Shown in pieces: positions 1 through 64,000 of a DNA stretch of 64,000 nt (positions within the stretch are counted from its first letter, which is position 1; the number at the start of each line of letters is the position of its first letter). The translations under genes were made by a program, and so were the position numbers. Location of the stretch: the NCBI GenBank assembly GCA_023248635.1, contig JAHFED010000025.1:1-64000 (forward strand), written 5' to 3'. The notes below the pieces were generated by a model. It was given only the letters and a program-made list of their open reading frames with translations. It was not told where the DNA came from and did no database searches. This DNA is from Myxococcales bacterium (GTDB lineage Bacteria; Myxococcota; UBA727; VGSZ01).

Positions 1-66
1 CGAACGAAGGCCGGTATGAAATCCGAGGAAGCGCAGGCATAAACCCACTCGTCCCGCGCCTCGCCT

Positions 67-103
67 ATGGCCGGTTTTGCGGTGACCCTTGATGGCCGGT
101 TTT
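67..103. repeat. Short direct repeat, two 12-base units
   Basis: The 12-mer ATGGCCGGTTTT occurs at 67-78 and 92-103, 25 bases apart, and GGCCGGT is also present near 9. Spaced copies of this kind occur at the ends of some insertion sequences, so a mobile-element remnant is possible, but no transposase is visible in the window. Otherwise 1-140 holds nothing I recognise. Confidence 0.35.
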
Positions 104-140
104 CAGGTGTCCCCCGAGGGGGCGTTGGTGTTTGATGATG

Positions 141-169
141 AGCCGTGCCAACGGCTCAAAGCAGGAAGC
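141..169 (+). repeat. Palindromic repeat, AGCCGT/ACGGCT arms
   Basis: Arms AGCCGT and ACGGCT flank a GCCA loop, followed by the tail CAAAGCAGGAAGC. The same unit recurs before thiC (32957) and before the radical SAM gene starting at 46641. No gene follows it here. Confidence 0.7.
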
Positions 170-186
170 CAAAGCAGCAAACCATC

Positions 187-219
187 GGGGCTTCAAGACG
201 CTCGCCCGTCTTCAGCCCC
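187..219 (-). terminator. Hairpin downstream of adk
   Basis: GGGGCT(T)-AAGACG pairs with CGTCTT-AGCCCC across a short loop, about 70 bases beyond the adk stop. There is no long U run after it on the minus strand, so it may be an RNA-end stabiliser or another member of the palindromic repeat family, not a classical terminator. Confidence 0.4.
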
Positions 220-248
220 AATTCTCGAAAGGATCTTTGATCCGATGA

Positions 249-282
249 GGAACGCGGTCGAACATCAAGCGGACACGGGATC
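249..282 (+). repeat. Stop-codon-adjacent repeat (third copy at 41476-41719)
   Basis: The stretch beginning GGAACGCGGTCGAACATC and ending in CGGGATC recurs with one or two changes twice in 41476-41720. Here it ends 6 bases from the adk stop; at 41720 it abuts the stop of a radical SAM gene in the same orientation. It shares GAACATCAA with the flank of the palindromic repeats. Confidence 0.65.
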
Positions 283-288
283 GGCTTT

Positions 289-948
289 TCAGCTCGAAGA
301 CGCAGCCAGCGGATCAAGAATCGAGCGAATCGAGGCCGTGACGTCGTCGGGTGACTTCGTCCCATCGACCCGCTTGAGAATGGCGCCGTACAGCGAAGTC
401 AGCGGCGCCGTCTCGCCGTGGAACTTGTTCAAGCGCTTGTTCACGGCCTCTAAGGTGTCGTCCGGGCGGTGAATCAATCCGATTTTTCCACAGCGATCAC
501 AGGTGTCGCTCACCTGGGGCGGCAGCGATTGCAGGTGATAGATGGCGCCACATTGGGGGCAGGAGCGGCGAAACACGGCACGGTCGCGGACGACGTCGTC
601 GGGACAATCGATGCCGACGACGACGTCGATCTGTTGCCCCTTGGCGGCAAGCATGGCGTTGAGCGCCTGCCCCTGGGTGATGGTGCGCGGAAATCCGTCG
701 AGGAGGAAACCATTCTTGCAGTCGGTGCGCTGGGTGCGCTCTTCGATCATCTGGATGACGATGTCGTCAGAGACCAGGCCGCCGCTCTTCATCACGGCAT
801 CGACCTTCAGACCCAGCGGGCTTTGGTTCTTCACGTGCTCGCGCAGCATGTCTCCCGTCGAAAGCTGCGGAATGCCATAGAGGTCGACGAGACGCTTAGC
901 CTGCGTGCCTTTGCCGGCGCCAGGGGGCCCAAAGAGAATCGCGCGCAT
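289..948 (-). CDS. adk: Adenylate kinase
   Basis: Cytosolic enzyme, 219 residues, interconverting ATP + AMP and 2 ADP. The P-loop GPPGAGKGT is at residues 7-15, the AMP-site segment DGFPRT at 84-89, and the LID carries C130, C133, C150 and C153, which in long-type bacterial enzymes hold a structural zinc. It is the last gene of the minus-strand ribosomal run and begins one base after the secY stop, the usual secY-adk pairing, so it is almost certainly cotranscribed. The genes that commonly follow (map, infA, rpmJ) are not in the remaining 288 bases. Confidence 0.97.
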   Translation of the reverse strand: MRAILFGPPGAGKGTQAKRLVDLYGIPQLSTGDMLREHVKNQSPLGLKVDAVMKSGGLVSDDIVIQMIEERTQRTDCKNGFLLDGFPRTITQGQALNAMLAAKGQQIDVVVGIDCPDDVVRDRAVFRRSCPQCGAIYHLQSLPPQVSDTCDRCGKIGLIHRPDDTLEAVNKRLNKFHGETAPLTSLYGAILKRVDGTKSPDDVTASIRSILDPLAASSS

Positions 949-949
949 G

Positions 950-2353
950 TCAGGCGGGCTGCGTCGACGGGTCGGCAGCCACTGTCTCGACGGGCGAGCT
1001 GAGGGTGCGAGCCCTTCCCTTGATGCGCGGACCGTCGGGTCCGGCGAAGCCGTCGTAGTGCCGGGTGATCAAGTGGCCTTCGATCTGCTGCGCCGTATCG
1101 AGGGCGACGCCGACGACGATGAGCAACCCGGTGCCGCCGAAGTAGAAGGGCACCCGGTTCGACACCGCGTGTTGAATCATCGACGGCAGAATACAGACCC
1201 CCGAGAGGTAGACCGCACCGGCGAAGGTGATGCGCGAAAGCACGTGGTCGATGTACTCGGCGGTCTCGCGACCCGGACGCACGCCCGGTACGAAGCCGCC
1301 AAACTTCTTGAGGTTGTCGGCGACGTCGACGGGATTGAAGACCATTGCCGTATAGAAGAAGGCAAAGAAGATCATCATCAAGACATAGAGAGTCGTGTAG
1401 AGCCAGGTGCCCGGCTGCAGTGCCGCCTGGATGGGGCCGGCCCAATCGTCCTGCTTCGCCAACGACGCCAACGTCGCCGGAAACATCAACAGCGAGGAAG
1501 CGAAGATGGGCGGAATCACGCCGGAAGTGTTGACCTTCAGCGGCAGATGAGTCGCCTGGCCACCGTATTGTTTGTTGCCGACGATCCGCTTGGCGTATTG
1601 TACGGGGATGCGCCGCTGACCGCGCTCGATGAAGACGATGGCAAAGATGACGGTGACGATGACGCCGCCGAGGGCCACCATCTCGAGCACGGAGTAGGTG
1701 CCCTGACGGACTCCGATGAAGGTGCTGTAGACCGCGCGAGGCAAGCCCGAGACGATGCCGGAAAAGATGATCATCGAGGTGCCCTGGCCGATGCCGCGCT
1801 CCTGGATGCGCTCGCCCAACCACATGATGAAGGCGGTGCCGGTGGTGAGGGTGAGGATGGTGATGATCGTGAATCCGATACCCCCAAGGGCCGAAGCCCA
1901 ATCCGCGTTGACGACGCTCTGACCGTTGACGTTGATGCTCTTCAGGTACTGGCTGAGCATAACGCCCTGCACGACCGACACGATCATCGCGCCATAGCGT
2001 GTATACTGATTGATCTTGCGTCGGCCCTGTTCACCCTCTTTTTGGAGGCGCTCGAGAGCGGGCACCACAACAGTCATCAGCTGCATGATGATCGACGACG
2101 TCACATAGGGCATGATCCCCAGGGCAAACACCGAAGCCTGCTCGAGGGCGCCGCCCGAGAAGAAATTGAACAATCCCAGGAATCCGCCGCCGCTGCCGGA
2201 GGTGTCCTTGATGTGGGCTTGCATGAGTGAACGATCGACACCAGGCGAGCTGACGAAAATACCAATGCGGTACGCCGCCAACAGACACAAAGTGTAGACA
2301 ATCCGCTTCCGCAGTTCGGGAATCCGGAACATGTTGACGAGACCGGAGGCCAC
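950..2353 (-). CDS. secY: Preprotein translocase channel subunit SecY
   Basis: Central membrane pore of the Sec translocon, 467 residues, with ten hydrophobic segments; the N-terminus ([14 protein letters not shown]) matches the usual SecY amphipathic start before TM1. The called start is a GTG at 2353; an ATG seven codons in (2332) is the alternative, and neither has a strong ribosome site. A polar tail rich in Ser/Pro/Thr follows TM10. It lies between rplO and adk as in many spc operons, but is separated from rplO by 352 bases that hold a palindromic repeat array, so its expression could be set differently from the upstream ribosomal genes. Confidence 0.96.
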
Positions 2354-2367
2354 GGCGTACCCCGTAC

Positions 2368-2556
2368 TTCAAGACGCCGACGTCTTGAACAAGAAGAACT
2401 TCAAACCGCGCCAGCGGTTTGAACATCAAAACTTCAAACCGCGCCAGCGGTTTGAACATCGAAACTCCAAACCGCGCCAGCGGTTTGAACATCAAAACTT
2501 CAAACCGCGCCAGCGGTTTGAACATCAAAACTTCAAGACGCCATCGTCTTGAACCA
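2368..2556. repeat. Six-unit palindromic repeat array
   Basis: Six palindromes start at 2368, 2400, 2433, 2466, 2499 and 2532, a 32-33 base period. The four central units have arms TTCAAACCGC / GCGGTTTGAA around GCCA (the third starts TCCAAACC); the outer two have TTCAAGACG / CGTCTTGAA arms. Units are joined by AACATCAAAAC-type linkers. The array fills most of the gap between rplO and secY and would be transcribed as six successive hairpins. From 2557 to 2705 the gap holds degenerate related pieces and nothing else recognised. Confidence 0.92.
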
Positions 2557-2705
2557 GCAACACTCAAAGCGCGTCAGCATCTTGAAGTTCTCGATGTTGA
2601 AGACGCTCGCGCGCCTTGAAACAGAAGCCCTTCAGGCAACCAACGCCGGGCGCAGGCCACCCGGTGCACCTTCACGCTGCGGCAGCATGAGGAGACCGGT
2701 ATCGG

Positions 2706-3200
2706 TTAAGCGCTGGCCTTGGCGGCGTCAAGGACCTCGACGGAGCCGCCACTGGCTTCGATCTTTGCGCGGGCGCCTTCGGAGATCGCGTGCACCTTGA
2801 CGTTGAGCTTCAAGGTCAGCTCGCCGGTGCCCAAGAGCTTGATCTTCATGCGGGGCTTTGTGACCAGACCGCAGGCCACCAGAGCCGCGGGGTCGACGGT
2901 GGCGCCGGTTTCGAAACGCTCCGCCAAACGACCGATGTTGACGGTGGCGTAGTCGGTGCGGAATTCGTGGTTGCGAAAGCCACGCTTGGGCAGGCGGCGC
3001 GACATGGGCAGCTGGCCGCCTTCGAAGCCGGGGCGCACGTTGCCGGACTTGGTCTTCTTTTGGCCCTTGTGACCACGTCCACAGGTCTTGCCGAGGCCAG
3101 AAGCACGGCCGCGGCCGAGGCGCTTCTTCTTTTCGCGCTGGCCCCAGGGGGCAACGAGGTTGTGCAGGCCCTGGATCTCGATCTTCTTTTCCGTCGACAT
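2706..3200 (-). CDS. rplO: Large-subunit ribosomal protein L15
   Basis: 164 residues. The Gly/Arg-rich N-terminal extension (RLGRGRASGLGKTCGRGHKGQ) and the GFEGGQLPMSRRLPKRGF block are L15 hallmarks; it contacts 23S rRNA in the large subunit. I start at the ATG at 3200 because AAGGAG lies 8 bases upstream; a longer reading to 3224 has no such site. The previous gene in the operon is rpmD (105-base gap); the next gene, secY, is unusually far away (352 bases). Confidence 0.96.
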   Translation of the reverse strand: MSTEKKIEIQGLHNLVAPWGQREKKKRLGRGRASGLGKTCGRGHKGQKKTKSGNVRPGFEGGQLPMSRRLPKRGFRNHEFRTDYATVNIGRLAERFETGATVDPAALVACGLVTKPRMKIKLLGTGELTLKLNVKVHAISEGARAKIEASGGSVEVLDAAKASA

Positions 3201-3306
3201 GTCTTTATCTCCTTGCGCCCGCATTCATGGTCAGTGAAGCGGACTTGGAATGGGGAAAAATCGATACATCTGAAGACGAAGCAGCAGACGTATCGGGTGG
3301 CTGCGC

Positions 3307-3576
3307 CTATTTCTTCGCGGGCTTGGCGTCGGCGTGCAGGGTGCCGTCGGCGTTGCGGTGGCGGCCACCGAAGAGCTTGGCTTCACCCTTGACGACTTCG
3401 ACGGCGACGAGGTGCTGCACCTTGACGACCATCCCGCGGATCGGCGGCGTGTCGCGCAGCTCGACGGTGTGGCCGATGCGGCGCAGGCCGAGCCCTTTGA
3501 GGATGAGGCGCTGGGCCTCGGGGCGGTGCGAAAGACCCTTGAGCTGGGTCACGCGAATCTTGGTTTGTTCTGCCAT
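3307..3576 (-). CDS. rpmD: Large-subunit ribosomal protein L30
   Basis: 89 residues; the L30 fold covers about residues 6-62 ([35 protein letters not shown]). A tail of about 25 residues ([10 protein letters not shown]... ending AKPAKK) exceeds the usual ~60-residue bacterial protein. It sits between rpsE and rplO in standard spc order. Confidence 0.93.
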
Positions 3577-3647
3577 GGTGAAATCTCCGGCTCAGCGCAC
3601 TGAAGTATCAAAGTGATGGGTCCGCCTCGGGCACAGACGAAGCAAGC

Positions 3648-4190
3648 TCAGGCGTGGGCGCCGGGCTGGGTGTGGTTCGCCTTCTTGGCGCTCTCAGGAG
3701 GCTCGACACCGCGGCGGCGCGCGTGCTCTTCGACGGAACGCAGCTGCTTCAGCGCTTCGATGGTGGCCCGCACGACGTTGTGGGGGTTCTTGGTGCCCAG
3801 CGACTTGGACAAGATGTTGTGCACACCAGCCGCCTCGAGCACCGCGCGCACGGTGCCGCCGGCGATGACGCCGGTGCCGTCGGAAGCGGGACGAAGCACG
3901 ACAAGACCGGAGCCGAAGTGGCCCTTGACCTCGTGCGGAATCGACGTGCCTTTGAGGGACACCTTGAACAGGTGCTTCTTGGCCTGGTCGGTTCCCTTGC
4001 GGATGGCCTCGGGAACCTCGTTGGCCTTGCCGAGTCCAACGCCCACATGACCGTCGCCGTCGCCGACGACGATGAGCGCGGCGAAGCTGAAGCGCTTACC
4101 GCCCTTCACGACCTTGGCCACGCGGTTGATGTGGATGACGCGCTCGGTAAGGTCGCCCAGGGTCTCGGGATTGATCGGTTTTTCGGCCAT
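3648..4190 (-). CDS. rpsE: Small-subunit ribosomal protein S5
   Basis: 180 residues. The N-terminal double-stranded-RNA-binding S5 domain ([20 protein letters not shown]) and C-terminal S5 domain ([20 protein letters not shown]) are both present; the protein shapes the decoding region of 16S rRNA. Start taken at ATG 4190, preceded by GAAGGA; an in-frame ATG nine codons upstream lacks a site. A single copy of the palindromic repeat (4213-4236) lies just upstream, within the 125-base gap to rplR. Confidence 0.96.
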
Positions 4191-4212
4191 GTGATTGTCC
4201 TTCAAACAAAGT

Positions 4213-4236
4213 TTCAAGCCGCGCCAGCGGCTGGAA
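4213..4236. repeat. Palindromic repeat, single copy
   Basis: Arms TTCAAGCCGC and GCGGCTGGAA around GCCA, followed by CATCAAGACTTCAAAC, the same flank as in the 2368 array. It sits 22 bases upstream of rpsE on the transcribed strand. Confidence 0.8.
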
Positions 4237-4315
4237 CATCAAGACTTCAAACGAGTATCTAAGCGAGACGCGAATGCAAGGCGTCGACGTCTCTGGTGGG
4301 GCTATGGGCGCGAGC

Positions 4316-4708
4316 TCAGAAGCTCAGGCCGCCTTCGCGAGCGCCGTCGGCCACCGCGGCGATGCGCCCGTGGTAGCGGAAGCCGTTGCGATCGAAGACG
4401 ACGGCGGCGACGCCGGCCTTCTTGGCGCGTTCGGCGAGGGCCTTGCCCACTTCTTTGGCGGCATCGGACTTCTTCTTTCCCTTGATGGCGTCGCGGATGG
4501 CCTTGTCGAGGCTGGAAGCCGCGGCCAGCGTGGTCCCGAGGTTGTCGTCGATGACCTGAGCGTAGATGTGGGTCGCGCTGCGGAACACTGAGAGGCGCGG
4601 ACGCACGGCGTCGCCTTCGACGCGCTTGCGGATGCCGAGCTTGCGCTTGAGGCGGGTCGCTTCTTTGGGGTTCTTGCGGCGGAGCGTGGCGAGGTCGACT
4701 TTACGCAT
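4316..4708 (-). CDS. rplR: Large-subunit ribosomal protein L18
   Basis: 130 residues; binds 5S rRNA. The L18 signature [20 protein letters not shown] and the closing [23 protein letters not shown] are intact. The family is usually about 115-120 residues; the small excess is in the basic N-terminus. Order rplF-rplR-rpsE is standard. Confidence 0.96.
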
Positions 4709-4819
4709 GATACTGACTCCTGAGGGTAGCGAGCACTGGATTGCCCAGTTGTGCTGACTTCCTCAACAAAAAGAGAACCCAATGAATGCGCCGACGTCGA
4801 CGCATCCATTGCTGAAAGG

Positions 4820-5371
4820 CTACTTGGCGCCGGACTTGCCTTCTTTTTGGCGGGGCTTCTCGGTCGAGTAGCGCACACCCTTGAGGCCGTAGGGGTCCTT
4901 GTTGACGGGACGGAAGGAACGGACTTTGGCGGCGGTGGCCCCCAGCAGCATGTTGTCGGCGGCGCCCAAGATGATGTGGGTCTTCTTGTCGTCGGTGATT
5001 TGAGCGGTGACGCCCTCGGGGAGCTTGAACACCACGGGGTGCGAGAAGCCCAGGGTCATGTGGAGCTCCTTGCCCTTGACCTCGGCGCGATAGCCGACGC
5101 CCTGGATGTCGAGCTCACGGGTGAAGCCCTTTTCGGCTCCCTGCACCATGTTCTGCACGAGGGTGCGGGTCAGGCCGTGAAGGGCCTTGCTCAGGCGCTC
5201 CTCATCGGGACGGGCCACGACGATGTTGGTCCCTTCGACGCTGACCTTCATGGCGGTGTGGGGCTTGAAGGAGAGCTTGCCCTTGGGGCCTTCGACCTTC
5301 ACTTCGCCGTTGGCGACGGCGACCTTGACGCCCTTGGGGATGGCGATGGGCTTTTTACCGATGCGGGACAT
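4820..5371 (-). CDS. rplF: Large-subunit ribosomal protein L6
   Basis: 183 residues, normal length. Starts MSRIGKKPIAIPKGV, the standard L6 opening, with both L6 repeats present and the closing PYGLKGVRYSTEKPRQKEGK. It binds 23S rRNA near the factor-binding region. Flanked by rpsH and rplR in spc order. Confidence 0.97.
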   Translation of the reverse strand: MSRIGKKPIAIPKGVKVAVANGEVKVEGPKGKLSFKPHTAMKVSVEGTNIVVARPDEERLSKALHGLTRTLVQNMVQGAEKGFTRELDIQGVGYRAEVKGKELHMTLGFSHPVVFKLPEGVTAQITDDKKTHIILGAADNMLLGATAAKVRSFRPVNKDPYGLKGVRYSTEKPRQKEGKSGAK

Positions 5372-5459
5372 GGAACACCCGAGCTTCTGGAAAGAGACAA
5401 AGAAGAGAATTCAATGACGAGTCAAACAGCTCAAGCTTGACGCCGAGCTGTCTATTGGC

Positions 5460-5855
5460 TCACCAAACGGTGCAGAGGACTTCGCCGCCGACGCGATCTT
5501 TGCGCGCCTGGTGGTCGGTCATCACGCCACGCGACGTCGACACGATGGCCATGCCGATGCCGCCGCGGACGCGGGCGAGATCGTCGGCCGAGGAGTAGCG
5601 GCGCAGGCCGGGCTTGCTGACGCGGCTCAGGCCTTCGATGACGGGCTGGGCCTTGTCGTCGTACTTGAGGGTGACGTGCAGGACAGCGCGCTCGTTTTCT
5701 TCGTCGATGCGGAAGTCCTCGATGTAGCCCTCGTCTTTGAGGATCTGGGCAATGCGGACCTTGAGCTTCGACGACGGCGCCGTGGTCGTCTTGTGCTTGC
5801 CCATCAGGGCGTTGCGCAAGCGAGTGAGGAAGTCGGCAACGGGATCGGTCATCAT
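5460..5855 (-). CDS. rpsH: Small-subunit ribosomal protein S8
   Basis: 131 residues, normal length; MTDPVADFLTRLRNA opening and the C-terminal ARVRGGIGMAIVSTSRGVMTD block identify S8, which binds the 16S central domain. Two adjacent ATGs (5855 and 5852) are possible starts. The upstream gap to rplE is only 64 bases, so the rpsN gene normally found between L5 and S8 is absent. Confidence 0.97.
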   Translation of the reverse strand: MMTDPVADFLTRLRNALMGKHKTTTAPSSKLKVRIAQILKDEGYIEDFRIDEENERAVLHVTLKYDDKAQPVIEGLSRVSKPGLRRYSSADDLARVRGGIGMAIVSTSRGVMTDHQARKDRVGGEVLCTVW

Positions 5856-5919
5856 AGTGGTTTGACCTTCGCTTCAGAGTTCAAAAGAGAAAGAGAAAAG
5901 GAGAGGAGCGCGGCGGCGC

Positions 5920-6600
5920 TCACTTCTTGAACGGCATCCCGAGATGGGTGAGCAGCGCTTTGCACTGCTCGTCGTTGGGCGCCGACGTCACGAAGGTGAT
6001 GTTCATGCCGCGCAGCTTGTCGACCTTGTCGTAGTCGATCTCACTGAAGATGATCTGTTCCTTGAGGCCCAGGGAGTAGTTGCCCCGGCCGTCCATCTTC
6101 GCGGGCACGCCGCGGAAGTCGCGCACGCGCGGCAGACCGAGGTTCACCAGGCGATCGTAGAATTCCCACATGCGGTCGCGGCGCAGGGTGACCATGCAGC
6201 CGATGTTCATGCCTTCGCGCAGCTTGTAGGTCGCGATGGACTTCTTCGCCGCCGTCAACACGGGCTTCTGGCCGGCGAGCTTGGTCATGTCGATGGCCGC
6301 AGCCTCGAGGACCTTGGGGTCGCGCACGGCTTCGCCGAGACCCATGTTGATGACGATCTTCTTCAGCTGCGGAACCTGCATCGGGTTCTTGAGCGAGAAT
6401 TCCTTCATCAACGCCGGGACGACTTCTTTTTTGTAGAAGTTGCGCAGGCGGGCCGGACGCGCGGTCTCGGGGGGCAGATCAGAGGCCTTGAGGTCCTTCT
6501 CGGACGCCTTGGCAGCCTTCTTCGCCAGGCCCTCAGCCTTGGCCTTTTCGCGGCGGGCCGCGATCTGCTCGGGGCTTTCTTCGGTCTTCTTGGTTGCCAT
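5920..6600 (-). CDS. rplE: Large-subunit ribosomal protein L5 with N-terminal extension
   Basis: 226 residues against about 180 for the family. L5 proper begins near residue 52 ([17 protein letters not shown]) and includes [13 protein letters not shown] and the C-terminal [20 protein letters not shown]. Residues 1-50 are a charged Lys/Ala/Glu-rich extension of unknown role that looks helical. L5 binds 5S rRNA and touches S13. The start ATG at 6600 is preceded by AGGAGATAGCGACA. Confidence 0.95.
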
Positions 6601-6718
6601 TGTCGCTATCTCCTGGTTCCGCGGGAGCCGATCAGTTCAACTGTCGCACTCGGACCGCGCCGTAGTCATATGTAGATAAAGGAAATCGGTGCCCGCACGC
6701 TCAGGCTGGGCTCGCGGC

Positions 6719-7063
6719 TCAGACCTCTTCGGCTTTGATCTTCTTGCCGCGAGCGACCCGCAGCTTCTTCTTTCCGTCGGAGGTCTCGACGGCGCCGGTG
6801 CGCACGGGGCGCGCGAGCTTGTCGGAGAAGAGCATCACATTGGACAGCGGGATGGAGCCGGCGCCTTCGATGATGCCGCCCTCGGGGTGCTTCGCCGTCT
6901 TCTGCGGCTTGATGTGGCGCTTGATCATGCGCAGGCCTTCGACGCGCACGCGCACTTTCTCGCCGTCGTGCAGCACCTCGAGGACCTTGCCCGTCTTGCC
7001 CTTGATGTCCTGGCCGCCGGAGATCACCTTCACGGTGTCGCCTTTTTTGATCTTGCTCTTCAT
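6719..7063 (-). CDS. rplX: Large-subunit ribosomal protein L24
   Basis: 114 residues. KOW motif at the N-terminus (KKGDTVKVISGGQDIKGKTG), followed by KRHIKPQKTAKHPEGGIIE, typical of L24, an early 23S assembly protein. Lies between rplN and rplE in standard order. Confidence 0.96.
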   Translation of the reverse strand: MKSKIKKGDTVKVISGGQDIKGKTGKVLEVLHDGEKVRVRVEGLRMIKRHIKPQKTAKHPEGGIIEGAGSIPLSNVMLFSDKLARPVRTGAVETSDGKKKLRVARGKKIKAEEV

Positions 7064-7126
7064 GGCTGCTTCGCCTTCTTCAGAATAACAGAAAGATGGA
7101 TAATGAATGCGTCGTCGCTGCAGTGC

Positions 7127-7495
7127 TCAAAGCACTTCGGGGGCGAGGGAGACGATCTTCATGAACTTCTTGGCGCGCAGCTCGCGGGCCACGGGCCCAA
7201 AGATGCGGGTGCCGATGGGCTCGTTGTCCTTGTTGATGAGGACGGCGCCATTGGCGTCGAAACGAATGTAGGTGCCATCGGGGCGCGACAGTTCTTTGGC
7301 CGTGCGGACGACGACGGCGCGGACGACGTCGCCCTTTTTGACCTTGGACCCAGGGCTCGATTCCTTCACGCAGCAGACGATGACGTCGCCGATGGAGGCG
7401 TAGCGGCGCTTGGATCCGCCGAGGACCTTGATGCACATGACACGACGGGCACCGGAATTGTCGGCGACGTCGAGGTTGGATTGGGTTTGGATCAT
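7127..7495 (-). CDS. rplN: Large-subunit ribosomal protein L14
   Basis: 122 residues, exactly the usual length; [19 protein letters not shown] opening and the C-terminal [16 protein letters not shown] block identify L14, which forms an intersubunit bridge. An unusually wide gap of 197 bases separates it from rpsQ. Confidence 0.97.
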
Positions 7496-7692
7496 GGTGG
7501 GGTTCCTTCCGAGATGCAGGGCCGATGGCCCGAGTAGGGTCCAGGGGGCCGGGCTTCGGAAGAAACGACCTTGGAAGGGGCTCGGGGCCGCTTCAGCAAG
7601 AGCGCTTCGGACGCGAGGCCGGCAGTGCGGGCCAGGGTCTCCGAAGACCGACCAGCAGCAACGACGTCGACGCCGTCACCGCCAGAGAGGGA

Positions 7693-7986
7693 TCAAACTT
7701 TCGCCTTGGCCGAGACGGTCTGCAGGCGCCAGCGCTTCAGCTTCGAGAGGGGGCGCGACTCGACGATGATGACGGTGTCACCGATGCCGGCCTGGCCACT
7801 CTCATCGTGGGCGTAGTAGCGCGCGCGCTTTTTCAAGTACTTGTTGTACTTTGGGTGACGGACCGTGCGGATCACCTCAACTGTGATCGTCTTGCTCATC
7901 TTGTTGGAGAGCACGACGCCGCGCAGGGTGCGACCCCAGCCGCGCTCAGCCGTCGTCGTCGTCGTCTCGGTCTTCGGGTCGGTCAT
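7693..7986 (-). CDS. rpsQ: Small-subunit ribosomal protein S17
   Basis: 97 residues. The OB-fold core begins near residue 18 (RTLRGVVLSNKMSKTITVEV) with HPKYNKYLKKRARYYAHDE and GDTVIIVESRPLSKLKRW; a Thr-rich N-terminal tail of about 15 residues is extra. S17 is a primary 16S-binding protein. Confidence 0.96.
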   Translation of the reverse strand: MTDPKTETTTTTAERGWGRTLRGVVLSNKMSKTITVEVIRTVRHPKYNKYLKKRARYYAHDESGQAGIGDTVIIVESRPLSKLKRWRLQTVSAKAKV

Positions 7987-8052
7987 GAGATCAGTCCGTC
8001 GAATCAGAAGTCAGGAAATGTGGGCTAGGAGTCTCAGACGAAAGCGGCGGCG

Positions 8053-8247
8053 TCAACCGGCCTTGGCAGCCGTCTTCGCCGTCAGGACCCGGGCGAGCTC
8101 GCGCTTGGCGTTGCCGAGCTCGGCGGAGCTGGCGAGGCTGCGGGTGGCGTGCTGGAAGCGCAGATCGAAGAGCTCCTTGCGGAGACGGGCCTCTGTGGCT
8201 TCGAGCTCGGTGGCCGATTGGCCGGTGTAATCGTTCTTCTTTGCCAT
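8053..8247 (-). CDS. rpmC: Large-subunit ribosomal protein L29
   Basis: 64 residues, normal size; ELRKELFDLRFQ-type helix and the closing KRELARVLTAKTA match L29, which lines the peptide exit tunnel. I use ATG 8247, preceded by AGAAG; an in-frame GTG four codons upstream (8259) is possible but lacks a good site. Sits between rplP and rpsQ as expected. Confidence 0.94.
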   Translation of the reverse strand: MAKKNDYTGQSATELEATEARLRKELFDLRFQHATRSLASSAELGNAKRELARVLTAKTAAKAG

Positions 8248-8310
8248 GGTTCTTCTCACATCCTGAATGGTTCCGCTTCGACGCGAGCGAAGCAGTTGCC
8301 CACAAGCAGC

Positions 8311-8727
8311 TCAGAGTTCGTTCTTGCGGTCGATGAGGCGCGTCTGCAGCGGCAGCTTAGCGGCGGCGAGGGCCAGCGCGTCGGTGGCGGTGGCGAGGTC
8401 GACGCCCTCCATCTCATACAGGACGCGCCCGGGCAGCACGACGGCGACCCAACCTTCGACGTTGCCTTTGCCGTGGCCTTGGCGCGTTTCGGCGGGCTTC
8501 TTGGTGAAGGGCTTGTCGGGATAGACGCGAATCCAGATGCGTCCGCCGCGCTTGATCTTGCGGGTCATGGCGATGCGGGCCGCTTCGATCTGACGCGCGG
8601 TGAGCCAACCGGGCTCGGTGGCGATCAAGGCGAAGTCGCCGAAGGCCACCGACGATCCGCGGATCGCCTTGCCCTTCAGGTTGCCCTTCTGCTGCTTGCG
8701 ATATTTGACGCGCGCAGGGCTCATCAT
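8311..8727 (-). CDS. rplP: Large-subunit ribosomal protein L16
   Basis: 138 residues, normal length; [14 protein letters not shown] opening, [22 protein letters not shown] and the [19 protein letters not shown] segment identify L16, which stabilises the A-site region of 23S rRNA. Two consecutive ATGs are present at the start (8727 and 8724). Confidence 0.97.
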
Positions 8728-8841
8728 AACGGCATTCTCCAGTGTGCAGATCAGTGTTGAGCTGCAACTTCTTCGCCTCCCGGCGAAGAATCATCAAGAA
8801 ATCAATAACCAAACGGCTCGTGAACCGAGCGCCAAAAAGAG

Positions 8842-9486
8842 TCAGTTCTTGCGCACGGACTGCGGCAGGACTTCACCCTTGAAGATCCAGCACTTGCAGC
8901 CAATGACGCCGTAGGTCGTGTACGCCTGCGCGAAGCCATATTCGATATCGGCGCGCAGCGTGTGCAGCGGCACCCGGCCTTCGCGGTACCACTCGCGGCG
9001 CGCGATCTCGGCGCCACCGAGGCGGCCGGAAACGGCGATGCGGATGCCCTTGGCGCCGAACTTCTGCGCGGTCTGGATGGATTTCTTCATCGCACGGCGG
9101 AAGGCGACGCGGCGTTCGAGCTGTTGGGCCACGCTCTCGGCGACGAGCTGCGCATCGGTCTCAGCCTTGCGCACCTCGTGGATGTTCAAGAAGACCTCGC
9201 TCTGCGTGAGCTTCTGCAGGTCTTTCTTGAGCTGCTCGAGGGAGGCGCCCTTCTTGCCGATCACGATGCCCGGCCGCGCCGTGTGCACGTTGATCTTGCA
9301 CTTGTTGGCAGCGCGCTCGATGTCGACGCGGGAGATGCCCGCCGACTTCAGCTTCTTGTGGATGTAGGCCCGCAGCTGGAGGTCCTGGTGGAGCCACTCG
9401 GCGTAGCCCTTCTCCCGGAACCAACGCGAATCCCAGCTGCGAATGACGCCGAGACGGAAACCTGTCGGATGTGTCTTTTGACCCAT
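8842..9486 (-). CDS. rpsC: Small-subunit ribosomal protein S3
   Basis: 214 residues. [20 protein letters not shown] opening, KH domain with [15 protein letters not shown] near residues 72-86, and the C-terminal S3 domain ([20 protein letters not shown]). It lines the mRNA entry site. Only 21 bases separate it from rplV. Confidence 0.97.
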
Positions 9487-9507
9487 TTGAATTCCTTGCC
9501 CTCAGGC

Positions 9508-9915
9508 CTACTCAGCGACGGCGAGCTTGACGTGGATGTGAGAAAGCTGTTTGCGGATGGGCGTCGCCCGACCGTGAGCGCGTGGCAAGTAGCGCCGCAG
9601 CATGCCGGCCTTGTCGATCTGCACGTCGGCCACGACCAGCTGGTCGAGGTCCATCTTGCGGTGATCGGCGTTGGCGACGGCGGAATCGATGGCCTTCTTG
9701 ACCAAGGGTGCGCCCGCGCGCTGCTGGAACGCGAGAGTGGTGAGGGCGGCGTCGACCTTCATCCCACGCACCATGTCGGCGAGGACACGGACCTTGCGGG
9801 CGCTGATGCGCACGCCGGCGATGTGGGCGACGGCGGGACCGTCTTTGCGCGCGGCCTTGCGGGCTTCAGCCTTGGCTTTTTCACGCTTCGGCTTTTTTTC
9901 TACGGTGTCATTCAT
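9508..9915 (-). CDS. rplV: Large-subunit ribosomal protein L22 with basic N-terminal extension
   Basis: 135 residues; L22 begins around residue 29 (VAHIAGVRISARKVRVLADM) and ends HIHVKLAVAE. The first 27 residues (Lys/Glu/Ala-rich) are additional to the usual ~110-residue protein. L22 lines the exit tunnel; its beta-hairpin region RRYLPRAHGRATPIRK is intact. Confidence 0.95.
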   Translation of the reverse strand: MNDTVEKKPKREKAKAEARKAARKDGPAVAHIAGVRISARKVRVLADMVRGMKVDAALTTLAFQQRAGAPLVKKAIDSAVANADHRKMDLDQLVVADVQIDKAGMLRRYLPRAHGRATPIRKQLSHIHVKLAVAE

Positions 9916-10071
9916 GAAAGTGTCCTGGATCCAGTTCTAATGGCTTCACGCGAGCGCAGCGAGACGAACCAGCGCCCGCAGGGGAAATACAGTGGCCGCC
10001 TGCAAGGCAAAACACATTCAGTGTCCGGATGATGCAGCCGACGCAGTCGGCAAAATCATCTGGTCACTGAA

Positions 10072-10350
10072 TCACTTCTTCCCTGGCGCGGGGGCCTTCT
10101 TGTCGGCGGGGTGGCCGATGAAGGTCCGGGTGGGGGCGAATTCGCCGAGCTTGTGGCCGACCATGTTCTCCGTGACGTACACGGGGATGAACTTGCGACC
10201 GTTGTGGACGGCGAAAGTGTGGCCGATGAAATCAGGGGTGATCGTGGAGCGACGTGACCAGGTCTTGATGACCTTCTTGTCGGCATTTCCCATCACCTTT
10301 TTCCAGAGGTGATGGTCGATGAACGGACCCTTTTTTACGCTACGTGGCAT
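10072..10350 (-). CDS. rpsS: Small-subunit ribosomal protein S19
   Basis: 92 residues; [19 protein letters not shown] and [15 protein letters not shown] are diagnostic of S19, which sits in the 30S head with S13. It follows rplB after 48 bases, standard S10-operon order. Confidence 0.97.
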
Positions 10351-10398
10351 GTTCTACTCGATGCTGAAGTTCTGAAGTGGAGAGGGGCGCCAGGTCTG

Positions 10399-11226
<828 letters not shown>

Positions 11227-11246
11227 CACGTCCTCCAGGCCATACC

Positions 11247-11273
11247 CCCGAAAACGACGACGTCGTCTTCGGG
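11247..11273 (-). promoter_or_regulatory. Leader hairpin before rplB
   Basis: CCCGAA-A-ACGAC pairs with GTCGT-C-TTCGGG, an 11-12 base-pair stem ending about 20 bases before the rplB start. In the mRNA it would sit just upstream of the ribosome site, suitable for translational control, or it may insulate rplB from upstream transcription. The rest of 11227-11428 must hold any promoter for the ribosomal run, but I see no convincing -35/-10 pair. Confidence 0.5.
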
Positions 11274-11428
11274 TTCTCGGCCCGATGGGGTGCTCATCTC
11301 TCGACGGGCACCCGGTTTCTGTCCCTGCTGTGTGCAGGATCGCGATCACCCGTGAGGGCGATCGGTCGGCGGTCTCTCCCACATGGTTTGGGAGTTGTCT
11401 ACAGCGTTCCCGCGGCGCGCCGGCCCAA

Positions 11429-14400
11429 TCAGGGGCCGACGAAGATGTTCAGCAGCACCGAGATGGACGAGGTGGAAGCGGCGGGGTTGTTGTTCGCCAC
11501 CGCAAGATCGGGGCGACCGTCGCCGTTGATCTCGCCGATCGCCAAGCCGAGCGGATTGACCGCCGTGGGCACGTCGATCTTGCTTTCGAAACTCGGCGTC
11601 GAAGCTCCCTGGTCCGTCTTGTTGCGCAGGAGCGAAACACTGTTGGCGGAGAAGTTCGCCACGGCCAGGTCGGGCTTGCCATCTTGATTGAGGTCGCCGA
11701 TGGCCAGCGACCTCGGGCGATCGCCGGTGTCAAACTGCAAGGCCGCCCCAAAGCTCGGAAAGCTCGGTGTCGCTGCTCCAGTCTCGGTCGTGTTGAAGAG
11801 CACACAGACCGTATCGGTCTCGCTGTTTGCAACAGCAAGATCGGGTGCGCCGTCTCCGTTGAGGTCGGCAATGGCGATGAAAAAGGGAAACGATCCTGCG
11901 ATGCCCGTGGTGAAATTCGCGGCCGTCGCGAAGGTTGGAGTGGCGTCACCGATCGGGGTCGTGTTCAACAAGACCGAGACGTTGTTCGAGCTGAGGTTCG
12001 CCGCGGCAAGGTCGAGCTTCCCGTCTCGGTTGAGATCGCCGACAGCAACGGAAAAGGGGCCCGCGCCCGCCGGGAAATCGACCCTCCCCACGAAGGCCGG
12101 CGTCGCTGCACCTGGGGCCGTCGTGTTGAGATGGACGGAGACACCTGAGTTGCTCGCCGTCGCAAGGTCGGGCTTGCCGTCACCGTTGAAGTCGCCCGCG
12201 GCCACCGCCTTGGGGCTGCTGCCGGCGGCGAAGTCCGTCTTCTCGGTGAAGGTCGCTGCGGCAGCTCCCGCCGGCGTCGTGTTGAGGAAAACCGAGACGG
12301 AGTTGATCCCCGGCTGGTTGTTCACGGCGATCAGGTCCGGTCTGCCATCCCCGTTCACATCTGCGCGGGCGACGTCAAGGGTCGCACCGGCGGTGTCGAA
12401 GGGGGCTCTGGTGGCGAAGGTCGGCGGCGTCGCGCCCGGCGTCGTGGTGTCGAGGAGGACCGACACCGTCTGGGCACTCTGGTTCGCCGACGCCACGTCG
12501 TTCTTGCCATCGCCATTGAGGTCGCCGATGACGACGGCGCGTGGTTGCGCACCCATGTCGAAGTCGACCTTCGCGTCGAAGCTTGGCGCTGCGCCGCTGC
12601 GGACCGTCTGGTTGAGCAGCACCGACGAGGATGTCGAAAGGTCGGACTTGCCGTCGCCGTTGAGGTCGGCGCTCAGCACCGACGTCGTCCCACCCGCTGG
12701 ATAGTCAACCCGCGCCTGCAAGGTCGGTGTTGCCGCCCCCGGGGCCGTGGCGTTGAAGAGCACCGACACGCTGCCCTCGCCGCAGGAGACGGCCAGGTCG
12801 GCCTTGCCATCGCCGGTGAGGTCGTCGACGGCGACGGAGCGGGGGTCCGCGGCGGTCGTGACGTCGACCTTGGTCGCAAAAGCTGGGGCCGTGGCCCCGG
12901 GCACCGTCGTGTTGAAGAGGATCGAGATGCTGTTGGCGATCGGGTTGGCCACTGTGAGGTCCGCCTGGCCGTCGCCGTTGAGGTCGGCGAGGACGACGGA
13001 GCGGGGCCCTGTGCCGGTCGTGAAGTCCACGCTGTTGGCGAAAGTCGGGGTCGCTCCCGGCGCTGTCGCGTTGAACAGCACCGAGACCTTGTTCGCGTCG
13101 CCCGCCGTGATCGCAAGATCGGGCCGGCCGTCGCCGTTGAGGTCACCGACGGCCAGGCCGATGGGGCCGGCCGCAGTGTCGAAGTCGACGTGGGCCGCGA
13201 AGCTCGTGGTCGGGACGCCCAGCGAGAAGGAGGTCGTGTTGGCGAAGACGGAGACGCTGTTGGCCGTGAAATTCGTCACGATGACGTCCCGTTTGCCGTC
13301 GCCATTGAGGTCGCTGAGGGCGACGGCTTGTGGGGACGCGAGCGTTGGCAGATCGATCTTCACAAAGGCGGGTGCCGCAGCCCCTGGCCCCGTCTTGTTG
13401 AAGAGCAGGGAGACGGTCGCTGCACCTTGGTTCACCACCGCCAGATCGGCCCTGCCGTCGCCGTCGAGGTCGCCGATGGCCAAGGAGCGGGGCGTGGTGC
13501 CCGTGGCGAAGTCCACCCGGGCCGCGTAGGACAAGGCTCCGCCCGCAGGAGTGGTGTTGAAGCTGACGCCGACGGTGCCGTCGCCGGGACTCGCCACCGC
13601 CAGATCGGGCCGGCCGTCGCCGTTGAAGTCGCCGCTGGCCACGGCGATCCCTCCAGCCCGCGCCCCGAACTCGAAGGGCGGCAGGAGGAAGTCCTGGTTG
13701 CAGGTGGTTGGGTCGAAGAAGGAGCAGTCCGGCAGACAGCCCAGGGTCCCGACGAAGGCGAAGTCGGCGCAGGAGACCCCGCGGAGGTCGGTGCCGTCGC
13801 AGTTTTCGATGCCGTCGGCGGTGCCGTCGCCGCAAATGGAAGGGCAGGGAGGGTCGTCAGGTGAGATGCCGCACAAGAGACAGCCGCCGGCTTGGTCAAC
13901 GGTGGCAGCCACCGTGTCGGTCACGCAGACGGAGCCGGGGAAGTCTGCGCAATCGATGACCACGGGCTGACCGTCGGTCTGCACCCCGTCGACGAAGCCG
14001 ACGCAGTTTTCCGTGAAGATGCCGCCGCTGCAGGTGCCGACGTCGACCGGCGTGCAAGTGCCCAGGTTTTCTTCGCAGCTTCCCGCCGTCGGACCGGTGA
14101 GGCCGCACCCCGGTTCCGTTCCCGCACAAAGACCGGTGCTGGTCCCGTCGAAGCAGCTCTCGCCGGGCGCCACCGGTTCGCACGGAGCGAAATCCACCGG
14201 CAGGGCGCAGATGTCGCCGAAGGCCGTGCATTCATGCTTCTCGGGATTGACGCCAAAAACCAGGGCATCAGGACAGGTCGGATTCACGCCATCAAAGTAA
14301 TCGTTGAGGTGACCAGAAGACGGCGGCAGCATCCGTTTGTCACTCGCGGCAAAGCTCGCTTCCTCAGTGATGGCCAAATCGAGGGTACACATGCTCAAGA

Positions 14401-17062
14401 CGACGGGGTCGACGACGCCGGCGTCGACGCAGACGGCCTCGGCGGCTGCTCGTTCTTCGATGCTGAAATCGTCGAGACTGGCGATGGTGGAGGGAAAGGC
14501 TTCATCGATGTCGACGGCAAGGTCGATATCGAACAAGAGTGAATCTTCCAGCGCGATGCGCCAGGAATCGCCAAAGGACGAATAGAGCCCCGTCTGGGAT
14601 CGTGGCCAACCAATGAAGGCCCCGTCGCGCAGGCGGAAATCGTCGCGCGCCGTGCCGCTGAAAAAACCACAGAGCCCGGCCACCTGCTCGCTGCGCTCAG
14701 GTGGCACCGAGAGCAGGAGCGTGAGGTAGCCGCCGCCGCTCTCCACCAGCAGCTCGTCGCCCGTGGACCAACGCAGGGTGCGCGTGTTTCCGCTCCCTTC
14801 CAAAGAGGCGCCCCCGGGCAAGACGCCGCCGTCGACAAAGGCGAGGCCGTTGACTTGCACTGTGAGGCCGTTGGTGACGGTGAAAGTGACTCGATCGCCG
14901 TCGGCTCGGGCTGCGACAGCGACGTTGACGGCGGCGATGGGTCGGTCCGGCCAGGGCTGCTGCAACGCCTGGACAATCATCGCGTGGTCTGGGCTTTCGG
15001 CGAGGGTGAAAACACCGCTTTGCTGAAAGTCGTAGGCCAGTCCATCGAAGGTGAGCACGTGGGTGTCGCCCACCGACAGGCAATCGCCGCCGCCGACGAC
15101 GAACGCTTGCCGGCTGGCGGGTGCTGGGACGGCGGTGCTCGACTCGGCAAAGCCCTCCTCGCCGGTTAGTGCGACGTCGAAGGTGCAGGCCGCGAGCAGG
15201 CCTTCGTCTTCGACGCCGGCCGCCACGCAGATCGCCTCGGCGGCGAGGCGATCCTCGAGCGACAGGTCGTCCAAGGTGCCCACCTGCGCGGGGAAACCAG
15301 ACGCCAAGCTCGGATCGACCTCGTCGACAAACAGGTTGTTGAGAATCGATTCACCGGGTCGGACGCGCCACGATTCTCCGAAAAATCCGTAGAGTTTTTG
15401 ACGGGAGTCTGGCTGAATCGAAAAGGCGCTGTCGCGGACTTCGAAGTCATCCCCTGAAATCGTGTTATATTTGCCACCTAGACCCGAAACAAGACCTGAA
15501 AATGAGTCGTCGATGGTGATGATCATATCTAGAAAGAACGCCAAGAGAAAAGTGCGTGAGGTGACCAGGATGGCGGTGCCACTCGCGAGGACGATCTCTA
15601 CCTCATCACCCGCGCGCCGCACGGTGCCAACGTCGTTCTGCAGCAGGATCCCATCGGGTGTCGCATCGATTTCGTCATTGATCGTAATCCCGAGGACGCC
15701 CCCGGCAATCGCGTGCAACACAACGACATCATCTCCAACTTTGACGCCAATCACTTTGTTGACTGACGCTTGTATTCCGAGAGGATTAGCGAAAGGAATC
15801 TGGCGAACCTGGACGACGAAACTCTGTTCTTCATTCTGCAAGAAAACATAGTCTCCTATGCCCTGAAAATCGTAGGATGTGCCGTCACACGTTCCGATGT
15901 GCGTATCCCCGAAGCTGGTGCAAGTGCCATTGCGATACTCCGCCGCCGTCTTCCACGGTTGGTGATCCAAGGTGTCGAGACTGCAGTCGTCGTCGACGCC
16001 ATTGAACGGCACCTCATCTCGATCTGGAAAGACACCTGCATTGCCGTCATCGCAGTCGGCCGGTGGGGAGATGCCGTCGTGGTCGGCGTCGACCGCTGCT
16101 TCTCCTTCGCCCTCCCCTTCGCCGCCCGCCGCACCTTCGCCCTCCCCTTCGCCGCCGGCCGCACCTTCGCCCTCGCCTTCGCCCTCACCTTCGCCCTCAC
16201 CTTCGCCCTCACCTTCGCCCTCACCTTCGCCCTCACCTTCGCCCTCACCTTCGCCCTCACCTTCGCCTTCACCTTCGCCCTCACCTTCGCCCTCACCTTC
16301 ACCGACGCCCGTCTCACCCTCGCCCTCGCCCTCGCCCTCCCCTTCGCCCCGTTCGTCGCCGTCGGCGATCCCGTCGTCGTCGGAGTCTTGGTCGAGCGGA
16401 TTGGTCTCGCCGAGGTCGACAACGCCGTCTTGGTTGGCGTCTTCGTCGCCGTCGACGAGTCCGTCGTCGTCGGAGTCGGGGTCGACGGGATTCGTTTCGC
16501 CGACCCCGACGACACCGTCGCGGTTGCCGTCCTCGGTGCCGTCGTCGACGCCGTCGCCGTCGGAGTCCTGGCTCAGCGGGTTCGTCTCGCCGGCGTCGAC
16601 GGTGCCGTCGTGGTCGCCGTCTTCGATGCCGTCGTCGATCCCATCGAAATCGGAATCGCTCCGCCGCGGATCGGTCTCGCCCACGTCGACGATGCCGTCG
16701 TGGTTGTGGTCTTCGATCCCGTCGTCGATGCCGTCGCCGTCGGAGTCGGCCACCCGGGGATCGGTCTCGTCGACGTCGAGAACCCCGTCGCGGTCGCCGT
16801 CTTCGATGCCGTCGTCGATGCCGTCGTCGTCGGAGTCGGCGTCCAGCGGATCGGTCTCGTCGAGGTCGACCACTCCATCGCCGTCGCTGTCCTCGACGAA
16901 GTCTGGGATACCATCTTGGTCAGCGTCACCGCGCCCGGTTCCTTCGCCTTCGCCTTCGCCGCCGACGTCGCCCTCGCCTTCACCTTCGGGCGGAGCTGGG
17001 GCTCGGCGGCATCCGCCGATGGCGGTGATCACGAGCAAGACGAGGACGATCCGCCTGATCAT
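11429..17062 (-). CDS. Giant secreted lipoprotein: TSP3-like, VWD-like and FG-GAP repeats
   Basis: 1,877 residues when started at ATG 17062, which gives a lipoprotein signal (hydrophobic core, lipobox AIGGC). In order: calcium-binding-type DxDxDGxxD repeats (about 16370-16950); a Gly/Glu linker from 12-base repeats (about 16130-16360); a MopE-like motif ([16 protein letters not shown]); two VWD-like domains each opening with GDTH (about 15380-15920 and 14520-15090); a Cys-rich region including [15 protein letters not shown]; then fourteen FG-GAP/VCBS motifs of the form [14 protein letters not shown] to the C-terminus. FG-GAP repeats usually fold as calcium-binding propellers, so this is probably a long surface or matrix protein involved in adhesion; that is inference. 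It is followed by rplB on the same strand after 202 bases. Confidence 0.85.
16130..16360. repeat. 12-base tandem repeat coding Glu-Gly linker
   Basis: Units of the type CTTCGCCCTCAC are repeated about a dozen or more times with few changes, encoding an alternating Gly-Glu tract on the minus strand. Near-identical in-frame 12-mers are prone to copy-number change without shifting the frame. Edges are approximate. Confidence 0.85.
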
Positions 17063-17130
17063 TCGCCAGGTTCCCCGCCTGGCGCCGGCATCGGCAACTG
17101 CAGCGGCGGCGTTGTGTCGAGATGTCGCTG

Positions 17131-17652
17131 TCAGGGCGGTGCTGGCACCATCGGGCCCACCTCGGCCTCGGGAGGCACGACCAACGTCGGCGGCTCGTGC
17201 TCCTCGTGGGCGAGCTTCTTCCTCTTTTGCACCTCGCTCTGGATCAGGTGGGCGAAGGTCCGACGCTCCTCGCTCGATCGCAGCGGCAGGCTCAGGCCCG
17301 TACCGCCGGTGATGACGTCGACGCTGCCTTCGTCTTCGTTGACGACGATGGTTTGCACGTCGCGCAGATCCACGCTGCTCCATCCGCCGCCGGCTTTTTT
17401 CAGGATCCGGTGATCACTCAGGATCACCAACAATCCGCCGTCTTGGGCCATCGATCCATCCCAGGCGGCGACCACGAGCTCGTCGGCCTCGAGCTTGCCC
17501 GCCGCCTGGGCCCGCGCGCCCTCGGGGATGTCGCGGTGGATGCCCGAGCTCACGAGCAAAAAGCAGCCCTGCAGGACGACGACGACGACGACGACGACCA
17601 GCGGCGCTCCGGCCTTGGGCCCGTCCTGCGACTCGTGCGCCGAAGCCTTCAT
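17131..17652 (-). CDS. Small membrane-anchored or lipoprotein of unknown function
   Basis: 173 residues. An N-terminal hydrophobic stretch containing eight or more consecutive valines is followed by LQGC, which could be a lipobox. The rest has a small beta-rich look (LVVILSDHRILKK, TIVVNEDEGSVDVITGG), reminiscent of a PH-like domain, and a Pro-rich tail; I do not recognise a family. The ATG at 17652 overlaps the upstream stop by 4 bases (ATGA), so it is translationally coupled. The Val run is encoded by a GAC/GTC trinucleotide repeat. Confidence 0.75.
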   Translation of the reverse strand: MKASAHESQDGPKAGAPLVVVVVVVVLQGCFLLVSSGIHRDIPEGARAQAAGKLEADELVVAAWDGSMAQDGGLLVILSDHRILKKAGGGWSSVDLRDVQTIVVNEDEGSVDVITGGTGLSLPLRSSEERRTFAHLIQSEVQKRKKLAHEEHEPPTLVVPPEAEVGPMVPAPP

Positions 17653-18674
17653 GGCTCCTCCGCGCAGGCGCTTTGGTGCAGCACAGGGATCTGGCCCTTG
17701 GCTGCTTCGGCGACAGAGAAGATCGATCGGCCGTCGGCGGCGTAGGTGAGGGCTTCTCCCTGTTCCTCCTGCGGGGGCGCGGGCAAGACCTGGCGGGGGC
17801 TCAGGCTCGCTGGATCGAAGAAAGCGACGGCGTCGACGGCGGCGTATTCGACGATGCCGCCGGTGAAGCGGACCAGCAGGCGGGTGCCGGACCAATGCAG
17901 GGCGGCCCCGGTGATGCGCCGCTCCCGCTTTTTGCCTTCGGCGGGGACCGCGATGGTGCCGCTCAGCTCGAGGACCCGGGCTTCGTCGTCGAAGCCGTTG
18001 ACGCTGGAGGTCCAGGGCGCGCGGTAGGCAAAGACCCGGGCCGACGGCGACGTCGTCTTTTCGAGCAGCAGCAGGGCGGTGGCATCGGGAAAGACCGCCA
18101 GCGCTTCGACGTCGACGCTCTCCCCCTGGGGGAAGGACAGGGGCATTGCCCACACCGCGTCGAGCGTGACCACACCAGGGGGGCCGGTTGGCGCAGTCGC
18201 CAGGGAGGGCTCGGGAAAGGCGTAGACGACGACGCTGGAGCGGGTGCCGTCGTTGTCGCCAGTGTCGGCCAAAAAGACGCAGGGCTGGCTGAGATCGGGA
18301 CAGGGGCCGAGGGCGAGGTCTTCGAAGTCGACGTTGGGCACGGGCAGCACGATCTCGATGCGCGTTTCTCCCGACGTCGCCGACACGCCAAAGACCGCGG
18401 GGGCGTTGCCGGCGTCGGCCACCATCCACAGCAGCTCGTCGTTGAGCAGCGAGGCAGCAAGGCCCGAGACCTCGCGCAGCGCGGGATCGGCCACCCCGCC
18501 GACGTCGGCGACGCTGGCGTTGTCGCCGGCACACAGCGATCGCGCTGGCATGGTGAAGAGAGACGTCGTCGGCGGCAGGGGCTGGGGCGGGGGACGGCGG
18601 CTCTGGCAGGTGCTGCCGGCCACCAGGGCGGCGACGACGACGAGCAGCGCCGTGATCGGATGGCGCTTCTTCAT
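17649..18674 (-). CDS. Lipoprotein, probable beta-propeller
   Basis: 341 residues. Signal peptide with lipobox AGSTC near residue 23. The mature part has repeated segments such as VSGLAASLLNDELLWMVAD, DFEDLALGPCPD, VFLADTGDN and VDVEALAVFPDATALLLLEK, resembling a propeller or SdiA-regulated/esterase-like fold; the substrate is unknown. Overlaps both neighbours by 4 bases (ATGA), the third gene of a coupled four-gene block downstream of a Ser/Thr kinase. Confidence 0.8.
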   Translation of the reverse strand: MKKRHPITALLVVVAALVAGSTCQSRRPPPQPLPPTTSLFTMPARSLCAGDNASVADVGGVADPALREVSGLAASLLNDELLWMVADAGNAPAVFGVSATSGETRIEIVLPVPNVDFEDLALGPCPDLSQPCVFLADTGDNDGTRSSVVVYAFPEPSLATAPTGPPGVVTLDAVWAMPLSFPQGESVDVEALAVFPDATALLLLEKTTSPSARVFAYRAPWTSSVNGFDDEARVLELSGTIAVPAEGKKRERRITGAALHWSGTRLLVRFTGGIVEYAAVDAVAFFDPASLSPRQVLPAPPQEEQGEALTYAADGRSIFSVAEAAKGQIPVLHQSACAEEP

Positions 18675-18997
18675 GATCCCGATGAGAGGCCTGGCAAGAC
18701 GGCGATCAAGGCCGCCGCCGCCCGCGCATCGCGGATCGACGACGAGCGCTCGAGCAACACCCCGCGTGCATAGACCAGCACCGCCGGGATGACGTCGACG
18801 CCGGCTTCGTCGAGGAATTGCTTGATCTCTTTGCAGCGATCGGCGCCAGCGACACCCAGCAGCTCCACCCGTCCGTCGACGGCGGCCGTGATGCGTTTGT
18901 CGAGATCGCCAGCCCCCCCAGGACCGCCGACGACGACGACGACAGGGGCGTCGGCCCGGGTGCGGTTGCGCAGCTCGACGGCGGTGGCGAGCTTCAT
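18671..18997 (-). CDS. Small thioredoxin-fold-like protein without CxxC
   Basis: 108 residues from ATG 18997 (GGAG upstream). Alternating strands and helices with VIPAVLVYARGVLLER look like the cis-proline half of a thioredoxin fold, but the redox CxxC is absent and a single Cys lies elsewhere. It may be a binding or scaffold protein. Coupled by ATGA overlaps to both neighbours. Assignment to the fold is tentative. Confidence 0.65.
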   Translation of the reverse strand: MKLATAVELRNRTRADAPVVVVVGGPGGAGDLDKRITAAVDGRVELLGVAGADRCKEIKQFLDEAGVDVIPAVLVYARGVLLERSSSIRDARAAAALIAVLPGLSSGS

Positions 18998-20511
18998 GGA
19001 TTCTCCGCCCTCAGGTCGGACTCGTGGGCTCCGGCGACGATGGGGGCCGTGCTCTCGTGGGGGGCAAAAGCGCGGCGAACGAAATGACCCAGCCACTCAG
19101 GCAGCGCCTTGATGTCGTGAGCGAAGGCACCGCGGGGCTCGGGCAGATGGCGCCCGCGTCCCTCGCTCCAGGCTTGCAACAGGGGCGTGACGGGCTGAAG
19201 CGGGTGCGCAGGCTCAACCCACCAGGGACCGCGCTGCCAGGCAATGCCATCGACGTCTTCGCCGATGATCGTGACGACGACGCCGTTGCCATCGCGGGCC
19301 CCCACCATGGGCAAGGCACCCAGCGGTGCGAGCAGCGAAACGGCCAGGCGCGCGAAGGCCCGGGCTTGGCCCAGCGCCGAGAGCGAGCCCCCCACCAGGC
19401 CGGCGTCGGCGACGCTGTCGAGCCACACCAGCTGGGGGTTGGCTCGAGCGCCGACCGGTTCGGGCCCACCCGTGCTGGCCCCCGTGGCGGTGCGGGGCCA
19501 CACCTCGACGACCAGGCCGGTGGCCACCAAGAGGCGCGCGGCTTCGCGGGCCCACTCCTCGTCGGGCAAACAAAAACGGCAGGCCAGGGGATCGAGGCAA
19601 GCCTGGGCCACGGTGTCGGCTGCGGCATCGACGACGGCGTCGACGACGTCGAAGCGCCGGTCGGGGTCCATTTCTTTGGCCAAGAGGGCATCGAGGCGGC
19701 GGACGCGCAGGGTGTGCAGGAAGGCCACCAGCAAGGCGCGGTCGTCGGTTTTTCGCAGGTCGAGGGCGCGCGCCCCCGGACCGGCGTTTTCGAGCCAGGC
19801 GCGCAAGACCTCGGGCTTGACGACGGCCTCGCCCGCGTCTTTGCCCTCGGATGTCAGCCGTCGTGACGACGACGATCCATTGGACGACACCACCCGACAC
19901 AACACGCCTTCGGGCGTGGGCGCTCCGTTTGGTCCGGCCTGCTGGCCCCGGCTCGCTTCGACGCGGACAAGGACCGCCGAGCCTGCGATCTCGGCACCGG
20001 GCGACAGGCTGCGGGGCGCGAGCAGGTGCTCGTGACGACGAGGCTGCAGCAATCCTTCGCTGAGCCCGGGATGGGTCAAAAAAGCCGACCACGAGGGGTG
20101 GATGCGGGGGGCGTCGTCGGCGCGCAGCGCAAACTGGTCGTCGGCGCGCAGGAACACAGCGTCGTCGAGGTGAAGCACAGCTGCGGGCCCCGACGACACC
20201 GTCGACCACGGCGGTGGCAACAGCGCCGGGGGCACCAAACGCAGCAGGGCCTTGGCCACCAGCCGGCGCAGCAGGGGATTGGTCGTCGTCGCCAGCAGGG
20301 GCTTGGCCTTATCGGCGGCGCTGCAGAACGCGCGGACGTAGCCGAGCTTGTCCCAGCCGGGCACCGAGGCGCGCACATCGAGGACGACGTCGTCGATGCG
20401 GGCCAGCTCTTCGCGGGCTTCATCGAGGAGGGCGCGTCTGCGGGTGTCGGGCTCGGTCCCCAGCTCCGAGAGGAGCCGAGCAAAGACGGGGGGCGACGCA
20501 GGGGCAGGCAT
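18994..20511 (-). CDS. Hypothetical protein, 505 residues
   Basis: No signal peptide or membrane segment, so probably cytosolic. Residues 1-100 look helical (DEAREELARIDDVVLDVRAS); the remainder alternates strands and helices with a possible Cys pair (CRFCLPDEEW). I do not recognise a family. Its stop overlaps the next start (ATGA) and it follows the preceding gene by 26 bases, placing it in the kinase operon. Confidence 0.7.
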   Translation of the reverse strand: MPAPASPPVFARLLSELGTEPDTRRRALLDEAREELARIDDVVLDVRASVPGWDKLGYVRAFCSAADKAKPLLATTTNPLLRRLVAKALLRLVPPALLPPPWSTVSSGPAAVLHLDDAVFLRADDQFALRADDAPRIHPSWSAFLTHPGLSEGLLQPRRHEHLLAPRSLSPGAEIAGSAVLVRVEASRGQQAGPNGAPTPEGVLCRVVSSNGSSSSRRLTSEGKDAGEAVVKPEVLRAWLENAGPGARALDLRKTDDRALLVAFLHTLRVRRLDALLAKEMDPDRRFDVVDAVVDAAADTVAQACLDPLACRFCLPDEEWAREAARLLVATGLVVEVWPRTATGASTGGPEPVGARANPQLVWLDSVADAGLVGGSLSALGQARAFARLAVSLLAPLGALPMVGARDGNGVVVTIIGEDVDGIAWQRGPWWVEPAHPLQPVTPLLQAWSEGRGRHLPEPRGAFAHDIKALPEWLGHFVRRAFAPHESTAPIVAGAHESDLRAENP

Positions 20512-20537
20512 GCCGCCGCATCATCGGCCCCATTGGA

Positions 20538-21137
20538 TCACGGTGGCAAGGAGAAGGCGACGGCGCGCCGAGCGCTCTTGCCGCCCACGCGGTCGGCGAC
20601 CTCGACGTCGACGACGTAGGCGCCGGCTGGGGCGTCGGCACCGAGCGCAATGTCGACGCCGAAGGAGTGGACGCCGATGGGCCTGAAGGTCTGCACCTGT
20701 TGGCTCCCCAGGCTTTTTGTCCCGAGCACCTCGGGGGTTCCGTCGACGCCGACGGCGCTGAACAGGCCGCTGACGTCGACCGAGAGCTCGCTGCGTCCGT
20801 CGGGCAGCGGCCGGGCTCCGAGGTTCTCGACTTCGACGTACAGGCGCAGGCGCCGATCGGAAACGATGCCGTCGGCCACGGGGTGGTACAGCCCCAGACC
20901 GGTGTGCGGTGCGTCGACGACGACGACGCGGGTGACCTGCAGCGGGGCCTCATGGCGCGCCAAACGCAGTCCCTCGGCGAGGGCGGCGATCACCGTGCTC
21001 CAGTCCCTCTTGGCCAGGGCTGCCGACGCCCGAGCCAAAGCGGCGCCGACGTCGGCCCCTGCCGTGCCCGAGGGTCCCGCGACGACGACGCCGGCCAGCA
21101 GCAGGGCGATGACGACGACGACGAGTTTTCTGGCCAT
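20538..21137 (-). CDS. Secreted protein with beta-sandwich-like domain
   Basis: 199 residues from ATG 21137; an in-frame GTG three codons upstream (21146) is an alternative and would nearly abut the kinase stop. Signal peptide MARKLVVVVIALLLAGVVVAG, a short helical stretch with an ALARASAALAKRDW repeat feel, then a region rich in strands (LRLYVEVENLGARPLPDGRSELSVDV and AGAYVVDVEVADRVGGKSAR) that resembles an extracellular Ig-like or CARDB-type module. Function unknown; immediately downstream of the kinase, so a periplasmic partner is plausible. Confidence 0.7.
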   Translation of the reverse strand: MARKLVVVVIALLLAGVVVAGPSGTAGADVGAALARASAALAKRDWSTVIAALAEGLRLARHEAPLQVTRVVVVDAPHTGLGLYHPVADGIVSDRRLRLYVEVENLGARPLPDGRSELSVDVSGLFSAVGVDGTPEVLGTKSLGSQQVQTFRPIGVHSFGVDIALGADAPAGAYVVDVEVADRVGGKSARRAVAFSLPP

Positions 21138-21149
21138 GAGGCGCACCGC

Positions 21150-23378
21150 TCAGCCCTTGGGATCGAGCACGACCTGCAGCTGCAACACATTGGTCCCCGG
21201 CGCAAACAGCAGCTTGGCTTCTGTGGGGGCGTAGCCCTCGAGACTGACGGTGATGGTGCGTTCGACGCCGTCGAGCGGAACCGCCAGCTGGCCCGACACC
21301 GGCTCTTCCCCAGGCAGGGCGACCGCGGCCCCGGGCGGGGTGCTGTTGACGACGACGACGCCGAACTCGAGGGGGGGGGCGGCGGCCGGGAGCGCGACGG
21401 CGCCGACGACGAACAAGACGACGGCGACGGCGGCCATGCCCGCACTGGCGCCGATGGCGGCGAAGAAGGCGGGCGGCCGCACCGCAGCGGCTTGCACGGT
21501 GGGTTGGGAGAGCTCGTCGGGCAGAGTGGAGGCAGCGCCCAAGACGTTTTCGGCGACGACCTCGGGCGCAGCGTCCCCCCCGTCGTCGTCTTCTACGGGG
21601 GCGTAGCGGACCGGAGGGGCGGCCATCGCAGCCCGTCCCGCAGCGCCCACTGGGCCGCGGCTGCCCACGATCAGGTCGTCGGCAGAGAGGTTCGGCCGGG
21701 CGCTCTCTTTGGTGGCACCTTGCCAACGCAGGTCGGCGACGCTGGGGGGTTCGAATTCCACTGGCGCTGCGGCCTTCGGCCCCTCCGGCTTGCGCGCCGA
21801 TTCTCTGCCCTCCGGCCGGGCGTTGCCGCCGACGGTGGCCATTGCCGACTCGACAGACAAAGGAGCCGTCGGACGCTGTCCGGGTTGGGGAAGGGAGGCG
21901 GTCTGCACCGCCATGGATTCGACCTTTTCGAGCAGGGCCCGGGCGCGGGCGTCGGCCTCGTCGACGGGGCGCCTGGCCGGCTGGGACAGCGAGGGCGTCG
22001 ACAGCGCGCCTGGGTCGGCCACCGCCATGGGTGCGATGCCCTTCTTGGCCATGATCGCAACGCGATCGCGCTCGAGCTGCTCGAGGTCGTAGCCGGGCAT
22101 GGTCTTGCCGTCGTCGTCGTCGTCGGCTGCGTTCATCTGCAGCGTGGGGGGGTCTGATTCTGGGTCGGGCTCGGAGGGCTTGGCCTTGGCAAGAGCAGAG
22201 GGCGGCGACGACGGTCGGGCCAGCTCGTCGCGCACTCGTCCCGACGAAGCCGCCACCGTCTTGGGCGTCGGCGCTGCCGTGACCGGGCGTGGGGCTGTGT
22301 CGGCAACGAGGGCGGCGGTGAGGGTCTTGCTGTCGATCTCTTCTTCGACAGCGGGCTTGGCTCGAGCTCCAGCGCTGGTCGGGATGATCACCTGGCCGAC
22401 GCCCTTGACGATGAGGGTGCCCTCGGCAGAGTTCAGCTCGTCGTCGAAGAGCTCGTAGAGGAAGCGCGAGAGACGGACGTTGTTGGATTTCTTGGGGCTC
22501 TGCTCGAGGAAATCCTCGAGGGCCAGCTGCATTTCCTGGGCGGTTTTGTAGCGACGGTCGGGGTTCTTCTCGAGGGCCTTGGAGAGGAGCTTGACGACCT
22601 CCATCGGGATCTCGGGGTTGGCCTCCCGCGGATTCAGCGGTTTTTCTTGTACGATCGCTTTCAATGTCTTGAGACTAGATTCTCTCTCGAAGGCCCGCAT
22701 TCCTGTGAGCATTTCATACATAACAAGGCCCACGGCGAAGAGGTCGGACCGGTGATCGACCTTGGCGCCCCTCACCTGCTCGGGGCTCATGTAGGCGTAC
22801 TTGCCCTTGAGCACGCCCGCGCGGGTCTGGGCGAGCTGCGTCGAAGCCTTGGCGATGCCGAAGTCGACGACTTTAACGCCGCCAGCGAAGGAGACCAGGA
22901 TGTTCTGTGGGCTGATGTCGCGGTGAACGATGTTGAGGGGCTTGCCGTCGTAGTCCTTGCGGCTGTGAGCGTAAAAGAGGCCGTCGCACACGCCGGCCAT
23001 GATGCGGCACACGTGCTCGACGGGCAGATGACCGCCCTGGGACTGCTGCTTGTTGATCAGGTGTTGAACGTTGCGTCCGGAAACATATTCCATTGCAATG
23101 TAATAGGTATTATCGGCCTTTCCAAGATCGTAAATCTGGGCGATGTTGGGGTGGCTGAGCTTGGCTGCGATCCGGGCCTCGTCGAGAAACATCGACACGA
23201 ATTCTTCGTCGGTGGCCAGGTGCGTGAGGATGCGCTTGAGAACGACGACCTTCTCGAAGCCTTCGAGCCCCGATTGTTTGGCGAGGAAAATCTCGGCCAT
23301 GCCGCCGGTGGCCAGTTTTTTCAGCGGCTCGTAGCGGTCGATCCGGGTGGGGAGTGGTTCTTCGCGCTGCTCGGACAT
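21150..23378 (-). CDS. PknB-type Ser/Thr protein kinase with C-terminal PEGA domain
   Basis: 742 residues. Kinase domain at about 15-290: glycine loop ATGGMAEIF at 23-31, Lys48, Glu67, catalytic HRDISPQN at 152-159, DFG at 172-174 and MSPEQ in the activation segment, all intact. A long Pro/Ala/Ser-rich linker with an acidic DDDDDGK patch follows, then a single membrane span ([21 protein letters not shown]) and a PEGA-type beta domain ([16 protein letters not shown]) near the C-terminus. The domain outside the membrane likely senses the envelope, as in myxobacterial kinases. It heads the minus-strand gene block; divergent from rpsL across 447 bases. Confidence 0.93.
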
Positions 23379-23825
23379 GTCGACGACGGTACGTGTTTGG
23401 CCTCCGGCGGGTCAAAATGCGCTTCGCACGAGCAAATGCGCTTCACGCGAGCACGCGCTTCCCGCAAGGCACTGGCTCCCTTCCCTCCCCCAAACGCAAA
23501 GCGATGGGGCCATCGAAGCCGTCGTTCCCTCGAGCACTTGCCACGAGGCGGCCCGAACCAAGAGAGCCCTCGGGGGCAACTGCTCGAGGGACGCGAGCAC
23601 CCAAGGGCAGGGATTCCAAAGGGGTTTGCCCTGGAACCCCTTTGGCCCCGCCGGAGGCGTTCTCCGCGCGAAGCGCGTGCTCCCTTGCGGGAAGCAGCAC
23701 GATCACGGGTTGACGGCCGCCGCGCCAGTGGGCATGTGCCGCACAGAAATTTCGATCTGCTGGGCGCTGTGCCCGGCGCACCGAGCCCCGAGTCGCGAGA
23801 CCTGGGCCAGAAAGACTCCGGAACG
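23379..23825. other. 447-base divergent intergenic region with nested inverted repeats
   Basis: No gene is supported here. It contains an outer inverted repeat GCTTCCCGCAAGG (23457-23469) / CCTTGCGGGAAGC (23683-23695), an inner long hairpin with CCCTCGAGCA / TGCTCGAGGG arms (about 23527 to 23590) and a perfect 11-base-pair hairpin CCAAAGGGGTT / AACCCCTTTGG (23616-23645). It must include the promoters of the kinase and of rpsL, which I cannot pinpoint. Confidence 0.6.
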
Positions 23826-24197
23826 ATGCCGACCATCAACCAGCTGATTCGCAAGGGCCGCACCCAGATCGAGAACCGCAGCGCGTCTGCCCACCTCGAG
23901 AAGTGCCCCCAGAAGCGCGGCGTTTGCACCCGCGTGTACACGACGACGCCGAAGAAGCCGAACTCTGCGCTCCGCAAGGTGGCCAAGGTTCGTCTGACCA
24001 ACCAGCTCGAAGTGATCAGCTACATCCCGGGTGAAGGCCACAACCTCCAAGAGCACTCCGTCGTGCTCATCCGCGGCGGCCGCGTCAAAGATCTCCCCGG
24101 CGTCCGCTACCACATCATCCGCGGCACCCTCGATGCCGTCGGCGTCAACGCCCGTCGCCAGGGGCGCTCGAAGTACGGCGCCAAGCGTCCGAAGTGA
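23826..24197 (+). CDS. rpsL: Small-subunit ribosomal protein S12
   Basis: 123 residues, normal length; [12 protein letters not shown] opening, [20 protein letters not shown] and [17 protein letters not shown] are the conserved decoding-centre loops, with the wild-type Lys residues where streptomycin-resistance changes usually occur. The ribosome site is weak. Followed by rpsG, but the usual fusA and tuf partners do not follow. Confidence 0.98.
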
Positions 24198-24262
24198 GCC
24201 GCTGAGAGCCACGAGCCTCCGCCCGATCGCCGCACCCTTTCGTCCCTTTCCACAGTTTGATG

Positions 24263-24286
24263 TTCCAGCCGCTGGCGCGGCTTGAA
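24263..24286. repeat. Palindromic repeat between rpsL and rpsG
   Basis: Arms TTCCAGCCGC and GCGGCTTGAA around TGGC, preceded by GTTTGATG. This is the reverse orientation of the element before rpsE. It lies in the 103-base gap and would be transcribed between the two coding regions. Confidence 0.8.
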
Positions 24287-24300
24287 AGCGCGAGAAGACC

Positions 24301-24771
24301 ATGCCCCGTCGTCGTGAAGTCCCCAAACGCAAGGTGAACAACGATCCCAAATATCAGGATCGCATCGTCACCAAGTTCATCAACGTCGTCATGTACGACG
24401 GCAAGAAGGCCGTCGGCGAAAGCGTCGTCTACAGCGCCTTTGCCCTCGCCGAAGAGCGCTCCAAAGAAGAAGCCCTCAAGGTCTTCAAGCGCGCCCTCGA
24501 CAACGTCAAGCCCGCCGTCGAAGTGAAGAGCCGCCGCGTCGGCGGTGCCAACTTCCAGGTGCCCGTCGAAGTTCGTCCCGAGCGCCGCATGGCCCTGGGA
24601 CTGCGCTGGCTGCGTGACGCCGCCCGGGAGCGCGGTGAGCGCACCATGATGGAGCGCCTGGCCAACGAGATTCTGGATGCGTCCGCTGGGCGTGGTGGCG
24701 CCGTCAAGAAGCGCGAAGACACGCACCGCATGGCCGAGGCCAACAAGGCGTTCGCGCACTACCGCTGGTGA
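24301..24771 (+). CDS. rpsG: Small-subunit ribosomal protein S7
   Basis: 156 residues, normal length; [20 protein letters not shown] opening, [21 protein letters not shown] and the closing [15 protein letters not shown] identify S7, the 30S head assembly protein near the E site. Cotranscribed with rpsL and followed by a clear terminator, so this short operon ends here without elongation-factor genes. Confidence 0.98.
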
Positions 24772-24872
24772 TTCCGCATCCAGATGATTCTTGTCGGCTG
24801 CGCCGACTGCATCACCCGGCTCCGGAATGCGAGGACGCCGTCTGATAGACGGGCCCTTTTGACTTCGAGAAC

Positions 24873-24896
24873 ACGCGCCCTTGGGCGCGTTTTTCG
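24873..24896 (+). terminator. Rho-independent terminator after rpsG
   Basis: ACGCGCCC / GGGCGCGT stem with a TT loop followed by TTTTCGTT, 100 bases after the rpsG stop. Confidence 0.85.
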
Positions 24897-24961
24897 TTGG
24901 TCGATTCGCGTGGCACCTCGTCGGCCCAAAGGGCGCGAGCTCACGACGCCGTTGCGCTCGC

Positions 24962-25213
24962 TCAGCGCCCCGCTGGGCAAAAGACGCCGGTCCGGCCGGC
25001 GCCCAGGAGGGTCTCGCGCTCGCAGACTTGTTTCAGGCCCTTCTTCGCCATGTTTCGTTGGCAGAGGGGGTCCTTGTCGGTCGGGAAGTACGAGCACTCG
25101 TCGCCCGCCGGACACTGATCCTGCATCGTGCATTCCTTCTGGCCGCACGCCGGGGCCGCAAGCGCGAGTGTGATCAGGGCGATGGCCACCAACGAAACGG
25201 CGCGTCGAAACAT
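24962..25213 (-). CDS. Small Cys-rich secreted protein
   Basis: 83 residues from ATG 25213. The N-terminus is a signal peptide ending LAAPAC, a possible lipobox. The mature part has further cysteines in patterns such as CTMQDQCPAGDEC and ends CPAGR, resembling small disulfide-rich modules seen in Myxococcota envelope proteins. Function unknown. It is divergent from bioB; a longer GTG start (25228) cannot be excluded. Confidence 0.65.
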   Translation of the reverse strand: MFRRAVSLVAIALITLALAAPACGQKECTMQDQCPAGDECSYFPTDKDPLCQRNMAKKGLKQVCERETLLGAGRTGVFCPAGR

Positions 25214-25348
25214 GCCCCTGCATACCACGCCCGTCGTCGTCGCTGGAGGTGCTGATCATGAGGCCGCGCGTTCGGCGCGAGGCGCATCCTGCGCGAAGGG
25301 GGATCGGGTCGGGTTGACGCGCGCTGCTTCATCGTCGACACGGCCGTC

Positions 25349-26392
25349 ATGAACCAAGAGCAGCGCCACGATTGGTCCATCGACGAGATCGAGGGCCTTT
25401 TTCAGCTCCCCTTCTTGGAGCTCTTGTTTCAAGCCCAGCAGCTTCACCGCGCGCGCTTTCCCAGAAACGCGGTGCAGCGGGCCCAGCTCTTGAGCATCAA
25501 GACCGGACATTGCAGCGAGGACTGCGCCTACTGCCCCCAAAGCGCGCGCTACGACACCGGCCTGCCGCCCGAGAAGCTCATGGCCGTCGATGACGTCGTC
25601 GCTGCTGCTCGCGCGGCCAAGGCCAGCGGTGCCTCGCGCTATTGCCTGGGAGCCGCCTGGCGCAGCCCCAAAGACAGCGACGTCGACGCCGTCTGCGCCA
25701 TGATCCGCGGGGTCAAAGATCTGGGCATGGAGGCCTGCGTCACCCTGGGCATGCTCACCGACACCCAAGCCGCCAAGCTCAAGGACGCCGGCCTCGACTA
25801 CTACAATCATAACATCGATACGTCGCCAGAATATTATCCTGAGATCATCACCACACGCACCTTTCAGGATCGACTCGATACCCTGAGTGCGGTGCGCAAA
25901 GCAGAGATCAACGTCTGCTGCGGCGGCATCGTCGGCATGGGTGAGACCCGCGTTGATCGCGTCCGTATGCTCCAGGTGCTGTGCCAGCTCGAGCCCCATC
26001 CCGAGAGTGTGCCGATCAACAGCCTGGTGAAGGTGCAAGGAACGCCGCTGTCTCTGCGTCAAATCGACGACAAAGATGGCCAGAGTAGCGACGCCGTCGA
26101 TGGCATCGAATTGGTGCGCACCATCGCCGTCGCCCGCATCGTCTTGCCCCACACGGTGGTCCGCCTCTCGGCCGGGCGCGAGAGCATGAGCGACGAGCTG
26201 CAGGCCTTGTGCTTCGTCGCCGGCGCCAACTCGATGTTTTGGGGCGACAAGCTGCTCACCACCAAGAACAACGGCGTCTCGCGCGACGAAGCCCTCTTTC
26301 ACAAGCTGGGGCTGGTCCCCTGGCACCCCGAACAAGAGGCCGCGTCGGCGTCGACGTCGACGGCTGCGGCGGCTGCGGCACCGCGGGCCTGA
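25349..26392 (+). CDS. bioB: Biotin synthase
   Basis: Radical SAM enzyme, 347 residues, inserting sulfur into dethiobiotin to make biotin. The radical SAM cysteines are C55, C59 and C62 ([11 protein letters not shown]), and [12 protein letters not shown]-type residues ([14 protein letters not shown]) that hold the auxiliary cluster are present, as is [13 protein letters not shown]. The C-terminal tail is Ser/Thr/Ala-rich and extra. No other biotin gene is nearby; the next start lies 1 base after its stop, so it is cotranscribed with the epimerase-like gene. Confidence 0.97.
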
Positions 26393-26393
26393 C

Positions 26394-27329
26394 ATGGGTG
26401 TGGCCATCGTTGGCGGCAGTGGCTTGGTCGGCACCGCCCTGGTGGAGCGCCTGCTCGCCCGCGGTGCTGGCTTCGTCGTCGTCGATCGGGCTCCCCCGCG
26501 CCGGGCCGTCCACCACCACCGCGTCGATCTCTTGCAGGTCGACGTTGACGAGCTCGCTGCGGTGCTGCGGCGCTACCGCGTCGATCGCTTGGTGCACCTG
26601 GTGGCCCGCGTCGATCCCCCGCGCGACCCGGCCGATCGGGGGCTGATGCGCCGCCTGCACGAAGAAGGCACCCGCGTCGTCGTGGACGCGGCCAAAGCTG
26701 CGGGAGTGCGGCGCTTCGTGCTGGTGTCGTCCGCCGTCGTCTATGGCGCCTGGCCCCACAACCCCGTGCCCCTGAGCGAAGACGCCCCGGTGGCCCCCTG
26801 CCCCTTCCCCTATGCGCAAGACAAGGCCCAGCAAGAGCGCGTCGTCATCGACGCCTGGGGCAGCGCGGGCCTGAGCATCGTGCGCCCGGCCATCGTGTAT
26901 GGACCCAGCGCCAAGAGCTACCTCACCGAGTTGCTGCGCACGCGCCTGCCCTTGATCGGCCGGGTGCTGCCGGCCCTCGACGGACACCGGCCTCCCTTGC
27001 AGTTCGTGCACGTCGACGACGTCGCTGCCGTCGTCGATGCCGCACTGCACCAAGATGAAGATGGCGTCTTTCACGCTTGCGCCAGCGATTGGCTGTCCTT
27101 TGGGGAGGTCGCGCGCCTCACAGGGGCCCGCGTCGTCGACGTCGACGCCCGCTTGGCGGCCGCCCTGCTCGATCCGCTGGTGCCCTTGCTGCCACCCTCG
27201 CTGCGGGCGCCGTCGTCGCTCTTTCCCTACCTCAAGCACCCCTTCGTGCTCTCGGCGGAAAAGACGCAGCGGGTGCTGGGGGTTGCTGCGTCGTCGTCGT
27301 CGAAAGCGCTGCGGTCGATCCTGGTCTGA
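26394..27329 (+). CDS. NAD-dependent epimerase/dehydratase (extended SDR)
   Basis: 311 residues. N-terminal nucleotide motif VGGSGLVG (7-14), the sequence [10 protein letters not shown], and the catalytic YAQDK (Tyr...Lys) typical of extended short-chain dehydrogenases acting on NDP-sugars or sterol-like substrates. The substrate cannot be told from sequence. Begins 1 base after bioB, so it is in the same transcript, though a functional link to biotin is not obvious. Confidence 0.85.
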
Positions 27330-27400
27330 ACGTGAGGCGCGCTTGTCTCTTTTTCGCCGTCGGTACTAGGGTCGACCGGTCTGCAAACCCAGGAGCAAAA

Positions 27401-28372
27401 ATGGCCACTTTCCTCGAGCAGCTCAAGGCCCACACCGTCGTCGTCGCCGACACCGGTGACTTCCAATCCATCAAGAAGTTTCGTCCTCGCGACGCAACGA
27501 CCAACCCCAGCCTGATCGCTGCCGCCGCCAAGATGCCGGAGTACGCCTCCGTCGTCGACGACGCTCTCAAGTTCGCCAAGAAAGAGGCCGCCGGCAAATC
27601 CGCCGACGAGCAGATCAAGCTCGCCGTCGACCGCCTCGCCGTCGAATTCGGCATGCGCATTTTGGAGATCGTGCCCGGCCGCGTCTCGACCGAAGTCGAC
27701 GCCCGCCTGAGCTACGACCAGAAGGGCAGCGAGGCCAAGGCCCGCGAGCTCATCGCGATGTACGAGAAAGCCGGCCTGAAGCGCGATCGAATTTTGATCA
27801 AGCTTGCCGCCACGTGGGAGGGCATCAAGGCTGCTGAAAACCTCGAAAAGGACGGCATCCACTGTAACCTGACTCTGATCTTCGGATTCCACCAGGCCGT
27901 CGCCTGCGCCGAAGCTGGCGTCATGCTGATTTCGCCCTTCGTCGGCCGCATCCTCGACTGGTACCTCAAGTCGACGGGAAAAACTTCCTACGCGCCCTCG
28001 GAAGATCCCGGCGTCGTGTCGGTCACCGCCATCTACAACTATTACAAGCGCCACGGCTACAAGACCGAGATCATGGGAGCCTCGTTCCGCAACGTCGGCG
28101 AGATTGTTGAGCTCGCTGGTTCGGACTTGCTCACCATTGCTCCGAAGCTGCTGGCCGAGCTCGACGGCATGAACGGCGACCTGCCCCGCAAGCTCGATCC
28201 CAAGAACTCCGCGCGCGGCGCCGAGAAGATCAACGTCACCAAGGCGTTGTTCGACAAGATGCACGCCGAAGACAAGATGGCGAACGAGAAGCTCAAAGAG
28301 GGCATCGACGGCTTCTCCAAGGCCATCACCGACCTCGAAGCCGAGCTCAAGCCCCGCCTCGCCACCATCTGA
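27401..28372 (+). CDS. tal: Transaldolase
   Basis: 323 residues, normal for the TalB subfamily. The Schiff-base lysine lies in [26 protein letters not shown] and [21 protein letters not shown] are conserved. Transfers a dihydroxyacetone unit between sugar phosphates in the non-oxidative pentose phosphate pathway. Start ATG 27401 has AGGAG 6 bases upstream. Followed by a probable terminator. Confidence 0.97.
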
Positions 28373-28390
28373 TCGATCTGACCCAATGCG

Positions 28391-28440
28391 CGCGGGGTTG
28401 ACGGCGTCGACAGCGACGACGTCGGCCCCGCGGTCTTTTT
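28391..28440 (+). terminator. Probable terminator after transaldolase
   Basis: CGCGGGG (28391-28397) pairs with CCCCGCG (28426-28432), with an inner GTCG/CGAC stem, followed by GTCTTTTT. Confidence 0.6.
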
Positions 28441-28454
28441 GAGCCCTGGTGACC

Positions 28455-29459
28455 ATGAACGACGACGACGACGCTGGCGCGGTGCTCGAGGTTCCGCTGG
28501 AGGCCCGGGGGACGCGTTTGGATGCTTGGCTCGCCCAACACGTCGAAGGCGTCTCGCGCTCCCGCGTGGCCGCCCTCATCGATCAGGGGCAGGTGCTGGT
28601 CGACGACGTCGCCGCCGCCAAAGCCAGCCTCAAGCTCCACGGTGGCGAACAGGTGGTGGTGCGCCAGCCCGAGGCTGTGCCGGTGGCCCTGCTACCCCAG
28701 GATCTGCCCCTGAGCTTCGTCTACGACGACGACGACTTGTGCGTGATCGACAAGCCAGCCGGCGTGGTCGTGCACCCTGGCGCTGGCCACCCAGATGGCA
28801 CCATCGCCAACGCACTCTTGTTCCGCTTTCCCGGCCTCTCCATCGGGGGCGAGCAGCGGCCCGGCATCGTGCACCGCCTCGACAAGGACACCTCGGGCCT
28901 GCTCGTCGTCGCCAAGAACGACAACGCCTTGCGCGCGCTCTCCCGTCTCTTTCACGATCGCGACGTCGACAAACGCTATGTGGCCCTGTGTTTGGGGACG
29001 CCCAACGCGACTCCGACGTCGACGGCGGCCTCCTTCGAGCTGGTGACGGGGCACCAACGCAGTCCCACCGATCGACGGCGCTTCACCACCCGCCTCCCCC
29101 CGCCCGAGAGCGAGGGCGGACCCAACCGGCGCGCGCACTCGCGTTTCACGGTCAGAGAATCGCGGGACAGCGTCGCCCTCGTCGACGTCGAATTGCTCAC
29201 CGGCCGCACCCACCAGATCCGCGCCCACCTGGCCGATCTCGGGCATCCCCTGCTGCAAGACGAGCTCTACGGCGGCTCCCACGCCGAAAAACGCATCAAG
29301 AACGGCGCCGTTCACGACGCGGTGGTGCGGCTCAAGCGCCAGGCCCTGCACGCCGTCAGCTTGAAGTTCGACCACCCGCGCCTGGGGACACAGTTGCGTT
29401 TCGAGAGTCCGCTGCCCCCAGACCTCAAGGCCGTCGTCGACGCCGTCCTGTCCCGCTAG
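28455..29459 (+). CDS. RluA/RluD-family pseudouridine synthase
   Basis: 334 residues from ATG 28455 (a GTG two codons earlier is possible). N-terminal S4 RNA-binding domain (about 15-75), then the catalytic domain with HRLDKDTSGLL holding the active Asp and the closing LLTGRTHQIRAHLADLGHPLLQDELYGG. Architecture matches RluD, which modifies helix 69 of 23S rRNA. An insert of about 30 residues (about GHQRSPTDRRRF to NRRAHS) is longer than in E. coli RluD. The Asp run near the N-terminus comes from a GAC repeat. Confidence 0.9.
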   Translation: MNDDDDAGAVLEVPLEARGTRLDAWLAQHVEGVSRSRVAALIDQGQVLVDDVAAAKASLKLHGGEQVVVRQPEAVPVALLPQDLPLSFVYDDDDLCVIDKPAGVVVHPGAGHPDGTIANALLFRFPGLSIGGEQRPGIVHRLDKDTSGLLVVAKNDNALRALSRLFHDRDVDKRYVALCLGTPNATPTSTAASFELVTGHQRSPTDRRRFTTRLPPPESEGGPNRRAHSRFTVRESRDSVALVDVELLTGRTHQIRAHLADLGHPLLQDELYGGSHAEKRIKNGAVHDAVVRLKRQALHAVSLKFDHPRLGTQLRFESPLPPDLKAVVDAVLSR

Positions 29460-29587
29460 TCGCGAGGGAGCAGGATCCCTCTTGGGATCGTGCGCTTTCG
29501 CTCCATGGCGACGTTGCCTTGCGTCCACAGCGCGCCCGACCCTGGGCACACGCCTTGCGTCCTCGCGGTCGAACCGCTGGAGGAACC

Positions 29588-31867
29588 ATGCACCGCTGCC
29601 TCTTCACCGCCGCCCTCGCCCTCGCTCCGCTGTCGTGTGTTCCTGGCATCAATGGCGCCGACGGCCGCGACGGCACCGATGGCGCCGATGGCTCCGACGG
29701 CCGCGTCGGCCAAAAGGGAAAAGACGGCGTCAACGGAACAGACGGCACGGCCGGCTCCAACGGCGTCGACGGGACCAATGGTGTCGATGGGGCCGACGCC
29801 GTCGACGGCGTCGACGGAACCAACGGCATCGATGGCCTGGCGGGCCGCGATGGCGAGCCTGGGGCAGACGGCGACATCGGGCCGGCCGGGCCTCCCGGTC
29901 CGCTGCAGATCCCGCCACACCTCGACGCACTCGATCCCCCCGTGGGCTCGGCGAACAGCGAGGTGCGGATCACGGGGAGCGGCTTCTCGACGACTCTGGG
30001 CGACAACCTCGTGCACCTGGGCGGCCACGCGGCGACGGTCTTGAGGGCTTCGACGACGCAGCTCGTGGTCCGTCCCGAGGTCGCCACGCTCGACGCCACG
30101 GCCCTGGCGCTGAGCGTCGAGGTGGCCCGCCAAAGCTCGAACCCCCTGCTCTTCACCCTCGTCCCAGAGGGGACCCCGCGCGCACTCGACATCACGCTGC
30201 CGTCGGCGCCGAGCAGCGTGGTGGCTGTGGGACCCTCCGTCTTCGTGGCGGCTGGCGCCGCGGGGCCGGGCGCCGCGCGGACTGCGGGACTCTATCGCCT
30301 CGACGCCGACGGCACGGTGCGCCGGGTGCTCGCTGCCGACCGCATCGACCTTGGGGGCGCTGGCGCCTTCGTCGACGGCCCGGTGGCCCTCGCCAGCGAC
30401 GGCACCGATTTGTTCTTTCTCACCACCTTGGGTTCGGCACGGCGCTTCGAGGTCGCCACGGGTGCGGTGACAGAGCTGTTGGCCCCCAGCTTCGGCGGCA
30501 GCACGTTCCCCCCGCGTTCTGGCATCGCTGCCACCGAGGATGGCTCGCTGTACATCGTCGACCGCAACCTGGAGTCCGTGCTGCGCCTCGACGCCACCGG
30601 TTCCCTGAGCGAGCTGAGCGATGCGGGCTTCGCCGGCGCCTTCGGCATCGCCACCGACGGCGTCGACCTCTATCTCAGCAATGAATTGAGCGGCTCCGTG
30701 ACCAAGGTGGCCGATCCCGCCGGTGCTGCCACCGTGACGGCGGACTTCGCTCCCTGCGCCCACCCGCTGCGGGGCATCGCGGTGGTCGACGCCGCGCTGG
30801 TGGTCTCCAGCTCAGAGGACGGCGTCTTGCGTTCGACCTCGCTTGCCAGTGGCGGCGCCTGCGCCCCCTTCGGCGATCCGACTGGCTACCACTACAGCGC
30901 CGAGGGGCTGGCCGTCGACGGCAGCGGTGCGCTCCTCCTGGCGCAACCAAGCGGCGGCGTGGTGCGTCGTCTCGCCTCCGGGGCGCCGACGGCAGAGATC
31001 GTGGTCGCTGGAGACCTCCCAGCCTTTGGAGCCGCCCGCGTCGCCGACAGCCTCTTCCTGGCTGCGGTGGGTCCCGGTCTGTTTGGCGGCGCGCCCGGTG
31101 GACAGCCAGACGGTGCGGTCCTGGTCATCGACGACGACGGCACCTCCCGCGTTCTGATGACGACGTCGCTGCCGCTGGGCCTGCTGGCTGAGGATCGAGG
31201 CGACCGCGTGGTCCTCACGGTCAGCGACTGTCTCGCCCGACGCATCTTCACCCTCGATGCCGACGACGGCGCGGTGGACGATGTGCTCGATGCCGCGGAC
31301 GGTCTGAGCTGCCCAGCTGGCTTGGCCCGCGACGACGCAAACCTCTATTTCTTGGACACCACCTTGGGCGGTGGCCCCCCGGCGCGCTTGGGCAAGCTCG
31401 CCAGTGACGGCGTCCTCACGCCGGCCTTTGCGACCGGCTTTGCCCCGGGCACGGTGTTTCTGGCCCTGGCGGGCGATCGACTGCTCGCCACCAGCATCGG
31501 GCCCTCGTCGACGACGGGCCTGGACCTCCAAACCGTGGGTGCGGGGGCCGGAGGAGTGGCCTCCCGCCTCATTGCCGGCGCAGCCTTTGGCGGTGGGCCG
31601 TTGCTGGTCTCGCCGGCCGGACGCGTGTTCACCATCCGCAGCGGCATCGGCGCCGTGCTCGAGATCGACCCCGTCGCCGGCGCTCTCGCCCCCTTCGGCA
31701 GCACCCTGGTGACTGCGCCCGGCGGAGGCAGTGGCGGGGGGGGCGGCGGTGGGGGTGGTGGCGGCGGCGGGCCGGCGGCCTTTGCCTTGAGCGGCGCCTT
31801 CGAGAGCGACGGGACGCTGGTGGTGCCTGACTTCGCGCAGGGCGCCATCATCGCGGTGACGCCCTGA
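29588..31867 (+). CDS. Collagen-like, IPT and beta-propeller surface lipoprotein
   Basis: 759 residues from ATG 29588, which has GAGGAACC upstream and gives a signal with lipobox APLSC. Residues ~20-100 are Gly-X-Y repeats dominated by GxDG units and ending GPAGPPGPL, a collagen-like stalk. Next is an IPT/TIG-like domain (DPPVGSANSEVRITGSGF), then repeated blades (GIAATEDGSLYIVDRN, GIATDGVDLYLSNEL) typical of NHL-type propellers, and a run of glycines near the C-terminus. Probably displayed on the cell surface for binding; the ligand is unknown. Confidence 0.85.
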   Translation: MHRCLFTAALALAPLSCVPGINGADGRDGTDGADGSDGRVGQKGKDGVNGTDGTAGSNGVDGTNGVDGADAVDGVDGTNGIDGLAGRDGEPGADGDIGPAGPPGPLQIPPHLDALDPPVGSANSEVRITGSGFSTTLGDNLVHLGGHAATVLRASTTQLVVRPEVATLDATALALSVEVARQSSNPLLFTLVPEGTPRALDITLPSAPSSVVAVGPSVFVAAGAAGPGAARTAGLYRLDADGTVRRVLAADRIDLGGAGAFVDGPVALASDGTDLFFLTTLGSARRFEVATGAVTELLAPSFGGSTFPPRSGIAATEDGSLYIVDRNLESVLRLDATGSLSELSDAGFAGAFGIATDGVDLYLSNELSGSVTKVADPAGAATVTADFAPCAHPLRGIAVVDAALVVSSSEDGVLRSTSLASGGACAPFGDPTGYHYSAEGLAVDGSGALLLAQPSGGVVRRLASGAPTAEIVVAGDLPAFGAARVADSLFLAAVGPGLFGGAPGGQPDGAVLVIDDDGTSRVLMTTSLPLGLLAEDRGDRVVLTVSDCLARRIFTLDADDGAVDDVLDAADGLSCPAGLARDDANLYFLDTTLGGGPPARLGKLASDGVLTPAFATGFAPGTVFLALAGDRLLATSIGPSSTTGLDLQTVGAGAGGVASRLIAGAAFGGGPLLVSPAGRVFTIRSGIGAVLEIDPVAGALAPFGSTLVTAPGGGSGGGGGGGGGGGGGPAAFALSGAFESDGTLVVPDFAQGAIIAVTP

Positions 31868-31880
31868 CCAACCGTCAGGC

Positions 31881-34523
<2,643 letters not shown>

Positions 34524-34548
34524 GTCGTTTCTCCCGAGACACACAGAG

Positions 34549-34577
34549 ACGCCGCAGTGATGCGGCGTTTCTTTTTT
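34549..34577 (+). terminator. Rho-independent terminator after thiC
   Basis: ACGCCGCA / TGCGGCGT stem with a GTGA loop followed by TTCTTTTTT, 25 bases after the thiC stop. thiE therefore probably has its own promoter or relies on read-through. Confidence 0.88.
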
Positions 34578-34616
34578 CGATTGTGAAACAGCACCCGTCG
34601 AGAGCACGCTTGGCCC

Positions 34617-35246
34617 ATGGACTTGCCGCGAGTGTTGGTCATCACCGACGAGGGTGCGTGTCGCAGCGGCGGCGTCGTGGCCACCATTGCCCGCATGCTC
34701 GACGACGTCGTTCTGGGAGGGGCGGTCGCCGTCGTCGCCCGCCGCAAGAGCCAGTCTGGTGTGCACAGCGATACCGCCGGTCTGTGCGCGGCGCTGCTGC
34801 CCATCTGCCGCCGCGCCGGGGCCCTGCTCTTGGCCCACACCGATGCGCGCCTGGTCGGAGCGTTGGGGCTCGATGGCGTGCACCTGCCGTCGACGTCGTC
34901 ACCACGCCTGGCTCGCCTGCAGATGCCCGCCGGACGCCTGCTGGGCATTTCGCGGCACGCTGGCGACGACCTCGACGAAGGCGTCAGCGATTACGCAACT
35001 CTGTCCCCGGTGTTCGCGCCGACGTCGAAGTCGGGAGACTCCCGCCCCACTTTGGGGATCGAGGCCTTGCGGGGACACCGACGGCCGGTGATTGCCCTGG
35101 GTGGCATCGACGCCGGCAATGCGACCAGTTGCCTGGCCCAGGGTGCCGTCGGCGTCGCCGTCGTCGGCGCGGTGCTGGGATCGGTGAATCCGCGCCGCGC
35201 GCTGCTTTCTCTTTTGCACGCTCTCGAGCCCAGGCAGGCGTCGTGA
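34617..35246 (+). CDS. thiE: Thiamine-phosphate synthase family protein (ThiE/TenI)
   Basis: 209 residues. TIM-barrel motifs of ThiE are present: LGLDGVHLPS, ISRHAGDDLDEGVSDYATLSPVFAPTSK and PVIALGGIDAGN. ThiE joins the pyrimidine and thiazole phosphates. TenI shares this fold, so aromatase activity is the alternative; proximity to thiC favours a thiamine role. Overlaps the next gene by 4 bases (GTGA). Confidence 0.8.
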   Translation: MDLPRVLVITDEGACRSGGVVATIARMLDDVVLGGAVAVVARRKSQSGVHSDTAGLCAALLPICRRAGALLLAHTDARLVGALGLDGVHLPSTSSPRLARLQMPAGRLLGISRHAGDDLDEGVSDYATLSPVFAPTSKSGDSRPTLGIEALRGHRRPVIALGGIDAGNATSCLAQGAVGVAVVGAVLGSVNPRRALLSLLHALEPRQAS

Positions 35247-36019
35247 GCACCTTTGCCGACCGACCTCTGCTCTTTGGTCACCGCGGCGCCAACTTGCGCT
35301 GTCCCGAGAACACGGTGCCGGCCTTCATCGCCGCCATCGAAGACGGCGCCAACGCCCTCGAGCTCGATGTGCAGCTCACCGCCGATGGCGTCGTCGTCGT
35401 CATGCACGATGACGACGGCGGCCGCATGTGCGGTGTGCCAGCCAAAGTCGCCGCCACCCCCTTTGCCGCTCTCAAGACCTGGGACCCAGGCGTTGGCTTC
35501 CTCGACGCTGCCGGCGCTCGTTCCTTTGCCCGACGGGGACTCACGATCCCGCGCCTCGCCGATGTGTTGCAGGCCTTTCCGGGCATCCCCATCAACATCG
35601 ACGTCAAGTCGCCCGATCCCCGGGCCGTGCGCCGCGTCGTCGACGTCGTCACCTCGCTGGGTGCAGCGGAGCGGGTGCTCTTGACCAGCTTTCACGACGA
35701 CATTTTGGCGGCGGTGCGCGCTTCCTCCTGGGGTGGGCAAATCGGCTTCTCCCGCCGCGACGTCGCCTCTTTGCGCTTGCTGCCGCTGGCGCTGCTGCGT
35801 CGTCGTCGTCCCCGGGGTCAGCGGGTGCAGTTGCCCGTTCACGCCGGCTGGCTGCGTCTTGATGGCCCGGCCTTCATCGACAAGATGCACGCCCTACAGA
35901 TCGCGGTGGACTACTGGGTCATCAACGACAGAGCCGAGGGCGCCCGTCTGCTCGGCGGCGGCGCTGACGGCCTCATGAGCGACGATCCCCACGCACTGGC
36001 GCCGCTCTTCGTGCGCTGA
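35243..36019 (+). CDS. Glycerophosphodiester phosphodiesterase
   Basis: 258 residues from the GTG overlapping the thiE stop. GDPD barrel motifs are clear: FGHRGANLRCPENTVPAF with the catalytic His-Arg, the metal-binding ALELDVQLTADGVVVVMHDDD, and NIDVKSP. Hydrolyses glycerophosphodiesters to glycerol 3-phosphate and an alcohol. No signal peptide, so cytosolic. Translationally coupled to thiE although the pathways differ. Confidence 0.92.
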   Translation: MSTFADRPLLFGHRGANLRCPENTVPAFIAAIEDGANALELDVQLTADGVVVVMHDDDGGRMCGVPAKVAATPFAALKTWDPGVGFLDAAGARSFARRGLTIPRLADVLQAFPGIPINIDVKSPDPRAVRRVVDVVTSLGAAERVLLTSFHDDILAAVRASSWGGQIGFSRRDVASLRLLPLALLRRRRPRGQRVQLPVHAGWLRLDGPAFIDKMHALQIAVDYWVINDRAEGARLLGGGADGLMSDDPHALAPLFVR

Positions 36020-36131
36020 TCGGCGAGAGCTTTTCGGCGGCAAACCGCGACTGCCATGTCACGGGAGCGATGACGTGCTGCTGGTTGCGTTGCTGCGCTG
36101 AGGCGGGTCCGTCGATTGCACAGCGGCCGAC

Positions 36132-36671
36132 ATGCATGTTCTCTTGCTCACCGCGGCCCTGTCGTCCTCGCCCAGCCACGACGTCACGCTCACGAGGCCG
36201 CACTCCGTTGGTGACCACGCTGGTGCCGCAGCCGCCGGGGCGATTGCGGGCGTGGGCGCTGCGACGTTCACCACCCTGGCCACGGCGGCGGTGGTTGGCA
36301 AGAGTTCGCCTCCGACGGATCTCGGAACGAGCGCAGCCTTTGGTTTGGCTGCGCTCTCCGTCGGTGCTGGCGCTGGAGCAGCCCTTGGAGCCGCCACCGT
36401 CGACGCGCAGCCCCTGCCCGCCTTCGTCGGTGCTGCCCTCGGCGCGCTCTTTGGTGGCATGGCTGCCGCCGCTCCAGCGAGCATGGAGGCGACGAGCATC
36501 ATGCGCACAACCCCGAAGGGCCTGGGCGATGCCATCGGCTTGGGGGTGGCCGCCGGCTTGTGGGCCTGCGCGGCGGCGCTCTGCGGGATTGGTGGCGCCA
36601 CCGTCGGCGGTGCTCTGGGCGCGGCCGGCGGATCTTTGGCCGCCGACGGGGTCACGAATCCCCTGGAGTGA
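36132..36671 (+). CDS. Gly/Ala-rich membrane protein, hypothetical
   Basis: 179 residues, almost all Gly, Ala, Val and Leu, with glycine-zipper-like segments (GAAAAGAIAGVGAATF, GAALGALFGGMAAA) and a possible N-terminal signal. No family recognised. The opposite strand is also open over this stretch (36059-36796), so the coding strand is not certain; the hydrophobic periodicity favours the plus-strand reading. Confidence 0.5.
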   Translation: MHVLLLTAALSSSPSHDVTLTRPHSVGDHAGAAAAGAIAGVGAATFTTLATAAVVGKSSPPTDLGTSAAFGLAALSVGAGAGAALGAATVDAQPLPAFVGAALGALFGGMAAAAPASMEATSIMRTTPKGLGDAIGLGVAAGLWACAAALCGIGGATVGGALGAAGGSLAADGVTNPLE

Positions 36672-36717
36672 AGCAACGCGAGGCGGATGACGGGCGGCGC
36701 CGATCCCCTGGCGTCCT

Positions 36718-37410
36718 CTACCCGTCGACGACGGGGGGCGGCTTGCGCTGCCAGCGGATCATCAAGGGGACCAACACCACCGTCGGCACAAACCACATCA
36801 CGGTGGTGGCGCTGCCGGTGGTGAAGCGTCCGGCGGTGTTGACCAGAAAGGCCGTCAACGTGGCGATGCAGGCGATCAACATGGCGCCGATGTGGCCTTC
36901 AAGCCAGAAGCGCCGCGTCTGCGGAGCGCGCGACAGCGTCTTCAGCTGCGGGACGGCGGTCAGCAGGCCCAAGCCCGAAAAGAGTAGGCCGAGCGTGAAT
37001 CCGACCCTGCAAGAGTACGCGGCCATCAGCACGGTCGCGAGCACCAGCGCGATGGCAGGGACGTAGTCGACGACGAGCGGGTGCGTCGACGTCCGCGCCT
37101 TCTGACCCAGGATGCGCACGCCGTAGACGGCAGCGGTGAATGACATCAAGCCGACGTAAGCGAGGAAGAGCGACGACGGCCACTGCGCCTCCGGGCGTTG
37201 CAGCATCCGCAGGGGAGCGATGGCCCAGGACAGCACGGAGGCAACGCCCATGGCGATGACGAAGACCCAACCGGCGCGCCGGTGCAGCGCGTTGCCTTTG
37301 CGCACCACCAACGGGGGCGCAAACGAACACAGGGCGACGACGCCGGCAGCGATGTGGATGCCGCGCAACCACTCGACGACGGTCTCAAGACGCGCCGGCG
37401 TCATGAACAT
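36718..37410 (-). CDS. Multi-pass membrane protein, DUF2306-like
   Basis: 230 residues from ATG 37410 (ATG 37404 is an alternative), with about seven hydrophobic segments. HIAAGVVALCSF, GNALHRRAGWVFVIAMGVAS and RFWLEGHIGAMLIACIATLTAF resemble the DUF2306 group of membrane proteins with conserved His, of unknown function. It starts 24 bases downstream of the sensor hybrid stop, so it is probably cotranscribed. Confidence 0.7.
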   Translation of the reverse strand: MFMTPARLETVVEWLRGIHIAAGVVALCSFAPPLVVRKGNALHRRAGWVFVIAMGVASVLSWAIAPLRMLQRPEAQWPSSLFLAYVGLMSFTAAVYGVRILGQKARTSTHPLVVDYVPAIALVLATVLMAAYSCRVGFTLGLLFSGLGLLTAVPQLKTLSRAPQTRRFWLEGHIGAMLIACIATLTAFLVNTAGRFTTGSATTVMWFVPTVVLVPLMIRWQRKPPPVVDG

Positions 37411-37433
37411 CAACGCTTCAACCAAGGTGCGCC

Positions 37434-40400
37434 TCACTTGCTCTTCAGCTCGACGACGCCGTCGAAGCTTGGCGGCAGTCCCTCGATCAAGGTCTGCTCG
37501 CAGCGGGTGATCCACAGCCGAGCAGCGTCGTCGTCGGGGGCGGTTGCGTGAGCTTGCTGAAAACGATCGAGGGCCCCCTTCACGTCGCGCTCTTGGAAGA
37601 GCTTCCAGCCTTCGACAAAGACCGTGCGGCTGGCCAAGCGCCGGTCGCGGGCCGCTGGCGGCAGGCCGTCGAGCACCTCGTAGACGGTCACTGGTTTGGT
37701 CTTGCCCTTGACCCGCACCCGGTCGACCACGCGAAGGGCGTAGGCGCTCTTGTCGACAAGGGCATCGTGGGTGAACTCGCTGATCAGAAAGGTCGCGCCA
37801 TAGATCTTGGTCATGCTCTCGACGCGGGCGGCGAGGTTGACGCTGTCGCCGATGACGCCGCAATTGATGCGGTTCTTGCCGCCGATGGTGCCCAGGGTGA
37901 GCCGACCGGTGTTGACGCCGATGCCCACGGCCAGCGGCTTGTCGCCAGCGCGCAGGCGCTCGACATTGTGCTGCTCCAGCGCCCGCAGATCGCCGATGCC
38001 CGCGCGCACCGCCTGGTCGGCGCTGTGACGAGCCCCCGTGCCAGTGCCGCCGGCGAAGAGGGCCATGATGGCATCACCGATGTAGCTATCGATGAATCCA
38101 CCTTCAGCTTGGATCGGCGGCTCCATCTGCGTCAGATAATTGTTGATGAAGCGGAAATTCTGCTCCGCGGTGTTTCCCTCGACGTGCGTCGTGAACGATC
38201 GGATATCGGAAAATAGGATCGACATCTCCTTTTCCAAATGATCACCACGCCGAACTTCGACGAGATTTTCTCTCCCCAAAATGCGCAAGAACTCGCGGGG
38301 CACGAAGCGGCCGCTGGCGACGTTCATGCGGGCCAGCGACAGGTGGGTGCGCAGGCGCGTGAGCAGCTCTTCTTTGGCGACGGGCTTGGTGAGGAAGTCG
38401 TTGGCGCCGGCGGAGAAGCCGTCGACGAGGTCCTTCACCTGGTTTTTGGCGGTGACCAGCACGATGGGCAGCTCGGAGGCGGGGAAGCGCTCACGCAAGT
38501 CGGCGCAGACGGCGTAGCCCGACATCCCCGGCATCATGACGTCGAGCAGCACCAGATCGGGGCGGTAGCCGCCGGCGATGACGTCGAGGGCCTCGCGTCC
38601 GGATTCCGCCCGCCGCACCTCTGCGCGCTGCAAGGCCTGACCCGAGAGCGCGAGGTGGTTCTCGAGCACGGCCAAATTAATGGGTTCGTCGTCGACGATC
38701 AGCACATGGAAGGCATCGGCACCCGACAGCGCAGGCGTGGGTGCGGGCACCACGAGCGCTTCGCGACCAGCGGCGTCGGCCGAGGCCTTCTCGGCTTCGG
38801 CCGCTCGCAGGCGGTTGGTGCGCGCGGGTCCGGAGCGCTCGAGCTTTTCGCCTTCGGCGGCCACAGCGACGCTGAAGGTGAAACGAGAGCCCTTGCCGAG
38901 CTCGGAGTCCACCGTGAGGGTGCCGCCGTGCAGCTCAACCAGCTCCTTGCTCACCGACAAGCCGAGGCCGGTGCCGCCGTACTCGCGGGCCGTCGATCCA
39001 TCGGCCTGCTCGAAGGAGTTGAAGATGCGCGCTTGGGCGGCCTTGGGAATGCCGATGCCGGTGTCTGCGACGGTGACGAAGACGCGCGCACCGTCGACGC
39101 GGGCGGAGACCTCGACGCTGCCGGCGCTGGTGAACTTCAGCGCGTTGCCCACCAGGTTGGTGAGGATCTGCACCAAGCGGTCTTCGTCGGCGCTCACCAG
39201 GGGCAAGTCGGCAGGGACCTTCGAGAGCAGCTCGACCGGCTTGTTCTCACCGTTTTGATGTTCAAGCCGCTGGCGCGGCTTGATTTGAGCGCGGCCCAAC
39301 GAGAGCACCAAGTCGACGACGGCGACGACGCTGACGGCGTGGGGGCTCAGGCTCAGCTTGCCGCTCTTCATCTTGCTGAAATCGAGGATGTCGTCGACGA
39401 GAGTCGCGAGGCGTCGGCCGCTCTTGAGCACCAGAATCAGGTTCTTCTTCACCGCCTCGGGCAAGATTCCGCCGACCCCGTCGAGCAGGGAGTCGGCGAT
39501 GCCGATGATGCCATTCAAAGGCGTGCGCAGCTCGTGCGAGGTGTTGGCCAGGAAGTCGTCCTTGAGCTTGTCGAGCCGCAGCAGCTCACGGTTCTTGCCC
39601 TCGAGATCGCGGTTGAGCTCGTCGACGGAGTTGTAGACCCGCATGAAGCAGTTGCTCAAAGACACGGCCATGGAGAGCATGAAGATGGTCATGCCGCCGG
39701 TGAGCTCCAGCAGCGCGTTGTCGAGGGGCCGCTTCTCGATGATCCCCAAGGTCTGCAAGATGGTCCCCGAAAAGACGAGCATGCAGGTGACCAGCCCGAG
39801 CACGATGGTGCGGGCCTCGGCCTTCTTCTCGTCGTCACCCTTGAAGGCGGCCTGCAACACCACGACGCAGGCCATCAAGACCCAGGGGAGCCAGCTCAGG
39901 CTGCGCAGCGGCGTGGTCGCGCACGCAAACCACAGGCCAGGGATAAAAATGGTCGCCGCGAAGAGCGAAAGTTGAGCCACTTGATAGCCGCGCCAAAAGC
40001 GATTCAAATCTCGGCCAAGAAATGGCCAGAGAAATTGGATGAATAAGACACCGATCAAACAACCAGCGGCCAGCGAAATCTTGATGCGTACCACTTCGTC
40101 GGTGGTGACCGGATCCCACCACCAGGTGTGCATCGTCGACACCAGGCCGATCACGATCAGCAACAGTCCCAGCCATAGATATTCTTTCAGTGTTTGACGA
40201 CGACGAAATAACTGTAGGTGATAGAGCCCCATGAACACCAGGATCGCGCCCAATGGACCGGTGGGGGTTTGGCCGTGCTGGTGTTTCAGGCGGATGCGAT
40301 CCATCTCTGCTTCGAGCTCGGCGTGGCGCCCGAGCCAAACCGCGTCGGTGATGCCGTCGACGCCGAAGGCCTTGCTGCCGAAAGCCCGGGCCAAGTCGGG

Positions 40401-40916
40401 CGACACCCAGACCCGCAGCGCGAGCACGAGGCGGCCGTCGTCGTCGACGGCGCTGGCGGGAATGGGGATCGATCGGGGCTCGGGGTAGCGCAGCTCGAGC
40501 TCGGGCGGGGGGCGGCCGTGGGCCGCGAGGGACCGGCCGCCGGCGAAGAGCTCCCAGGTGTTGCCGGCGCCCTGCAAGGCGAAGGCGGGCTGCAACTGCT
40601 GCCAGCGAGCCTGGGCCTCGGGACGGGCGGTGGCGCCCCGCATCCAATCGACGACGACGACGGCGCGGTACCAGCCGAAGCCGCTCGGCGGGGCGTGCGC
40701 CTGCTGCTCGCTCCACGCCCCCGGCACGGGCAGGCTGTCCCACCCGCTCTCGTCCACATCGACGGCGGCGAAGGCAGGATCGTCGCCCGGGTGGAAGAGC
40801 CACGGGCCGGTGAGGGGTGTGCGGGCGACGTCGGGGCCGAGGGCGAAGCTATGCTGCTCTCGACCGGCGTTCGCCACGCCGGCAAAGAGCACGACGACCA
40901 GGAGCCAGTGACGCAT
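37434..40916 (-). CDS. Hybrid sensor histidine kinase / receiver / nucleotide cyclase
   Basis: 1,160 residues from ATG 40916 (signal peptide MRHWLLVVVLFAGVANA). Order: periplasmic jelly-roll-like sensor (~25-205); seven-helix 7TM-DISM-type membrane region (~222-425); HisKA with His461 in TSHELRTPLNG; ATPase domain (~575-685; NLVGNALKF, DTGIGIP, GTGLGLS); receiver with phospho-acceptor Asp792 and Lys844; class III nucleotide cyclase (~895-1085) with metal-binding Asp904 (FSDIRSFT) and Asp948 (YIGDAIMALF); short TPR-like tail. It likely couples an envelope signal to cAMP or cGMP production. Between HisKA and ATPase domain, residues ~547-559 are encoded by a palindromic repeat that looks inserted. 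Confidence 0.94.
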   Translation of the reverse strand: MRHWLLVVVLFAGVANAGREQHSFALGPDVARTPLTGPWLFHPGDDPAFAAVDVDESGWDSLPVPGAWSEQQAHAPPSGFGWYRAVVVVDWMRGATARPEAQARWQQLQPAFALQGAGNTWELFAGGRSLAAHGRPPPELELRYPEPRSIPIPASAVDDDGRLVLALRVWVSPDLARAFGSKAFGVDGITDAVWLGRHAELEAEMDRIRLKHQHGQTPTGPLGAILVFMGLYHLQLFRRRQTLKEYLWLGLLLIVIGLVSTMHTWWWDPVTTDEVVRIKISLAAGCLIGVLFIQFLWPFLGRDLNRFWRGYQVAQLSLFAATIFIPGLWFACATTPLRSLSWLPWVLMACVVVLQAAFKGDDEKKAEARTIVLGLVTCMLVFSGTILQTLGIIEKRPLDNALLELTGGMTIFMLSMAVSLSNCFMRVYNSVDELNRDLEGKNRELLRLDKLKDDFLANTSHELRTPLNGIIGIADSLLDGVGGILPEAVKKNLILVLKSGRRLATLVDDILDFSKMKSGKLSLSPHAVSVVAVVDLVLSLGRAQIKPRQRLEHQNGENKPVELLSKVPADLPLVSADEDRLVQILTNLVGNALKFTSAGSVEVSARVDGARVFVTVADTGIGIPKAAQARIFNSFEQADGSTAREYGGTGLGLSVSKELVELHGGTLTVDSELGKGSRFTFSVAVAAEGEKLERSGPARTNRLRAAEAEKASADAAGREALVVPAPTPALSGADAFHVLIVDDEPINLAVLENHLALSGQALQRAEVRRAESGREALDVIAGGYRPDLVLLDVMMPGMSGYAVCADLRERFPASELPIVLVTAKNQVKDLVDGFSAGANDFLTKPVAKEELLTRLRTHLSLARMNVASGRFVPREFLRILGRENLVEVRRGDHLEKEMSILFSDIRSFTTHVEGNTAEQNFRFINNYLTQMEPPIQAEGGFIDSYIGDAIMALFAGGTGTGARHSADQAVRAGIGDLRALEQHNVERLRAGDKPLAVGIGVNTGRLTLGTIGGKNRINCGVIGDSVNLAARVESMTKIYGATFLISEFTHDALVDKSAYALRVVDRVRVKGKTKPVTVYEVLDGLPPAARDRRLASRTVFVEGWKLFQERDVKGALDRFQQAHATAPDDDAARLWITRCEQTLIEGLPPSFDGVVELKSK
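39237..39282. repeat. Palindromic repeat inserted in frame in the sensor kinase
   Basis: A copy of the TTCAAGCCGC / GCGGCTTGA(T) palindrome with its TTTTGATG flank lies inside the kinase coding sequence. The 7-mer CGGCTTG occurs at 39237-39243 and again at 39276-39282, exactly 39 bases apart, so removing one copy plus the interval leaves an in-frame gene shorter by 13 residues. Confidence 0.8.
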
Positions 40917-41058
40917 GGTGCCTGAATAGCGCGACGGCAGCGTCGACGTCGCCTTCGCAACCGCCCCTGTGGGCGATCCTGCAGATCTGGCGTTCAACTT
41001 TTTGCCTGCGTCTCCTCCCAATGCTAACCTCGGGATCACACCCGCGGATCATTCACGC

Positions 41059-41331
41059 ATGAAAAGAACGCTTTCGGGACTGCTGCTTCTCATGATCCTT
41101 GCTTCTTGCGCGAAGCAGGGCCCGTGGCTCGGCACGGTGTATCCGGACAAAACCAACCGCCACACGCACAAGCGGATGGGCAACTTTGGCAGCGTCGAGG
41201 CCTGTCTGCAGGTCGTCATGCCTGCCGCCGGCCGGGGCGGGGCCTACGAGTGCGGGCTCAACTGTTCAGAGGGCTTTGGCGTGCCGAAGGTGCTGCTCTG
41301 CGACAAGATCGTCAGCGACGAAGACGAATAA
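41059..41331 (+). CDS. Small lipoprotein
   Basis: 90 residues. Signal with lipobox ILASC, then a 68-residue mature part with an internal Cys pair-like pattern (VEACLQVVM, YECGLNCSEGFG, LLCDK) suggesting two disulfides. No family recognised. Its stop codon lies at the very start of a tandem repeat block. Confidence 0.75.
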   Translation: MKRTLSGLLLLMILASCAKQGPWLGTVYPDKTNRHTHKRMGNFGSVEACLQVVMPAAGRGGAYECGLNCSEGFGVPKVLLCDKIVSDEDE

Positions 41332-41722
41332 TCCCCGATCTCGCTGAACTTCGACCGCAGAGCGGTCTCGATGCTCTTCTGGGAGGTCTGGTGAGCCGGA
41401 CGCGGGGCCCCCCACCAACTCCGCGTTCCGCAGGCGCGCTTCACGCGCATCATCCCGCATCTTTCCCATCTCGGAACGCGGTCGAACATCAAGCGGACGC
41501 GGGATAATCCCCGATCTCGCTGAACTTCGACCGCAGAGCGGTCTCGTTCATCTCCCTCGGGGATGCTCTTCTGGGAGGTCTGGTGCAGACCTCCCCCCGC
41601 GCCGGCAGAGCCGGACGCGGGGCCCCCCACCAACTCCGCGTTCCGCGGGCGCGCTTCACGCGCATCATCCCGCATCTTTCCCATCTCGGAACGCGGTCGA
41701 ACATCAAGCGGACGCGGGATCA
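41328..41722. repeat. Tandem duplication of about 180-215 bases between convergent genes
   Basis: Two copies begin ATAATCCCCGATCTCGC at 41328 and 41504. The second has two insertions: near 41540 (TTCATCTCCCTCGGGG) and near 41585. Each contains GACCGC-AGA-GCGGTC, a CCGCGTTCC / GGAACGCGG inverted repeat and the unit also found at 249-282. The block fills the gap between the plus-strand lipoprotein and the minus-strand radical SAM gene, and both stop codons are within its edges. Confidence 0.92.
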
Positions 41723-43384
41723 CACCCGCGCGCCGGCGCTGCGCTTCTTGGTGCGATCGCTCTCCCACTGTTTCTTGCCCAGCTGAATGAGCTCGGGCTG
41801 GGGCCCCGACGACGACGGCTGCGGTGCTTCCTCGGGCTCCACCTCGGGGGGATTGAGGAAGAGGGCGGCGTGGGCGGCGTAGTCGGCGCTGCGGTATTTC
41901 ACGAGAAAATCGGCGAAGTGTGCGGAGTCTAAGCAGTAGAGAAATTGGCCGAGATCGGCGCTTCCATGTTGTTTCGCGCGGGTCCAGGCCGAGCGGGCAA
42001 AGCCCTGAAACGCCGGCGAGCCCTTGTTCATGGCGCCTGAGACCAGAAGGCGGAAATCGAGATAGAGGCGCTCCGTCGACGACGACGCCCGGTGCTTGAC
42101 CTTGGTCCAGTAGCGCTCGAGGCGGCGCACGGCTCTTTCGCTGCCGTAGGCCTGTTCGTAGAGGTAGCAGTAGCCGTCCATCAGCTGATCGCGGGTCATG
42201 TGCTTGGGTTCCATGACGACGTGGCGCGTGTCGTAGCGGCTCCAATCGGTGTGATCGAGGCGGCCGGCGTCTTTGAATTCTTCATGCAGCTTGGTGCCTG
42301 GCATCGGCGTCAGGATGGAGAAGAAGGGATAGACGATGTTGTTTTCTTCGACGAAACGAAGCGTGTCTTCGAAGACCGACAAAGTGTCGGTGTCGAAGCC
42401 GACGATGAAGTTACCCATGACTTCGATGCCGCGGTCGTGGATGCGCTTCAGTCCCTCGCTGAAGGGCATGCAGAAATTCACTTTTTTGTCCATCGATAGC
42501 AGGGTCGCTTCGCTGATGCTCTCGAAGCCGATGATCAGGGTCTGACAGCCGGCGTCGCGCAGCAGATCGAGCAGCTCTTCGTCGAGGGCGACGTTCAAGG
42601 TCGTCTCCGCCGAAAAACCGGGGACTTTCCCGGCCTGATTCATGGGAATCAGCGCCTTGAGCAGGTCCTTGGTGTATTGCACCTTCGACAAGAAGTTGTC
42701 GTCGACGATGTACATCGGCTTGGACATCTTCTTGATGGGTCCTGGGCTTGGAAACGCGGTGATTTCTTCGACGATTTTCTCGATGGGTTTGAAGCGGAAG
42801 GTGTTGCCCGAAATGGTCGGCACGCTGCAGAACCGACACATGAACGGACAGCCGCGCGTGGTTTGCAATTGGTGAAACATGAAGCTGCTGTGCGGCAGCT
42901 CGTTCCAGCGCGGGATCGGGATGGCGTCCATGGGCGGGTAGCCGCCGTCGGCCATGACCTGCGGCGCTTGTCCCTTCTCAAAGAGAGCGAGAAAGGCGGG
43001 CCAGGTGACGTCGGCTTCGCCTTTGACGACGTAATCGACGTGCTCGAGCGCCTCTTCGGTGCGCAGCGATCCGTGGATGCCACCGAGCACAACCTTCTTC
43101 CCTTTGGCCCGGAAGCGGTCGGCGACGGCGTAGGCCTGGGGTGCGCACGAGGTCTTGGCCGACAGGGCCACGAGGTCGGCGTCGGTGTCGTAGGGGATCT
43201 CCTCGACGTACTCGTCCACCATCTGCACCTCGATGTGCGCAGGGGTGGCGGCGGCGGCGGTGAGGATCCCGAGGTCCACCAGGGAGCGCTGGTAGCCGAG
43301 GATGTCGATGAGGAAATCCAGCTCGTAGAGTTCGCGCTCGCTGGGATCGGCGTTCTTCTGCGTGGAAACGAAGAGGATCTTCAC
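41720..43384 (-). CDS. Cobalamin-binding-type radical SAM protein
   Basis: 554 residues from a GTG (GGAG upstream) that overlaps the previous stop as GTGA. Residues 1-135 form a B12-binding-like Rossmann domain (KKVVLGGIHGSL); the radical SAM cysteines are C179, C183 and C186 (RGCPFMCRFCSVP). A C-terminal region of about 150 residues follows. Members of this class methylate unactivated carbons or phosphorus, or make ring changes; the substrate is unknown. Last gene of a four-gene operon with a heme-oxygenase-fold protein and a second enzyme of this class. Confidence 0.85.
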   Translation of the reverse strand: MKILFVSTQKNADPSERELYELDFLIDILGYQRSLVDLGILTAAAATPAHIEVQMVDEYVEEIPYDTDADLVALSAKTSCAPQAYAVADRFRAKGKKVVLGGIHGSLRTEEALEHVDYVVKGEADVTWPAFLALFEKGQAPQVMADGGYPPMDAIPIPRWNELPHSSFMFHQLQTTRGCPFMCRFCSVPTISGNTFRFKPIEKIVEEITAFPSPGPIKKMSKPMYIVDDNFLSKVQYTKDLLKALIPMNQAGKVPGFSAETTLNVALDEELLDLLRDAGCQTLIIGFESISEATLLSMDKKVNFCMPFSEGLKRIHDRGIEVMGNFIVGFDTDTLSVFEDTLRFVEENNIVYPFFSILTPMPGTKLHEEFKDAGRLDHTDWSRYDTRHVVMEPKHMTRDQLMDGYCYLYEQAYGSERAVRRLERYWTKVKHRASSSTERLYLDFRLLVSGAMNKGSPAFQGFARSAWTRAKQHGSADLGQFLYCLDSAHFADFLVKYRSADYAAHAALFLNPPEVEPEEAPQPSSSGPQPELIQLGKKQWESDRTKKRSAGARV

Positions 43385-44226
43385 GGCGAGCTCCAGGGAA
43401 AGGACAAGAATTGGCCAGGTGCGGGTGCGGTGAACCACGAGGGCAGCCGGGAGACGTCGACGGGCTTGACGTCGACGATCAGGCTCCACACCGCCGAGGT
43501 CAGCTCGAACTCGTGGTGGGTGAGCATGCAGCCCTTGCCCTCCTGGTCGACGCCGAAGGCCGTGGCCATGGCGAGGGCTTCGTCGACGTTCATGACCCTG
43601 CGCGTGCCCATCAGGGCCCCCGCGTCGGCCGGCAAAATGGCGAAGTCACAGCCGCCTTGATCGACAGCAGTGGCCAGGGCGGTGATCTCGGGGGTCGGCA
43701 AGGTATCGCCGCCGAAGAAGATCCGGCGGTGGTCGTCGCCGAAACGATAGACCACCTCGTCGACGTCGTGTCGGGCGCGGACGACGTCGACGCTCAACCC
43801 GCCGACGTCGTTCAGCCGGTCGCCCGCTTTCACCGCGCGCACATCCTGAAAGCCGAGCGCCCGCGTGCGGGCCTCGAGCCAGGTGGGGACGACGACGACG
43901 GCCCTCTTGTCGACCAGGGCCAGGGCTTCGACGTCGAAGTGGTCCTCGTGCTCGTGGGTCAAGAGCAATACGTCGACGTCGATGGGCAGCGCGGCTGGGG
44001 GGATGCGATGCTGGAGGATCTTGTCGGCGGGGTCCTTGAGCCAGGGATCGGTGAGCACGTGCACGCCGCCGAGCACGATCAAGTGAGTGGAATTGCCGAC
44101 ATGGAAGATGCCGTCACGGTCAAAGCGCTCGGGACGGGTCGAGTACTTCACGGCTTCATGAGCACAGCCGACCGACGCCGCCAGCCCCAATGCAGGCAGC
44201 CCCAGAACGACGTCACGTCTGCGCAC
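43381..44226 (-). CDS. UlaG-like metallo-beta-lactamase-fold lipoprotein
   Basis: 281 residues. MRRRDVVLGLPALGLAASVGC is a signal with a Tat-like start and lipobox. Metal ligands are visible as THEHEDHFD, a later HDVDEVVYRF and FGGDT, as in UlaG/N-acyl-phosphatidylethanolamine-hydrolase relatives. If exported, it acts in the periplasm on a phosphodiester or lactone. One base separates it from the previous stop and it overlaps the next start, so it is part of the radical SAM operon. Confidence 0.85.
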   Translation of the reverse strand: MRRRDVVLGLPALGLAASVGCAHEAVKYSTRPERFDRDGIFHVGNSTHLIVLGGVHVLTDPWLKDPADKILQHRIPPAALPIDVDVLLLTHEHEDHFDVEALALVDKRAVVVVPTWLEARTRALGFQDVRAVKAGDRLNDVGGLSVDVVRARHDVDEVVYRFGDDHRRIFFGGDTLPTPEITALATAVDQGGCDFAILPADAGALMGTRRVMNVDEALAMATAFGVDQEGKGCMLTHHEFELTSAVWSLIVDVKPVDVSRLPSWFTAPAPGQFLSFPWSSP

Positions 44227-44227
44227 C

Positions 44228-45085
44228 TCACGCCGCCTTATCGACGGCGGTCATCGCGCGCAGCTGACGCAGCGTCAGCTCTTGGGCGGGGGGACGCAGC
44301 CGAACGAGCTGATCCTTGAGCCCCTCCTTGGCCATGCTGCGCAGCGAGAAGCGCTCGCCCCGGGCCTGGGTGCGCAGGTGCACGTTTTGGGGTTGGCGCC
44401 AACGCGTGACCTTGTCCTGCACGCCGGACCAGAAGCGCTCGCGGGCCTCGAGCGAGAGCAGAGTCCCCCGACGAATCTCCTGCTGCGCCTTCGACGTCGA
44501 CGCGTTCAGCAGCAGCGCTTCTTCGAGCCAGCGGCCGTGATCGATGTCCTGCAGGGCGTGCAAGGTGAAATACACGATCGAGCTCTCGGAAAAGCCGGAT
44601 TTGCGCAAACCCTGGATGATGGGCGGGAACATCTTGGGGATGCTCCACTCGTGCCCCGGGCCGACGGCGCCGAGCCCCACGAGGAAGGGCTCTTCTTTGA
44701 CGATGCGCAGGTGCTCGAACACGAAGGCGGTGACATCCTTGTGCAGGGGCGTGTCGAGGTCGTCGAAACCCTGGAGCCCGGCGGCCACGAGGTACTCGCG
44801 GTAGAGGGTGCGGTGGTCCTTGCCATCACTGCCCTCGCCGTATTCGTCGACGAGCACCTTGGCCAACCAGCTCTTGGCCTCCGACGTCGGCGCCCGCAGC
44901 AGCAGCTCTTCGAGGTAGCGGGTAAAGGTACCCACGAGCGGATAGTGCTGCGTCGACGCCACCAAATAGTCCTCGCGGGTGAACGGCACCCAGGCGAGGC
45001 GACAGAGGAACATGTGGTTGGTGCCTGGGTGTGACTCCACCTCGTCACGCAGATCCCGCAGAAAGGTCGCAGCACTCTTGGTCAT
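44228..45085 (-). CDS. Heme-oxygenase-fold diiron candidate
   Basis: 285 residues, all helical. The sequence HYPLVGTFTRYLEELLLR, LVDEYGEGSDGKDHRTL, GHEWSIPKMF and LHALQDIDHGRWLEE gives the Glu/His set expected of the iron-containing redox group (PqqC/TENA-like fold, HDO type). Some relatives oxidise or cleave C-C or C-N bonds in natural-product pathways. Gap of 2 bases after the upstream radical SAM gene and 1 base before the lactamase-fold gene. Confidence 0.75.
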   Translation of the reverse strand: MTKSAATFLRDLRDEVESHPGTNHMFLCRLAWVPFTREDYLVASTQHYPLVGTFTRYLEELLLRAPTSEAKSWLAKVLVDEYGEGSDGKDHRTLYREYLVAAGLQGFDDLDTPLHKDVTAFVFEHLRIVKEEPFLVGLGAVGPGHEWSIPKMFPPIIQGLRKSGFSESSIVYFTLHALQDIDHGRWLEEALLLNASTSKAQQEIRRGTLLSLEARERFWSGVQDKVTRWRQPQNVHLRTQARGERFSLRSMAKEGLKDQLVRLRPPAQELTLRQLRAMTAVDKAA

Positions 45086-45087
45086 GA

Positions 45088-46641
45088 TTATTCCGCCGCC
45101 TGATCGCTGATGATGCGCAAGCCCTTCGACGACGACGGCAGCGGCGCCGTCTTGATCGGGGCCTTGTCGGTGGCTTTCTCGCGGGCGTTCAAGACCGTGA
45201 GATCGGCCGGGATGATGCCGATTTCATCGCGCAGATGAGACTCCGGCGACGTCGCTACCGGCCGGTAGCGCACCAACATCTGCGTCAGGTGGATAAGCCC
45301 GCGCCAGGTGATTTTCATGAAGTCAGGCCGCTTCTTGACGAAATCGAGGAAGGGCGCATTTCTCCACTCGCGCTTGGCCCAGCCCTCGGTGAAGCGCGTG
45401 TAGAACTCCTCGCGGCTCAACGTCGTTGGCGTCACGGCATGGAGCAGGTCGAAGAAGCGCACGTCCTCGGTCAAGAGATTGCCCTGGGCGAGCTTGCGCA
45501 ACTGTGTCCCCGGCAGCGGCGTGTGGATGGTGATGATCGGGAGCGTGATCCTCATCTCGTCGATGGACTGGTAGAGAAAGTCGAAATCGGCGTGGGTGAA
45601 GTCGGGCCGCACCATGAAGATGCCGAAGATGGCGATGCCCAGATCGTTGAGCATCTTGGCCGCGATCTTGTTGGCGTCGGCGACGCTGGACTTCTTGAGG
45701 GCCGCGAGGCCCTGCTCGTCGTTGGTCTCGTAGCCAGAGATGAGCAGGGTGAGGCCGGCCTTGCGCAACCGGGCCATCAGCTCGGGGTGCTTGACGACGA
45801 AGTCGGCGCGTCCCTGGGCGCCGTACAATTTCCGGATGCCGCGACGCTCGATCTCGTCGCACAGCTCCTCCAGCCGCTTCTGCGAGGTCAAGAAGTTGTC
45901 GTCGAGGAACATGACGAAGCTCTCGTCCATCGCCTCGAGCGCATCGCAGATGCGGGCGGCTGACAGGAAGCGCACCTTCTTTTCGTAGAATTCCCAGATG
46001 CCGCAGAAGTTGCAGTCGTAGGCGCAGCCTCTGGACGTCGACAACGAGCCCATGGGCATGGCGCTCATGAAGAAATAGCTGCCCGAGTACTTCTTCAGCA
46101 GGGATCGATCGGGGAGCGGGAAGGAATCCATGCTGCGGCTCTGCGCCCGCTTCGTCGTCGTCACCCACTCGGCGCCGTCGAAGAAGCACAGACCGTCGAT
46201 CCGCTGCAGTTTGCGCCGTGCGCCCCCCTGGTCGAGGTGAGCGACCAGCTCCTTAAAGGTGTCTTCGCCTTCGCCGATGGCGATGGCATCGATGATCGAC
46301 ACCTGGTGGAAGTCGTAGGGCGCCAGGCTCGGATGGTGACCACCAGCGATGCAGAAGACCTTGTCAGCTCCCAAGGTGTTCTTGGCGCACTGCAGGATCG
46401 CCATCGCCTGGTAGGAGTCGGTGGTCATGCAGGAGACGGCGACGATGTCGGGTCTAAATGCCAGCAGCTCGCGGTTCAGGGCGCTGTCCGGCTCGAGCCG
46501 CAAGTCGAGAATGCGGCATTCGTGATCGGGCACCATGGCCGCCAGCGAGGTGAAGGCGGCAGGCTCGCTCAACCAGATGGCGTTTTCGAGACCGAGGCGA
46601 CCGGGCTCGAAGGGGGCAGGCTGCACGAAGAGAATGCGCAT
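45088..46641 (-). CDS. Cobalamin-binding-type radical SAM protein
   Basis: 517 residues from ATG 46641. N-terminal B12-binding-like domain (about 1-140; FRPDIVAVSCMTTDSYQAM, KVFCIAGGHHPSL), radical SAM cysteines C206, C210 and C213 (SRGCAYDCNFCGIW), glycine motif VMFLDDNFL, then a C-terminal helical part. Probably a methyltransferase or cyclase of class B. First gene of the operon; its ribosome site AGGAAG belongs to the palindromic repeat that lies directly upstream (46642-46748). Confidence 0.85.
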   Translation of the reverse strand: MRILFVQPAPFEPGRLGLENAIWLSEPAAFTSLAAMVPDHECRILDLRLEPDSALNRELLAFRPDIVAVSCMTTDSYQAMAILQCAKNTLGADKVFCIAGGHHPSLAPYDFHQVSIIDAIAIGEGEDTFKELVAHLDQGGARRKLQRIDGLCFFDGAEWVTTTKRAQSRSMDSFPLPDRSLLKKYSGSYFFMSAMPMGSLSTSRGCAYDCNFCGIWEFYEKKVRFLSAARICDALEAMDESFVMFLDDNFLTSQKRLEELCDEIERRGIRKLYGAQGRADFVVKHPELMARLRKAGLTLLISGYETNDEQGLAALKKSSVADANKIAAKMLNDLGIAIFGIFMVRPDFTHADFDFLYQSIDEMRITLPIITIHTPLPGTQLRKLAQGNLLTEDVRFFDLLHAVTPTTLSREEFYTRFTEGWAKREWRNAPFLDFVKKRPDFMKITWRGLIHLTQMLVRYRPVATSPESHLRDEIGIIPADLTVLNAREKATDKAPIKTAPLPSSSKGLRIISDQAAE

Positions 46642-46748
46642 CAAAGTTCTTCCTGCCCGGCGCCGTTGGCATGGCGCGAGTGCTACTGCTTTGCGCCGTT
46701 GGCACGGCTCAAAGTGCTTCCTGCTTTGCGCCGTTGACGGCTCAAAGA
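46642..46748 (-). repeat. Three palindromic repeat units upstream of radical SAM operon
   Basis: Three GCCGT-TGGC-ACGGC-type units (46662-46675 GCCGTTGGCATGGC, 46695-46710, and a shortened GCCGTTGACGGC at 46730-46741), each with the CAAAGCAGGAAG-ACTTTG flank on the minus strand. The last flank supplies the AGGAAG before the start codon at 46641. 46749-46892 shows nothing further. Confidence 0.85.
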
Positions 46749-46892
46749 CTCGAAGCGGGATAGACCGGGCAAATACCCCGCTCTGCGACGAAGACAACAC
46801 AGTCGATGTACGAGCGGGTCGGCGAGGGGTTCGACCGATCGTGAAGATAAGCTCGCCTCCCGGCCCGTTCACCAGGCGGGCTACCCTGGCCC

Positions 46893-47642
46893 ATGCTGCT
46901 CGCGCTGGCGTTCTTGGTTGGGGCTGAGCCCCCCGCTCTCGTGCAGTCACAGGGCGGAGGCGTGATCACCAACCCCGTCGGGCTCTTTCTCCGCCACGAT
47001 CTGGCCGTCGATACCGGCCTGCTCCCCAGCCTGCTCGGAGCGGGACCCTGGGGGGACATCCGTGTCGGGGCTTTTACGCAATATCTCGTCGTATCAACGG
47101 AATTCGGCGCTCGGCTCTCGTGGCTCACCCATCCCGAGCTCCTCATCCTATCGCTCGAGGCGGCCTCCGACCGCGGGCTCTTTCGCGAGAAGGGCGACCT
47201 GGTGCGGACCAGCCACGGGCGCACGCGCCTCACGGCCCAAGCTCTGGTCAACGTCAAGCTGGAGCGCTGGTGGCTCTACAGCCGGTCGACGGCGTCGGTG
47301 AGGCTGCGCGACTTCGTCGAACAGGACGACCTGCAAAACGTCGTCGTGAAAGACGAGCTCACCCTCGAACAGGCCACGGCATTGTTCACCCGGCTGACCC
47401 CGCTCAAATCGCTGGGGCGAGCACCGGCACAGCTGTGGTGGTACGGCGAGTACACCCTCGGCACCCTCGTCGACCTGAACGCCGGACCCGTCGACGCCCG
47501 ACCCCACCGGCTGTCGACGGGGCTCCTGAGCGAGCACTTCCCGGCGCGCAACATTGTCCTGAACCTAGATGTGTTCTGGAGCTTCGCCAACAACCCCCAT
47601 CCCGGGCCGGGCGTCGTCGTCTTGTATGGCTTCAGCTTCTGA
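46893..47642 (+). CDS. Probable outer-membrane beta-barrel protein
   Basis: 249 residues. Short N-terminal signal (MLLALAFLVGAEPPA), then alternating amphipathic strands with many aromatic residues (RWWLYSRSTASVRL, LWWYGEYTLGTLVDLNAG, IVLNLDVFWSF) and a C-terminal aromatic Phe (VVVLYGFSF), the usual barrel ending. The protein is divergent from the radical SAM operon. Substrate unknown. Confidence 0.72.
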   Translation: MLLALAFLVGAEPPALVQSQGGGVITNPVGLFLRHDLAVDTGLLPSLLGAGPWGDIRVGAFTQYLVVSTEFGARLSWLTHPELLILSLEAASDRGLFREKGDLVRTSHGRTRLTAQALVNVKLERWWLYSRSTASVRLRDFVEQDDLQNVVVKDELTLEQATALFTRLTPLKSLGRAPAQLWWYGEYTLGTLVDLNAGPVDARPHRLSTGLLSEHFPARNIVLNLDVFWSFANNPHPGPGVVVLYGFSF

Positions 47643-47657
47643 CGTCGCTGGGTGCGG

Positions 47658-47837
47658 TTATTTCGTCGCGGGTTGGCTCGACGGAGCTGCCTCTGGTGGC
47701 GCCGCGGGTTGGCTGCTGGCGCCGTCGGCTGGCGCCGTCACGTTGCCCGCAGGAGCGCTGGGCGTCGTCGTCGTCGCGGTGCTGGACTGGCAGGCCCCGA
47801 GGGCGAGCAAGAGCGCGGTGGCAAGAAAGATCTTCAT
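47658..47837 (-). CDS. Very small Ser/Thr/Pro-rich lipoprotein
   Basis: 59 residues from ATG 47837, with GGAGG upstream. Signal with lipobox ALGAC; the remaining ~40 residues are Ser, Thr, Ala and Pro only, a disordered spacer. It is 15 bases from the stop of the convergent barrel gene. Confidence 0.7.
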   Translation of the reverse strand: MKIFLATALLLALGACQSSTATTTTPSAPAGNVTAPADGASSQPAAPPEAAPSSQPATK

Positions 47838-47937
47838 GGCAACCTCCGCGCCCATGCTGCGCGAAAGTAGCGACGGCGCGCAACATCGCGGCCCTTTGCG
47901 CGCCGACTCCTCGATCCCGCAGCCTCCGATGAGGCCG

Positions 47938-48660
47938 CTACTTCTTGCCGTTGTTGCGCCAATCGTAGGGGCGGTAGCCCAGCTTGTACGCAGGATCCGT
48001 GACCTTCGCGGCGACGTCGGCGCCGACGTATTTGGCGACGAAGGCGCGCACTTTGGCCTCGTCGCCCCAGTCCTTTTGGTACCACTCGAACAGCTGAACG
48101 ACGCGGACTTCTTTCTTGGCGTCGTCGACCGCGACCTCGTCCTTGCGGGTGAGGGCCTCTTTGGTGAGCCGCTCCAGATCTCGATCCCAGCTCTTGCCGG
48201 AGAAGGCCGTGGCTGCGAGGGGCGGACAATCGTAGCTCGCGCAGTTCACCGCGAAATGCACGCGGGGATCGCCGCTGCTCCGGATCTTCTTTTCCTCGAG
48301 CTGGTTCAACGTCAGCGACTCGCCGGCGACCTGGTACTTTTTGGCGTCGAAGAAACCTTTGACGTCGAGGACGCTCTTGGGGCGGCTGTTGTCCAGCACA
48401 GCCAGGAGAACGTTGGCGTTGTAAGCGTTGGTGTAGAACGCCAGCTGGTCGGTCTTGCTCCCGAGGTCCGCAGGCTTCGCCGCCGCCACAGCCGCCACGT
48501 AGGCCTTGAGGATCTCGGCGTCGGCCGCGACGACGTCGTAGTCGACGAAGCGGCCCTTGACGGCCTTCTTCAGGATTCCGTCGAGGGGCGTGTGGTCAAA
48601 GGCCCGCGCAGGAAGCGCAAGCGCGAAAACAAGAGCGAGGGCTGCTGCGGTGCGGGTCAT
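47938..48660 (-). CDS. DUF547 secreted protein
   Basis: 240 residues from ATG 48660, with signal peptide MTRTAAALALVFALALPARA. DUF547 core: DQLAFYTNAYNANVLLAVLD, DPRVHFAVNCASYDCPPL and the closing YRPYDWRNN. The conserved Asn/His/Cys set is suggestive of a hydrolase or ligand-binding site, but function is not established. A second DUF547 protein lies at 51331-52113 in the divergent arsenosugar operon; the two share a 137-base promoter gap region at this end. Confidence 0.88.
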   Translation of the reverse strand: MTRTAAALALVFALALPARAFDHTPLDGILKKAVKGRFVDYDVVAADAEILKAYVAAVAAAKPADLGSKTDQLAFYTNAYNANVLLAVLDNSRPKSVLDVKGFFDAKKYQVAGESLTLNQLEEKKIRSSGDPRVHFAVNCASYDCPPLAATAFSGKSWDRDLERLTKEALTRKDEVAVDDAKKEVRVVQLFEWYQKDWGDEAKVRAFVAKYVGADVAAKVTDPAYKLGYRPYDWRNNGKK

Positions 48661-48797
48661 GGGCAGGTCTCCGGGTGGTCGGCGAAGGCTAGCATGGAAG
48701 CGCGGGACCTCTGGGCCGAGGAGCCGTCTCCGTCGTACCTGCAAAGCCCATGCGTCCTCGCTGCGAAGGTGCTAGGCGGGTGGACAAGGAGCGAAGC

Positions 48798-50210
48798 ATG
48801 ATCACCGATCGCCTCAGCAATCGCCTCGACCAGGCCCGCCGCGTGTGGAAAGGGATGAAGTCGATCCGCGAGGGGCTCGACGCTGAACGAGCCGAGGCGC
48901 GAACGCGCATCTGGAACGAGCTCCCCACCATCGCCAAAGATCAGAAGCACCAATGGCTGGGGGTTATTTCCACGGGCTGCGCCGCGACCCACAACGTGCT
49001 CGAGCGCTGCGACTTCTACTGCACCGCTTGCTACCTCTCCGACGAAGCCAATCACACGCCGCCCCTCCCCTTCGAGGAGGTCAAGAAGCAGCTCGACGAA
49101 ATCCGCGCCCGCCTCGGACCGTCGGCCAACACGCAGATCACCGCCGGCGAAGTCACCCTGCTGCCGCGGGAAGAGCTCATTCGCATCGTTCGCTACGCCG
49201 TCGACATCGGCCTCGATCCGATGGTGATGACGCACGGCCAGCATTTCCTGAACGACCCGACCTACCTGCACGAGCTCATGAGACAGGGTGGGCTGCAGAA
49301 GATCTCCGTCCACATCGACACCACGCAGCGCGGCCGCAAATTCCTGCAGAAGGGCATGCGCGAACAAGACCTGAACCCACTGCGCGACCAGTTCGCGAAC
49401 ATGATTCGCGAGGCGCGGCGCATCACCGGGCTGACCCTGCACGCGGCCCACAGCCTGACAATCACCGAACAGAACTACGACGACGTCCCCGACGTCATGG
49501 CGTGGGCCGAGCGCAACAACGACGCCTTCCGCATGTTCTCGTTTCAGCCGACGGCCGACGTCGGCCGCACCAAGGCGAAGGAGCAGATCAACCAGCAAGA
49601 CGAGATCTGGCGAAACATCTGCGCCCACATGAAGCAGCCGTCCAACCGGCACACCTTCAGCTTCGGGCACCCCGACTGCAACACGATGTCGCTCTTGTGG
49701 GTGGTGCGCTTCGGCGGCGAGCACCGGCTGATGGAGATCAAGCGCGAGGGCGAGCGGGTCGACGAGTGGTTCTTCGACGAAGTCATGAACAGCGCGTTCA
49801 ACGGCTTCTACGTCGACGGCGTCGATGACGCCGCCCTGCTCGGCAAGTGGCTCGGCATGTTCCTCAAGTCGCCGAAGTACATCTGGCAGTGGCCGGCCTA
49901 CTCCGCCTATCGCTCGTGGTTCGATCGCGACTGGGTGCCACGCTTCGTGAAAACCGTGCTCACCGGAGGGGAGTGGAGCGTGACCCCCCTCGTCCTCATC
50001 GTGCACAATTTCATGAGTCGGGAGGAGATCCAGACCGAGAAGGGCCAAGAGCGGCTCGCCGCCTGCTCGTTTCGTCTCCCGGTCGAGATCGACGGTGAGA
50101 CCCGCATGGTCTCCATGTGCGAGATGAACGGGACCGAGCTGCGCAAGAAAAAGAACCTCGAAGTACAGGAGCTCTTGAGCATCGGCCGGCGCGATCGGGC
50201 CGCCGAATAG
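48798..50210 (+). CDS. Radical SAM protein of unrecognised subfamily
   Basis: 470 residues from ATG 48798 (AAGGAG upstream). Radical SAM cysteines C71, C75 and C78 (CDFYCTACYLS) are preceded by an extra C61, and QITAGEVTLLPREEL supplies the SAM-binding glycine region. The C-terminal ~150 residues contain aromatic-rich helices (FLKSPKYIWQWPAYSAYRSW) and a further Cys (VSMCEMNG). No specific subfamily is recognised. It is the first gene of a six-gene plus-strand operon that ends in arsS, suggesting a companion modification step in the same pathway. Confidence 0.82.
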   Translation: MITDRLSNRLDQARRVWKGMKSIREGLDAERAEARTRIWNELPTIAKDQKHQWLGVISTGCAATHNVLERCDFYCTACYLSDEANHTPPLPFEEVKKQLDEIRARLGPSANTQITAGEVTLLPREELIRIVRYAVDIGLDPMVMTHGQHFLNDPTYLHELMRQGGLQKISVHIDTTQRGRKFLQKGMREQDLNPLRDQFANMIREARRITGLTLHAAHSLTITEQNYDDVPDVMAWAERNNDAFRMFSFQPTADVGRTKAKEQINQQDEIWRNICAHMKQPSNRHTFSFGHPDCNTMSLLWVVRFGGEHRLMEIKREGERVDEWFFDEVMNSAFNGFYVDGVDDAALLGKWLGMFLKSPKYIWQWPAYSAYRSWFDRDWVPRFVKTVLTGGEWSVTPLVLIVHNFMSREEIQTEKGQERLAACSFRLPVEIDGETRMVSMCEMNGTELRKKKNLEVQELLSIGRRDRAAE

Positions 50211-50215
50211 CTGCC

Positions 50216-50881
50216 ATGCGCGCATCGGCGCTGTGCCAATGGCGCAAACATCGGCTCTGCCAGGCGCTGCTTCGTCTCGTCGCCGTGGGGATCCTGTGTG
50301 CGGGGCCGCTGCGTGCTCAAGCAGACTGGCGCCTGCTCGGCACCTTCGACGAAGCCACTGTGGCGACCCAAACCACGACGACGGGGCCCCTGCGCGTCCG
50401 GGCGACGCGTACCCTGCCCATCGACTGCGCCGCCGTCGTCGCCGCTCTGCAAGACGTTCCCTCGTTTTCCCGCTGGGTGGAGTTCACGGGGTGGGACGTC
50501 GTCGTCGACGAGCGGGCCGGTGGTGGCGCCCTCACCATGCACGGCCAGCACGGGATGCCCTTTCCGTTTTCCCCCCGGGACTACGTCGTCGATTATGTGG
50601 CAGCGCGCTCCAGCACCCAGTTCACGCTGACGGCGCGGAGTTCGGATCGCGGCCCGAAGGCGGCGAACGGAACCGTGCGCCTGCGCGTACATTCGACATG
50701 GGCCGTCACCTTCGCCGCCGAGCTGGCCGGGCTGCCGAGGTGCCCCGTGAGCTACGAATACGACGGCGACCTCGGGGGCAACTTTCCGGCCTTCCTCCTG
50801 GAGGGCGCCTTCAAAGAGGAGGGACCAAAGCTGCTCGCGTCCTTGTTGACCGAGGCGCGCCGGCGGGAGGCCAAGCCATGA
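50216..50881 (+). CDS. START/SRPBCC-like secreted protein
   Basis: 221 residues from ATG 50216, 5 bases after the preceding stop. Signal peptide ends near ADW; the mature part (RVRATRTLPIDCAAVVAALQDVPSFSRWVEF, then PRDYVVDYVAAR) has the beta-grasp pattern of START/polyketide-cyclase-like lipid-binding cups. Exported START-like proteins often bind hydrophobic ligands. ATGA overlap couples it to the MauE-like gene. Lipid transfer in arsenolipid assembly is an inference. Confidence 0.72.
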   Translation: MRASALCQWRKHRLCQALLRLVAVGILCAGPLRAQADWRLLGTFDEATVATQTTTTGPLRVRATRTLPIDCAAVVAALQDVPSFSRWVEFTGWDVVVDERAGGGALTMHGQHGMPFPFSPRDYVVDYVAARSSTQFTLTARSSDRGPKAANGTVRLRVHSTWAVTFAAELAGLPRCPVSYEYDGDLGGNFPAFLLEGAFKEEGPKLLASLLTEARRREAKP

Positions 50882-51306
50882 GCAAGCTGCGTCTGGTTGT
50901 GTTTCAGCTCTTGCGAGTCTTCGTCGGCGCCGTGCTCGTGAGCACCGGCCTCGGCAAGGGCCTCGACGTCGGCGGCTTCGTCGACGTCATCGGCACCTAC
51001 CGCTTGATGCCGGCGCTCTTGCACTGGCCGACGGCGATCGGGATGACCACGTTCGAAATCGTGCTGGGCCTCTGGCTGCTCTCGGGCCGCCGCCCGGCTC
51101 GCGCCGGGCTGGTCTCGGCCCTCCTGCACGCCTCATTTACCGCCTGGGCGATCATCGCCCTGCTGCGGGGCCTCGACATTCCCAATTGCGGCTGCTTCGG
51201 AGTATTTCTCGCGCGCCCCCTCACCTGGGCGACGCCCATCGAAGATGCCGTCATGATCGCCTTCTCGCTGGCCGTCTTCGCCCTCGCTCCTGCCGTGAAA
51301 AAATAA
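50878..51306 (+). CDS. MauE/DoxX-like membrane protein
   Basis: 142 residues, four membrane spans. GLGKGLDVGGFVDVIGTYRLMPALLHW in the first half and NCGCFGVF (paired Cys) before the last span are the MauE signature. MauE-type proteins are linked to electron transfer or disulfide chemistry in the periplasm. Couples to the START-like gene by ATGA, and to the DUF547 gene after 24 bases. Confidence 0.82.
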   Translation: MSKLRLVVFQLLRVFVGAVLVSTGLGKGLDVGGFVDVIGTYRLMPALLHWPTAIGMTTFEIVLGLWLLSGRRPARAGLVSALLHASFTAWAIIALLRGLDIPNCGCFGVFLARPLTWATPIEDAVMIAFSLAVFALAPAVKK

Positions 51307-51330
51307 CGCCCCAGATCTGGAGTCCCTCAC

Positions 51331-52113
51331 ATGCAGACGTCGGCCGTCCTTCCCTTTCTTCTTTTGTCGGCCATCGCCGCATCGTGTGCGACGACGCAGG
51401 TGGCCCAGAGCGACGTCAGCGACGCCGACGTCAAGGCCCTCACCGCTTTCGATTACCCGGACTGGACATCAATCACGACGACGCTCGTCAACGACCAGGG
51501 CAAGGTCGACTACGCCAAGCTGAAGGCGGGCCGGGGACAGCTCGATCACTTCGTCGCCACGCTCGCCCTCGTCGGCCCCAAGACCCGCCCGGACCTCTTT
51601 GCCACCAAGGAGTCGCAGCTCGCCTATTACATCAATGCCTACAACGCGCTGACGATGTTCAACGTCATCAACCGCTACCCGGCCATCAAGAGCGTGACCG
51701 AGGACCAGCTCAGCTTCTTCGTGACGACAAAGTTCAAGCTCGACGGCGGCGAGACCAGCCTCTACGACCTCGAGAACAAGATCGTGCGGCCGACGTTCAA
51801 AGACCCGCGGGTGCACTTCGCGCTGAACTGCGCATCGGGCGGCTGCCCGCGGCTCCCCAACGAGCCCTTCCTTGCCGGAACCGTTCAAGCCCAGCTCGAT
51901 CGCGAACGGAACGAATTCCTCCACGAGACGCGCAACGTCGCCGTCGAAGGCGGCAAGGTCGTGCTCTCCAACATCTTCGATTGGTACAAGGCAGACTTCG
52001 GCGACGATCCCATCGCCTGGATCCACGCCCAGGCCCCGGATCTCAGCTTGCCCGAGACGAAGTCCTATGAGATTCGACCCTACGACTGGGCCCTCAACGA
52101 CCAGAACCGCTGA
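51331..52113 (+). CDS. DUF547 lipoprotein
   Basis: 260 residues. Signal with lipobox IAASC. DUF547 core SQLAYYINAYNALTMFNVINRYP, DPRVHFALNCASGGCPRL and the ending IRPYDWALND align with the protein at 47938-48660. Function is unknown. Its place between the MauE-like gene and the peroxidase-like gene ties it to the arsenosugar operon. Confidence 0.88.
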   Translation: MQTSAVLPFLLLSAIAASCATTQVAQSDVSDADVKALTAFDYPDWTSITTTLVNDQGKVDYAKLKAGRGQLDHFVATLALVGPKTRPDLFATKESQLAYYINAYNALTMFNVINRYPAIKSVTEDQLSFFVTTKFKLDGGETSLYDLENKIVRPTFKDPRVHFALNCASGGCPRLPNEPFLAGTVQAQLDRERNEFLHETRNVAVEGGKVVLSNIFDWYKADFGDDPIAWIHAQAPDLSLPETKSYEIRPYDWALNDQNR

Positions 52114-52161
52114 GCGGTGCTGGCGCCGAGGAAGGGGCGTCGACGTCGGCAGGAGCAGCTT

Positions 52162-52503
52162 GTGAGTGAGCACAACCACTACTACGACCCTGCCGATCTC
52201 AAGAAGTTCGGCGAGGTCGGCAAGAACGCCAAGGAGCTCGGCGAGAAGTTCTTCTCCTGGTACGGCAGCGTCTTCGCCGAAGGCGCGCTGAGCGAGCGCG
52301 AGAAGTCGCTGATCGCGCTGGCCGTCGCCCACGCGGTGCAATGTCCCTACTGCATCGACGCCTACAGCAACGACGCGCTGGAGAAGGGGGCGAACCTCGA
52401 CCAGATGACCGAGGCCGTCCACGTCGCCGCGGCGATCAAGGGAGGCGCTGCCCTGGTGCACGGCGTACAGATGCGAAACATCGTCACCAAGAAGACGATG
52501 TGA
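52162..52503 (+). CDS. Arsenosugar-associated peroxidase-like (CMD/AhpD fold) protein
   Basis: 113 residues from GTG 52162 (AGGAG upstream). The AhpD/CMD motif is ALAVAHAVQCPYCIDAYSNDALEKG with a CxxC redox pair, in the form found beside arsS in many bacteria (arsenosugar-biosynthesis-associated peroxidase-like protein). Probably cytosolic reductase or peroxidase for the thiol chemistry of the pathway. Ends 10 bases before arsS. Confidence 0.85.
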   Translation: MSEHNHYYDPADLKKFGEVGKNAKELGEKFFSWYGSVFAEGALSEREKSLIALAVAHAVQCPYCIDAYSNDALEKGANLDQMTEAVHVAAAIKGGAALVHGVQMRNIVTKKTM

Positions 52504-52513
52504 GGACCCTGCG

Positions 52514-53557
52514 ATGACGCGCCTTTCCCTCGTGGCCGACCGCCATCCGCTTGCCAGCACCGACGAGCAGAAGCGCCGCCTGCGCACGCTGCCTTTGGTC
52601 AAGAGCTTCGACGACGCCATTGGCGGGACCGCGTTCGGACCGCGGCTGCGCGCTACGGGCGTCGAGGTGTTTCAAATCAACGTCGGCCGCAAATGCAACC
52701 AGGCCTGCCACCATTGTCACGTCGACGCCGGACCCGACCGCACGGAGATGATGCCCGACGACGTCGTCGACGCCACCTTGCGGGTCCTCGAGGGCTCGAG
52801 CATCCCCACCTTCGACATCACCGGCGGGGCGCCCGAGCTGCACGAACGCTTCGAGGAGATGGTCGAGCGCGGGGCGCGGGCGGGCAAGCAGGTGATGGAC
52901 CGCTGCAACCTCACCATCCTGCGGACCCAACGCTACGCGCACCTGCCAGCGTTCTTCGCCAAGCACCGCGTCGAAGTCGTCTCGTCCCTGCCCTACTACG
53001 ACGAGAGCGGCACCGACGCGCAGCGGGGCGACGGCGTCTTCGAAAAGAGCATCGAGGCCATGCGGGCGCTGAACGCCGTCGGTTACGGCGTCGAGGGCAG
53101 CGGGCTGGTGTTCACGCTGGTGGCGAATCCAGTGGGTGCGTTCTTGCCGGCGCCGCAGAAGAGCATGGAGGCTGACTTCAAGCGGCAGCTGAAGCGCAAG
53201 CACGGCGTCGAATTCACCCGGCTGATCACCATCACCAACATGCCGATCAGCCGCTACCTCGAGTGGCTCGATCGCTCGGGCAACACCGAGCCCTACATGA
53301 ACCGGCTCGTCAGCGCATTCAACCCCGCCACCGTCGCCGCCGTGATGTGCCGGAACACCATCAGCGTCGGCATGGATGGCCGCCTCTTCGATTGCGACTT
53401 CAACCAGATGCTCGACCTCGGCGTTCACGCTGCGGCACCTCAGACGATCTTCGATTGGGATCAGCGGCTCCTCGACCAGCGCGAAATCGTCGTCGAAAAC
53501 CATTGCTACGGCTGCACCGCAGGCCAGGGCAGCTCCTGCGGCGGCGCGACGGCCTGA
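52514..53557 (+). CDS. arsS: Arsenosugar biosynthesis radical SAM protein ArsS
   Basis: 347 residues from ATG 52514 (GAGG upstream). Radical SAM cysteines C61, C65 and C68 (RKCNQACHHCHVDAG), SAM-binding FDITGGAPELHERF, and the Cys-rich C-terminal end with C331, C334 and C342 (CYGCTAGQGSSC) that defines the ArsS family. ArsS transfers a 5'-deoxyadenosyl group to dimethylarsenite made by ArsM. Many homologues have selenocysteine in the C-terminal domain; here the gene uses Cys and has no internal UGA. Last gene of the operon starting at 48798; 4 bases from the convergent glycosyltransferase stop. Confidence 0.92.
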   Translation: MTRLSLVADRHPLASTDEQKRRLRTLPLVKSFDDAIGGTAFGPRLRATGVEVFQINVGRKCNQACHHCHVDAGPDRTEMMPDDVVDATLRVLEGSSIPTFDITGGAPELHERFEEMVERGARAGKQVMDRCNLTILRTQRYAHLPAFFAKHRVEVVSSLPYYDESGTDAQRGDGVFEKSIEAMRALNAVGYGVEGSGLVFTLVANPVGAFLPAPQKSMEADFKRQLKRKHGVEFTRLITITNMPISRYLEWLDRSGNTEPYMNRLVSAFNPATVAAVMCRNTISVGMDGRLFDCDFNQMLDLGVHAAAPQTIFDWDQRLLDQREIVVENHCYGCTAGQGSSCGGATA

Positions 53558-53561
53558 CCGC

Positions 53562-54332
53562 TCAGCTGAGACGTCGGCGGGTGGCGGCCAACTCCAGGAG
53601 CATCTCGGGCACCAGGCCCCAGGGAGGGCGGCTGCCAGCTCGCTGCTCCCAGACGATGGGGATGACTTCGACGCGCAGGCCGGCGCGCAGCCACAGGCAC
53701 AACCATTCGGCGTCGAAGCCCACGCCGTCGATGCGTCCCTCGTCGACGATCAGCCGAGCGGCGGCCTCGCTCATCAGCTTGAGCGGCGCATTTGGATCCC
53801 AGAAGGAGGGACGTGGGCCCGCCAGTTGGGGCAATGCCGCCCGTGCGAGCGAGCTCCACACGCGGCTCTTCAGCATGCCCAGCGCGCCCTGGCCACGGGC
53901 CGAGCCCCCGTCGTGCGGCGAACGGCTGCCGACGACGACGTCGACGCCTGAGGCTTGGGCAAGGGCAGCGGCGATGAAGCGGGCCGGCACCTTCAGGTTG
54001 AGGTTCACATACACGAAGGCCCCTGGGGTCGGCGTCGTCGCCAACGCCGCTGCCAATGCGGTGCGCAGCGCGTGTCCCTTGCCCCCCCTCGACGACGAAA
54101 CCGAAGGCGGCACCAGCACCAGCTCCCCCCCCGCCCGCCGCGCTCCTTCGCGCGCAGCAGCTGCGAAGCCAGGCCGGCTTGGGTCGTCGGTGATGAACAG
54201 AGAAACGCGAGGGTCTGCATTCACCAGCGCTGCCCGCAGGTCGGCGATCTTGGTCTCGACTTGATCCGCCACCGATTCGTGCGCGGTGTCGTAGCTGCAG
54301 GTGCACACGGCGAGGTGTCGGACGGCGTCCAT
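53562..54332 (-). CDS. GT2-like glycosyltransferase
   Basis: 256 residues. Features: GGKGHALRTALAAAL, VYVNLNLKVPARF near the expected acidic metal site, VVVGSRSPHDGGSARGQG and DPNAPLKLMSEAAARLI, giving the shape of dolichyl-phosphate-sugar-type family 2 transferases, although the usual DxD is replaced by NLN. Glycosyltransferases are common partners of arsS. Convergent with arsS and divergent from the flavoprotein gene; a role in sugar addition is inferred. Confidence 0.72.
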   Translation of the reverse strand: MDAVRHLAVCTCSYDTAHESVADQVETKIADLRAALVNADPRVSLFITDDPSRPGFAAAAREGARRAGGELVLVPPSVSSSRGGKGHALRTALAAALATTPTPGAFVYVNLNLKVPARFIAAALAQASGVDVVVGSRSPHDGGSARGQGALGMLKSRVWSSLARAALPQLAGPRPSFWDPNAPLKLMSEAAARLIVDEGRIDGVGFDAEWLCLWLRAGLRVEVIPIVWEQRAGSRPPWGLVPEMLLELAATRRRLS

Positions 54333-54397
54333 GCTCGACGTTGACGTGCGCCGGGAGGCAAGAGCAATCTCGCCGGGATTCTCCGACCGGGTGGCCC

Positions 54398-56587
54398 ATG
54401 ACGTCGACGGATATTCTCAAGGTCTCGTTCGAATTCTCCTCCAAGATCGGCGTTCGCGAGCTGCCCTGGCTCAAGAGCACCAAAGAGTCGAACGTCAAGG
54501 GCCTCTACGTCGTCGGCGATCTCGCTGATGCGCCCATCATCAAAGTCGCCATCAACCAGGGCTACGAAATCGCCGAGACCGTCATCGCCGAGCTGAAAGC
54601 CGACGGCCCAGCCCCGCCCGGCGTCCTCGACGTCGTCGTCATCGGTGCCGGCCCAGCGGGCATCGGCGCCGCCCTCGCGCTGAAGGCCAGCGGTCTGAGC
54701 TACGTGCTGCTCGAGAAGGAACGCCCCTTCAACACCATCCAGAACTTCCCCAAGGCGAAGTTCATCTTCAGCGAGCCGCGCTCCATCGAGAGCAAGGGCA
54801 ACTTCTGGTTCGACGACGCCCAGAAGGAAACCCTGGTCGAGCGCTGGGACGAAGCCATCAGCGAAAAAGGCCTCGTGTTGCACCAGCCGGAGGAGGTGAC
54901 CGACGTCAAGAAGCAGGAAAGCCACTTCGTCGTCGAGACGGCGATGGGCGAAAACGGCCGACACCTCGAGCACAAGACGCTCGAGGGCTACGCCGGCGAC
55001 GCTGGCGCGACCAATGCCTACAAAGCGCGCCGCGTGATTCTGGCGATCGGCCGGCGCGGCTCGGTGAACAAGCTGAACGTCAAGGGCGAGGACAAGGAGA
55101 AGGTCGCCTACAACCTCAAGGACCCCGACGATCACGCGGGCCACAACCTCCTGATCGTCGGCGGCGGCGACAGCGCGGTCGAAGCCGCCATCTCCTGCGC
55201 CAAGGCCGGCGCCCACGTCACCATGAGCTACCGCGGCGAGACTTTCAGCCGCGCCAAGAAGAAGAACCAGGACGATCTCACGGCGCTGGCCGACGCCGGA
55301 AAAGTGAAGGTGCTGCTCGGCACCGTCCCGCTCGAAGTGCTCGACGACAAAGTGGTCCTGAAGAAGGGCGATCAGACCATCGACGTCAAAAACGACGACG
55401 TCATCGTGCTGATCGGTACCAAGCTGCCTTCGGGCTTCTTGAAGAAGATCGGCCTGCGCATGGACGGCGCCTTCACCTGGCAGCGCGTCAGCTGGATCTT
55501 GACCTTCGCGTGCATGACCTACCTATTTTATGTTCTGAAAGCCAAGCGCGGCTTCTGGCCCTTTGGCGCCGACGATCCGCTCTCGATGATCCCCCCCCTG
55601 TTGAAGGCGAACTTCGGTTGGCGCGCCGTCGACGCCAGCTTCTGGGGCAGCCTCATTTACACGACGCTCATCCTGTCCTTCGGGATGCGCGCCTATCGCA
55701 AGTACCCGAGCGTCACCCAGAAGCGCCGCTACATCTCGCTGATGGTCTTTCAGTCGGTGTTTCTCTTCGGCATCCCGGAGATCCTCGCCCCCTTCATCAT
55801 GAGCCAGCCCTGGAAGATCTACGCGGTCACCGTGCCCTGGCCTCTCTCCATCTGGAGCGTCATCGAAGGTCCCACCTGGAGCGGTCACACCTCCGGCGTC
55901 GGCATTGCCTGGATGGTCGTCGGCGCCGTCGCCAGCTTCGTGCTGGTCCCGCTTTATGTCCGCAAGAATGGGATTCGCTTCTGCAGCTACCTCTGTGGCT
56001 GCGGTGGCCTCGCCGAAACCGTCGGCGACTTCTGGCGACACCTCGCACCCCGCGGCGTTACCTCGTACAAGGCCGAGTGGGCTGGCAAGGTGATCTTTCT
56101 CGCCGCCATTCCGACGACGCTGCTGATCATCAATGATTCTTGGTCGGTCTTTCAGGCAGCGCAGCTGACCAACGTCAAGACCTTCGCGCAGGCCTGGTAC
56201 GGTCTCATCGTCGACTTCTGGCTGGCCTCCGTCGTCGGCGTCGCCTTCTATCCCTACCTCGGCAACCGCGTCTGGTGCCGCTTCTTCTGCCCGCTGCGCG
56301 CCTACATGGAGGTGCTCTCGAAGTGGTTCTCGAAGATCACGATCAAGGCCGACGACAAGTGCATCGGCTGCGGCGAGTGCACCAAGCAGTGCCAGATGGG
56401 CATCGATGTCCAGAAGTTCGCCCAACGTCGCGTCGACATGGACAACACCAATTCCGCGTGCATCCAGTGCGGCATCTGCGTTGCGGTCTGCCCGATGGAG
56501 GTCCTGTCGATCGGCGAGCGCGGCACTGCTCCGCTCACACCGAAGGCCCCGAAAAAAGTCGGGAAGCCCCTGCCCATCCTGTCGTGA
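54398..56587 (+). CDS. Permuted FAD/NAD(P) oxidoreductase fused to NapH-like iron-sulfur membrane protein
   Basis: 729 residues. The first ~65 residues contain GLYVVGDLADAPIIKVAINQGYEIAE, the motif that normally ends a thioredoxin-reductase-type flavoprotein. Then come the FAD motif GAGPAGIG (83-90) and the NAD(P) motif GGGDSAVEAA (~250); the strand VIVLIGTKLPSGF ends the fold without the GD motif. About six membrane spans follow with CSYLCGCGG and CRFFCPLR (NapH/CcoG-like), and two 4Fe-4S motifs (CIGCGECTKQC, CIQCGICVAVCP) at the C-terminus. It likely carries electrons from NAD(P)H through FAD to a membrane iron-sulfur module. Overlaps the next gene as GTGA. Confidence 0.87.
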   Translation: MTSTDILKVSFEFSSKIGVRELPWLKSTKESNVKGLYVVGDLADAPIIKVAINQGYEIAETVIAELKADGPAPPGVLDVVVIGAGPAGIGAALALKASGLSYVLLEKERPFNTIQNFPKAKFIFSEPRSIESKGNFWFDDAQKETLVERWDEAISEKGLVLHQPEEVTDVKKQESHFVVETAMGENGRHLEHKTLEGYAGDAGATNAYKARRVILAIGRRGSVNKLNVKGEDKEKVAYNLKDPDDHAGHNLLIVGGGDSAVEAAISCAKAGAHVTMSYRGETFSRAKKKNQDDLTALADAGKVKVLLGTVPLEVLDDKVVLKKGDQTIDVKNDDVIVLIGTKLPSGFLKKIGLRMDGAFTWQRVSWILTFACMTYLFYVLKAKRGFWPFGADDPLSMIPPLLKANFGWRAVDASFWGSLIYTTLILSFGMRAYRKYPSVTQKRRYISLMVFQSVFLFGIPEILAPFIMSQPWKIYAVTVPWPLSIWSVIEGPTWSGHTSGVGIAWMVVGAVASFVLVPLYVRKNGIRFCSYLCGCGGLAETVGDFWRHLAPRGVTSYKAEWAGKVIFLAAIPTTLLIINDSWSVFQAAQLTNVKTFAQAWYGLIVDFWLASVVGVAFYPYLGNRVWCRFFCPLRAYMEVLSKWFSKITIKADDKCIGCGECTKQCQMGIDVQKFAQRRVDMDNTNSACIQCGICVAVCPMEVLSIGERGTAPLTPKAPKKVGKPLPILS

Positions 56588-57261
56588 GGAAGTTGCTCTC
56601 GCCCCTCGTCCTGGCGGCCCTCTTCGCCATCGGCTTCCCCATCGTCTTCGTGCTGATCACGACGCTGCCGCGGTCCGTCGCCTGGCGATGCTCTCAAGCG
56701 CTCTATCGAACCTTCTTTCGCGCCGTTGGCATCGACATCGAGGTGAGTGGCGCTGCGCATTTGAGCCGTCCAGACTCCTTCGTGCTCATGGGGAACCACC
56801 AAAGCGCCCTCGACCACTTCGTGCTCTGTGTCGCGTCGCCGGTCCCCATCGTTGGGCTCGAGCGCGCCCGCAACCTGCGCCTGCCGATCTACGGCTCCCT
56901 CATGCGTCGTTGGGGCAACATTTCCGTCGAGGCGGGCGACAAAGCCAAGAACGCCCTGCACTTGGCCAAAGCCCGCGAGGCCCTGGCGCGCGAGCGTCTG
57001 GCCCTGCTCATCTTTCCCGAGGGGACGCGCGGGGCCACGATGGGCGCCTTTCGCATGGGCGGCTTCCGCTTCGTCGCCGACGCCGGCTTCGACGTCGTCC
57101 CGTTTCGCCTCGATGGTGCCCACCAGCTCATGCCGCGGGGGCAAAAGACGATCTCTGCCGGTCGCATTCGGGTGGACTTTCGCACCGCGTTGGCGGCGCA
57201 CGCCTCGCCCGAGGCCCTGGCAGACCGCGTACGCACCGCGCTCACGACGAAGACGGCTTGA
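56584..57261 (+). CDS. PlsC-type 1-acylglycerol-3-phosphate acyltransferase
   Basis: 225 residues from GTG 56584 overlapping the preceding stop. N-terminal membrane anchor (LVLAALFAIGFPIVFVLIT), catalytic NHQSALDHF and FPEGTRG block, as in PlsC, which acylates lysophosphatidate at position 2. The genome presumably has another PlsC for bulk lipids; placement here suggests acylation of an arsenosugar phospholipid, which is inference. Confidence 0.88.
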   Translation: MRKLLSPLVLAALFAIGFPIVFVLITTLPRSVAWRCSQALYRTFFRAVGIDIEVSGAAHLSRPDSFVLMGNHQSALDHFVLCVASPVPIVGLERARNLRLPIYGSLMRRWGNISVEAGDKAKNALHLAKAREALARERLALLIFPEGTRGATMGAFRMGGFRFVADAGFDVVPFRLDGAHQLMPRGQKTISAGRIRVDFRTALAAHASPEALADRVRTALTTKTA

Positions 57262-57330
57262 GCGTCGGTGCTTGCCGCGCCATGGCGGCGTCGGCAGGAC
57301 TGGGAACGCACGCGCGCAGCGGGGGAGCCT

Positions 57331-58239
57331 ATGACCAGCACCGATGACCCGAGCCTCGGCCGCCGATCCGCCGTCGACGTCCAACGCCGGAACGACGGCG
57401 CCCTCTACGTGGAAAAGAGCGGCGGCGGCGACGAGACCGTGGTGTTGCTGCACGGTTTGGCCGGGTCCAGCCGCTATTTCCACACCCTCGTCGCGGCCCT
57501 GGCATCCCGGCCCGAGAGCACGAAGGCGACGTCGACGTACCGCTTTGTCGCTCCCGATTTGCTCGGCTTCGGGCGTTCGCCCTGGCCCTCCATCGACTAC
57601 ACCGTCGACGCCCACCTCGACGCCCTCGAACGGGACGTGTTCTCGCGCATCGAGGGACCCTTCCACTTGGTCGGGCATTCGACGGGGGCGATGCTCGCCC
57701 TCGAACAAGCAGCACGGCGGCCGGCGCAGACGAAGTCGCTCTCCTTGCTGGCTCTGCCTTATTTCGACGACGACGCACAAGCGCGCCGCCTCATCAGTGG
57801 CGGCGGCGGTTGGCCGTGGTTGATGCTCAACATGCCGCGCTTTTCGAGCTTCATGTGCAGCTGCATCTGCGGCCGACGACGGTTCTGGTCGCACATCTTA
57901 CCCGTGCTCTTGCGGCGGTTGCCGCGCGAGGTCGTCGTCGACGGCATGATGCACACCTACCAGTCGATTTCGTCGACGATGCGCGAGTGCATCCTCGGCC
58001 GCCGCCTCGACGCCGCCGCGCTCCGGGTCGCCGACACTCCCATCCCCGTCGCCCAGCTCTACGACGAGGGCGACCAGCAGATTCCCCCGGAACGGGCTCG
58101 CATCTTTCACGAGCGCTACCCCTGGTCGACGCTCCATCCCATCGACGGCGGCGGCCACGGCTTTCCATTGGACGCCGCGACCACGACGGCTCGCATCGTT
58201 GCGGCCAACATCGGCGCCGTGCGGCCGGCAACCCCCTGA
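57331..58239 (+). CDS. Alpha/beta hydrolase
   Basis: 302 residues from ATG 57331 (GGGGGAG upstream). Oxyanion motif LLHGLAGSSR, nucleophile elbow GHSTG near the middle, late acid in QLYDEGDQQI and catalytic His in GGGHGFP. There is a Cys-rich CSCICGRRR stretch between the lid helices. Substrate unknown; in this locus an esterase or acyl-chain remodelling role is plausible. Confidence 0.85.
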   Translation: MTSTDDPSLGRRSAVDVQRRNDGALYVEKSGGGDETVVLLHGLAGSSRYFHTLVAALASRPESTKATSTYRFVAPDLLGFGRSPWPSIDYTVDAHLDALERDVFSRIEGPFHLVGHSTGAMLALEQAARRPAQTKSLSLLALPYFDDDAQARRLISGGGGWPWLMLNMPRFSSFMCSCICGRRRFWSHILPVLLRRLPREVVVDGMMHTYQSISSTMRECILGRRLDAAALRVADTPIPVAQLYDEGDQQIPPERARIFHERYPWSTLHPIDGGGHGFPLDAATTTARIVAANIGAVRPATP

Positions 58240-58288
58240 CTTGAGGCCCTCGGCCTTCTTCGTTTCTGTTCGGGCCGAAGGCCGGGGT

Positions 58289-59728
58289 ATGGTCGAAGCA
58301 ATGGTATTTCAGGTGACGTGCGCGGTGGCTGCTGCGCTGCTGTGCCCGTGGGGCGCGCAGCGTCTCGTGGTCCTCGCAGCGGCCTGCGCCGCCCTTCGGA
58401 AACCCCGCCTGCTCTCCACGGTGCCCAGCACCTCTGGGCGTGAGCCCAGCGTCACCGTGCAAATACCGCTCTACAACGAGCCGAGCGTCTGCGTCCGCGT
58501 CGTCGATGCCGCCTGCTCGCTGTCGTGGCCCAACCTGGAGATCCAGATCCTCGACGACAGCGACGATCAGACGACGGCGCTGACCGCCGACGCCGTCGCC
58601 CGATGGCGTGCCAGCGGTGTCCAGGTCGTTCACGTGCGGCGAGGCTCGCGCGCGGGATTCAAGGCCGGCGCGCTGGGGCACGGGCTCAAGCTCGCACGAG
58701 GCGAGTACATCGCCATCTTCGACGCCGACTTCGTGCCGCCGACGGACTTTCTCCAGCGCGCGGTACCAGCACTCGAAGAAAGCGGTGCGGACATGGCGCA
58801 GGCGCGCTGGGGGCACCTGAACCGCGACGCCTCCTGGTTGACCCGCGCCCAGGCGGCCCTGCTCGACGCGCACTTCTCGGTCGAGCAGTTCGGTCGTGCC
58901 GCCGCCGGCCGCTTCTTCGGCTTCAACGGCACCGCGGGGGTCTGGCGCCGGCGGGCCATCGACGACGCCGGCGGCTGGGACGCGCGCACCTTGACGGAAG
59001 ATCTCGATCTTTCGCTGCGCGCGTGGTTCGCCGGGAGCCGCTTCATTTACCTCGAGGACCTCGTGGTTCCGGCGGAGCTTCCGACCTCGATCGGATCGCT
59101 GCGGATCCAGCAACACCGCTGGGCCAAGGGCGCGATGCAGACCGCGCGCGTCCGCATGCGCGACCTGATCAACCTCGACCGGCGACCCGCCGAGAAGCTC
59201 GACATTGCGATGAAGCTGACGCAGAACTTGACCTTCGTGCTCCTGGGACTACTCGTCCTCGCCGTGCCGCTCGCGGCCATTGAGCGCGCTGGTCCGTCGT
59301 CGCTCTTTGGCATCGAGTACATCGCCGTGGCCTTGGCGGCCCTCCCCGCGTTTGCGTCGGTGGTGTTCGCGCTGCTGCGCTGCGGTCGCTCGCCGACCCA
59401 AGCGCTTGTCGACGCGCTGCTCGCTGCTGGTCTTGCGGCCGCTCTGTCAGCCCATGCAGCACTGGCGGCGATGGCGGGCGCGCTCGGCGTCGGGTCGAAC
59501 ATCTTTCGTCGGACGCCAAAGACGGGCGGCGCTGGGGGTCGACCCCTTCGCCGCGGCATCGACGCCCTTGTGCTCTTCGAAGGGGCCGAAGGGGCAGTGC
59601 ACGTCGGCGTCGCCCTTGTCCTGGGGCTCGTCGGCACCACCCCCTATCTCTTGTTGTGCGGGAGCGCGCTGCTCTCCATTGTGGTGCTCTCGCTGGTAGA
59701 AGCGTTTCCGAGAGGCGCGCAACGCTGA
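58289..59728 (+). CDS. Membrane family 2 glycosyltransferase (cellulose-synthase-like)
   Basis: 479 residues from ATG 58289. One N-terminal membrane span, then GT-A domain with QIPLYNEPSVCVRVVDA, LDDSDDQT, FDADFVPP, TLTEDLDLSLRAW and the QxxRW-type motif QQHRWAKG, then about five membrane spans. Related enzymes make beta-glucans, mannans or glucosylceramide. It converges with arsM, with one base between stop codons. Whether it glycosylates arsenosugar is unknown. Confidence 0.88.
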   Translation: MVEAMVFQVTCAVAAALLCPWGAQRLVVLAAACAALRKPRLLSTVPSTSGREPSVTVQIPLYNEPSVCVRVVDAACSLSWPNLEIQILDDSDDQTTALTADAVARWRASGVQVVHVRRGSRAGFKAGALGHGLKLARGEYIAIFDADFVPPTDFLQRAVPALEESGADMAQARWGHLNRDASWLTRAQAALLDAHFSVEQFGRAAAGRFFGFNGTAGVWRRRAIDDAGGWDARTLTEDLDLSLRAWFAGSRFIYLEDLVVPAELPTSIGSLRIQQHRWAKGAMQTARVRMRDLINLDRRPAEKLDIAMKLTQNLTFVLLGLLVLAVPLAAIERAGPSSLFGIEYIAVALAALPAFASVVFALLRCGRSPTQALVDALLAAGLAAALSAHAALAAMAGALGVGSNIFRRTPKTGGAGGRPLRRGIDALVLFEGAEGAVHVGVALVLGLVGTTPYLLLCGSALLSIVVLSLVEAFPRGAQR

Positions 59729-59729
59729 A

Positions 59730-60803
59730 TCAGCAGCAAGCCCCGAACGACGACGACGACGACGACGGTCCGGCTGCGGGCGCGCAGTCGAAGGGCCCGA
59801 AGTGGGTCGTCTTGTCGCCCTGTACGGTGAAGTGCGCGGCGAAACGGGTCTTTGAAACCATGTCTGCGGTGTTCCCGCACACAAGCATGGGTCGGCCGGT
59901 CTCGAAGAGGTGGTGGTCGTCGAGGAGAAAGCTGGCGGGGTGGTCGGGCAGGGTACCTCGATAGGTGGCGACCTGGCCGTAGTCTTCGCAGATGTCCTCG
60001 AGATCGAGCCTGAAGGCGCGCACGGTCATCGACCAGAAGTCGATGTTGCCGACCTTCCCTTCGACGGCGGCGTCGCCGATGGTGATGCGGCGCTTGTTGA
60101 CCGTGCGCCAGTCGAGCACGCCCTGGGCTCGCAGGGCGCGGCGGAAGTCCTCGATGTAAAGGGCGCCCGAGAGGCACTCGCCATAGAGCAGGGGGTCGTC
60201 GACGAGGGTACGAGGGACGCGGCGTCCGGCGAAGACGTCGCTGAAGTACAGCTCGCCGCCTGGCTTCAGCACGCGGAAGATCTCGCTCAAGACGCGGTGC
60301 TTGTCGGGTGAGAGGTTGACCACGCAGTTGGAGATGACGACGTCGACGCTGTTGGCTTCGATTCCCGCTGTTGCCAGGTCCTCGATGTAGCCGGTGCGAA
60401 ACGAGGTGTTCTCGCGGGAATAGCCGAGGGCGCTGGCCATGTGCGCGCTGTGTTTGCGGGCCACCGCCAGCTGCTCGTCGGTCATGTCGACGCCGATGAC
60501 CCGTCCCCGTGGGCCGACCAGAGCGCTGGCGATGAAGGCGTCGCGGCCGGTACCGCAGCCCAGATCGACGACGGTCTTACCCTCGAGGCCCGGCGGGATC
60601 GGCGAGCCGCAGCCGTAGAAACGCTCGACGACTTCGGGGTGGATCTTGGCGGCGATCGGTCGCAGCGCCATCGGCATCGATTCGGCGGTGCAGCAGGCGT
60701 TGGTCTTGAGGTCTTGGGATTTGGCCAAGACGCGCCCGTAGTAGTCTTTCACGGCGGCGAGCGTGGTGTCGTGCGGTTGCATGGCTTGGTCTTTCTGGGT
60801 CAT
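59730..60803 (-). CDS. arsM: Arsenite S-adenosylmethionine methyltransferase ArsM
   Basis: 357 residues. SAM site [13 protein letters not shown]; cysteines C37, C65, C160 (ISNCVVNL) and C210 (LYGECLSG) have the 28- and 50-residue spacings of the arsenic-binding cysteines in characterised ArsM. The C-terminus is extended with a Ser run and ends FGACC. ArsM methylates arsenite to mono- and dimethylated forms, the substrate for ArsS. The start ATG overlaps the pstB stop (ATGA), so it is translationally coupled to the phosphate transporter. The Ser run is encoded by a GAC-type trinucleotide repeat. Confidence 0.92.
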
Positions 60804-61654
60804 CCGAAGCGTCCCTCAACGTAGTCGCGTGTGCGCGGATCGCGTGCGCCGGCAAAGATCCGGGCGGTGTCGTCGAGCTCGACCAGCGTACCCACCCCGT
60901 CTTCGAGGGTGAAGAACGCCGTCCGGTCGGCAATGCGGCGGGCCTGGTGCAAGTTGTGGGTGACCACGACGATGGCGTAGCTGGTCTTGAGCTCGCTGAG
61001 CAAGGCCTCGACGCGCTGAGCCGCCGCTGGATCGAGGGAGCTCGTCGGCTCGTCGAGCAGGAGCACCTCTGGTTCGAGAGCGATCGCGCGGGCGATGCAC
61101 AAGCGTTGTTGCTGGCCGCCGGACAACGCCAACGCCGACGATCGCAACCGATCTTTGACCTCGCTCCACAACCCGACGGCGACCAGGGCCCGCCGGACCC
61201 GCGCAGCGATCTCCGGCCCCCGCACGCCGTGCTCCCGCAGGGGAAAAGCGATGTTCCTCTCGATGGAGAGGGGGAAGGGCGTTGGCTTTTGAAAGACCAT
61301 GCCGATACGCCGTCGTAGCGTCGTCAGGTTCGTGCTCGGCTGCAGCACGTCGACGCCGTCGAGGAGGACGCGTCCTGCCACGCCGGATCCTGGAACGAGC
61401 TCCGCCAGCCGGTTGAGCGCCAGCAGACAGGAGGACTTGCCGCAGCCGGAGGACCCGATGATGGCGGTGATCTGGCCGACGTCGGCCGAGAAGGAGACGC
61501 CCTGCAACGCCGGGAGCCCGCGGTAGCAGACCCGGAGGTCTTGCACGACGAGCTTCTGGCGCTCCAAGGCCTGAAGCCTTGGGCCCGGGTCAGGTGCCAA
61601 CAGGATCGGCGCACGGTGCGTCGCGGCCGGCGGGACGTCGACGGCCCCGTTCAT
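60800..61654 (-). CDS. pstB: Phosphate ABC transporter ATPase PstB
   Basis: 284 residues from ATG 61654 overlapping the pstA stop. Walker A IIGSSGCGKSS, Q-loop VFQKPTPFP, signature LSGGQQQRL, Walker B EVLLLDEPTSSLDP and the H-loop THNLHQ are intact. Hydrolyses ATP to drive the PstAC channel. An extra ~35 residues precede the usual start. phoU, which often follows pstB, is replaced by arsM. Confidence 0.95.
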   Translation of the reverse strand: MNGAVDVPPAATHRAPILLAPDPGPRLQALERQKLVVQDLRVCYRGLPALQGVSFSADVGQITAIIGSSGCGKSSCLLALNRLAELVPGSGVAGRVLLDGVDVLQPSTNLTTLRRRIGMVFQKPTPFPLSIERNIAFPLREHGVRGPEIAARVRRALVAVGLWSEVKDRLRSSALALSGGQQQRLCIARAIALEPEVLLLDEPTSSLDPAAAQRVEALLSELKTSYAIVVVTHNLHQARRIADRTAFFTLEDGVGTLVELDDTARIFAGARDPRTRDYVEGRFG

Positions 61655-62523
61655 GCGGCGCTCCCCAAACGCCAACGGCGAAAGACGGCGCTGCCGCAGT
61701 AGGCCAGGGCGTTGGTGAGGCCGACCAGGACGAGCAGCACGAGGGCGGCGCTGGTCGCTCGCGGGGCGCCGCCGGGGATCTCGATGGCCAGGGTGTAGAC
61801 GTGGACGGCGAGCGCGCGTCCGGGATCGATGAGCGAAGCAGGCATGCGCAAGGACGCTCCCGCTGTGTAGAGCACCGCCGCCGTCTCAGCGAGCGCGCGG
61901 CCGGTGGCGAGCACGATGCCCGCGACGATGCCCGGCGTCGCCGCGGGAACGAGGACATGGAGCAACGCGCCCCAACGACTGGTCCCGAGGGCGGCGCAGG
62001 CCAGACGCTGGTCCGCCGGCACATCGCGCAGGGCCTGCTCGGTGGAGCGTACGACGACGGGCATGATCATGCAGGCAAGGGTCAGACCGCCCGACAAGAT
62101 CGACCAGCCGAGCCCGATCACCTCACAAAAGAGCTTCATGCCGAACAGCCCGAAGACGATGGACGGCACGCAGGCAAGAACGTCGAGGGAGCGGCTGACG
62201 AGCTTGGCGGTACGCGGCGTGCGCGTCGCCTCGAAGAGCAAGACCGCGGTGAGCAGCCCAAGGGGCGCGGCGGCGGCGAGCGCGACCAGCAGCAAGAGCA
62301 GTGTGCTGACGACGACGCTGGCGATGCCGCCGTCGATGCCGGCGCGCTCCGGCAGCGACACGAGGTAGGCGAAGGACACCCCGCTGCCCCCCGCGCGCAG
62401 CATCGAGACCACCAAAGCCGTAAGGGCGGCGACGACGACGCTGCCGGCGGCCCAGACGATGGCGAAGCCGACCCGGTCGCGCGCCCGGCCCCCCGCGGCC
62501 ATCAGGCCCGGCAGCGGGCTCAC
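61651..62523 (-). CDS. pstA: Phosphate ABC transporter permease PstA
   Basis: 290 residues from the GTG overlapping the pstC stop (GTGA). Six membrane segments; SIVFGLFGMKLFCE, LACMIMPVVVRSTEQALRDVP and the ATPase-docking ALGTSRWGALLHVLVPAATPGI match PstA. Overlaps pstB by 4 bases. Confidence 0.94.
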   Translation of the reverse strand: MSPLPGLMAAGGRARDRVGFAIVWAAGSVVVAALTALVVSMLRAGGSGVSFAYLVSLPERAGIDGGIASVVVSTLLLLLVALAAAAPLGLLTAVLLFEATRTPRTAKLVSRSLDVLACVPSIVFGLFGMKLFCEVIGLGWSILSGGLTLACMIMPVVVRSTEQALRDVPADQRLACAALGTSRWGALLHVLVPAATPGIVAGIVLATGRALAETAAVLYTAGASLRMPASLIDPGRALAVHVYTLAIEIPGGAPRATSAALVLLVLVGLTNALAYCGSAVFRRWRLGSAA

Positions 62524-63383
62524 GCGATCAACCTGTGGCGCGACTCGATCCGATCGACCAGAGCAACGAGGCCGACGACGACGACGAGCAGCAGCAGCCC
62601 GGCGGCGAACAGACCGCGTCGGTGGTCTCCGAGCGCGTAGGCCATTTCGAGGGCGATGTGGGAGGTCAACGCGCGTGCGGGCTCGAAGGGACCCTTGGGC
62701 ACCTGGATCGTGTTGCCCATGACCATGATGATGGCCATGGTTTCGCCGACGGCACGTCCGACCTGCAAAATCGAGGCGGTGACGAGCCCGGTGCGCGCGC
62801 GCGGCAGTGCGACGTGGAGGACGGCCGCGCAGCGCGAAAGTCCCAGAGCGGTGGCCGCGCGCATCTCGTCGACGGGGACCGCGCGGAAGGTGGCGTCGGC
62901 GAGGAGGGCCATGGTCGGCAAGATCATCAACGCGAGGACCAGGATGGCCGCCAGCAAGCTGACGCCGGGGGCGCGCACCGCGTGAATCAGCGGCACCAGC
63001 ACCGTCAGTCCCCACAAGCCGTAGACGACGGACGGGACGCCAGCCAGGATGCCCAGGACGCCGCGCAACACCACAGCGACCCCCCGCGGTGCAAAGAACG
63101 CCGACAGCGCGGCGACGGCGATCCCGGTGGGCGTGGACAGCACCATCGCTCCCAAGGTGACCAGAGCGCTCCCGACCATCATGGGCACGAGCCCGATCTC
63201 ACCATCGCGGGGCGACCAGCGGGCGTCGACGAAGAGATGGTGCGGCGGGATCTTGAGAAAGAGGGGCAGCGTTTCGCCGACGAGGAACACGAATACCAGC
63301 AGCGTGAGGGCGCCGGCGACGACGCCGCCGGCCCGTGTCGTCCACGTCAACCAGGCGTCGCGGCGAGCGCCGGTCGCGTTCAT
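62520..63383 (-). CDS. pstC: Phosphate ABC transporter permease PstC
   Basis: 287 residues. Six spans; VPSVVYGLWGLTVLVPLI, LALMILPTMALLADATFRAVP and ALGLSRCAAVLHVALPRARTGL match PstC. Overlaps pstS and pstA by 4 bases each, so the transporter is one coupled unit. Confidence 0.94.
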   Translation of the reverse strand: MNATGARRDAWLTWTTRAGGVVAGALTLLVFVFLVGETLPLFLKIPPHHLFVDARWSPRDGEIGLVPMMVGSALVTLGAMVLSTPTGIAVAALSAFFAPRGVAVVLRGVLGILAGVPSVVYGLWGLTVLVPLIHAVRAPGVSLLAAILVLALMILPTMALLADATFRAVPVDEMRAATALGLSRCAAVLHVALPRARTGLVTASILQVGRAVGETMAIIMVMGNTIQVPKGPFEPARALTSHIALEMAYALGDHRRGLFAAGLLLLVVVVGLVALVDRIESRHRLIA

Positions 63384-64000
63384 TTCTGCTCAGCCGCGCT
63401 CTGGCTCGCTGAGGCCACGGGCACGAACCCCTGCTCGACCAAGACCTGCTGCCCAACGGGTGACAGGATGAAGTCGATGAGACCCTTCACGTGTCCCAGC
63501 GGCGCACCCTTCGTCGTCAGGTTGAGCTCGCGCCTCAAGGGATAGGTGTGGTTCTTCACGTTGGCGGTGGTGGCGGCGATGCCGTCGAGGGGCACCAGCC
63601 GAATGGGCGTTCCCTGCGCGACCGCGACCTCGGCCGAGCCGATGGAGACGTAGGCGATGGCGTCGGGGTTCGACACCACGGTTGCGATCGCCTGGCCGTT
63701 GGGTCCGATGACGACGGCGTTCTTCACGAATTTGTCCTTGAGATCGAAGTGCTTCTCGAAGAGCTCAAGGGTGGAGCGCCCCTCTTCCTTGTTGATCACC
63801 GTGATGGGCCGGTCGACGCCGTCCAGGTCCTTCCACGACGTCGACGCGCCGGTGTAGATCTTCACCACCTCGTCCCGGGTCAGGTTCGCGATGGGGTTGT
63901 CCTTGTGCACGATGAGGGCGATGCCGTCGTCGCCGATCTTGAACGACAGCAGGTCCTTCTCGTCGCTCTTCAGGGCGCGCGAGACCATGCCGATCTGGGC
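63380..64000 (-). CDS. pstS: Phosphate-binding protein PstS, 5' end outside window
   Basis: C-terminal ~206 residues; the N-terminus runs off the right edge of the window. ALIVHKDNPIANLTRDEVVKIYTG, GRSTLELFEKHFDL and VSNPDAIAYVSIGSA are PstS features. The periplasmic protein binds phosphate with high affinity; some PstS proteins also admit arsenate, which would explain the coupling of arsM downstream. Whether this one prefers phosphate cannot be judged from the visible part. Confidence 0.92.
   Translation of the reverse strand, partial: AQIGMVSRALKSDEKDLLSFKIGDDGIALIVHKDNPIANLTRDEVVKIYTGASTSWKDLDGVDRPITVINKEEGRSTLELFEKHFDLKDKFVKNAVVIGPNGQAIATVVSNPDAIAYVSIGSAEVAVAQGTPIRLVPLDGIAATTANVKNHTYPLRRELNLTTKGAPLGHVKGLIDFILSPVGQQVLVEQGFVPVASASQSAAEQK

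Follow-up and report, generated by a model that had tools for sequence, protein, structure and literature searches.

The window analysed here, a stretch of 64,000 nucleotides from a Myxococcales bacterium, contains a gene for a hybrid sensor kinase in which Pfam recognises 7TMR-DISM_7TM, HisKA, HATPase_c, response regulator (receiver) and guanylate cyclase domains (Table 1). Between HisKA and HATPase_c, the gene harbours one unit of a dispersed repeat, here called F1, which is read on the minus strand from 39284 to 39252 and encodes residues 586-596 (11 amino acids). The unit is composed of a linker and a hairpin with a TGGC loop (39271-39274), and as single-stranded DNA the kinase copy folds with -11.1 kcal/mol (z -5.5, 0 of 200 shuffles). 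An earlier sequence-only reading had located a palindromic repeat copy in frame between the HisKA and ATPase domains, and such a copy is indeed present in the 1201-residue kinase.

Table 1. Positions of the kinase gene, its insert and further repeat copies in the window
Feature	Position	Strand	Basis
Hybrid sensor kinase gene, 1201 aa	37434..41039	-	ORF list, Pfam
HisKA domain, residues 493-560	39360..39563	-	Pfam
HATPase_c domain, residues 618-725	38865..39188	-	Pfam
One F1 repeat unit, 33 bp, in frame in the kinase	39252..39284	+	Repeat homology, alignments
9-bp linker of the kinase F1 unit, GTTTTGATG	39252..39260	+	Column conservation, 47 single copies
24-bp hairpin of the kinase F1 unit, TTCAAGCCGC-TGGC-GCGGCTTGAT, 9 paired bases	39261..39284	+	
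CGGCTTG outside the repeat, native kinase codons K-P	39237..39243	+	Alignment
Degenerate F1 copy directly beyond the kinase stop codon	37384..37407	-	
F1 head-to-tail array, four units, 33-bp period, between secY and rplO	2400..2528	-	
Single F1 copy, 5' side of a ribosomal-protein gene	4213..4242	-	
Single F1 copy	24257..24286	+	
F2 hairpin copy	46690..46713	+	

Deleting the F1 unit in silico leaves the reading frame open, creates the junction LGRAQGENKPVELL and results in a gap-free alignment with the paralogues of the kinase. The sequence-only reading had proposed a larger insertion of 39 bp, bounded by a CGGCTTG direct repeat and adding 13 residues. Both CGGCTTG copies exist, the second at 39276-39282 and 39 bp from the first, but the K-P encoded by the upstream copy aligns with a K-G that is common among other kinases. 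The upstream copy is thus native to the kinase and does not flank an insertion. The motif occurs 23 times in the window versus 17.3 +/- 3.9 expected, which is about the chance level. Repeat homology extends over 33 bp from 39252, the homologues are shorter by 11 and not by 13 residues, and 47 single F1 copies reveal no target duplication, as 5-9-bp flanking direct repeats are not in excess (mean 1.38 versus 1.13 with swapped flanks). The native codons, the 11-residue gaps and the swapped-flank controls led us to discard the 39-bp insertion, which is extremely unlikely, and the linker GRAQIKPVELL that its excision was thought to restore is two residues too short. The proposal that the insertion was tolerated as a multiple of three without a stop in that frame is supported.

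In MAFFT alignments with paralogues and homologues at 26-53% identity, 18 of 19 homologous kinase domains have a gap of 11 residues at the insert site, and one divergent sequence has a gap of 13. Two full-length paralogues from the same genome (45-47% identity) lack exactly these 11 residues, and kinases from the PDB likewise fit an 11-residue excess in the window kinase. Of 27 kinases, 25 have 113-117 residues between His-box and N-box; the outliers, with 126 and 127 residues, both bear repeats, and the 127 residues of the window kinase equal the 116 of the paralogues plus the 11 of the insert. Related kinases therefore lack the insert, as had been anticipated, with the qualification that 11 residues and not 39 bases' worth are absent, and the opposite outcome, in which all orthologues would carry the residues, was not observed. 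A true orthologue of the kinase was not found in the closest relatives, so that the kinase evidence, taken by itself, would depend on homologues. Within this frame, the alignments support the view that the insert would represent the in-frame landing of a lineage-specific, mobile-type repeat. In a structural model of the HisKA-HATPase region (mean pLDDT 88.8), the insert lies within a longer helix (85-110) and the inserted block has a pLDDT of 64; the model predicts, at this lower confidence, that the insert extends the helix that runs up to the ATPase domain.

The genome to which the window belongs comprises 6.53 Mb in 135 contigs and is 96.7% complete, with some stretches masked. At up to three mismatches it contains 165 matches to the variant found in the window and 332 matches to the family consensus, the F1 core GATGTTCAAGACGCTGGCGCGTCTTGAA, while a reversed control gives none, which agrees with the earlier designation as a repeat. 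A 2.44-Mb sample of this genome holds 243 F1 copies versus 2 control matches, and these copies form 111 separate clusters on 22 of the 23 sampled contigs. No match was detected in 57 relatives, including two of the same genus and one of the same family, and a looser pattern applied to 195 genomes of the phylum retrieved only three isolated matches with two mismatches outside the own genome. Searches for the exact core in 84,980 species genomes and in viral contigs, collections that may omit the window's own genome, gave no match, and a pattern scan of genome contigs revealed no other carriers of it.

F1 units consist of a 9-10-bp linker and a 24-bp hairpin with a TGGC loop, and neighbouring units are spaced by 33 bp (57 cases) or 34 bp (60 cases), mostly in the same orientation. 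The 47 single copies have a 14-bp 5' part (TTGAAGTTTTGATG) and the 24-bp hairpin in common, and conservation ends sharply at the 3' foot. When copies were retrieved by the left arm alone and the right arm was then read for Watson-Crick pairing, compensatory changes were found at seven or more of the 10 stem pairs; stem position 7 is A-T in 172 copies and C-G in 25, with 28 of 53 left-arm changes compensated. Degenerate copies are present in the window at 37384 and at other places. F1 copies are also located in ribosomal protein operons, at 2400-2620 (rplO/secY) and 4213 in the window and at position 125883 of contig C78. The extra hairpins provided by copies between rplO and secY and between rplJ and rplL could affect expression.

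A k-mer scan of the same genome for further palindromes revealed two sister families. F2 has the structure TTTGmGCCGT-TGGC-ACGGCkCAAA with a period of 34-35 and, in the own genome, 391 matches; one match with three mismatches is present in each of two relatives, and none in the others. F3 is a 63-bp (21-codon) unit that contains TTCATCGCC-GCCA-GGCGATGAA, with 167 matches in the own genome and none in relatives. Examples of F3 sites are C11 31612, C28 20534 and C133 25588, and the repeat is read in frame as repeated GSSPGGDEFTDSASRVGELST-like peptides in tsaB-like, lipB-like and other ORFs. Some arrays combine F1 with F2 units and keep the usual spacing, for instance at 12857-12985 of contig C9. 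Among the perfect, non-N 10-bp stems that enclose a 4-nt loop in the sample, about three quarters (173 of about 228) have a TGGC or GCCA loop. This common loop may point to a common mobiliser for F1-F3, and common descent would also explain it. Two further dispersed repeats occur in the sampled contigs, one about 207 bp long (k-mer count 55), the other 31 bp (AATTGGCCGCCCGGCCTGAGGGCAGAGAATT, count 24).

A second, clear insertion into a protein-coding gene is found in metH, encoding methionine synthase (L067, contig C58), where one F1 unit contributes the sequence FKTRQRLEHQ to the B12-binding domain. All 80 retrieved metH orthologues lack exactly 11 residues at this site, alignment of the MetH structures 8g3h and 8ssc shows the same net difference of 11 residues, and a 76%-identical orthologue from a deltaproteobacterial MAG (VGSZ01000070) provides the empty site at the DNA level. 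As judged from these comparisons, the metH case settles the principle that an F1 unit can insert in frame and add 11 residues; in the modelled B12 domain, the MetH insert lies in a loop connecting a helix with a strand. With this parallel, the empty site in homologous kinases and the absence of the whole family from close relatives, the earlier notion of a lineage-specific, mobile-type repeat is supported. F1 is also found within a gene for a DUF2520 Rossmann protein. According to Pfam, F3 is carried by ORFs for EPSP synthase (aroA), a TsaD-family protein, which has TsaB/YeaZ as its best PDB matches, and lipoyl ligase (lipB). All of these, including the DUF2520 gene, are probable cases of in-frame insertion.

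In a second histidine kinase (L275:8968-11532, minus strand), an F2-type unit occupies the same linker between HisKA and HATPase; this kinase accounts for the spacing of 126 residues and is about 11 residues above the normal linker length. Since this linker is a signalling helix and two different kinases contain TGGC-loop units in it, the 11 residues could be regarded as an adaptive, selected change of kinase signalling and not as merely tolerated. We consider this quite improbable, because like inserts are present in metH, aroA, tsaB and lipB, genes without a common signalling role, and the coincidence of two kinases is weak, kinases being numerous. The inserts would instead be selfish and merely tolerated, without a function of their own.

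Strictly supported clusters in genes and in frame amount to 4 of 108 for F1, 3 of 65 for F2 and 4 of 49 for F3, as compared with 55% of random positions. These clusters keep an open frame through the insert, openness being partly a criterion for their selection. With a rougher gene set that over-calls (94% coding), 22 of 111 F1 clusters fall within genes, and under either gene set F1 copies are strongly depleted in genes. An apparent preference for gene 5' ends (F1 40:14, F2 31:5) disappeared when the real base-pair shares of the intergenic gap types were considered.

No match to Y1_Tnp (PF01797), the domain of RAYT transposases, was found in the own genome at its 96.7% completeness and with some stretches masked, which speaks against an origin as RAYT-driven REP. 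Y1_Tnp is present in 18 of 29 relatives, which lack these repeats. A recurrent gene family beside the repeat copies was not detected. The only RVT_1 match in the own genome is the reverse transcriptase of a type XIII retron (L306, contig C11 74044-77655), which consists of RT_XIII (E 1.9e-143) and a SWIM_XIII gene separated by a long msd-like hairpin. The intergenic gap of this retron also contains an F1 copy with a variant loop, located between the SWIM gene and the ncRNA region. As this copy lies outside the msd-like hairpin, it looks like an ordinary insertion, and a retron origin of F1 was rejected.

The exact 33/34-bp tandem arrays, the lack of target duplication and the lack of a detected transposase would also be in line with a spread that involves no transposition, through replication slippage, template switching or gene conversion at hairpins. 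Slippage accounts for the growth of arrays, but explains neither the scatter of 111 separate F1 clusters over 22 of the 23 sampled contigs nor the single copies inside metH and the kinases; this possibility is therefore unlikely. More probably, transposition or copying spread the units as single copies, which would then have grown into head-to-tail arrays with a period of 33/34 bp. Most units would persist between genes, and insertions into genes would mostly be lost. The surviving in-gene units would be those that add whole codons (11 for each F1 unit) at a tolerant site and in a frame without stops, and one of them may have lengthened the HisKA-HATPase linker of the hybrid kinase by 11 residues. 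Overall, the segment at 39252-39284 is very probably one unit of a high-copy, species-restricted group of short mobile palindromes of the REP/RPE type. The different stems of F1-F3 combined with their common layout and TGGC loop allow the more tentative suggestion that a single loop-recognising enzyme outside the Y1 family has spread all three; they could then constitute a new type of mobile palindrome that remodels core proteins through a 33-bp step, in quanta of 11 residues, although we regard this as the less probable view.

Rickettsia is the best-known case of in-frame palindromic insertions. The same outcome is seen here in another lineage with a GC-rich genome of 6.5 Mb and involves metH, kinases and probably aroA, tsaB and lipB. 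About 900 hairpin units are specific to one species, without any RAYT found. Two questions have thus become testable: which agent mobilises REP-like repeats that have no transposase, and how frequently such repeats give rise to new stretches of protein.

Among the closest known systems are the REP/BIME repeats of the GTAG and CGTC superfamilies, which are likewise hairpins of 20-40 bp with hundreds of copies, restricted to a species, with compensatory stems, and mostly intergenic, clustered and mosaic (PMC3733652). F1 and F2 are short high-copy palindromes of this size (24-bp hairpin plus 9-10-bp linker), and the few F1 clusters within genes make F1 predominantly extragenic. Intragenic REPs have been reported for several species (PMC3733652). 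In contrast to REP/BIME elements, the TGGC loop is constant across F1, F2 and F3. It is doubtful that these are REPs in the strict sense whose RAYT, a Y1 tyrosine transposase, was lost recently or is missing from the draft assembly. The size, hairpin, compensatory stems, species-restricted amplification and mosaic clusters would match, and a RAYT could have been missed in the incomplete and partly masked genome. However, a cognate, repeat-flanked RAYT gene is absent from the available sequence, relatives with Y1_Tnp have no such repeats, and instead of a GTAG or CGTC tag beside the stem the foot is GATG/GATGG (F1) or CTGC (F2). In addition, the arrays are head-to-tail, with neighbours at 33/34 bp mostly sharing one orientation, whereas most CGTC REPs form inverted dimers (REPIN/BIME; PMC3733652). 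CGTC REPs are also said to be without a dedicated transposase (PMC3733652), and the absence of one here is therefore not unprecedented.

Target-duplicating transposons and MITEs provide another comparison. MITEs are small, non-autonomous, dispersed repeats with inverted symmetry (PMC10969869), but the units described here are far smaller, consist of a single hairpin, show no target-site duplication in the single copies, and no terminal repeats of a resident transposase were identified. The PARCEL repeat, an amphipathic, palindromic coding repeat of 25 residues in tandem (PMC2996958), is similar in being palindromic, coding and tandem, and differs from the present units, which have 11 or 21 codons and reside mainly between genes. 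The Rickettsia palindromic elements (RPEs) are inserted in frame in unrelated protein genes of these intracellular bacteria, where they encode an inserted peptide, and are described as about 150 bp long (PMC10969869). The kinase, metH and the second kinase, and probably aroA, tsaB and lipB, share with them in-frame insertion into unrelated genes and absence from orthologues. The units of 33 and 63 bp are set apart from the RPE families by their described length, and they also differ by their hundreds of copies, their strong depletion in genes and the 6.5-Mb GC-rich host genome. By analogy, F1-F3 behave like REP/BIME repeats and, inside genes, like the Rickettsia palindromic elements.
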